A stretch of DNA of 32,620 bases from Microcystis aeruginosa Ma_SC_T_19800800_S464 (GTDB taxonomy: Bacteria; Cyanobacteriota; Cyanobacteriia; Cyanobacteriales; Microcystaceae): positions 1-32,620 of the forward strand of contig SFBL01000107.1 of assembly GCA_007095785.1 (NCBI GenBank), written 5' to 3'. A model generated the notes under the pieces. The model was given only the letters and a program-made list of their open reading frames with translations, had not been told where the DNA came from and ran no database searches. Below, one piece after another: positions 1-32,620 of the stretch. The position numbers and the translations under genes were made by a program. Positions within the stretch are counted from its first letter, which is position 1; each line of letters opens with the position of its first letter.

Positions 1-65
1 GGAAAAAGTCCCTGAATTTTCCCCCCAATCACTCCAAGGGTCGGCACTTTTTGAGGGAAAAAAAG

Positions 66-96
66 TCTAAAAACCTTGTTGGATAAGGTTTTTAGA
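66..96. terminator. 12-bp perfect hairpin, possible terminator
   Basis: A perfect 12-bp stem (TCTAAAAACCTT paired with AAGGTTTTTAGA) closes a 7-base loop. The T-run lies inside the 3' arm, so it could end a gene entering from the left on the plus strand. It could also be a dispersed palindrome. No gene is visible in bases 1-227 to settle which. Confidence 0.45.
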
Positions 97-172
97 TTTA
101 TTCAGCAAACCCTAATTAAATTAGACTGTGTTGTGTGAAGATAATTAGCCACAAAGAAAACCAGAAAAAAAT

Positions 173-229
173 TAACTGATAACTGATAACTGATAACTGA
201 TAACTGATAACTGATAACTGATAACTGTT
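173..229. repeat. 7-bp tandem repeat array (TAACTGA)n
   Basis: About eight near-perfect copies of TAACTGA end in the stop codon (TAA on the minus strand) of the BolA gene. Related arrays recur at other gene borders in this window. Confidence 0.95.
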
Positions 230-479
230 ATTTTTCTGCTGCCCAACCGTCGGGAGTGTAGGTTTTTAATGCCAAAGCATGGATGGCTTCGGTAGCCAGT
301 GCCGATTGTAAAGCACCATAAACCATTTGATGCTGTTTAACGCGGGTTTTGCCGGCAAATTCGCCAGAAATAACCACCGCTTCCAAATGATCGCCACCTC
401 CCGTCAAATCCCGAATCATCACCTGTGCATCGGGGATTTGTTCTTGAATCATCGCTTCTACTTGGCGAAAGTCAACCAT
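228..479 (-). CDS. bolA: BolA family protein
   Basis: The 83-aa product has the length and core of the BolA family, including [17 protein letters not shown] and the conserved stretch [12 protein letters not shown]. BolA proteins are small class II KH-like folds that usually work with monothiol glutaredoxins in iron-sulfur and redox homeostasis, and some act on transcription. The ATG at 479 is preceded by a clear GAGGAG ribosome site about 6 bases upstream, which fixes the start. The TAA stop is the last unit of the adjacent 7-bp repeat array, so the array reaches the 3' end of the gene. In cyanobacteria bolA often lies next to a glutaredoxin gene; any such neighbour would be to the left of the window. 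Family assignment is firm; partner and role are inferred. Confidence 0.92.
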
Positions 480-550
480 CTTAACTCCTCAAAACAATTA
501 AAGATACTCTGATCCCATTGTTACCGAAAGCTCGTCAATGGGGATAAAAT

Positions 551-1147
551 TCACTGCTGTGGGGGGGGATTGCTAGGAGTTGCGGAGGTGGGAGTCGGTG
601 CAGAGATGGGTGTGCTGACAAATCCCATCTCGTAGAGTTGTTGATAGCTTTTTTGTCCTAATTCACTGGTGGGGTTTTGGGATTGAATCACCTGAATTAA
701 CAAAGGAACCGCCAATTCTGGCTGATTTTGCGCCCTATGGACCAAAGCAAGCTTATAGGTGGCTTCATCCCGCATTTGTCCGGTGTTTAAAGCACTTTGA
801 CGCTGAGAATCGAATACTTTCGGGTCAATTCCTGAGAAACTATTAGCTAATTGCAGATGATAGTTAGATAGTTGGTTAAAAATCCGACGCGCTTGATTGA
901 GTTTGTCCACAGCGACATCGTATTTAGCGGCATTAATAGCGGCGTTCGCTTCTTCCACTAAACGTTGTCCCCCCTGAAGACTCAGGACACTATCGGCTTG
1001 ATTTAAGGGTTTTAATTCGTTAGGATCGCTAGCAGGAGTGTTTGAGTCGGGGGTTTGTGCTTGTCCGTTAGGTGCGATCGCAATCACTAAACCGATCGCC
1101 AGACTGAACAGATAAATTAAACTATAAGGCTGTTTTCGCTTAACCAT
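551..1147 (-). CDS. Exported helical-repeat protein, function unknown
   Basis: I do not recognise a named family. From the chosen start the product is 198 aa and opens with MVKRKQ followed by a hydrophobic stretch ending near NGQAQT, a good Sec signal peptide. The mature part is mostly predicted helix with TPR-like spacing (NAAINAAKYDVAVDKLNQA, then YKLALVHRAQNQPELA) and ends in a Pro/Thr/Ser-rich tail. That suggests a periplasmic scaffold or accessory protein. The open frame continues upstream with alternative starts at ATG 1198, ATG 1285 and GTG 1294, but those extensions lack normal-looking protein sequence and put the signal peptide in the interior. I therefore prefer ATG 1147, although its ribosome site is weak. 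Confidence 0.7.
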   Translation of the reverse strand: MVKRKQPYSLIYLFSLAIGLVIAIAPNGQAQTPDSNTPASDPNELKPLNQADSVLSLQGGQRLVEEANAAINAAKYDVAVDKLNQARRIFNQLSNYHLQLANSFSGIDPKVFDSQRQSALNTGQMRDEATYKLALVHRAQNQPELAVPLLIQVIQSQNPTSELGQKSYQQLYEMGFVSTPISAPTPTSATPSNPPPQQ

Positions 1148-1292
1148 AAAATTTCTCGACTTAATGTTCCTGATGGGAACGGCTATTTTTTTCGACATCG
1201 ACAACTGACCTATAGTAGCTTTTTTGGGGCAGTTTCGATCCGACCCCAGCTTTCTAGACGTTAGATCTAGCGGTTTTGTCGCCATGGCAAGC

Positions 1293-1316
1293 ACTGATTT
1301 TTCCCGAAAAATCAGT
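1293..1316. repeat. 10-bp perfect inverted repeat
   Basis: ACTGATTTTT and AAAAATCAGT form a perfect 10-bp stem around a 4-base CCCG loop, in the gap between the exported protein gene and the Uma2 remnants. It could be a terminator-like hairpin or a dispersed palindrome. No plus-strand gene ends just before it. Confidence 0.5.
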
Positions 1317-1429
1317 AGTAAGTCCCCAAAAAGTTAGTTTATCCCCCTGATTAATGGTTTAAATACCAATAATTCACCCGTTGGAAGGCTGTCCAGATAG
1401 AATAAAGAAAAAGCAGGAGTTTAGTTAAA

Positions 1430-1956
1430 ATGTCTTTATCACTGATTACTCGTAAGTTTACGGTGGAAGAATACGAAAAAATGGCAACCGAGGGAATAAT
1501 CAAACCCGATGAAAAAGTGGAATTAATTCGAGGAGAAATTATCAAAATGTCACCGATGGGAACCCGTCATGCTGCTTAGGACAGAAAATTATTCTTAGGG
1601 TGCAAAACCCGATTAGATTAAATAATAATTCTCAACCAGAACCAGATTTAAGTTTACTAATACCTCGCTCGGATTTTTATGTTGCTGCCCATCCTTGTCC
1701 TCAAGATATCTATTTAATTATTGAAGTTTCCGATTCTACCCTCGATTATGATCGCTATACTAAAATCCCTCTTTATGCGGAAGTAAATATTCAAGAGGTT
1801 TGGATTATAAATCTCAAGGAAGAATGTTTAGAAGTTTATCGTTATCCTTTGCATGGTAGTTATCAAGCTATTCAGAAATATTATCGAGGTGAAAGTATTT
1901 TTATTGAATCCTTTCCAGAAATAGAATTCACTATTGCAGAAATTTTAGGAGTGTAG
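1430..1956 (+). pseudogene. Broken Uma2 family endonuclease, copy 1
   Basis: This is a Uma2 (DUF820) gene with an internal deletion and frameshift. The N-terminal part, starting MSLSLITRKFTVEEYEK, runs from ATG 1430 to a TAG at 1577, just after MGTRHAA. The rest is in another frame from about 1580 to 1956 and keeps the PD-(D/E)xK-like features of the family: EPDLSLL, LIIEVSDST and a following KIPLYAE lysine. Intact family members are about 190 aa and have roughly 15-20 more residues between the HAA stretch and VQNPI, so that section is missing here. Uma2 proteins are abundant in cyanobacteria and are predicted nucleases of uncertain role. A second, near-identical copy follows after 5 bases. 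Confidence 0.85.
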
Positions 1957-1961
1957 TTAAA

Positions 1962-2490
1962 ATGTCCTTATCGCTGATTACCCGTAAATTTACGGTGGAA
2001 GAATACGAAAAAATGGCAACCGAGGGAATAATCAAACCCGATGAAAAAGTGGAATTAATTCGAGGAGAAATTATCAAAATGTCACCGATGGGAACCCGTC
2101 ATGCTGCGCGATCTTATTCTCTTAGGAGTGCAAAACCCGATTAGATTAAATAATAATTCTCAACCAGAACCAGATTTAAGTTTACTAATACCTCGCTCGG
2201 ATTTTTATGTTGCTGCCTATCCTTGTCCTCAAGATATCTATTTAATTATTGAAGTTTCCGATTCTACCCTCGATTATGATCGCTATACTAAAATCCCTCT
2301 TTATGCAGAAGCAAATATTCAAGAGGTTTGGATTGTCAATCTCAAGGAAGAATGTTTAGAAGTTTATCGCTATCCGCTGCGGGGTAGTTATCAAAATATT
2401 CAGAAATATTATCGAGGTGAAAGTATTTTTATTGAATCCTTTCCAGAAATAGAGTTAACTTTAATTGAAATACTCGGTAATATTTGTTAA
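1962..2490 (+). pseudogene. Broken Uma2 family endonuclease, copy 2
   Basis: This is a tandem duplicate of the preceding Uma2 remnant, starting at ATG 1962 after the same GTTAAAATG leader. It has the same N-terminal stretch up to MGTRHAA, then reads out of frame to a TAG at 2142. The C-terminal two thirds continues in a second frame from about 2101 (LRDLILLGVQNPI) to TAA 2490 and retains EPDLSLL and LIIEVSDST. The deletion lies at the same place as in copy 1, but the joined sequence on its right side differs. Copy 2 ends in LIEILGNIC where copy 1 ends in IAEILGV, so the copies have diverged slightly. It is very unlikely to make a working nuclease unless a frameshift joins the frames. Confidence 0.85.
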
Positions 2491-2548
2491 ATTAAATTCT
2501 ACAGCGTTTCTCATACCATTTTCCTTATTCCTGGCAGGCATCTTACTA

Positions 2549-3559
2549 TTAGTTTTCTAAGAGATGGCGGTACTTTCCTCCGAGATTTTCCGTTGCTTTG
2601 GTTAATTTCCCCTTTTCGTCTAGGATAGGTAGTTTCATGATTTCCGATGAGGCTTTAATTAAAAGTAGTACCTCCCGAAACTTAGCCGCATCTTCCTCTA
2701 GATGGGGGTTAAAATTAGCTCGTGACTCCAGTTCAGTTAAACTCTTAATAGCTCTACTATTGAGACTATTAATGAGGTATTGTAACTCCTTAATTCTGCG
2801 CTGAACTTGTCCTAAAAAACCCTTACTTTTATCTAATTGAGCTATTTTATTATTCACTTCCTTGGCGTATTCGATAGCTTTAGTTAGAGCCTTTTTCCCT
2901 TCTCCTCCTAAGACAAAACCACCAATCATTAAAGCAGGTCCGACGGTAATACCTCCTAAAACCACTGTTCCCAAAGCCATACCACCACCACTGGCAGCTA
3001 AAGAACCACCTCCTAACCATGCTAAGGTGGCATTCCAAGCGGCTGCCCCACTAAGTCCACTAATTGCTGTTCCTGTACTAGCAGTACCAAAAAGACCAAT
3101 TAATCCTAGGGTTGTCTGACTGGCTGCCGAGGCGACTCTTACTACTTTTAAACCTCCCACAGCCAAACTTTGCGCGTCTAACACTTCTGCTTTATATTCC
3201 TTGAATTGTTCAGCAGAAAATCCCTCAAACCCTTCTAAGAAGCGTTGATGGGATGGGGAGGAATTTTGACCAATTCTTTGACTAATTCTTTGATCAATGC
3301 GTCGAACAAACTTAACAAATCTGCCGATAGTGTTGATTTTGACATTAATTTGCAGTTGACCGTATTCTTCTGCGAATTTTTGGGTAGCTTGAAACTTTTT
3401 TTCTAGGGATTTATTGGCTTTTTTGTATCTTTGTTCGGCACTTTTGCCAATTTTTTCGGCCTTTTGTAGCTTGGAGACACCATCAGCACCCGCGCTAACA
3501 CCCACACCAGCAGTAACTAAGGCAGCCGCACCAAGAATAATCGGGATAATAAAGATCAT
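2549..3559 (-). CDS. Membrane-associating protein with glycine-rich hydrophobic core
   Basis: I do not recognise a named family. The 336-337-aa product has an N-terminal hydrophobic segment (IIPIILGAAALVTAGVGV) and a lysine-rich helical stretch likely to form a coiled coil (about residues 30-75). A long Gly/Ala-rich hydrophobic core follows (about residues 135-225, including GGGSLAASGGGMALG and GPALMIGGFVLGG), then a second helical part. This plan of amphipathic helices around a glycine-zipper hairpin resembles membrane-inserting or pore-forming helical proteins and proteins found near dynamin-like GTPases, but no such partner is present. ATG 3559 is chosen because an AGGAG ribosome site lies about 10 bases upstream; a TTG at 3565 is also in frame. 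Function is inferred only from shape. Confidence 0.75.
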   Translation of the reverse strand: MIFIIPIILGAAALVTAGVGVSAGADGVSKLQKAEKIGKSAEQRYKKANKSLEKKFQATQKFAEEYGQLQINVKINTIGRFVKFVRRIDQRISQRIGQNSSPSHQRFLEGFEGFSAEQFKEYKAEVLDAQSLAVGGLKVVRVASAASQTTLGLIGLFGTASTGTAISGLSGAAAWNATLAWLGGGSLAASGGGMALGTVVLGGITVGPALMIGGFVLGGEGKKALTKAIEYAKEVNNKIAQLDKSKGFLGQVQRRIKELQYLINSLNSRAIKSLTELESRANFNPHLEEDAAKFREVLLLIKASSEIMKLPILDEKGKLTKATENLGGKYRHLLEN

Positions 3560-3674
3560 GACCAAAAATCTCCTAGTCTATCCAGTCTTGGAAAATTCTA
3601 CCAACATAGTTAAAAAAAAATCAAGGATTGTATCGGTAGAATTACTGAATAGCTGATAGCTGGTAGCTGAGGAT

Positions 3675-4532
3675 TTATAACTTGCGTTCGTAACTTAACA
3701 ATGTATTTTTTAATAACATTGCCACCGTCATCGGACCGACACCCCCGGGGACAGGAGTAAGATAACTAGCTACTTCTAAAACCCCAGCATAGTCCACATC
3801 GCCCACCAAACGGTCAGCGACGCGATTAATCCCCACATCTACCACCACTGCACCCGGTTTTACCATATCTGGGGTGATTAAATTCGCTTTACCGACCGCA
3901 GGTACTAAAATATCGGCACTTCTGGTTATTTCTGCCAGATTTTCCGTGCGCGAGTGAGCAATAGTTACCGTAGCGTTTTCCTCCAATAACATTAAAGCTA
4001 AAGGTTTTCCCACTAGAATACTGCGACCCAGCACCACCGCGTGCTTACCGGCTATGGGAATATTATATTCTTTCAGCAGTGCCATTACCCCCGCAGGAGT
4101 ACAACTGCGGATACAGTCCTCACCCCGCACTAAACCGCCTAAATTGAGAGGATGTAGGCCATCAGCATCTTTTTTCGGGTCAATTTGGTAGAGAAGGGAA
4201 ACCGCATCTAAATGCTTGGGTAAGGGTAATTGAATTAAAATCCCGTCCACCCGCTCATCTTGATTGAGACGGACAATTTCCGCTAAAATTTCTGGTTCAC
4301 TTGTATTGGTAGGAAAATGACGACCAAAAGAGGCCATACCGATTTTAGTACAAGCTTTCTCCTTATTGCGGACATAAACGGCACTAGCGGGATTATTCCC
4401 CACCATCAACACCGCTAACCCCGGAGGTCGTCCCCTTTGAGATTTTAGCGTCTGGATGCGCTCTCCTAGGCCAAGCTGGATTTTTTGAGCTAAGGCTTTC
4501 CCGTCGAGAATTTGGCAAGTAGTTACGGACAT
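3675..4532 (-). CDS. folD: Bifunctional methylenetetrahydrofolate dehydrogenase/cyclohydrolase FolD
   Basis: FolD converts 5,10-methylene-THF to 10-formyl-THF in the cytoplasm through NADP-linked dehydrogenase and cyclohydrolase steps, supplying one-carbon units for purine and formyl-Met synthesis. The 285-aa product from ATG 4532 ([15 protein letters not shown]) matches the usual length. Visible motifs, in order, are [14 protein letters not shown] with the catalytic lysine, [38 protein letters not shown], the nucleotide-binding [12 protein letters not shown] and the C-terminal [15 protein letters not shown] longer frame to 4601 adds 23 residues that do not look like FolD and would run close to the divergent lipoprotein gene. 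Short AGCTGATAGCTG-type repeats lie just past the stop. Identification is secure. Confidence 0.97.
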
Positions 4533-4621
4533 TCTATGATAGTACCGAGAACAAAAATCTTTCGGATCTATTCTATGGTCAGAAAGATTGGCTAATCGCA
4601 CTCGTTAAGGTTAAAGCAAGA

Positions 4622-5332
4622 ATGTCTATTCAGACTCGTGTAGGGCGCATCGGCAGTTTATTATTATTGCTAGGGTTATTCGGTTGTAGTACCCTTGCTG
4701 ACCTCGGTATTGCCGTTCCCTACATCGGTGATCCTCCCCTAACAGCGATCGAGCAATTACAGGAAAAACCAAAAGGCGCTTTAGTTTATCTTAGGGGAAC
4801 CGTGAGCAATTATGCCCCTTTTTTAACTGGAGGGGCCTATCTTTTGCAGGATGGATCCGGGAAGATTTGGATTCGCACCAATAGCAATAAATTACCCCGT
4901 CAAGGCGAAGAAATCGTCATTAAGGGCAAAATTGACTTTGAGGCTATTCCCCAGGGTTCCCAAAGCGTTAACGAATTGTATGTGCTGGAATTAGAACAGA
5001 TGGATGCAGTAGCGGTTAATTCGGTTCCCACTCCCTCCCCGTCCCCAGAAATTAAACCTTCCCCCACCTCAGAAGTTAAACCCCCAGAAAATAATTCTCC
5101 CCCAGTCTCCACTAAACCCCTGGAAAATCCCCGACAGGTGACAATTCCTGGCGCAGCTGAAACAAAACCCCCAGAAACTCCCGTCCTTACCCCCGTTAAA
5201 CCCAATCCCCCTGCGCAACCCGTCGCAGAAGCGATTCCCCCCAAACCCCCCGCAGTGGTTAAACCCATCCCAGATCCCCTCGATGCTTTCTTTTTACCCC
5301 ATAAACAAAGGGAGAAAAACAGCAAACAGTAA
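4622..5332 (+). CDS. Lipoprotein with OB-fold domain and proline-rich tail
   Basis: No named function is recognised. The 236-aa product begins with a lipoprotein signal whose lipobox is LFGC, giving a lipidated Cys at residue 22, so it should be anchored to a membrane facing the periplasm. Residues about 45-130 look like a small OB-fold of the nucleic-acid-binding-like or periplasmic BOF type (LVYLRGTVSNYAPFLTGGAY, then LLQDGSGKIWIRT and GEEIVIKGKI). Residues about 135-225 are a Pro/Lys/Thr-rich linker typical of cell-envelope spacers. It diverges from folD across an 89-base gap. The final codons and the TAA stop lie in the start of a repeat array, so the extreme C-terminus (SKQ) may have been set by repeat growth. 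Confidence 0.8.
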   Translation: MSIQTRVGRIGSLLLLLGLFGCSTLADLGIAVPYIGDPPLTAIEQLQEKPKGALVYLRGTVSNYAPFLTGGAYLLQDGSGKIWIRTNSNKLPRQGEEIVIKGKIDFEAIPQGSQSVNELYVLELEQMDAVAVNSVPTPSPSPEIKPSPTSEVKPPENNSPPVSTKPLENPRQVTIPGAAETKPPETPVLTPVKPNPPAQPVAEAIPPKPPAVVKPIPDPLDAFFLPHKQREKNSKQ

Positions 5333-5402
5333 TCAGTAATCAGTAAACAGTAATCAGTAAACAGTAATCAGTAATCAGTAATCAGTAATCAGTAATCAGT
5401 AG
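5324..5402. repeat. Tandem repeat array (AATCAGT / AAACAGT)
   Basis: About eleven copies of a 7-base unit alternate between AATCAGT and AAACAGT. The array includes the stop codon of the lipoprotein gene and ends about 12 bases before the next start codon. Confidence 0.95.
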
Positions 5403-5414
5403 CGGGGCAAACAG

Positions 5415-5774
5415 ATGGAGAGTAAAGTTTATGACAAAGCTTATAAATTTGCCATTAGGATTGTTAAAGGCTATAAATATTTGTGTGAAACTAAACAAGA
5501 ATATATTTTGTCAAAACAGCTATTAAGGAGTGGCACTTCAATCGGGGCTAACATTGCCGAGGCTAATGGAGCTATTTCTAAAGCTGATTTTCGAGCTAAA
5601 ATGTCAATAGCTTATAAGGAGTGTCTAGAAACAAAGTATTGGCTGTCTCTATTGAAAGACACTAATTACATAGAGGAAAGAGCCTTTCAAAGTATCAATG
5701 ATGACGCGGAGGAAATTGGTAAAATGCTTTGGGCTATTCTAAAAACCTGCCAAGAAAATACCAAAACCCGATAA
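5415..5774 (+). CDS. Four helix bundle protein (23S rRNA IVP-like)
   Basis: The 119-aa product has the standard features of the four helix bundle / S23 family: YKFAIRIVKGYKYL, then SKQLLRSGTSIGANIAEA and a later KECLETKYWLSLL helix. Members form small helical bundles, often pentamers, and occur in rRNA intervening sequences or as scattered single genes near repeats; their molecular role is unresolved. The gene lies between two 7-bp repeat arrays and its TAA stop at 5772 is formed inside the second. No strong ribosome site is seen before the ATG. Its placement between arrays, like a cassette, is compatible with mobility or frequent rearrangement, but no transposase or attachment site is visible. 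Confidence 0.9.
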   Translation: MESKVYDKAYKFAIRIVKGYKYLCETKQEYILSKQLLRSGTSIGANIAEANGAISKADFRAKMSIAYKECLETKYWLSLLKDTNYIEERAFQSINDDAEEIGKMLWAILKTCQENTKTR

Positions 5775-5807
5775 CTGATAACTGATAACTGATAACTGAT
5801 AACTGAT
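5770..5807. repeat. Tandem repeat array (ATAACTG)n bridging two genes
   Basis: About five copies of ATAACTG fill the whole gap between the four helix bundle gene and the Nudix gene. The array provides the TAA stop of the first gene and runs into the ATG of the second, leaving no normal ribosome site. Confidence 0.95.
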
Positions 5808-6225
5808 GATATTCGTTGCTTTGGCGATTTTAGAACAGGAAGGTCGCTTTTTAATGCAGTTGCGCGACGACATCCCGACGATTCTCTATCCAGGGGTGTG
5901 GGGTTTATTTGGTGGTCACTTAGAAGCGGGTGAAAATCCAGAAATAGGATTAAAACGAGAGTTAAAAGAAGAAATTAACTACGAAGCCCCCAGTTTACGC
6001 TATTTTCGCTCTTATAACGATGATAATCTCTCTCGTTATCTTTATCATGTACCCCTGACCGTGGGATTAGAAAAATTAGTGCAAACGGAAGGACAAGATT
6101 TAGCATTATTACCCCCAGCTGCCATCCTTCAAGGGGAATACTATTCCCAGAAGATTAATCAGACTCGTCCTTTAGGAAAAATTCATCGCCAGATATTGCT
6201 CGATTTTATAGAACTAGAATTATAG
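5806..6225 (+). CDS. Nudix hydrolase
   Basis: The 139-aa product is a single-domain Nudix hydrolase. Such enzymes cleave nucleoside diphosphates linked to another moiety, using divalent metals held by the Nudix box. The box is visible at about residues 37-59: GHLEAGE, seven residues, RELKEE, then INY. The metal-binding glutamates are intact, but the usual Gly near the end of the motif is Asn. The N-terminus begins directly with the first beta strand (MIFVALAILEQEGRFLMQLR), so this start fits the fold. The ATG emerges from a 7-bp repeat array and lacks a Shine-Dalgarno site. It is either weakly translated or coupled to the four helix bundle gene 31 bases upstream. The substrate cannot be read from sequence. 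Confidence 0.9.
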   Translation: MIFVALAILEQEGRFLMQLRDDIPTILYPGVWGLFGGHLEAGENPEIGLKRELKEEINYEAPSLRYFRSYNDDNLSRYLYHVPLTVGLEKLVQTEGQDLALLPPAAILQGEYYSQKINQTRPLGKIHRQILLDFIELEL

Positions 6226-6367
6226 TGGATATTAGAGCCAGACAAGGAACTCCCTTATCTATACAGAAGTCGTAGTTAACACTGCTCCTCACCTCCCTCG
6301 AAGGCAAAATGCTCCCGCTTTTTGAATGGCTTTATTGAAACGTCAATCTTATTTTGGCTTTGTCTTT

Positions 6368-7693
6368 ATGAACCAGTCGCGTCCCTCGTTCGTTTCCGTG
6401 CCGAAACTCCTATCTGGAGGTGCGATCGCTACCCTAGCAGTTAGTTCCCTGATGGTCCTCACCCCCGCAGCCAAAGGGGAAAAACCCTTAGAAGATAACC
6501 CGAAAGCAGTCATCGACCAGGTTTGGCAAATTGTTAATAATGAATTTGTAGACCGTAGTTTTCATCAAATTGATTGGCAAAAAAAACGTCAAGAATTGTT
6601 AAGCAGAAATTATACTAATCCCCAACAAGCTTACACAGCAATTCGCGAAGCTTTAAAGGAATTGGGTGATAGTTATACCCGTTTTTTAACTCCTAGGGAA
6701 TTTTCTGTCCTCACCAGTCAAACTTCCGGAGAATTATCGGGAATTGGGGTACGTTTGGCTCTCGATAAACGCACTAGCGATCTGGTCGTTGTCGATACGG
6801 TGAAAAAATCCCCCGCCAAGGAAGCGGGAGTGAAAAGCGGCGATCGCCTGATCAGAATTAATGGCAAACCCACCGCTTTAATGACCTTAGAACAGGCAAT
6901 GGAGGCACTACAGGGAGAAGTGGGTACTAGCGTTAGTTTACAGCTTGCCCGTCCCGATCAAGGGGTATTTGAAGTGACTTTGACCCGGGTAGATATCGAA
7001 ATCCCCTCCGTTAGCTATACCCTTAAACAGGAAGCTGGGGTGAAAGTTGGTTATATCAAACTGGATGAATTTAGTTCCCACGCAGCCGAACAAATGAAAC
7101 AGGCGATCGAGGAATTAAGTCAACAACAGGTATCCGGCTATGTTCTCGATCTCCGGGGCAACCCCGGCGGGTTACTATTTGCTAGTGTCGATATCGCTCG
7201 CATGTGGATGAAACAAGGCAAAATCGTTAGCACCATCGATCGACGGGGCGGAGATCGCCAATTTATCGCCAATAACACCGCTATTACCGATTTACCCCTA
7301 GTGGTCTTGGTTAATAAAGGTTCAGCGAGTGCCAGCGAAATCCTCGCTGGGGCGCTGAAAGAAAATGGCCGGGCGACTTTAGTGGGTACATCGACCTATG
7401 GCAAGAGTACCGTCCAATCAGTACACACCCTCTCCGATGGTTCTGGATTAGCGGTGACAATTGCCCGTTATTATCCCCCCAACGGCGAAAATATCTACAA
7501 AAAAGGCATTAAACCCGATGTGCAGATCGAGTTAACCCAAGAACAACAGCTGCGCTTCCGCGATGATCCTTCTTTGCTGGGAACTAAGGATGATCCCCAG
7601 TATCAACAGGCGATCTCACTCCTACAATCCCATAGTGTTAAACGTCCAGGCACTGGCAATCTCAATAATCCGTTGAGTAGTCGGGCCGAATAA
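6368..7693 (+). CDS. ctpA: Carboxyl-terminal processing protease, S41 family (CtpA-like)
   Basis: The product is a periplasmic or lumenal S41 peptidase. In cyanobacteria this family includes CtpA, which trims the D1 precursor, as well as paralogues CtpB and CtpC. After a signal peptide (KLLSGGAIATLAVSSLMV) come the N-terminal helical part, a PDZ domain (about residues 100-180, including ELSGIGVRLAL and AGVKSGDRLIRING), and the catalytic core. The core has the substrate-cleft strand YVLDLRGNPGG, the nucleophile in KGSASASEILAG and the general-base lysine in YGKSTVQ. Length is about 441 aa from ATG 6368; an in-frame ATG at 6326 adds 14 residues. Neither start has a good ribosome site, and 6368 gives the cleaner signal peptide. 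Which of the Ctp paralogues this is cannot be fixed here. Confidence 0.92.
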   Translation: MNQSRPSFVSVPKLLSGGAIATLAVSSLMVLTPAAKGEKPLEDNPKAVIDQVWQIVNNEFVDRSFHQIDWQKKRQELLSRNYTNPQQAYTAIREALKELGDSYTRFLTPREFSVLTSQTSGELSGIGVRLALDKRTSDLVVVDTVKKSPAKEAGVKSGDRLIRINGKPTALMTLEQAMEALQGEVGTSVSLQLARPDQGVFEVTLTRVDIEIPSVSYTLKQEAGVKVGYIKLDEFSSHAAEQMKQAIEELSQQQVSGYVLDLRGNPGGLLFASVDIARMWMKQGKIVSTIDRRGGDRQFIANNTAITDLPLVVLVNKGSASASEILAGALKENGRATLVGTSTYGKSTVQSVHTLSDGSGLAVTIARYYPPNGENIYKKGIKPDVQIELTQEQQLRFRDDPSLLGTKDDPQYQQAISLLQSHSVKRPGTGNLNNPLSSRAE

Positions 7694-7942
7694 TCGTCCT
7701 AGTAAATCTGGGGAAACGGCGACTGTTTCGGCGAAATGGCGATTCTAGAACAGCCTTTACGGTCTTTAACAGCGCTCTCTCTGGCTCCCGTGCAGTTGCT
7801 CGTGATTCCCCCCAAAGATTTCTGCAGCTACAAATTCTGCAACTAAGCATAAGAGGCAGTATAAAACTGTATCTCTGGATACAAATGCTCGATTGTTCGC
7901 CAAAAAGTCAACTGCTCAAAACCAGAGACCCCACACCCTGCT

Positions 7943-8533
7943 CTATAATTCCCGACGACCTTCTAAAGCTCTCGCTAAGGTTACTTCATCAGCGTATTCC
8001 AGATCGCCGCCCATGGGCAACCCGAAAGCGATCCGGGTAACTTTGGTGAAGGGTTTCAGTAAACCCCCGATATACAAAGTCGTGGTTTCCCCCTCGACAC
8101 TGGGACTGATAGCTAAGATAACTTCCTGAATTTTTTTCTGGCTGACTCTGGTGACTAAAGACTGTATATTTAATTGATCTGGTCCAATCCCATCCATAGG
8201 TGAGATAACACCCCCTAAAACGTGATATTTGCCCGAATATTCCCTTGTTTTCTCCAAAGCAATCACATCTCTGGAGTCGGCCACCACACAGATAGTACCC
8301 GTTTCTCGGTTAGGATTGCGGCAAATTTCACAAATCGGTTCGGCCGAAAGATGAAAACAAACCTGACATAATCCTACTTGTTTTTTAGCTGCCACGATCG
8401 CCTGGGCCAATTCGATCGCATCTTGTTCCGGTCGTTTGAGAATATACAAGGCCAGACGTTGGGCGCTTTTTGGTCCGACCCCTGGTAATTTTTGTAACTG
8501 CTCGATCAAACGAGCTAAAGGCGGTGTATAAAT
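7943..8533 (-). CDS. recR: Recombination protein RecR with unusual start
   Basis: RecR works with RecO (and RecF) to load RecA on gapped DNA. The product has the helix-hairpin-helix motif ([18 protein letters not shown]), a four-cysteine zinc site (CQVC and CEIC), and a Toprim domain ([16 protein letters not shown] through [11 protein letters not shown]). The usual family N-terminus, [12 protein letters not shown], is encoded in frame upstream of the first TTG at 8509, but no ATG, GTG or TTG precedes it before an in-frame stop at 8555-8557 inside a 7-bp repeat array. I place the start at ATT 8533 (a known rare start codon), about 10 bases after an AAGGGG ribosome-like site; CTG 8554 is another option. 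The protein would then be about 196 aa, normal for RecR. The family is certain and the start is not. Confidence 0.9.
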
Positions 8534-8548
8534 AGCGGTTAATCCCCT

Positions 8549-8597
8549 TATCAGTTATCAGTTATCAGTTATCAGTGGGTAAGTTATCAGTTATCAG
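8549..8597. repeat. Tandem repeat array (TTATCAG)n upstream of recR
   Basis: About six TTATCAG units, in two blocks split by a short GTGGG-type spacer, lie directly upstream of recR (minus strand). They supply its upstream in-frame stop. The unit is the reverse complement of the arrays at 173 and 5770. Confidence 0.93.
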
Positions 8598-8613
8598 ATT
8601 TGAGTTTTCAAGT

Positions 8614-8678
8614 GAGCAGTGTTACATGGAACTTTCCTACTGTCTTTTGACTGTTTACTGCTCACTGATCACTGTTTA
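8614..8678. repeat. Degenerate repeat of CAGTGAGCAGT/ACTGCTCACTG type
   Basis: Scattered inverted and direct copies of GAGCAGTG and CTGCTCACTGATCACTG fill the gap before the DUF4330 gene's stop codon. This looks like an older, diverged version of the 7-bp arrays. Confidence 0.6.
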
Positions 8679-9209
8679 AGACCGTTTGGGTAAACGCACA
8701 TCGATAACACTGGTGTTGAAATTATAATTATCTCCTTCCAACTCGATTAAAGTGCCAATTTTCACCTTTTGACCGCCAACAACCGCACCAGTATCAGTAA
8801 CTTCTGCTTGACCACTGAGAGTCATAATCATATCTTGAGAATAGTTTTCTGTGCGGGGATCGGGTAGGACTTTCACACTACCATCTGGCTGCGGAACTAA
8901 GACATTTCTCGATAAAGCTTTAACATTTTTTATATCCACTTGACCGGCCGGTTGATTACGAATAACAATATTAGTTTTCTTCTCGGTATTGAATTGATTA
9001 ATCAAAGCGTTGGGATTGAGAACACTTAAACCCCGGACAATAACATCCACTTCTATGGGTTCTTTGGTAACTTGAGCGATCGTACTTTTACCACTTGTCC
9101 CCGGTACGACAAAAATACCGATAATTGTCAATAAAATTACTAAGGCCGCTCCGATATCAAGCAAGCTAAATTTACCGAATAAACGTCCTTTTGAGTCTAA
9201 TAACTGCAT
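8676..9209 (-). CDS. DUF4330 domain-containing protein
   Basis: The 177-aa product matches the cyanobacterial DUF4330 pattern. It has a short cytoplasmic start (MQLLDSKGRLFGKFSLLDIG), one membrane helix at about residues 18-36 (AALVILLTIIGIFVVPG) and an extracytoplasmic domain of mostly beta strands, including VDVIVRGLSVLNPNAL and VKIGTLIELEGDNYNF. Function is unknown. Conservation across cyanobacteria and the single-anchor topology suggest an envelope or thylakoid role. The gene stands alone, pointing the same way as recR, with 142 bases and repeats between them. The start fits the family because LLDSKGRLFGK is its usual opening. The divergent speA promoter must lie in the 140-base gap on the other side. 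Confidence 0.88.
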   Translation of the reverse strand: MQLLDSKGRLFGKFSLLDIGAALVILLTIIGIFVVPGTSGKSTIAQVTKEPIEVDVIVRGLSVLNPNALINQFNTEKKTNIVIRNQPAGQVDIKNVKALSRNVLVPQPDGSVKVLPDPRTENYSQDMIMTLSGQAEVTDTGAVVGGQKVKIGTLIELEGDNYNFNTSVIDVRLPKRS

Positions 9210-9349
9210 AGCCTTGAATTTATATAGATGACTATTCCTAGAGATCGAGCCTAGGGAGTAAATTCTATCATGATCGGAATCTTGGTCGCAGACAGGAAGT
9301 CTGACTTAAGATAGAAGATCGGAGTCTCACACGGAGCGATCGATAGACA

Positions 9350-11389
9350 ATGGCGGGTAAAACTCAACTTAAGAAACAAGAAAAGCAATTATCTTCACTG
9401 GATCTGACCCCTTCTGACGGTAACAACCTCGAAAAAGTTGCCCCCGTTAAACACTGGTCGATCGAAGATAGCGAAAATCTCTATCGCATCCAAGGCTGGG
9501 GAGAACCCTATTTCTCGATTAATGCCGCGGGAAACATTACCGTTTCGCCCCAGGGAGAAAGGGGCGGTTCTTTGGACTTATACGAGTTAGTTTCGGCGAT
9601 TAAGCGGCGGAATATCGGTTTACCCCTGCTAATTCGGTTTAGTGATATTTTGGAAGACCGGATCGAGCGCCTGAATGCCTGTTTTAACCGAGCGATCGCC
9701 CGTTATAATTATCCCAATGTCTATCGCGGTGTCTATCCGATCAAGTGCAATCAACACCGTCACATCGTCGAGTCTTTAGTGCGTTTTGGCAAACCCTATC
9801 AATTTGGGTTGGAGGCTGGTTCAAAACCTGAGCTAATGATTGCTTTAGCGACCCTAGAACCTGCATTAAACGGCAAAAATGACAAAACACAACCATTACT
9901 AATTTGTAACGGCTATAAGGACAAAGAATACCTAGAAACTGCTCTTTTGACCACTCGTCTCGGTCATCGGCCTTTGATTGTCATCGAACAATTGGAAGAA
10001 TTATATTTAACCCTGCGCGTCAGTCGTCAGTTAGGAATTGCCCCACATTTGGGAGTGCGTGCGAAACTGGGAACAAAAGGGGTGGGCCGTTGGGGATGTT
10101 CCACGGGAGACCGGGCCAAATTCGGTTTAACCGTTCCGGAAATCTTAACGGTAGTGACGGAATTAGAACAAGCGGGGATGTTAGATTGTCTGCAACTGCT
10201 GCACTATCATATCGGGTCGCAAATCTCCGCTATTAGCGTCATTAAGGATGCCATTCGCGAAGCTAGTCAGATTTATGTGGAATTAGCGAAATTAGGGGCA
10301 AATATGACCTATCTCGATGTGGGGGGTGGTTTAGGGGTTGATTACGATGGCTCAAAAACTAACTTCTACGCCTCAAAAAACTACAATATGCAGAATTATG
10401 CTAATGATATCGTGGCTGAGGTCAAGGAAGCTTGTGAAGATGCCCAGATTTCACCCCCAATTCTCATCAGTGAAAGTGGCCGGGCGATCGCTTCTCATCA
10501 ATCGGTGTTAGTCTTTGATATCTTGGGAAGTAGCGAGGTTCCCCAAAACCCTCCCGATCCCTGCAATGGGAAAGAACACCTCATCCTCCGTAATCTCTGG
10601 GAAACCTACACGGGTATCGATGAGCGCAATTATCAGGAAGCTTATCACGATGCGGGACAGTTCAAAGAGGAGGCGATTAGTCTGTTTAATTTCGGTTATC
10701 TCAGTCTCAAAGAACGGTCTAGAGCCGAACAATTGTACTGGGCTTGTTGTCACAAAATTCTGCAAGTGGCCCGACAAGAGGATTATGTTCCCGATGACTT
10801 GGAAGACTTAGAGCAAATTATGGCCTCAATTTATTATGCCAATCTCTCGGTTTTTCAGTCAGTTCCCGATAGTTGGGCGATCGATCAACTATTTCCAATT
10901 ATGCCGATCCATCGTCTCGATCGAGAACCGACTCAAAGAGGAATTCTCGCCGATTTAACCTGTGATAGTGATGGGAAAATTGCCCAGTTTATCGATTTGC
11001 GCGGGGACGTAAAATCAGTTTTAGAATTGCATCCGTTGGAGTACAAAAACGGGAAACATTCTCCAGAACCCTATTATCTGGGAATGTTTCTGGTGGGTGC
11101 TTATCAAGAGATTATGGGCAATTTACATAATCTTTTTGGCGATACTAACGTGGTACATATTCAGATGAGTCCCAAGGGATACGATATCGAGTATCTAGTC
11201 AAAGGAGATACGATCACGGAAGTATTAAGTTATGTACAATATTCTGCGGAAGACCTGTTAGAAAGAATACGTCTTCGTTGTGAACAAGCTTTGCAGGAAA
11301 ATCGCATGACTGTGGAAGAATCCCAATTACTCCTACAGGATTATGAACGCAGTTTGCGACGTTATACCTATCTAGTGGGTGGGGATTGA
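9350..11389 (+). CDS. speA: Biosynthetic arginine decarboxylase SpeA
   Basis: SpeA is a PLP enzyme that decarboxylates arginine to agmatine, the first step of polyamine synthesis in cyanobacteria. The 679-aa product has the usual length for the family. Visible landmarks are the PLP-lysine strand YPIKCNQHRHIVESLVRFG, the TIM-barrel stretches LGVRAKLGTKGVGRWG and LLHYHIGSQISAI, the glycine loop DVGGGLGVDYDGS that binds the cofactor phosphate, and ISESGRAIASHQ near the barrel end. The C-terminal half has the family helical insert and beta domain (ILADLTCDSDGKIAQFID). The ATG at 9350 has a modest GGAG about 14 bases upstream. It is divergent from the DUF4330 gene and is followed 77 bases later by the exoribonuclease gene. 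Confidence 0.97.
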   Translation: MAGKTQLKKQEKQLSSLDLTPSDGNNLEKVAPVKHWSIEDSENLYRIQGWGEPYFSINAAGNITVSPQGERGGSLDLYELVSAIKRRNIGLPLLIRFSDILEDRIERLNACFNRAIARYNYPNVYRGVYPIKCNQHRHIVESLVRFGKPYQFGLEAGSKPELMIALATLEPALNGKNDKTQPLLICNGYKDKEYLETALLTTRLGHRPLIVIEQLEELYLTLRVSRQLGIAPHLGVRAKLGTKGVGRWGCSTGDRAKFGLTVPEILTVVTELEQAGMLDCLQLLHYHIGSQISAISVIKDAIREASQIYVELAKLGANMTYLDVGGGLGVDYDGSKTNFYASKNYNMQNYANDIVAEVKEACEDAQISPPILISESGRAIASHQSVLVFDILGSSEVPQNPPDPCNGKEHLILRNLWETYTGIDERNYQEAYHDAGQFKEEAISLFNFGYLSLKERSRAEQLYWACCHKILQVARQEDYVPDDLEDLEQIMASIYYANLSVFQSVPDSWAIDQLFPIMPIHRLDREPTQRGILADLTCDSDGKIAQFIDLRGDVKSVLELHPLEYKNGKHSPEPYYLGMFLVGAYQEIMGNLHNLFGDTNVVHIQMSPKGYDIEYLVKGDTITEVLSYVQYSAEDLLERIRLRCEQALQENRMTVEESQLLLQDYERSLRRYTYLVGGD

Positions 11390-11466
11390 TGATTGCTCTT
11401 GCCGATCGAGTAATCGATCGAGGATGATAGAAAATAGACAAAATAGATAGTTAGTAAGGGGAAGCA

Positions 11467-13482
11467 GTGGAAAAGGGAACGCTGGTAGAATTTCGGGTGC
11501 AAGGAGAAAGGCGCTTAGGGGTGATCGATCGCCCAGAAGGTAAAAAAGATTGGATCGTCATCGATCAAGGGGGAAACCCGCATAAACTGCGTCCCCAACG
11601 CTTCGATTACATTGTCAAAGCAGGTCCGTCCAACTATAAAGAGATTGGCAATTTTCTCCAGGAAGTCCAACCCTATCTAGATCCTAGTGGTTTAGAAGTG
11701 GCCTGGGAATTATTAGCCGGGGAAAATCAGTTAGTCACCCCCGAAACCATGGCCGAGATTCTCTTTTCCGATCGCGGTCCCCAGTTTTGTTATGCGGCCC
11801 ATTGTCTCTTGAGTGATGATAAAGTTTATTTTAAAAATAAAGGGGATGGTTACGAAGCCCGCTCGGAAAATCAGGTAGAGGAAATCAAACACCAGCTAGA
11901 GGTGGAACAACAGCGTCAACGGGAAAAAGGCCAATTTCTCCAACGTCTCCAACAGGCCCTGGCCTCTGAAACGGTAGAATGGTCAGAAAGCGATCGAATT
12001 CGTCTGGAATCTCTAGAAAAATTTATCCTCCAACCCGAACAAAAATATCCGGCAGCCATGGACATACTCTCGCTGCTGGGCCGTTCCCAAACCCCCGAGG
12101 CTGCTTTTGAATTGTTAGTCGATTTGAAATGGTGGAGTAGTCACGAAAACCTTTTCCTGCGACGCAGTTCCTACCCCGTTCAATTCTCGAAAAAGGTACT
12201 TGATGTGACGCGTCTTAATTTACTCAATCCCCCTGCGGATGCGGATGTCAACAATCGTCTCGATTTAACCCACCAAAAAATTTATACCATCGACGATGAA
12301 AGTACCGAGGAAATCGATGACGGATTATCGGTAGAAATGCTCGCGGATGGTGGCCATCGTCTCTGGATCCATATTGCCGATCCTAGCCGTTTAGTGCTTC
12401 CTGATGATGAATTAGACCTAGAAGCGCGTCGTCGCAGTACCAGTCTCTATCTTCCCACGGGAATGGTTCCCATGTTTCCCCTAGAATTGGCCGCCGGTCC
12501 GATGAGTTTGGTACAGGGAAAACTTTGTCCCGCATTGAGTTTTGGGGTAATCCTCGATGAAACAGGGGCGATCGCCGATTATCGTATCCATCCTAGTACA
12601 ATTAAACCTACCTATCGCCTCACCTACGAAGATGTGGACGAAATGTTACATCTGGACCTGCAGCATGAACCGGAAGTGAGGATTCTCAACCGTTGGGCCA
12701 AACAACGCCACGCATGGCGTAAATCTCAGGGATCGATTAACATCCAAATGCCAGAATCATCCATTAAGGTGAAGGCTAACGACGAAATTATCGTAGAATT
12801 GCAGGAAGTTTCCCCATCTCGGCAATTAGTGGCGGAAATGATGATTTTAGCTGGAGAAATCGCCGGTCGCTACTGTCAGGAACACGAGATACCCGTACCT
12901 TTCCGCGGACAACCACAACCGGAATTACCCCCCGATGAGGAGTTAATTTTACTACCTGCAGGCCCAGTGCGTTCCTGTGCCTTGCGTCGCTGTATGCCGC
13001 GCAGTGAGATGACGACGATTCCTAACCGTCATGCTAGTCTGGGATTGAATACCTATTCCCAAGTAACTTCGCCAATTCGCCGTTATACTGACCTTTTGAC
13101 CCATTTTCAACTAAAAGCCCATCTCCGGGGCGATCAACTGCCTTTTACGCGGGATAGAATGCAGGAAATTCTCTATAGTGTCGCTAGTTCGGCCCTGGAA
13201 GCCACCTCGGTGGAACGACAAACTAATCGTTATTGGAGTTTGGAATTTTTGCGACGACAGGGAGATCAAGTCTGGCAAGCTTTGGTGTTGCGCTGGCTGC
13301 GGGAAGAAGAAAATTTAGGCTTGATTTTATTGGAGGAATTGGGGTTAGAATTACCCCATCGTTTTGAGCGCTCGGTATCTTTAGGCGATCGCTTTCAAGT
13401 GCAAGTTAGTCGCTCTGATCCCCACCGCGATGAGATCCGTTTTCGCGAGTTATCGGGTTTTGTCTCCTCTCAAGCAAGTTAA
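11467..13482 (+). CDS. RNase II/R family exoribonuclease (VacB-like)
   Basis: The 671-aa product is a processive 3'-5' exoribonuclease of the RNB family, of the cyanobacterial type. The N-terminal region (about residues 1-60, MEKGTLVEFRVQGERRLGV) is an OB-like RNA-binding domain. The RNB catalytic domain spans about 265-560, with the metal-binding cluster at residues 276-285 (DDESTEEIDD), the stretch HIADPSRLV and the arginine-rich motif SPIRRYTDLLTH. A degenerate S1-like domain closes the protein. Compared with the E. coli RNase II cluster, the second of the four acidic positions is Glu rather than Asp. The GTG start at 11467 has a good AAGGGGA ribosome site. It could be called rnb or rnr; the sequence does not decide. 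Confidence 0.93.
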   Translation: MEKGTLVEFRVQGERRLGVIDRPEGKKDWIVIDQGGNPHKLRPQRFDYIVKAGPSNYKEIGNFLQEVQPYLDPSGLEVAWELLAGENQLVTPETMAEILFSDRGPQFCYAAHCLLSDDKVYFKNKGDGYEARSENQVEEIKHQLEVEQQRQREKGQFLQRLQQALASETVEWSESDRIRLESLEKFILQPEQKYPAAMDILSLLGRSQTPEAAFELLVDLKWWSSHENLFLRRSSYPVQFSKKVLDVTRLNLLNPPADADVNNRLDLTHQKIYTIDDESTEEIDDGLSVEMLADGGHRLWIHIADPSRLVLPDDELDLEARRRSTSLYLPTGMVPMFPLELAAGPMSLVQGKLCPALSFGVILDETGAIADYRIHPSTIKPTYRLTYEDVDEMLHLDLQHEPEVRILNRWAKQRHAWRKSQGSINIQMPESSIKVKANDEIIVELQEVSPSRQLVAEMMILAGEIAGRYCQEHEIPVPFRGQPQPELPPDEELILLPAGPVRSCALRRCMPRSEMTTIPNRHASLGLNTYSQVTSPIRRYTDLLTHFQLKAHLRGDQLPFTRDRMQEILYSVASSALEATSVERQTNRYWSLEFLRRQGDQVWQALVLRWLREEENLGLILLEELGLELPHRFERSVSLGDRFQVQVSRSDPHRDEIRFRELSGFVSSQAS

Positions 13483-13631
13483 TCTCTCGCACAGACAGAA
13501 TTCAGAAGTCGGGAGATAGGGTGATAGGGACTTAGGGGTTTAGGGAAATTTCAGCCAAATGCTCCACTACCCCACACCCCACACCCCTCTGATAGCTCAA
13601 ATCAACCTACGGGCGCAAATCTGCTGTAAAA

Positions 13632-13640
13632 TGTTATTAT
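13632..13640 (+). promoter_or_regulatory. Possible extended -10 element upstream of the UPF0175 gene
   Basis: TGTTATTAT matches the extended -10 form TGnTATAAT with one mismatch, about 44 bases before the antitoxin ATG. It sits inside a CTGCT...AGCAG inverted repeat (about 13621-13647) that could be an operator. No good -35 is seen. Confidence 0.35.
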
Positions 13641-13683
13641 CTAGCAGTTAAAAGAGCCAAAAACTTCTGCATAATCCCAGCGT

Positions 13684-13959
13684 ATGACCATAACAATACG
13701 ATTTGATTTGCCTATTAATATCTCGGAATCTCTCCATTCACAAGCAGAAGAACAGGCTAAGATAGCATATATCATGACATTGTTAAAACATGGAGAAATT
13801 AGTAGTGGGATAGCCGGCAGGTTATTGGGAGTCTCTCGTTTAGAAGTTCTCGAACTTATGGGTCAATATGGGGTTGCCATCTTCCCCGACCAAAATCGAG
13901 AAGAGTTAGAACAAGAAATTACAGAAACCCTGCAACTATTAGAAGATTCTCCTGCGTGA
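13684..13959 (+). CDS. UPF0175 family antitoxin
   Basis: The 91-aa product belongs to UPF0175, small HTH-containing antitoxins typically paired with DUF3368 PIN toxins in cyanobacteria. The N-terminal strand (MTITIRFDLPINI) is followed by a helical segment and the conserved HTH region YIMTLLKHGEISSGIAGRLLGVSRLEVLELM. The acidic C-terminus probably contacts the toxin. Its TGA stop overlaps the GTG start of the toxin gene by four bases (GTGA), the usual translational coupling. Such antitoxins normally repress their own promoter, and an inverted repeat sits upstream. The antitoxin looks intact while its toxin partner is broken. Confidence 0.9.
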   Translation: MTITIRFDLPINISESLHSQAEEQAKIAYIMTLLKHGEISSGIAGRLLGVSRLEVLELMGQYGVAIFPDQNREELEQEITETLQLLEDSPA

Positions 13960-14404
13960 TTATTGTCTCTAATACCACTCCGTTAAGTCAGTTAGCTAAA
14001 GTTGGTCAACTTAACTTACTCCAAAAACTCTTTGGTAAAATTATCATTCCCCAAGAAGTTTATAATGAAGTCACCACGGGAAATCATCGGGCTGCTGCGG
14101 TTGTTCCTACTGCTCAGTGGATTGAGGTATTTACCATTCAATCTCCCGCTCAATTATTACAGTTGCAAATTCAGTTTAAACTCGATTTAGGTGAAGCGGC
14201 TACAATTATCTTGGCAGAAGAATTAAAAGCGAATCGAGTCTTAATAGACGAAAAATTAGGACGAAAATTGGACTTTTATTAATTGCCAAGAAGAAAGGAA
14301 TTATTATTGAAGTTAAACCCATTTTAGATCAGTTTTTGAGTCAAGGCAAAAGAATTAGCCCAATTCTTTATCAAGAAATATTAGGAATGGCTGAAGAAAG
14401 CTAG
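13956..14404 (+). pseudogene. Broken DUF3368 PIN-domain toxin
   Basis: The gene starts normally at GTG 13956 with the DUF3368 opening IIVSNTTPLSQLAKVG and continues through PQEVYNEV and LGEAATIILAEEL to VLIDEKLGRKLDFY, where it stops at 14282. The family's C-terminal part then appears in another frame (GLLLIAKKKGIIIEVKP, about 14272-14327) and runs to TAG 14404. The missing stretch between GRKL and GLLLIAK is about 10-17 residues in intact relatives, so a short deletion removed it and shifted the frame. PIN toxins are metal-dependent RNases. The first acidic residues remain, but the fold lacks its C-terminal strands, so the toxin is probably dead. Confidence 0.85.
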
Positions 14405-14606
14405 AAATTAATTCCAGACAGAAACCAGAATATCCAACTTGTCGATACCTCAGTAACGTGAAAAGCGCTATAGTACATTTAGATCGGCCATCATCGCCAT
14501 TACAAGAGAATATGCCATGAGGGAAAAAGCACTAGATTAAAGGTTTTAGCCCCTCTAAAAGCGGCTAATGTACGAAAACAGAATACTCCTTTAAACTCTA
14601 CTCTCT

Positions 14607-14978
14607 ATGAAATTAATTTCCTCTTTACTTGCTGTACTGAGTTTCGTCCCCGCTATTGGTAACGGGGTGTGGTTTCCCGTAGAAGCTCAAAATTGGTCCC
14701 GACATCAAGAAAACAATTTTCGTAATGTTGTTGCCATTATCAAACCCCGTCGCGGGAGAAATTGTCAAAATCATAGGATTCGAGCGGACGGTAGAGTGTA
14801 TGATGCTCAGAAAGGAACTAGAGGAAGTTATCTAATCGTCGATCAGGTGGTCTTGCTAACTGGCATTACAGCAACCGATCCACAGGTATATAAAATTTGG
14901 CAGGTTTTCTATGAACCCTCTCGGACAAAAATGTGGATAAAGGATTGCGATCTGTCAATTCCCCGACTCGTGGATTAA
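14607..14978 (+). CDS. Small secreted protein, function unknown
   Basis: I do not recognise this 123-aa protein. It opens with a Sec signal peptide (LISSLLAVLSFVPAIGNG) and probable cleavage after PVEA. The mature part of about 95 residues is basic early on (KPRRGRNCQNHRIRADGR) and then beta-rich (SYLIVDQVVLLTGI, VYKIWQVFYEPS), with two cysteines (in GRNC and KDCD) that could form a disulfide. It lies 78 bases upstream of the membrane kinase gene on the same strand and may be co-transcribed with it, but the gap contains no clear signal. The ribosome site is weak; the start is chosen because it gives a proper signal peptide. Confidence 0.7.
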   Translation: MKLISSLLAVLSFVPAIGNGVWFPVEAQNWSRHQENNFRNVVAIIKPRRGRNCQNHRIRADGRVYDAQKGTRGSYLIVDQVVLLTGITATDPQVYKIWQVFYEPSRTKMWIKDCDLSIPRLVD

Positions 14979-15056
14979 TCGCCGGCTTTTTATTAGTGAT
15001 GTTAGGCAGCTAGGGTTGAAAAGAAAGTCACCCGCACGAAGTTTATCCATTTTAAA

Positions 15057-16976
15057 ATGACAGCATTCCTATTAGACAGTCGCTATCAAATGCTAAACAA
15101 TCGCTTGCTAAACAATCGCTATGAAATCTTGAAAACACTAGGTAGAGGCGGTTTTGGCGAAACTTTCCTCGCGATCGATACTGGTATGCCCTCCCGCCGC
15201 CAATGTGTAATCAAGCAACTAAAGCCGACGGATGAGGCCATTCAAGCAGAACCAACTCCCGGTTGGTTTCAAGAACGTTTCCAACGAGAAGCTGCTATTT
15301 TAGAAGAATTAGGGCGAAATAACCCACAAATTCCTCAACTTTACGCCTACTTCTCAGAAGGGGAAAATTTCTTCTTCGTCCAAGAATGGATTGAAGGGAT
15401 CACCCTCAGCCAAAAACACCAAAAAGAAGGCAACCTCTCGGAAGCGGAAGTAGAAAAAATCTTGCGAGAACTCCTACCCGTCCTCGACCACATCCACAGC
15501 CGCAACCCGCCGATCATCCACCGGGACATCAAACCCGACAATATCATCCTGCGGGCCAGCGACGGTAAACCTGTTCTCATTGATTTTGGTATTGTCAAAG
15601 AGGTGAACAACATCAACAGCACTACAACAGTCTCATTGGGAACTCCTGGCTACATGGCATCAGAACAAGCAGCTGGCCGTCCAGTTCCCTCCAGCGACCT
15701 CTACAGCTTGGGTCTAACCGCAATTTTCCTGCTGACGGGCAAAATTCCTCAAGATCTCACTAGCCACCCCAAAACCGGTGAAATCCTCTGGCGACAAGAT
15801 GCGCCCCACCGACCCTCGAATTTAGCCGCCGTTATCGATCGCGCTGTCCGTTTCCACCCCCGCGATCGCTTCACCTCTGCTGAAGAAATGTTAACCAGCT
15901 TGTCTGGTTCTTCCCAACCGACTGTTTCTGTCAACCAATCTTCTACTACTACTTCCCCACCTCGACCTCTCCCACCTTGGTTCTGGGTAATTTTTATTGT
16001 TATAATTGGTGGGCTTTCTTTTAGGTTTGGCCATCCAATAATAAAACCGTGGTTGGATTCCTTGTTCCCAAATGAACCAACGGTTGAAAAACTTCCCTTG
16101 ATTAAGCCGTCGAGCCAGATTAATTCTTTTGTACTAAACGAAGATGGTCAAACTTTGCTAGGTGGGGATGAGAAAGGGAACATCTACCTGTGGGACGTGG
16201 CAACTGGAAAACGAAAAAAAACCATAGCAGGACACGGAAAAGCTATTTTAGAGATCGCTATAAGTAATGATCAACAGATATTAGCCAGCAGCAGTGAAGA
16301 TGGCACAATCAAGGTTTGGGATTTAAAAACGGGGAAAGAACGTATTACCTTGCCAAACCAACGAGGTTTGATCGCCCTAGCCTTAAGTTCCGATGGCAAT
16401 ACATTGGTTACTGGTGGAGAAGATGCAACAGTTAAACTCTGGAATCTGTCAACGGGAAATTTAATCGAGACGCTACCGGTGGAAAAAGAGGTGGTATCCC
16501 TTGCCATCAATCAAGACGCATCAATTATCGTCAGCGGACATTCGGGCGGTGACATCAGTTTTTGGCAAAAACAAGGCAGTAACCCATACGAACCACGCAT
16601 TTTTCCCTCTATCAATCCATGGACAGCCCCCTCGGTTGCCGTCAGTGCCGATGGAACCACCGCCGCTAGTAGTAGTTGCCAAGAAAATATCAGAATTTGG
16701 AAAGATAGCGATTGGAAAGATTCTCCTCTCCAAGCAGGGTCATCCGCCGATATCTGTTTGATAGTTATCAGCGAAGATGGCAAGATAATTGCTGGCCGCA
16801 GTTCCGATGAAACCATTAGATTATGGAACCTAAACACCAAAAAGGAGATTTTTAGCTACTCCCCTTCCTCTCCCAAATCTTTCGATTCACCTAGAATGAT
16901 CGCCCTCAGTGGAGATGGGCGTACCGTTGCCAGCAATTTTGAAAAGAAAATCCAAGTTTGGCGGCCGAGTTTCTGA
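15057..16976 (+). CDS. Membrane Ser/Thr protein kinase with seven WD40 repeats
   Basis: The 639-aa product is a eukaryotic-type (Hanks) Ser/Thr kinase common in bloom-forming cyanobacteria. The kinase domain covers about residues 22-285: glycine loop GRGGFG at 29-34, catalytic Lys53 (VIKQLKP), HRDIKPDN with Asp157, DFG at 176-178 and the activation-loop end GTPGYMASEQ. All key residues are present, so it should be active. A Pro/Ser-rich linker leads to one membrane helix at about 307-325 (WFWVIFIVIIGGLSF). The C-terminal 300 residues contain seven WD40 units (such as GNIYLWDVATGK, GTIKVWDLKTGK, ATVKLWNLSTGN), enough for one complete propeller. With a cytoplasmic kinase the propeller would face the periplasm or lumen, as a possible sensor. 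The substrate is unknown. Confidence 0.95.
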   Translation: MTAFLLDSRYQMLNNRLLNNRYEILKTLGRGGFGETFLAIDTGMPSRRQCVIKQLKPTDEAIQAEPTPGWFQERFQREAAILEELGRNNPQIPQLYAYFSEGENFFFVQEWIEGITLSQKHQKEGNLSEAEVEKILRELLPVLDHIHSRNPPIIHRDIKPDNIILRASDGKPVLIDFGIVKEVNNINSTTTVSLGTPGYMASEQAAGRPVPSSDLYSLGLTAIFLLTGKIPQDLTSHPKTGEILWRQDAPHRPSNLAAVIDRAVRFHPRDRFTSAEEMLTSLSGSSQPTVSVNQSSTTTSPPRPLPPWFWVIFIVIIGGLSFRFGHPIIKPWLDSLFPNEPTVEKLPLIKPSSQINSFVLNEDGQTLLGGDEKGNIYLWDVATGKRKKTIAGHGKAILEIAISNDQQILASSSEDGTIKVWDLKTGKERITLPNQRGLIALALSSDGNTLVTGGEDATVKLWNLSTGNLIETLPVEKEVVSLAINQDASIIVSGHSGGDISFWQKQGSNPYEPRIFPSINPWTAPSVAVSADGTTAASSSCQENIRIWKDSDWKDSPLQAGSSADICLIVISEDGKIIAGRSSDETIRLWNLNTKKEIFSYSPSSPKSFDSPRMIALSGDGRTVASNFEKKIQVWRPSF

Positions 16977-17125
16977 ACTATCGGTGTCAAGATTATCCTG
17001 ACCGGATTTCATACTACATCTTGTTTAACAACGTATTCAAGGCTGATGACTGATAGCTATAAATAAGTGGGAAGCGGGGCGCAGGTTTTTAAAGTTCGAT
17101 CGGGATTTAATCGTATTATTAAAAG

Positions 17126-17154
17126 TTGATTTGGGATGAATCCTATGTTAGACT
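17126..17154 (+). promoter_or_regulatory. Probable promoter of the COP23-protease operon
   Basis: TTGATT and TAGACT are separated by 17 bases, and a TG lies one base before the -10 (TGTTAGACT), giving a sigma-70-like extended -10 promoter. It lies 34 bases upstream of the COP23 start codon. Confidence 0.5.
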
Positions 17155-17187
17155 AGCAAGCAAAACGAAGAAAAGAGGTCATTGAGG

Positions 17188-17748
17188 ATGAAACACCGAC
17201 AGCCATACCAAATTCTGACGATGTTATTCTTAACTGGTGCGGCCACTTTCAGTGTGCCAGAACCTAGCAAGTCCGCAGGAAAGGGACTATTCTTCTGCGG
17301 CCAACTTCAGGGAAAGTGGAATACCTTTGTCAAACGCCCTAAAAGAAACATAGCGATAATTGAATGGACTTCCAACGACTTTGCCGAGTCAGGATGGGAC
17401 AACAGGAAACGCTGCATCACGGTTTCCGATCGCTTTAATCAATATGCTCCTCTGCTGACTAATGTAAAAGCTTCAAATGTCAATGGCTATCCCGTCGTCT
17501 GTGTTCCTAAAGTTAAGGGCGGAAGTTGCGCTAAAAACGAGGTGTTATTCACTCTAAAAACAGGAGTAAACTCTGAAGAAGTTGCCCAAAAACTATTTAA
17601 TATGAATCGCTATGGCAATCCTTCAAAATTTAGATTTACTGAGCAGCCTTTTTCCTACGATTCCGAAGGAGAACTTAATATTAATGTCGAGACTTTTATT
17701 AACAATCTTGAAGAAATAATCGAAGCTTCAGAAAATGAGCCTCGCTAG
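17188..17748 (+). CDS. COP23 domain secreted protein
   Basis: The 186-aa product matches COP23, a family named after a circadian oscillating polypeptide of cyanobacteria. Features are a signal peptide (YQILTMLFLTGAATFS), then GLFFCGQLQGKWNTFV, an IAIIEWTSNDF strand, RCITVSDRFNQYAPLL, YPVVCVPKVKGGSC and a LFTLKTGVN strand. The four cysteines (FFCG, RCIT, VVCV, GSCA) are at the conserved positions and probably form disulfides. ATG 17188 is preceded by AGAGG 9 bases upstream; an in-frame TTG at 17182 is less likely. It is the first gene of a four-gene set with two trypsin-like proteases, an arrangement in which COP23 may be a substrate or cofactor. That link is inferred from context. Confidence 0.9.
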   Translation: MKHRQPYQILTMLFLTGAATFSVPEPSKSAGKGLFFCGQLQGKWNTFVKRPKRNIAIIEWTSNDFAESGWDNRKRCITVSDRFNQYAPLLTNVKASNVNGYPVVCVPKVKGGSCAKNEVLFTLKTGVNSEEVAQKLFNMNRYGNPSKFRFTEQPFSYDSEGELNINVETFINNLEEIIEASENEPR

Positions 17749-17756
17749 GAGTAAAT

Positions 17757-18608
17757 TTGGCAGTGACCCAATCCCAATGTCAACTTTTACTAATAATGTT
17801 CCTCATCAGTAGTCCAGCCTTAAGGCTAGTAACTGATGCAGATAATGGCTACTTTGCTCCTCACATTATTCGGTCGGGATGCCCATCTTCTCGACCAATT
17901 CTGATCAATTCTTTATATAATAATATTAAAGTTATCACAGTAAAAATATTATATGAATCAGAATTTATCGGTTCTGGAGTAATAGTTTACTCCCAAAACA
18001 ACAATTATAAAGTGATTACCAACGCCCATGTTCTCAAAGATAATCACTTTTCTTACAGTATTCAAACTTTTGACGGAAAAATTCATATTTCAGAAGTGGT
18101 AAAAACTGAAAATTTTGCTCGGAATGACCTAGCCCTACTACAATTTAAATCCCCCTGCTTTTATGTGGCTTCTCGCCTGGGCTCTTCCGCTAACCTAAAG
18201 AGAGGGGAATATGTGTTGGCGGCGGGTTTCCCTTTTTATTTGCAACCACAATTTGCCTATCCAGCCAATAAGTCAATACAACAAAAAGAGACAAGAGAAA
18301 GCACTCAAAGCTTAAACGACGAGTTTGATTTTACACCGGGTAAAATAGTTGCATTCTTAGAAAAACCGCTAGAAGGAGGATATCAAATCGGATATAATGG
18401 CGACTTTGAAAAGGGAATGAGCGGAGGGCCATTACTCAATCAAAAGGGAGAATTAGTCGGCATCAGCGGCAGACATCCGGTTTTGTGGGAAAACTCCGAT
18501 AATTATGAAGATGGTTCTCAACCATCGCCGGATTTGCAGACTCTAATCAATAACTCAAGTTGGGCAATCCCCAGCGAACAAATTATTAAAGTAATATCTG
18601 ATAAATAG
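17757..18608 (+). CDS. Trypsin-like serine protease, exported
   Basis: The 283-aa product has an N-terminal hydrophobic segment (LLLIMFLISSPALRL) that should export or anchor it, and a trypsin-like (S1/HtrA-type) fold. The catalytic triad is visible: His91 in TNAHVL, Asp124 in NDLALLQF and Ser222 in GMSGGPLLN. There is no PDZ domain, and the length is close to one protease domain. The start is TTG 17757, 5 bases after an AGGAG that overlaps the upstream stop region, or possibly GTG 17763. It follows COP23 by 8 bases and abuts the next protease gene with no gap, so the three are almost certainly one operon. The target is unknown; regulated cleavage of envelope proteins is plausible. Confidence 0.9.
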   Translation: MAVTQSQCQLLLIMFLISSPALRLVTDADNGYFAPHIIRSGCPSSRPILINSLYNNIKVITVKILYESEFIGSGVIVYSQNNNYKVITNAHVLKDNHFSYSIQTFDGKIHISEVVKTENFARNDLALLQFKSPCFYVASRLGSSANLKRGEYVLAAGFPFYLQPQFAYPANKSIQQKETRESTQSLNDEFDFTPGKIVAFLEKPLEGGYQIGYNGDFEKGMSGGPLLNQKGELVGISGRHPVLWENSDNYEDGSQPSPDLQTLINNSSWAIPSEQIIKVISDK

Positions 18609-19868
18609 ATGAAAATATTAGCTCCAATAAGCTCACTTATTGTTGGATTAATAGCGGTTTCATTAACTCAGCAAAGTTTATTAGCTCTCTCCCAAAGAGA
18701 AGTTGAAGAAATCGCCAAACAAACTACAGTCAAAATAATTAGAATAGACGGTAATAATCCAGGTACTGGAGCAATTGTTCAGAAACAAAAATATATATTT
18801 AAAGGACAGGAAGGATACTTATATACTGTCCTGACTAACTGCCATGTGTTTCTCAATTCAAAATTCTGCGATCAAGAAAATAAGCTAACTCCCGAACCGA
18901 TGCCCAACTCTACTGGATATCGCATTGAAACTTCTGACAGACAACAATATATAAGTGAAATTTCCTCGGTAAAAATTCATCCGAATGCTGATTTAGCAAT
19001 TTTCAAGTTTTTTAGTACAATAGAGTACGAAACTGTTAGAATAGGTAATGCAGAACAGCTATCTGGCTCAAGTAAAGTTTATGTATTTGGTTGGGCAGTA
19101 CCCAGCCAAACTAGCCGAGATCGACGTGCGCGATTTTTCGGTCCTGGGAATGTACTTGGTGTTGACAGAAAAGCCGCAGGGGGATATCAAATTGCCCATA
19201 AACTCGAACTTTTACCCGGAATGAGTGGCGGTCCACTATTACACGAAAACGGCTGTTTGGTAGGAATCAATGGGGGAGGTGGCAAAAGAGATCCTAACAT
19301 ACAAGTTATAGAATTTTTATCCGTTCCTATTAATCTTTATGCAAACTGGCAAAATATCCAAGTAGTGACCGACTGTCGAGCTACCCCGCTGCCCGATAAT
19401 CTTCTCTTTCAGACACTTCACAGTCTTCTCGAACAAGAAAATTGGCAGCAGGCCGAAGCCGAAACGAAAAAACTAATGCTTCGAGGTACAGATCAAACCT
19501 ATTTTAATGGAAACATCATCAACAATCTGTCCTGTTCTGACCTGAAGATTATTAATCGACTTTGGGTGCAATATTCCAATGGACGTTTTGGCTTTAGCGT
19601 TCAGGGGGAAATCTGGAAAGGAGTTAAAAATGACTATAAGCAATTTGAAGAGAGGGTGGGATGGCGGCGTGGCTATGAAGGACCATTGACCGATCCCCCC
19701 AACTACAGTCTTGAAGCTAAAAGAGGTCACTTGCCATCCTATAAACTTCTTGCTGCTTCCGACTTTGGAACATTCCTTAACCGATTGGAAAAATGCGCTG
19801 CTTTAAGTTTCATAGACTCAGGTATTATAGAGAATATAATCTCAAGCGAATCTGAACCCCAATTATGA
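18609..19868 (+). CDS. Trypsin-like protease fused to a GUN4 domain
   Basis: The 419-aa product is a two-domain protein. After a signal peptide (ISSLIVGLIAVSLTQ) comes a trypsin-like domain with His79 (TNCHVF), Asp128 (NADLAIFKF) and Ser206 (GMSGGPLLHE). Residues about 270-400 are a GUN4-like domain: a helical lead (EQENWQQAEAETKKLML), CSDLKIINRLWVQYSNGRFG, then FSVQGEIW, and later FEERVGWRRG. GUN4 in its classical form binds Mg-porphyrins and activates Mg-chelatase; in this fusion its ligand is not known. The ATG at 18609 directly follows the stop of the preceding protease gene, and the last codons overlap the next start by four bases (ATGA). Both catalytic and GUN4 signature residues are intact. 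Confidence 0.9.
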   Translation: MKILAPISSLIVGLIAVSLTQQSLLALSQREVEEIAKQTTVKIIRIDGNNPGTGAIVQKQKYIFKGQEGYLYTVLTNCHVFLNSKFCDQENKLTPEPMPNSTGYRIETSDRQQYISEISSVKIHPNADLAIFKFFSTIEYETVRIGNAEQLSGSSKVYVFGWAVPSQTSRDRRARFFGPGNVLGVDRKAAGGYQIAHKLELLPGMSGGPLLHENGCLVGINGGGGKRDPNIQVIEFLSVPINLYANWQNIQVVTDCRATPLPDNLLFQTLHSLLEQENWQQAEAETKKLMLRGTDQTYFNGNIINNLSCSDLKIINRLWVQYSNGRFGFSVQGEIWKGVKNDYKQFEERVGWRRGYEGPLTDPPNYSLEAKRGHLPSYKLLAASDFGTFLNRLEKCAALSFIDSGIIENIISSESEPQL

Positions 19869-20527
19869 TGAATAACGGTTTCATTTCACCTCTGAAATTT
19901 CTCAGCCTAAGTTTCTGCCTAGCTTGTCTGCCGTCAAATACCCAAGCCGTTAATATTTACCCGCCAATTATCACCAGCAACCAACAACAACAGAATAAGC
20001 AAACGGAATCGCCGGAAGTTGGTTTGGAAATAATAGGAAGTCCCTCTCTCAACAGATTGGTGATTCCCATGTACCGATACACCGGTGAATGCCCGGGGTT
20101 TTCTAAAGGTATAGTAAAAGCAAGCTTTACCTCCACGGCCTTCCCTCCGAGTCGGGACAGAAGGGTTATTGTTAGAAATGTTAGCAGGGGAGTGGCCAGC
20201 GATCCTTTTCCCTTCACCGATCGAGATTATAGCCGGGGCAGAGGCTCCGAAATTACCGAGATAACCATCGGTCCAGGACACGATAGACTATATCTAATCG
20301 TCAGACAGGGAGAAAACGATTTCGATTATAAAATTAAGGAAAAAAACACAATAGTTGACGAGGGAACCTTCACGGCATACGTGGAAACAACAACCATTGT
20401 TGAAGAAAGGAATAAAGAACCAAGAACCAAGTATGTTTGTCCGGGTAATCGCCTCATCTGTGAGTCGAAGGAGATGTACGAAGTAACAGTCTATGAATGT
20501 CCATCTTATCCCAATGTTAGAAGATAG
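19865..20527 (+). CDS. Secreted protein in protease operon, function unknown
   Basis: I do not recognise this 220-aa protein. It opens with a signal peptide (FLSLSFCLACLPSNTQA) followed by a Gln/Asn-rich stretch and a beta-rich mature domain (LEIIGSPSLNRLVIPMYRY, DRLYLIVRQGENDFDYKI). The C-terminus has four spaced cysteines (VCPG, ICES, ECPS, with an earlier one in GECPG) likely to form disulfides. Its start overlaps the stop of the trypsin-GUN4 gene (ATGA), indicating translational coupling. It is the last gene of the operon: a terminator-like hairpin follows 18 bases after the stop. Coupling to two proteases suggests it is a substrate, inhibitor or partner, which is inference only. Confidence 0.75.
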   Translation: MMNNGFISPLKFLSLSFCLACLPSNTQAVNIYPPIITSNQQQQNKQTESPEVGLEIIGSPSLNRLVIPMYRYTGECPGFSKGIVKASFTSTAFPPSRDRRVIVRNVSRGVASDPFPFTDRDYSRGRGSEITEITIGPGHDRLYLIVRQGENDFDYKIKEKNTIVDEGTFTAYVETTTIVEERNKEPRTKYVCPGNRLICESKEMYEVTVYECPSYPNVRR

Positions 20528-20544
20528 GGTTCGCTCAATATAGG

Positions 20545-20571
20545 TAAAAGCCCTACTAGAAAAGGCTTTTA
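20545..20571 (+). terminator. Rho-independent terminator of the protease operon
   Basis: An 8-bp stem (TAAAAGCC with GGCTTTTA) encloses an 11-base loop, and the 3' arm includes a T-run. It lies 18 bases after the operon's last stop codon. Confidence 0.65.
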
Positions 20572-20588
20572 TTTCATATGACTCAAAA

Positions 20589-20624
20589 CCTTTGCGATTT
20601 CCCTAGGGATGAAAATCGCAAAGG
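20589..20624. repeat. 12-bp perfect inverted repeat
   Basis: CCTTTGCGATTT pairs perfectly with AAATCGCAAAGG across a 12-base loop that itself holds the palindrome CCCTAGGG. GACTCAA occurs on both sides (20580-20586 and 20636-20642). It may be a small mobile palindrome or a second hairpin after the operon. Confidence 0.7.
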
Positions 20625-20722
20625 TACTTTCGTTGGACTCAATAGGGTTAGTGAAGAATAAATTGCTCCCAGAAAATGCACTGAGGGATACATCTTTTTC
20701 GTCCGCATCGGGGAAATACTAT

Positions 20723-20730
20723 GTTATAAT
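20723..20730 (+). promoter_or_regulatory. Extended -10 promoter element of the pentapeptide gene
   Basis: TGTTATAAT (with its T at 20722-20723) is a perfect extended -10 sequence, about 42 bases before the pentapeptide-repeat start codon. A -35 match is not clear, as expected for an extended -10 type. Confidence 0.5.
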
Positions 20731-20772
20731 TGCTTCTTAATTTGTTTGAAAAAAAATTGAGGTAAAATAGTT

Positions 20773-21279
20773 ATGAAACTTACTGTCATTTTTTCAATAA
20801 TCGTTCTATCTTCTGTGAGTTTAGCAAGTTCTATCGGTGCTGAAAATCTCGATCATGTGAAGAAATTTAAGCAAACAAAACAATGCCCAGGATGTGATTT
20901 AAGCGGTGCAGATTTGAGTGGATTAAATCTAAGACAGGCTAACCTACAAGGCGCTGATTTAAGTGGTGCTAGTCTTGGTGGTTCTGATTTAACCAAAGCC
21001 AATTTAAGTGGCGCAATTTTGACGGGAGCTAACTTGAATGGTACCAAATTAATAGGAGCAAATTTATCAAATGCTAGACTTAATAGCGTTCGTATGTGGG
21101 TGACACAATTAATGGATGCTAATTTAAAAGGAGCAAGTTTGATAAATGCTTTTATAGGTAAGTCTAATTTTACAGGGGCGGATGTGACAGGTGCTAATTT
21201 TAATGGTGTACAAAGCTGTGATGGTGATCACAATTACATAGCACCAGATGGAAGCAGAAGCAACGCATGGTGTAAATAA
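20773..21279 (+). CDS. Secreted pentapeptide-repeat protein
   Basis: The 168-aa product has a signal peptide (LTVIFSIIVLSSVSLASS) followed by the cap CPGCDLSGADLSG and about 18-20 consecutive A(D/N)LXX-type pentapeptides up to about residue 145. These fold as a right-handed quadrilateral beta-helix. The end (CDGDHNYIAPDGS, then NAWC) carries two cysteines and is a recurring tail in exported cyanobacterial members. Such proteins are common in cyanobacteria and mostly of unknown function, with the helix acting as a structural rod or binding surface. The gene has its own promoter element upstream and a strong hairpin 5 bases after the stop, so it is monocistronic. The start at 20773 has a GAGGTAAAAT-type ribosome site. 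Confidence 0.92.
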   Translation: MKLTVIFSIIVLSSVSLASSIGAENLDHVKKFKQTKQCPGCDLSGADLSGLNLRQANLQGADLSGASLGGSDLTKANLSGAILTGANLNGTKLIGANLSNARLNSVRMWVTQLMDANLKGASLINAFIGKSNFTGADVTGANFNGVQSCDGDHNYIAPDGSRSNAWCK

Positions 21280-21283
21280 ATAA

Positions 21284-21331
21284 AAATGAACCACTCTACT
21301 CGATCGCGTAGCATAGTGGAGTAGTTCATTT
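21284..21331 (+). terminator. Strong hairpin terminator after pentapeptide gene
   Basis: A 17-bp stem with two G-U wobbles (AAATGAACCACTCTACT with AGTGGAGTAGTTCATTT) closes a 14-base loop holding CGATCGCG. It starts 5 bases after the stop codon. The stem is nearly symmetric, so it may also stop transcription from the other side. Confidence 0.75.
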
Positions 21332-21395
21332 AAGGGTTAATTATTTGGCATGACCTTAACTTGTTTTCAGAAGCTTGTGATGAAAAACTCCAGAC

Positions 21396-21689
21396 TTACG
21401 GAAGCCGTTTGAAGTGTTCAACAAGCTCTGAAGTATTTTCAGCAGTTTTTAGTGAGGCCACAAATCCTTCTAAAACAATGCGAAAGCTAATCAGGAGTGA
21501 TAGGAATGAAACTGGAGACAAGAGAAAAGCCAGTAAACCTTGACCTGCTTGAAATCCACCTATCAAAGATCCTAAAGAAAATAGGAAGATAAAAATTACC
21601 CCTACTCCGTAAATTAAACCAATAATTTTAATTCCAATAAATTTGGAAAAGGAAAGGTCGAATAATAAACTGAAAAAATTACTCGGCAT
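21396..21689 (-). CDS. DUF4282 family small membrane protein
   Basis: The 97-aa product fits DUF4282. It has a short cytoplasmic helix (FFSLLFDLSFSKFIGIK), two membrane helices (IIGLIYGVGVIFIFLFSLG and LLAFLLSPVSFLSLLISF) and the closing stretch FRIVLEGFVASLKTAENTSEL that is typical of the family (RI-x-x-E-x-x-x-x-x-x-x-TAENT). The function of DUF4282 is not known; members are found as lone inner-membrane proteins. A good AGGAG-type site (GAGAGGAGCAAG on the minus strand) lies 6-12 bases before the ATG. The gene ends about 64 bases from the hairpin shared with the pentapeptide gene. Confidence 0.82.
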   Translation of the reverse strand: MPSNFFSLLFDLSFSKFIGIKIIGLIYGVGVIFIFLFSLGSLIGGFQAGQGLLAFLLSPVSFLSLLISFRIVLEGFVASLKTAENTSELVEHFKRLP

Positions 21690-22102
21690 TTAACTTGCTC
21701 CTCTCTTAATAAACGGCAATTTTTTGAAGTCTGAGTAACGAACTGTGAAAACTTTCGGCATATCAGCCTGTTTTGGTGCGATCGCAGAATTTTTCGTATA
21801 TCACACCCAGAAGCTTGAAGTAGATTTATGACAATAGGCTGAAATAACAGAAACTTTCTGGAAGTCTAGCGACGATTCTTTGATCTGACTGCATTTTTTG
21901 ACAAAAGTTTACAATTATTCAACATACTTAATTGTCGGGGACTTCTGTAAAGATTATCATTCATACTGCACTTGTCGCGTTTTGTTTCCATCTAAATCAA
22001 CAAGAATCTAAGGGTAATATCAAGACTTATCGAACTGTTTAGTTAGTACACAATCCAAAAGCAAGCTATGAGCTAGTAATAATTTTTGGAGATGTCTAAT
22101 AA
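21690..22102. other. Intergenic, no gene recognised
   Basis: This 413-base AT-rich gap holds one HIP1 octamer (21778-21785) and no open frame of note. It must contain the promoter of the DUF4282 gene on its left side. I see no clear hairpin, repeat or RNA gene in it. Confidence 0.6.
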
Positions 22103-22642
22103 CTAGCAGCAACAATCATCATATCCCCAAGGAAAACCTTCACCATAATTTCTATTATCCTCACTCAAACATTTAAAAACTCTAACATTTCCATCTTGAA
22201 GAAGACCGACTTCTGCTCCCCATTCATATCCTAGCCAAAACTTAATCAATACAACATCCGAACAAGAAAATATGATGTCTTGACTGATTGATTCCATAAA
22301 TTTGGGGGAATTTCCAACATTGTTTAATCCTGGTTCACCGACTATTATGTGTACTATCTTATTTCTGGTTGCTTTCCAAGGATTATTTTGTCCATTATAT
22401 ATAGATTCACTTGATGAGTTCAAAGACTCTATGCTAAATCCAGATGGTGTTTGTCCACCATTAGCATTTTGTTGCCAACTCCATGCTTTTACTTTCTTTA
22501 ATTTAGCTTCCGTTCTATCTAAAGAAGCTTGACACTTAGCCGAAACTGGCAATTTATTGGCAAAGGAAGGCATTGTAAAAACATTAGCCTCGGTTAGAAC
22601 TAAACAACTAAGAAAAATGATAAGCTGCGCGTAAATTTTCAT
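22103..22642 (-). CDS. Secreted protein with Cys-rich end, function unknown
   Basis: I do not recognise this 179-aa protein. It starts with a signal peptide (AQLIIFLSCLVLTEANVF) and probably cleaves near SFA. The mature domain alternates polar helix (SLDRTEAKLKKVKAWSWQQ) with beta strands (KIVHIIVGEPGLNN, DVVLIKFWLGYEWGAEVGLL). It ends in GFPWGYDDCCC, three adjacent cysteines preceded by two aspartates, with another four cysteines inside. The conserved-looking tail may form disulfides or bind metal. It lies 13 bases downstream of the next gene on the same strand, so the two are likely co-transcribed. ATG 22642 has AGGAGAAAG 6 bases upstream, supporting the start. Confidence 0.72.
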   Translation of the reverse strand: MKIYAQLIIFLSCLVLTEANVFTMPSFANKLPVSAKCQASLDRTEAKLKKVKAWSWQQNANGGQTPSGFSIESLNSSSESIYNGQNNPWKATRNKIVHIIVGEPGLNNVGNSPKFMESISQDIIFSCSDVVLIKFWLGYEWGAEVGLLQDGNVRVFKCLSEDNRNYGEGFPWGYDDCCC

Positions 22643-22655
22643 TTAATGCTTTCTC

Positions 22656-23054
22656 CTATAACAGAAACGGTAACACCAAAACTAAAACTCCTATGCTTAT
22701 TACAGCCAGAATACCTAGAAAAGGTGAAATTGTTATACACACGATATACAAGAACAAAATAAATCCCATTGCCTTTGCAATACTAAAGAGTGGGTTTGGA
22801 TCGGCGATCATTTCTAAAAAATCTGCTCTCCTCTCTTGGTCAAATATAAGTACGGAAAGCATAGCAAAAAAAACTACATGACCGAGAAAAAGACTTAATT
22901 TCTGAAACCCGGGACTATTAGAAAGTTCTTTAACTCCTTCATTCATTTCGAGATCTGCTTGTCGCTCTTGTTTGTCCCATTCTCGTTTATCTCTAAGATA
23001 GTCTTGGCGATCTTTATATTGTTCAGGATCTGGCTTTGGAGAGTAGTGTGACAT
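22656..23054 (-). CDS. Small two- or three-helix membrane protein, function unknown
   Basis: I do not recognise this 132-aa protein. The first 45 residues are highly charged and probably cytoplasmic (KPDPEQYKDRQDYLRDKREW). Hydrophobic segments follow at about residues 52-68 (LSLFLGHVVFFAMLSVLIF) and about 92-131 (AMGFILFLYIVCITISPF and LGILAVISIGVLVLVLPFLL, two close helices). It therefore looks like a small inner-membrane protein with a soluble N-terminal tail. An AAAAAAGGACGAAAT ribosome site lies before ATG 23054. It precedes the secreted Cys-rich gene by 13 bases in an apparent two-gene operon; a functional link between the two is only suggested by spacing. Confidence 0.7.
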   Translation of the reverse strand: MSHYSPKPDPEQYKDRQDYLRDKREWDKQERQADLEMNEGVKELSNSPGFQKLSLFLGHVVFFAMLSVLIFDQERRADFLEMIADPNPLFSIAKAMGFILFLYIVCITISPFLGILAVISIGVLVLVLPFLL

Positions 23055-23116
23055 ATTTCGTCCTTTTTTTGTTTCAAAATTTATGTTTTTGGGTTAATTG
23101 AAAGAGATAAAAGGTC

Positions 23117-23629
23117 TTAGAACCAAGTTGTCTTTCGATAGCTTAAATAGGCTTCGCCAAAAGCCCTGATTAAAACTTTTTCTTCCTGACAAGCTCGAAA
23201 AAACTGCACGGGCAGAATGATCATTAAAAGGAAAGCAATCCAAGAAATTTTAAAGTAGAAAGCGAAACCTAAGACAATTACAGAGGAAAATACATAAATG
23301 GGATGGCGAACTCGTGAATAAACCCCTGTAGTAACAAGTTTTCTAGCCTGAGCAGTCACAGAAAACGAGTTCCCCAGTTGTAAGCGAGCGACTGTAAGGA
23401 GAACTAAGAAAACAATGACTAATACTGCACCGAGCAATCGCCATCCATCCCAAGGAGACCAAGCGAAAGTCAGCAAAAGTATTGGAATAAATACTGCTGG
23501 GGCATAAGTGGCAAAAGCGGCTCTTGAACAGGGCAATCGCACATTGAATGCACTGTATAATTTTGAGATCATAGAAACCGAAAAGAAAAAAGTAGCGAAT
23601 AAAGGGCTAGTCAATTTTGTAGATAGCAT
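23117..23629 (-). CDS. Isoprenylcysteine carboxyl methyltransferase family protein
   Basis: The 170-aa product is an integral membrane protein of the ICMT/PEMT-like methyltransferase superfamily. After two or three hydrophobic helices come the signature stretches VTTGVYSRVRHPIYVFSS and, near the end, CQEEKVLIRAFGEAYLSYRK, which form the SAM-binding C-terminal part in this superfamily. Bacterial members methylate varied small or lipid-like substrates; the true substrate here is unknown and need not be isoprenylcysteine. The length is a little short of the usual 180-200 aa. The start at 23629 is the first ATG; a second Met 20 residues later is possible. It sits between two unrelated minus-strand genes 60 and 24 bases away. 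Confidence 0.87.
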   Translation of the reverse strand: MLSTKLTSPLFATFFFSVSMISKLYSAFNVRLPCSRAAFATYAPAVFIPILLLTFAWSPWDGWRLLGAVLVIVFLVLLTVARLQLGNSFSVTAQARKLVTTGVYSRVRHPIYVFSSVIVLGFAFYFKISWIAFLLMIILPVQFFRACQEEKVLIRAFGEAYLSYRKTTWF

Positions 23630-23653
23630 AGCTCAGAGAAAAAAAGAGAGAGT

Positions 23654-24967
23654 TTACTTAAGATACTCTAAAAACAGAGGGTTTTTGCTAGTATCAACAG
23701 TCTGATTAAGTCGAGGTACTACCAATTTAGCAAGTTTGGGATTATGGTGAGCAAATAATAGGATCATTTGTTTGTCCTTAAGCAATTCAGCGAGAGATTG
23801 GTCATCCTGTGCGGCGGATTGCGTTTTGTCAATACCTTGCCAACGGGAGGCAACCTGAATGAAATCGTACACCCTTTTTCCCTTACCAAGTCCTTTTGCT
23901 TCACCAAACCAAGGAATCAAGCCACCGTAACGCTCCCAATCCTCAAGGCGTTCTTCGAGACCGCAGCTCCTTCCAGTGGTAAACTCTAAAATATCAATTA
24001 CCCAGCCAAAACCAACAACCCCTGTAGTTGTACATAATGCGAGTTTAGCTTTGATGGTTTCGCCAGACTGGTAAATTTCGGACTTAACCATTTTAATTTC
24101 TTGGTTAATTGAGAAAAGCCAGTTATTGGCGACTTTTGCAAAAGAATGTTTGGGATAATTCTGTCGTAAAGTCTGGAGAAATGCCTTAGATTCAGGATAA
24201 GAAATTGTGTTGTAGTAAGCCTGTGAACAATTTATGTAAGCTACAGGCATCAAAGCTGACAATTTCGCAATATTAGGAATATCTTGAAATGTTGAAGCCT
24301 GAGAACAAATGTTCGAGTTCTTGACCACCGCTATCTGGACATTTCGAGATAAAGGATGCCTCGGTGCAACAGCAAGGAAACGGCGACGTTGGGCTAGTGC
24401 TTGTGGAGATTGACCTTGTTTATCGTAGAATTTTGCACAAGAATCATGAAAGTAAGGTAAATTTACCTGAATATTAGGTATTGCTCCACCATTTATTAAT
24501 TTGTCCAAGCCGTCACAAGATTCGCTCCCGGCCAATTTGGCCACACCGTAGGTTGAAAATAACCCAGTGATTGAGCGATTCATTGCTTGCGTCAACTCAT
24601 CTTTATCATGTTGCTCATTAAAAAGATACCGGCTAAACAAGGCTTTTGATAAATTTTTCTGTTGCTCTGCCTGTTTTGCTTGCTGGTTGGCGGTCAGAAA
24701 CGAAGAACAAGTTGCCATCTTTCGTTGAGCGAGGTCTGTTAGACCATCAAAATTATTGAAAGGAAACGAGGCTGTTTCCTCTACCCGAGTAAAATAAGCT
24801 GTTGCCTCTGGACAATTAACGGATTGATAAGCCATTTGTCCCTTTTCAAAAGATTCATGGCGATGGGCTAAGGTTTCTTGAGCTTTGTTGATGGCAAAAG
24901 TCGAAGCGATGACAGTAATCGCAACAACGCTACCACCAACGAGAAGAGTCTGTGTTGAACTACCCAT
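23654..24967 (-). CDS. Membrane-anchored helical-repeat protein, function unknown
   Basis: The 437-aa product has one N-terminal membrane helix (TLLVGGSVVAITVIASTFAI, about residues 6-25) and then a long helical domain with TPR-like units (FEKGQMAYQSVNCPEATAYF, then AQRKMATCSSFLTANQQAKQ). There are many cysteines. Residues about 315-395 (VVGFGWVIDILEFTTGR and GGLIPWFGEAKGLGKGKRV) loosely resemble the linker that precedes toxin domains in polymorphic toxins, but no toxin domain follows. Start ATG 24967 has AGGAGA 7 bases upstream, better than the GTG or ATG options nearer 24994. I read it as a tethered scaffold protein; the function is open. Confidence 0.68.
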   Translation of the reverse strand: MGSSTQTLLVGGSVVAITVIASTFAINKAQETLAHRHESFEKGQMAYQSVNCPEATAYFTRVEETASFPFNNFDGLTDLAQRKMATCSSFLTANQQAKQAEQQKNLSKALFSRYLFNEQHDKDELTQAMNRSITGLFSTYGVAKLAGSESCDGLDKLINGGAIPNIQVNLPYFHDSCAKFYDKQGQSPQALAQRRRFLAVAPRHPLSRNVQIAVVKNSNICSQASTFQDIPNIAKLSALMPVAYINCSQAYYNTISYPESKAFLQTLRQNYPKHSFAKVANNWLFSINQEIKMVKSEIYQSGETIKAKLALCTTTGVVGFGWVIDILEFTTGRSCGLEERLEDWERYGGLIPWFGEAKGLGKGKRVYDFIQVASRWQGIDKTQSAAQDDQSLAELLKDKQMILLFAHHNPKLAKLVVPRLNQTVDTSKNPLFLEYLK

Positions 24968-25245
24968 CTTATCTCCTAAGCTACTGTTGTGCAAGACTTT
25001 CTGGCTAGATTAAGGAATCTAATAAAACTTTAATATCGGCTGCTCTAAGTATTTGCCAACCAAGGTTGGAGATTTTAGAGAGAAAAGTTATGTTATATTT
25101 GATTCTGTGATGACTTTTCTGACTTCAGGAGCGAAAATGTATAGCAGAATATGGTTCGTTAATGCTTAAAGCCTTGTTAAAAGACCTAAGTGTGTTTTTG
25201 ACCATATATTCAGGAGAACCTTTGCGATAAATTCTTAATTAGCTT

Positions 25246-25821
25246 ATGAGCCAAATGGAGACGCAGAAATGTGACCTTTGCCGAGGGGGATTTTGTAATA
25301 TTTGCCCCCAGACTAAAAAAAATTGGGATTTAGATAGATTATTTGAGGATCTGAAATGTGTACTTATTCTTCAAGATGACTATGAATCTATCGATAAGGT
25401 TCCTAAGGAAGCATGGAAGTCCGCTCAAAGAGGAAATAAAACACTAAAAGCAAAGGAAAAATGTTGGTTATGTTTACTATTACAAGGCTATGATGTAAAA
25501 CAGATAGAAAGCTATTTACATTTAACTAATATTAAAGGAGACCTGTCTAAAAGTATTTACAAACGGATTAGTTTTCTGGCTTCCGGCAAACAAATAGGTG
25601 ATTGGGCGCGAGTTCCTATTTACCTTGAGCATCATGTTAACTCAGCCTACACTTGGAATTATAGAAAAAATACCTACACCTCAGTTACAAATGAAGAAAT
25701 CGGTATTAATATTAAGCTGAGTAAGACAGATGAAAACCCAATCAATCGTTCTAGAATAGTTGAAGTATTCAGGCTTCTTAAAATTGATATTAGGGAGGAA
25801 GATATAGAAATAATAGGGTAA
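25246..25821 (+). CDS. Cys-cluster protein with possible HTH, function unknown
   Basis: I do not recognise this 191-aa protein with certainty. The start has a compact cysteine cluster (KCDLCRGGFCNICPQ) that looks like a zinc-binding knuckle. Residues about 65-105 (LKAKEKCWLCLLLQGYDVKQ, then IESYLHLTNIKGDLSKSIYK) resemble the small winged-HTH module found at the N-terminus of cyanobacterial NTPase and CHAT-type conflict proteins, in which WLCLLLQGYD corresponds to the first helix pair. The remaining C-terminal part is beta-rich and polar. It lies 84 bases left of the inverted-repeat segment that carries the CHAT protease operon and is read in the same direction, so it may belong with it. Function and link are inference. 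Confidence 0.55.
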   Translation: MSQMETQKCDLCRGGFCNICPQTKKNWDLDRLFEDLKCVLILQDDYESIDKVPKEAWKSAQRGNKTLKAKEKCWLCLLLQGYDVKQIESYLHLTNIKGDLSKSIYKRISFLASGKQIGDWARVPIYLEHHVNSAYTWNYRKNTYTSVTNEEIGINIKLSKTDENPINRSRIVEVFRLLKIDIREEDIEIIG

Positions 25822-25869
25822 GATAATGATCTCTGGCTCTTCGGTTTGTGTTATGCAATAGACTGGGGT

Positions 25870-25891
25870 TATAAGGGATGGAACCCTTATA
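25870..25891. repeat. 8-bp hairpin before the left inverted repeat
   Basis: TATAAGGG and CCCTTATA pair perfectly across a 6-base loop, 48 bases after the preceding gene. There is no T-run, so it is a weak terminator candidate or part of a repeat element. Confidence 0.5.
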
Positions 25892-25905
25892 TAGAAAGGC
25901 ATTTA

Positions 25906-26021
25906 GCGATTTTTGTCAATTGTTTTTGATCTAGAGCGAACTAATCAATTAAGTCTCTTGCCAGATAAGGATTTAGTCGATTTATGTCCCCCTATCGAAC
26001 CATACCAAGTAACGAAGAACC
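25906..26021 (+). repeat. Left arm of 116-bp inverted repeat
   Basis: This 116-bp sequence is the reverse complement of 32084-32199 with about three mismatches. Its right 30 bases are the antisense of the last codons of the PIN toxin gene at the far end, so it contains a fragment of a second copy of that gene's 3' end. Confidence 0.93.
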
Positions 26022-26069
26022 TGATCTCTTAGTTAAATTGATTACGATTATTTTTCCAAAGCTCAGTAA

Positions 26070-26165
26070 TATAGCGGTTCTCGCATCTGTGCGGCACACT
26101 TAAACGTTTGCTGATTAAGCTGTTTAGGATCGGGAATGTACCTCTTGTGAATCAGAAACGCTATA
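26070..26165 (+). mobile_element. 96-bp MITE-like element, left copy
   Basis: The element begins TATAGCGGTT and ends AAACGCTATA, imperfect 10-bp terminal inverted repeats. It matches 30586-30681 in inverted orientation, with the same 96-bp length and about 15 differences. It encodes nothing. Ends starting TATA suggest TA insertion sites. Confidence 0.85.
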
Positions 26166-26226
26166 AATAATTTCTGAAAATCATTAGATTCAAAAACATT
26201 CAACAAGTAAAATTAAGGAGCAAATC

Positions 26227-26898
26227 ATGACCAATCAGGCTGACGCACAAAATCAAAATACTATAATTCAACTGAAGGGTAACTATCAAATACTTGATCG
26301 GTTATGCGAACTATTTGAGTCTGGAGAATTAGAAAAAGCACTCGGTATTTCTATTTTAGAATTAGAAGCCTTTAGTCTAAAAAAAATTATAGTGTTAGAA
26401 GAACCTAAATCAAATGCTAAAATTTTAGATATATCAAAAAATACAATAACGATTCAAGAATCTGCTGTTATAGAAACATCAACCGCTATTGAATCTATAA
26501 AAAGTGAGATAGTTTCCCTATTGAGTTTCTGGCAAAATTGTCTTGAAAATCAAGGATTTAAAACGGCAACGCTTGGGAACTCAATTAGTCGAAAAAAAGT
26601 AATTGAATTAGACCAACATCTGATCGAATTAATTTTGACGATTGACGAAATTAATAAAAAAGAAATTCGCATATATTTGAAAGTTAGACCTCACAACGGT
26701 AAAGGTTATTTGCCTGAGAATCTGATTGTTTCTGTCTTCGATGAAGAAGGAGAATTTTTTCCCTCTCAAAAAACAAATGGACAAACTAATATTCTTGATC
26801 TTACGATAGGACATAGCTTTGTTTGTAAAACCAATGATTCTTTTAAAATTAGTTTTACTCTCAATGAAATTACAATAGTAGAAAGCTTTCCAGGATAG
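26227..26898 (+). CDS. DUF1822-like protein, partner of CHAT protease
   Basis: The 223-aa product has a helical N-terminal half (LCELFESGELEKALGISILE) and a beta-sandwich C-terminal part with the DUF1822 pattern (IRIYLKVRPHNGKGYLPENL, then SVFDEEGEFFPSQ, and a closing SFKISFTLNE with VESF). DUF1822 proteins are cyanobacterial, of unknown function, and very often lie next to CHAT-domain proteins, exactly as here: the CHAT gene starts 13 bases later. The typical N-terminal core of the family is poorly matched, so the call rests on the C-terminal part and the context. ATG 26227 is preceded by AAGGAGCAAATC, a strong ribosome site. It probably opens the three-gene operon; a role as sensor or substrate of the protease is inferred. 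Confidence 0.72.
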   Translation: MTNQADAQNQNTIIQLKGNYQILDRLCELFESGELEKALGISILELEAFSLKKIIVLEEPKSNAKILDISKNTITIQESAVIETSTAIESIKSEIVSLLSFWQNCLENQGFKTATLGNSISRKKVIELDQHLIELILTIDEINKKEIRIYLKVRPHNGKGYLPENLIVSVFDEEGEFFPSQKTNGQTNILDLTIGHSFVCKTNDSFKISFTLNEITIVESFPG

Positions 26899-26911
26899 AA
26901 AAGAGATTGCT

Positions 26912-29245
26912 ATGTCAAAAAAAATTTATTTTAAAATTGGTTCCTGTCTTCAATTGCCAAACCGAATGGCAGTTCTACCCGTCACTTTGACTATCTCTGA
27001 CTCTAAAGGCCGTTTGGAAGAAAGAAGCTCCTATCTTTCAATTATGCCAGAGCAACTTAGTCAGACATTTAATATCTGGAAAAATTACATCATTCCAGAC
27101 TCTCCCCGACGACCTGAAATAAAATCTCTGTCTGAGCAACTATCAAGTACCGATGGTAATATTAGTTTACAGAAACTGGCTGAAAATTTAAAAACAGAAA
27201 TGAATCAATGGTTAACAGATACTCAAAGTTGGATTAACGAAAAGGGTGAAGTTGACTCAAAAATTCAAAACACCTTAGAAAAATACGCAAATTCACAAGA
27301 AGAAATTCAACTTTTTATACAAACTGAAGATCGAATATTAAGAGGATTTCCTTGGCAAGAGTGGGAATTTTTGCAGCCTTTATTTCGTCTGCACAAAAAT
27401 ACAGAGTTATCTGTGAGCGCAACGGATTTCGCACGTCCCGAACAAAAACAAACCATTAACCGCTTAGATACAAGAGTTCGGATTTTAGCTATTTTCGCAG
27501 ATAACGAATTAGATGAAAATAATGAATATAAGCAAGAAAAAGAATCTCTCGATCGATTAAAAAAATATGGTGCTTTTATTCAGACACTTTATCAGCCGAA
27601 TTACTCGGATTTAATTGAAGCTCTAGAAGAACCAGCAGGTTGGCATATCTTCTTTTTTGCAGGTCATAGTCACAGTAATCCAGACGGTAGAATTGGCTGG
27701 CTGCAAATTAGTTGGCTAGATAATAATCAAAAACTTCAAACAAAAGAAATTGAGATTAATGAATTAACCAAATGGATGCAAAAATTGATTAATGATAAAC
27801 TACAACTGGCAATTTTTAACTCCTGTGACGGTTTAGGATTAGCCAATCAACTAACTTCTCTAAATCTCCCTTACTGTATCGTAATGCGGGAAAGAGTAGA
27901 TTCTTCCTTTGCAGGTACATTACTTACTCATTTGCTAAAGGCTTTTGTTGAAAAGGAAAAATCTATATTTGCCTCGATGCGTTATGCTCGTGAACAACTA
28001 TTATCGGAATATGATCAGGGATTTAAACCATCGGGAAAAAGTTGGCTACCTGTTATTGTCGCTAACCCAGAGGCCCCTGAGTTAACTTGGGATAGTTTGT
28101 TTATAGAACGTCGCTTGGGTCCCAAATGTGAATTAATTTTATTGTTTTTTTTAGTCGTTATAGCGATTGGATTACCGTTAAGTATTTTAGGAGAATTTGG
28201 CAGTCTTAATACTTTGCGGTTTTATGCACAGCTTTATCCTCATATCATTGTTTATCCTTCACTATTTCTGCCTTTGTCACTATTCTCTCTTTATCGAGCC
28301 TTTAGCTTAATACTAAAAAAAACAGGAATAATTTTGATGGTTACTACTCTTATTGCATTTGCATCTATAATTGCTATTTTTACAGAATTAAATTCTGATC
28401 CGTTATTCTTATTTGAAATTAAACCCGATAGCAGTATTATTCTTGAAATACAGGAATTAAATGCAATTCTAATCAGTAAAAATATTAATAAGTATCAACT
28501 TCCTCCTCAATGGTTAAATGAAATTAATTTAAAAGAGAAAGTTAATCTTGATAAACAATATATCGAAGCTTTTATTAAGGGAATTATTCAGCCTCCTGAA
28601 AAAAATAATGAAGCTAATGGAATTTTTTTGAGTATTGCCCATAGTCATCAACTTTGGTCAAAGCATTACTCTATAAGTCGCTTTTTTTATTTGTTCAATT
28701 ACTGGGCAATTTTTTTCTGTGCTTTTGAATTGACAGCTTTTTTGTCGGAAAATATTTTTAATGACAACTCTGTATTTAACATTGATAAGTATCTCAAATA
28801 TATTTTGTTGTGTGATATCGGATTGCTTCTCTGGATCCCTTTTGATAATTATTATACCAAACAAGTTAAAAGTTTATTATTTCAAACAGATAACTTAGAA
28901 ACCAATCTCAGAATTTTTGTTTATTTATTTATTGCTTTTCTTCTATTAATGACTATTGTTTTTATAATCAAAAATCCTAGAATTAAAATATGGAATCATA
29001 AAGCAAGTTTAGCTTTTCTTTTTATTGCCATTTTCGTTTTCTCAATTTCAATAAATCAATTCATTTTGTCAAAAATAAACCAATCCTTCGGTCTTGCTAG
29101 TAAAAGTCTCTTTGTTACTTGGACAGGGGGTTTTTTCTTTCTAATGCTGGTCATATATCCTATTATCATTTTCTTGATTGAAGGGAAACAATTAGAAAAA
29201 AAACTTGTAGGCTTTAAAAAACTTATTAATTTCTTACGCTCATGA
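26912..29245 (+). CDS. CHAT-domain protease with eight C-terminal membrane helices
   Basis: The 777-aa product is a caspase-like (CHAT, clan CD) cysteine peptidase joined to a membrane module. Residues about 1-130 form the N-terminal lead seen in cyanobacterial CHAT proteins, and the CHAT domain runs from about 150 to 395. The catalytic pair is visible: His252 in FFFAGHSHS and Cys305 in AIFNSCDGLGLA, followed by IVMRERVDSSFAGTLL and FASMRYAREQLL. From about residue 405 to 760 come some eight hydrophobic helices (CELILLFFLVVIAIGLPL first, FFFLMLVIYPIIIFLI last), so the peptidase is tethered to the membrane on the cytoplasmic side. Its ATG has AAAAGAGATTGCT upstream, a weak site, suggesting coupling to the DUF1822 gene. 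Its stop overlaps the next start (ATGA). Confidence 0.93.
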   Translation: MSKKIYFKIGSCLQLPNRMAVLPVTLTISDSKGRLEERSSYLSIMPEQLSQTFNIWKNYIIPDSPRRPEIKSLSEQLSSTDGNISLQKLAENLKTEMNQWLTDTQSWINEKGEVDSKIQNTLEKYANSQEEIQLFIQTEDRILRGFPWQEWEFLQPLFRLHKNTELSVSATDFARPEQKQTINRLDTRVRILAIFADNELDENNEYKQEKESLDRLKKYGAFIQTLYQPNYSDLIEALEEPAGWHIFFFAGHSHSNPDGRIGWLQISWLDNNQKLQTKEIEINELTKWMQKLINDKLQLAIFNSCDGLGLANQLTSLNLPYCIVMRERVDSSFAGTLLTHLLKAFVEKEKSIFASMRYAREQLLSEYDQGFKPSGKSWLPVIVANPEAPELTWDSLFIERRLGPKCELILLFFLVVIAIGLPLSILGEFGSLNTLRFYAQLYPHIIVYPSLFLPLSLFSLYRAFSLILKKTGIILMVTTLIAFASIIAIFTELNSDPLFLFEIKPDSSIILEIQELNAILISKNINKYQLPPQWLNEINLKEKVNLDKQYIEAFIKGIIQPPEKNNEANGIFLSIAHSHQLWSKHYSISRFFYLFNYWAIFFCAFELTAFLSENIFNDNSVFNIDKYLKYILLCDIGLLLWIPFDNYYTKQVKSLLFQTDNLETNLRIFVYLFIAFLLLMTIVFIIKNPRIKIWNHKASLAFLFIAIFVFSISINQFILSKINQSFGLASKSLFVTWTGGFFFLMLVIYPIIIFLIEGKQLEKKLVGFKKLINFLRS

Positions 29246-29847
29246 AACTCTTATCATCATCACAAATAACAACTTCTGTAGTGATCACTTTTCTCTATAT
29301 TCTACCTGTTGTTTTACTTCTAATAAAGGTTATTCCGTTTAGCGATCGCTTTTTAGTATTAGCCATTACAGGAGCATTGATTATCGGTTTAGCACTGCTC
29401 AACGAGATTTCTCTAGCAGATTTAGGCTTTAATCATCAAAATTTATTACCAGCGATTAAAGATATTTTACCCGTAACCATAATATCTTCCGTTTTAATGA
29501 TTGCCTTTTATCTTAATCATGGAATGCGAATTGATAATACTGGTATTCCCTGGTACTTCTATGTATTTTATATTTCCCTTTCATCGCCGCTACAGGAATT
29601 TTTATACCGTTCCTACCTTTTTAACCGACTTGCTCAAATTCAACTTAATCAAGGTTCTATCATTATCATCACTGCTATTCTTTATAGTTTTGCTCATAGC
29701 ATTTATCAAGACCTGCTAACAGTCTTATTAAGTTTAATTATCGGTTTATATTGGGCATATCACTATAATCGCTTTAAGAATTTTTATAGTATTACCCTTA
29801 GCCATACAATTCTTGGTATTATCGCAATTCTTACAGGCAGTGTATAA
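29242..29847 (+). CDS. CPBP (CAAX-type) intramembrane metalloprotease
   Basis: The 201-aa product has about six membrane helices and the motifs of CPBP (Abi/Rce1-like) proteases: motif 1 SSPLQEFLYRSYLF, motif 2 YSFAHSIYQD and motif 3 LSHTILGIIA. In the usual motif 1 (EExxxR) the first Glu is replaced by Gln (QEFLYR); the arginine and both histidines remain. Members cleave prenylated or other membrane proteins, and in bacteria some serve bacteriocin immunity or transport. Its ATG overlaps the TGA of the CHAT gene by four bases, so the two membrane proteases are translated together. That suggests a two-step protease device or that one guards the other; this is inference. Whether the Gln abolishes activity is not known. 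Confidence 0.85.
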   Translation: MKLLSSSQITTSVVITFLYILPVVLLLIKVIPFSDRFLVLAITGALIIGLALLNEISLADLGFNHQNLLPAIKDILPVTIISSVLMIAFYLNHGMRIDNTGIPWYFYVFYISLSSPLQEFLYRSYLFNRLAQIQLNQGSIIIITAILYSFAHSIYQDLLTVLLSLIIGLYWAYHYNRFKNFYSITLSHTILGIIAILTGSV

Positions 29848-29884
29848 CCGACTTACTCATGCAATACAAAAACACTAGCTATAC

Positions 29885-30021
29885 TATAAGTTAAAAGGTT
29901 GACCATGGATTTCCCTCATCTATTTGTTAAAAGGCAATTATAAAGACTAAATTTTGGGAATTACATAAGCTTTAATTTTATAGCTATTACGACTTCCTTT
30001 TGGACTAAACCAATTGCCAGA
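29885..30021 (+). repeat. 137-bp direct repeat, copy A
   Basis: It is identical to 30682-30818 except for one base (GACC here, AACC there). It contains the 3' end of the secreted-protein pseudogene and its downstream sequence. Confidence 0.93.
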
Positions 30022-30446
30022 AGAGATGTCCCCGAATCAGGTGAAATATCATAAGCACCAGCTAAACTCTGTTCTGGTCTGCCCGCAATAGGAATAACTG
30101 CATCCTCTGCAAATAAATCAAAAGAGGCTTTACTTTGACCAGAGCCAACCTGAATATCTATTCTTAAAGTTCCCCCTGTAATGAAATCAGTTGTATCTAT
30201 GCGAATAATTTTATAATTTAGATTACCATGTCCCGGTGCGACAAGCTGACCTTCATATTCTGCATATTTTTTTTTTCTAGTTAACACTAATTTAGGTTCT
30301 TCTAAGATTTGCTTATCATCACTATTCTTCAAAATAGGACTGGCAATGAATAATTGTCCTAACATTGGCTTGTAAGCAATTAAATTTAATAAATTTAAAC
30401 AAAGAAAACAGTTAAGTAAATTTACTATCTTTTTAAGAGAGGTCAT
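29947..30446 (-). pseudogene. Frameshifted secreted protein gene
   Basis: I do not recognise the family. The product opens with a signal-like hydrophobic stretch (IVNLLNCFLCLNLLNLIAY), then a beta-rich mature domain (YAEYEGQLVAPGHGNLNY, DFITGGTLRIDIQVGSGQ, AGAYDISPDSGT). After SGT the open frame continues to 29961 with a different reading, LLAIGLVQKEVV. The other frame reads a more natural ending, SSGNWFSPKGSRNSY and KIKAYVIPKI, to TAG 29947. The change falls in a TCTCTT run at about 30024-30030, consistent with a 2-base slippage that adds CT. The intact version would be about 165 aa. The same 3' end recurs at 30682-30818. It is convergent with the CPBP gene and faces away from the MITE cluster. 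Confidence 0.65.
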
Positions 30447-30488
30447 AGCTTTTATAACGGTTCAGAAGGGTCAAGGATATGATAGCAT

Positions 30489-30595
30489 AAACGCTATAGT
30501 CATTTCAGATAAATCTGATACACTCTAGACCGACAAAACCCTTATGAACTCTGGGATTGATATTCTCAATCTTAATTGAAATGACTATAGCGTTT
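30489..30595. mobile_element. 107-bp MITE-like element with 19-bp terminal inverted repeats
   Basis: AAACGCTATAGTCATTTCA at 30489-30507 is perfectly inverted at 30577-30595. The 69-base interior codes for nothing. Its right end overlaps the start of the 96-bp element, the two sharing TATAGCGTTT. Confidence 0.9.
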
Positions 30596-30681
30596 CCTGT
30601 TAACAAGAGGTACATTCTCAATCCTGAAAAGCTTAATCAGCAAAGGTTAAAGTGTGCCACACAGATGTGAGAACCGCTATA
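30586..30681 (-). mobile_element. 96-bp MITE-like element, right copy
   Basis: This is the inverted counterpart of 26070-26165: on the minus strand it begins TATAGCGGTTCTC and ends AAACGCTATA. It joins directly to copy B of the 137-bp repeat. Confidence 0.87.
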
Positions 30682-30818
30682 TATAAGTTAAAAGGTTAAC
30701 CATGGATTTCCCTCATCTATTTGTTAAAAGGCAATTATAAAGACTAAATTTTGGGAATTACATAAGCTTTAATTTTATAGCTATTACGACTTCCTTTTGG
30801 ACTAAACCAATTGCCAGA
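30682..30818 (+). repeat. 137-bp direct repeat, copy B (gene 3'-end remnant)
   Basis: This second copy of 29885-30021 holds only the 3' end of a secreted-protein gene, cut off at its right edge where unrelated sequence begins. It is a remnant and not a functional gene. Confidence 0.9.
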
Positions 30819-30823
30819 CAAGC

Positions 30824-30858
30824 AAGCTAGAAGCTTTGACCACACAAGCTTCTAGCTT
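30824..30858. repeat. 13-bp perfect inverted repeat
   Basis: AAGCTAGAAGCTT pairs with AAGCTTCTAGCTT around a 9-base loop, right at the edge of direct repeat B. It could be a terminator, an operator or the end of another small element. The stretch from 30859 to 31039 holds a 61-codon minus-strand open frame (30827-31012) with no recognisable family, possibly an IS or gene fragment. Confidence 0.6.
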
Positions 30859-31039
30859 CTCTCGCCAAAAATAGATCGATGACCAGCAAAAAGCTAACGA
30901 AAGAATCAGGGATGGGAGCGAGCTTACTAGGAATTTTATCGATAAATGGGAGCCAGTGCGGAAAACTTATTCGATCAAAAGCTCTATAAAGCTTATGATG
31001 TATCGATTTCATGGTTCTTGTCCCCCTGTCAGATTGGTA

Positions 31040-31048
31040 TGTTAAAAT
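31040..31048 (+). promoter_or_regulatory. Possible extended -10 element upstream of HTH antitoxin
   Basis: TGTTAAAAT matches an extended -10 sequence with two mismatches, about 40 bases before ATG 31088. TTGTCC lies 19 bases further upstream as a poor -35. Confidence 0.3.
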
Positions 31049-31087
31049 GAGGTGAAATAATATAAATGCGTGGAGTCATTCTCTGAT

Positions 31088-31567
31088 ATGAGTAAATATT
31101 TTAATTTTGACCCAACTCATTTTCTTGTCGAACCCGAAGAAACTGAACAAATAACCCAATTAAATCAGCTGCTTAATAAAGAAATACCGACGAGACTCGT
31201 CACTGAACAGGGAGAAAATGTCTATATTCCCGAATCGGTTTTAATGGTACTTCGTTACAGTGTAGCTGCCTTAGCATCGGGACAGGTAATTCAGTTAAAT
31301 GTTACCCCTCAGGATTTAACTATAGAAAAAGCGGCTAATTTGTTAAATGTTTCTAACTCTTATCTAATAAAATTACTAGAACAGGGGCAAATTTTATCGA
31401 CTAATGTAGGCAGTGATCGACGAATAAAACGAGAAGATTTGCTAATATATAAAGAGAAAAAATATCAAGAAAGAGAACAAATTTTAAATAACCTTGTAGC
31501 CATGACTGAAGCGGAAGGACTATACAGAAAAGATGAGAAATTAAACCTAGATGACAGCAGAGCCTAG
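31088..31567 (+). CDS. HTH antitoxin of a PIN toxin-antitoxin pair
   Basis: The 159-aa product (165 aa from GTG 31070) has the layout of excisionase-like antitoxins. An N-terminal part with short beta strands (TRLVTEQGENVYIPESVLMV) is followed by the HTH core LTIEKAANLLNVSNSYLIKL, then the wing LEQGQILSTNVGSDRRIKRE and a basic C-terminal helix (DLLIYKEKKYQEREQIL). The tail probably wraps the toxin. The stop overlaps the start of the PIN toxin gene by 17 bases, a typical antitoxin-first operon with translational coupling. The PIN gene is frameshifted, so the antitoxin may now lack a partner. It probably represses its own promoter; ATG 31088 gives the most natural N-terminus. A strong ribosome site is not visible. 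Confidence 0.85.
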   Translation: MSKYFNFDPTHFLVEPEETEQITQLNQLLNKEIPTRLVTEQGENVYIPESVLMVLRYSVAALASGQVIQLNVTPQDLTIEKAANLLNVSNSYLIKLLEQGQILSTNVGSDRRIKREDLLIYKEKKYQEREQILNNLVAMTEAEGLYRKDEKLNLDDSRA

Positions 31568-32113
31568 GGTTGTTTTAGATGCTTGTGTTCTTATTCCTCA
31601 GTATTTACGCGATACTTTATTATCAATTGCTTGGCAAGGTTTATACTCGCCTTACTGGTCGAAATTAATTTTAGAAGAAACAACCCGCAATCTGATTAAT
31701 CGATATAATATAACTTCAATAAAAGCCCTTAATTTAGTGGAGACAATGCAGCTTTTCCCGAAGCCATGGTTGAAGTGCCATCTGGTTTAATTGAGTTAAT
31801 GACAAACGACTTAAAAGACCGTCATGTTTTAGCAACTGCTGTTATGGCTAAAGCTAATCTAATTTTAACTAATAATATTACCGACTTTTCACTGTCAGCT
31901 TTAGAAACTTGGGGTATAAAGGCTCAATCTCCTGATACTTTTTTAAGTAATTTGTTCCATGAATATCCCGAAGAAATTAAATTCAGTCTAAATAGGCAAG
32001 TCAAGAAATATAAAAATCCTCAAAAAACTCTAGCTGAATTACTAGAGTTTTTAGATAAAAAAGCCAATTTATCTAATTTTTGTGGTTCTTCGTTACTTGG
32101 TATGGTTCGATAG
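31551..32113 (+). pseudogene. Frameshifted PIN-domain toxin
   Basis: Two overlapping frames together make one PIN RNase of about 187 aa. The first frame (ATG 31551 to 31790) has the initial Asp motif VVLDACVLIPQYLRDTLLS and the acidic strand LILEETTRNLI. The second (to TAG 32113) has DLKDRHVLATAVMAKAN and LTNNITDFS, which hold the remaining acidic residues. The frames switch near 31750, in CAGCTTTTCCC, where the first reads LFPKPW and the second FPEAMVEV. A one- or two-base slip in the T-run explains it. PIN toxins cleave RNA, and without the shift the four acids would be complete. The last 30 bases are duplicated in inverted form at 25991-26021. Rare programmed frameshifting is an alternative. 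Confidence 0.85.
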
Positions 32114-32199
32114 GGGGGCATAAATTGACTAAATCCTTATCTGGCAAGAGACTTAATTGATGAGTTCGCTCTAGATCAAAAACAATTGACAAAAATCGC
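32084..32199 (-). repeat. Right arm of 116-bp inverted repeat
   Basis: This is the reverse complement of 25906-26021 with about three differences. It covers the 3' end of the PIN toxin gene and 86 bases downstream. Confidence 0.93.
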
Positions 32200-32620
32200 C
32201 AACAAAAACCGAAGACCCATTTTTGTCAAAAGATAACTAAAATTCTTTGATATAACCGAACTTCTCTAGTGTAAATGTACTAGCTATCTAAACATGGCTA
32301 CAGAGGGAATCGCTGACTCTAGAGATTGATGACACTATCTGTTACAATCAAGTTAGCGATCGCTATACAGCGAACTTTACAGAATCGCTCCACTCCAGAT
32401 AGAGTCAACGGTACAGACATTTTCAAGCGAAAAATGTACCCAGTAGCCTTTTTTCAATTTTTTCTGAGAAGCTCCATAAGGTTTTTGTTAATTTTTTAGT
32501 ATGTGCAACATTCAACCTAAGCAAAGCTGAGTATCGCTACCCAAACCTTGAAAAAGTACGGCATCATCCCGAAAGATGACGGCTGTTGCCTGCAAAGCAC
32601 GAAACATTATATTCCGTGCG
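32200..32620. other. Right-end region, no clear gene
   Basis: This stretch has one HIP1 octamer (32354-32361) and AT-rich sequence. At the edge an open plus-strand frame from 32522 (KLSIATQTLKKYGIIPKDD) runs off the window. The minus strand also has an open frame there (FRALQATAVIFRDDAVLFQG). Either may be part of a gene or transposable element that continues to the right; neither is recognised well enough to call. Confidence 0.4.

Follow-up and report, generated by a model that had tools for sequence, protein, structure and literature searches.

A CHAT protease carrying an eight-helix membrane module and its near-exclusive CPBP-family partner in a putative four-gene signalling cassette of Microcystis

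To our knowledge, the triggers and cleavage targets of cyanobacterial CHAT proteases are mostly unknown. The closest described arrangements are the EACC2-caspase systems, in which, according to passages of PMC8195603, variable C-termini, including multi-transmembrane (multi-TM) ones, occur with an ECF sigma factor and DUF1822. These passages also report a sigma factor in most TRADD-N-independent neighbourhoods, place such proteins in apoptosis- or immunity-like systems and propose that multi-TM C-termini might form pores; the main text of the paper, as distinct from its figures and supplements, does not contain the terms CPBP, CAAX, Rce1 or intramembrane. Here we analyse a locus in a 32,620-nucleotide stretch of Microcystis aeruginosa DNA (the window) whose regulator, DUF1822 and CHAT genes are of this known kind. 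An earlier note on this DNA was right that the DUF1822–CHAT pairing is already known, in agreement with PMC8195603, and overstated how unusual the CHAT/DUF1822 part is; what differs is a near-fixed CPBP gene tied to one eight-helix (8TM) module. We tentatively read the locus, from sequence comparison, as an EACC2-caspase-type signalling cassette of four genes in which the CPBP protein would be a dedicated, most likely non-proteolytic receptor subunit. Being small and complete (receptor, partner, protease, DUF1822, regulator), the cassette makes the trigger and target of a CHAT protease testable.

The ORF coordinates bear out the three-gene arrangement reported earlier, with 13 bases between the DUF1822 and CHAT-8TM genes and −4 bases (an overlap) between the CHAT-8TM and CPBP genes (Table 1). 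The 4-base overlap is found in 6/16 CHAT-8TM/CPBP pairs (the window and five others). A fourth gene, upstream of DUF1822 and encoding the HTH-like protein U191, had been overlooked. It is counted as a cassette member because U191 relatives adjoin the DUF1822 gene at L035, L083, L084 and L085, with spacings of 11, 23, 23 and −1 bases, respectively. The corresponding gap in the window is 405 bases long and contains a repeat insertion that is absent in L034. A promoter/terminator scan was uninformative, since the observed counts were not above expectation (23 promoter-like sites versus 25.3 expected; 2 terminator-like sites versus 3.7).

Table 1 Coordinates of the cassette genes and their features in the window.
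Feature	Position	Strand	Basis
HTH-like putative regulator U191, 191 aa	25246..25821	+	ORF; relatives in other cassettes
DUF1822 protein, short form, 223 aa	26227..26898	+	PF08852 E 2.2e-10
CHAT-8TM receptor protease (putative receptor), 777 aa	26912..29245	+	ORF, Pfam, dyad, hydropathy
His252 codon, CHAT dyad (FFFAGHS)	27665..27667	+	Conservation
Cys305 codon, CHAT dyad (FNSCDG)	27824..27826	+	Conservation
Eight-helix membrane module, residues 396–777	28097..29242	+	Hydropathy; without credible Pfam/PDB relative
Loop of ~100 residues joining helices 3 and 4; candidate sensor	28382..28690	+	Hydropathy; predicted topology
Divergent-allele stretch versus Microcystis sp. LSC13-02 (L004)	28291..29249	+	DNA identity
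CPBP-family membrane protein, QE type, module partner, 201 aa	29242..29847	+	Pfam, motif, neighbourhood
Gln118-Glu119 at the EE place of EExxxR; first Glu replaced by Gln	29593..29598	+	Motif comparison

The pairing of module and CPBP exceeds chance and is near-exclusive. CPBP is the next gene downstream in 13 of the 14 intact close CHAT-8TM genes (counting the window; not all independent, as three are from Microcystis and two from one genome) and in all three cut or damaged ones, with L080 dropped from the counts as the same contig as L004. No CPBP gene lies beside any of 50 control CHAT genes without the module, among 281 surrounding ORFs; these controls, not a random draw, come from 48 loci, 46 of them best-scoring class matches, all in genomes for which a search of that class draw returned no module, and two from the window's own genome. 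The paired loci have differing flanking genes. A CPBP profile (E 1e-15) retrieved 10 genes in 9 of 291 genomes of the order, every one adjoining a module. The recurrent CPBP neighbour on which the earlier note had staked its proposal is therefore present. The exception among intact close genes is L085, in genome G459, which has neither an adjoining CPBP gene nor one elsewhere in the genome at E 1e-10. In the distant module branch, CPBP follows one of five readable CHAT+TM genes and a second module gene follows the other four; a sixth distant gene, L091, is cut at a contig edge, and it and the deletion remnant L095 lie outside the neighbour counts. Mirror-tree correlations are high (r 0.92–0.94), as gene linkage alone would predict.

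The window CHAT protein scores below the Pfam cut-off (E 4e-4, 20.3 bits, cut-off 24), a weak call that is secured by the dyad kept among relatives. His252 and Cys305, which the earlier note had found intact and on whose conservation in close homologues it had invited refutation, are retained in 14/14 intact close genes (window included) and 50/50 control CHAT proteins, as well as in five of six distant relatives, the sixth sequence not spanning the sites; neither of the two broken close genes (L086 and L087) shows the complete dyad. CHAT proteases are common in cyanobacteria: the window protein has matches in 251/388 genomes of the class at E 0.001, and none in the PDB, searched by sequence up to E 1. 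A joint profile of N-terminus and CHAT domain also matches the control CHAT proteins.

In a Kyte–Doolittle scan, the window CHAT protein shows six helices at a strict threshold and eight at a looser one, the latter in line with the eight-helix module proposed previously; six full-length relatives show seven or eight. C-termini differ among CHAT proteins, with 8TM in the window, CHASE2 receptors in the two control proteins checked, and 0–6 predicted helices in the controls. Pfam searches with eight module members gave a best E of 7.5e-4 (PelG, two members, the window's not among them), and a PDB search with the module gave three matches (best E 0.019) that were taken as chance. Helices 3 and 4 are separated by the long loop listed in Table 1, which would be extracytoplasmic if the CHAT domain is cytoplasmic, making it a candidate sensor. 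The window and Microcystis sp. LSC13-02 (L004) are nearly identical at the locus apart from the receptor half, where DNA identity is 53–85% per 60-base step from 28301 to 29260, and their CPBP is almost unchanged despite the differing module allele. The receptor half is thus swapped between strains as a divergent allele, which directs attention to the sensing part. CPBP and module are both under purifying selection: their dN/dS values between the window and L034 (0.13 for CPBP, 0.11 for module residues 451–777) are the lowest among five stretches tested.

The first gene of the cassette encodes a putative regulator in 14/14 intact close cassettes, of the U191 type in seven and sigma-like in the other seven. 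U191 has no Pfam match. Its relatives have this N-terminal module joined to NB-ARC or WD40 regions, and one of them, L195, matches GerE/LuxR HTH at E 1.2e-4, just under the Pfam cut-off, so the HTH nature of this putative regulator is weakly indicated. A sigma nature of U191 was rejected, a profile comparison against a sigma set being empty (probability 0.1%), and only the HTH-like label was retained. The sigma-like genes are themselves weak in Pfam, with 8/12 at E 0.1 or better, a best E of 2.3e-6, and the first, L036, below cut-off. The DUF1822 match of the window protein (40.6 bits, cut-off 25) covers residues 117–221 only, and DUF1822 proteins are 182–223 aa long in U191-type cassettes versus 309–316 aa in intact sigma-type ones. 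Earlier, DUF1822 had been proposed to sense or recruit. A sensor role is now less likely, as these proteins have at most one weak hydrophobic stretch and look soluble, and it is the membrane module, not DUF1822, that is exchanged between strains.

The distribution of the module bears on what the cassette does. It is patchy (24/388 genomes of the order, 7/388 of the class and 3/12 of the genus), and a named-genome scan returned a single relative, Microcystis sp. LSC13-02; broken copies exist (L086, L087 and L095). Such patchiness and decay, together with the exchange of the receptor half between genomes that otherwise hardly differ here and the apoptosis/immunity-like placement and possible pores of PMC8195603 (in part), would suit a conflict or suicide device: on recognition of a phage or competitor, the membrane module would form a pore, or the CHAT protease would kill the cell, with CPBP as guard or immunity part. 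However, a putative regulator at the head of every intact cassette points to gene control, and L086 and L087 keep an open CPBP gene. A PADLOC scan of the four proteins gave one chance-level match (E 0.089), on which ground a known defence system was rejected. We regard a killing device as somewhat unlikely.

The other alternatives turn on CPBP itself. The window protein matches Rce1-like/CPBP (PF02517) well above cut-off (E 1.5e-10, 41.6 bits, cut-off 22.4). QExxxR replaces the usual motif in 19/19 distinct members of its subfamily (18 relatives and the window), versus EExxxR in 27/27 other readable CPBPs, a set whose readings are not independent, since orthologues recur among the eight genomes sampled. 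That sample comprised 45 PF02517 matches, nine of them in the QE subfamily; the comparison covered 30 of these loci, one from the subfamily (L178) and 29 others, all of which except L161 and L165 were readable. Among eight aligned members, Gly192 takes the place of the HxxxN Asn (HxxxG, 8/8), and E119, R123, H152 and H188 are invariant, His152 being the motif-2 His. Passages of PMC11980579 describe, for both MrtX and MmRce1, a water bridged by the first Glu together with the motif-2 His, with HxxxN supplying the oxyanion hole. With both the first Glu and the HxxxN Asn replaced, intramembrane cutting by the window CPBP is doubtful; the HxxxN Asn is missing from some EE-type CPBPs as well. A PDB search with the CPBP profile found no match up to E 10, and a single-sequence structure model was poor (pLDDT 53).

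The earlier note had taken CPBP for a second protease, and that reading has been lowered because of these replacements. It would belong to a cascade, like sigma/anti-sigma regulated intramembrane proteolysis, with CHAT cleaving at the cytoplasmic side and CPBP inside the membrane. The strict pairing, the sigma-like gene in half of the cassettes, and a clear Pfam match with E119, R123, H152 and H188 retained speak for such a cascade, and these invariant residues could mark an altered yet active site. Against it stand the Gln in all 19 subfamily members, the Gly in all eight aligned, and DUF1822 itself, whose lack of more than one weak hydrophobic stretch would make it a poor intramembrane substrate. 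A two-protease cascade is thus unlikely, and for CPBP a role as receptor subunit is more probable than one as a second cutting enzyme. That CPBP is a maturation factor, a membrane-protein chaperone or processing enzyme needed solely for folding or trimming the 8TM module and without a signalling role, is also unlikely: near-exclusive linkage, the recurrent 4-base overlap and a CPBP almost unchanged beside a different module allele would fit, but L085 and most distant modules manage without it.

The reading that we consider best is that a swappable membrane receptor would switch a caspase-like protease and a putative regulator. The CHAT protease would be cytoplasmic, carried on the eight-helix receptor, and CPBP would bind the module helices in a physical complex and set the receptor state, by analogy with Abx1 and the CovS kinase. 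CHAT, with its His252/Cys305 dyad, would be activated by a signal received either at the membrane or at the helix 3/4 loop. Active CHAT may then cleave DUF1822, or itself, freeing the regulator (HTH-like in the window, sigma-like in sister cassettes), which might bind DNA or polymerase and change transcription. We infer the topology, the complex, the absence of CPBP proteolysis, the DNA or polymerase binding of the regulator, the cleavage target and the output. A CPBP family that is seemingly catalytically altered, under strong purifying selection and tied to one partner is a natural setting in which to test whether CPBP proteins can act without proteolysis.

Like EACC2-caspase systems, the cassette has a caspase-fold protease with a variable C-terminus and, apparently, a constant N-terminal part, together with a DUF1822 gene. 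It differs in having a near-fixed CPBP gene tied to one specific 8TM module; in the window U191 occupies the place of the ECF sigma gene, and 7/14 cassettes have a sigma-like gene. Receptor logic is supported by other EACC2-CHAT cassettes, which have another downstream partner (DUF928-type) and, in the two checked, CHASE2 receptors: these control cassettes keep the regulator–DUF1822–CHAT order, with a receptor region at the C-terminus and a downstream gene of their own, whereas receptor and partner are from other families. A DUF928-type gene adjoins 18/50 control CHAT genes, as counted with a profile built on five of the same downstream proteins, one of them confirmed in Pfam (PF06051). HetF of Anabaena is another CHAT protein from cyanobacteria that has a membrane segment, and mutation of its active site is reported to abolish function; in contrast to the window protein, it has one predicted TM segment plus TPR (PMC8406250, in part), and the NCBIfam HetF model gives the window protein 17.6 bits against a cut-off of 1200. 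For the partner, passages of PMC3578759 describe Abx1 of Streptococcus agalactiae, a membrane protein with a CPBP/Abi domain that is linked to a signal receiver in the membrane: it binds the transmembrane domains of CovS and works without its putative catalytic residues, its function surviving E164A, E165A, EE164/165AA, H197A and H235A. The Abx1 partner is a histidine kinase and its motif EE, whereas here they are a caspase-like protease and QE. APH-1, the CPBP homologue in gamma-secretase, also has Gln in place of the first Glu, two conserved His and a place in a protease complex (PMC6588880, in part); the likeness is one of motif only, APH-1 being eukaryotic with QExxR and the window subfamily having QExxxR. 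It is possible, though less probable than our general reading, that the cassette encodes a receptor complex built from a caspase-family protease, fused to a polytopic membrane sensor, and an APH-1-like intramembrane pseudoprotease bound to it, with a sigma/HTH output and a strain-exchanged receptor half. In layout, it would be a caspase-based equivalent, in bacteria, of gamma-secretase or receptor-proteolysis signalling.

Reading of the open frames confirmed the positions of the DUF1822, CHAT and CPBP genes claimed by the earlier note, and the upstream gene for U191, an HTH-like putative regulator of 191 aa, is the fourth member of the set. Pfam supports DUF1822 in its C-terminal part only, as well as the Rce1-like/CPBP assignment of the third gene; the CHAT match falls below the cut-off, but the CHAT call is safe because relatives support it. 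The DUF1822–CHAT pairing was put forward as known, and indeed the set of regulator, DUF1822 and CHAT matches the EACC2-caspase systems (PMC8195603). In the searches made of an open-access library, screened mainly by title, no paper linking CPBP to DUF1822/CHAT cassettes came up. Beyond the gene set, we infer the working of the cassette at every step.

Features of the cassette and its surroundings in the window and in two related loci
Feature	Locus	Position	Remark
U191	window	25246-25821	+ strand
DUF1822	window	26227-26898	+ strand
CHAT-8TM	window	26912-29245	+ strand
CPBP	window	29242-29847	+ strand
Repeat elements	window	25834-26165, 29885-30021, 30586-30818, 32065-32202	around cassette
HTH gene, PF12728	window	31070-31567	adjoins PIN-like gene
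PIN-like gene (by eye)	window	31551-32113	two open frames, 79 and 115 aa
Row of four proteins	L034 (G266)	15374-18174	beside cassette
Deletion remnant	L095 (G711)	6441-7459	

Genome searches used a profile (A1) built on the eight-helix membrane module of the CHAT protein. Of 388 genomes drawn from the order, 24 have the module; a draw of 388 from the class gave 7 with it, and two further orders gave a single genome each, out of 38 and out of 42. These draws overlap. In Microcystis, the window's genus, 3 of 12 genomes carry the full gene. Fourteen intact genes of the close family were read from 13 genomes (window, L004, L034-L038, L078, L079, L081-L085). CPBP is the next downstream gene on the same strand in 13 of them, window included. 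The same holds for all three incomplete genes, L039 (truncated where its contig ends) and the damaged L086 and L087. This tabulation across genomes bears out the proposed recurrent CPBP neighbour of CHAT-8TM genes. The exception, L085, has a different gene directly downstream, and its genome contains no CPBP of the QE-type family at E 1e-10. Flanking genes vary among genomes outside Microcystis; thus, the cassette itself is conserved, not the wider synteny. In the deletion remnant L095, one short frame joins the start of a sigma-like gene to the end of the module, followed by a partial CPBP. The row of four proteins in L034 (171-226 aa) shares similar N-termini, with one hydrophobic stretch each.

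The controls were 50 CHAT genes at 48 loci, of the same N-terminal type and without the module. The QE-type CPBP family was absent from the three ORFs on either side of all 50. Because the CPBP profile misses some ordinary CPBPs (8 of 11 detected at E 0.01 or better), a motif check of control neighbours matters: none of the 281 neighbouring ORFs combined a CPBP motif with at least three helices. Four controls with 5-6 helices (L110, L112, L141, L146) likewise had no CPBP neighbour. Conversely, the CPBP profile (E 1e-15) matched 10 genes in 9 of 291 genomes of the order, all adjoining a module. At E 1e-10, matches were found in 10 of 17 chosen genomes, in eight of which CPBP adjoins a module or module remnant; in G689, CPBP and a CHAT-less module lie on opposite strands, 420 bases apart, and G678 has degraded CPBP pieces, with a degraded piece of the module ~800 bases away. 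No match at this threshold was found in the other seven (G427, G640, G623, G658, G578, G459, G674). Two module genes per genome occur in G427, G640, G623, G658 and G678.

From such neighbourhoods we infer a rule by which receptor type goes with a matching partner. In a distant module branch (CHAT+TM genes at E about 1e-43 to 1e-50), five cases are readable: in four (L088, L090, L092, L094) the next gene is another copy of the module that lacks CHAT, and in one (L089) it is CPBP; L091, at a contig edge, lies outside these five. A DUF928-type gene comes next after 18 of the 50 control CHAT genes (L111, L113, L118, L133, L149 and others), and CHASE2 is present in both DUF928-linked proteins checked (L118, L133). 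CHASE2-type CHAT and a DUF928-type gene form a second receptor–partner pairing.

Two regulator types divide the 14 intact close cassettes: seven begin with a sigma-like gene, and their DUF1822 protein is 309-316 aa long; in the other seven, which carry U191, it measures 182-223 aa. Of 12 aligned sigma-like proteins (nine close family, one distant, two controls), eight reach E 0.1 or lower against Sigma70_r2, the strongest at 2.3e-6; L036, the first of those aligned, matches below the cut-off. Relatives of U191 are common: at E 0.001 they occur in 55 of 148 genomes of the order. NB-ARC/STAND regions exceed the cut-off in three of six longer relatives scanned (L040, L193, L197); among longer relatives, L191 has such a region below cut-off only, L185 has WD40 repeats, and L195 has a GerE match just below cut-off.

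The window was compared with L004 (Microcystis sp. LSC13-02) over the locus and its neighbours. Identity is 99.9% over 1171 bases upstream; U191 and DUF1822 show no base differences, CPBP two, and CHAT residues 1-450 eleven, ten of them in 27119-27294. From 28301 to 29260, identity is down to 53-85% in every 60-base step, and dS reaches 0.88 over residues 451-777. L034 is less close to the window (dS 0.11-0.17 in other stretches), yet it keeps the window's allele (dS 0.09). The divergent allele therefore most likely entered the L004 lineage by recombination, with an endpoint at the CPBP start. Two alleles of the receptor half are known, in three genomes. The window repeats are two inverted pairs, 138 nt and 97 nt long, plus a direct repeat of 137 nt (99%). 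Between U191 and DUF1822, L034 lacks a stretch of ~290 bases. The PIN-like gene is a single frame of 234 aa in L004.

The earlier note cast CPBP as a second protease; judged by its motifs, it is not a standard one. Motif 1 is QExxxR in all 19 distinct members of this CPBP family (18 plus the window, with the remnant L095 among them and L080, a duplicate of L004, left out). In eight of the same genomes, 27 further PF02517 proteins were read, and every one has EE. HxxxN is replaced by HxxxG, with Gly192 invariant in the eight CPBPs aligned; E119, R123, H152 and H188 are also invariant. A dN/dS of 0.13 indicates that the protein is retained for some function. MrtX resembles MmRce1 in that its water is bridged by the first Glu together with the motif-2 His, while the oxyanion hole is made up by HxxxN (PMC11980579). 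The cassette CPBP shares its QE with APH-1 (PMC6588880), and Abx1 (PMC3578759) is a CPBP protein that shows that steering a membrane sensor can do without the protein's catalytic residues.
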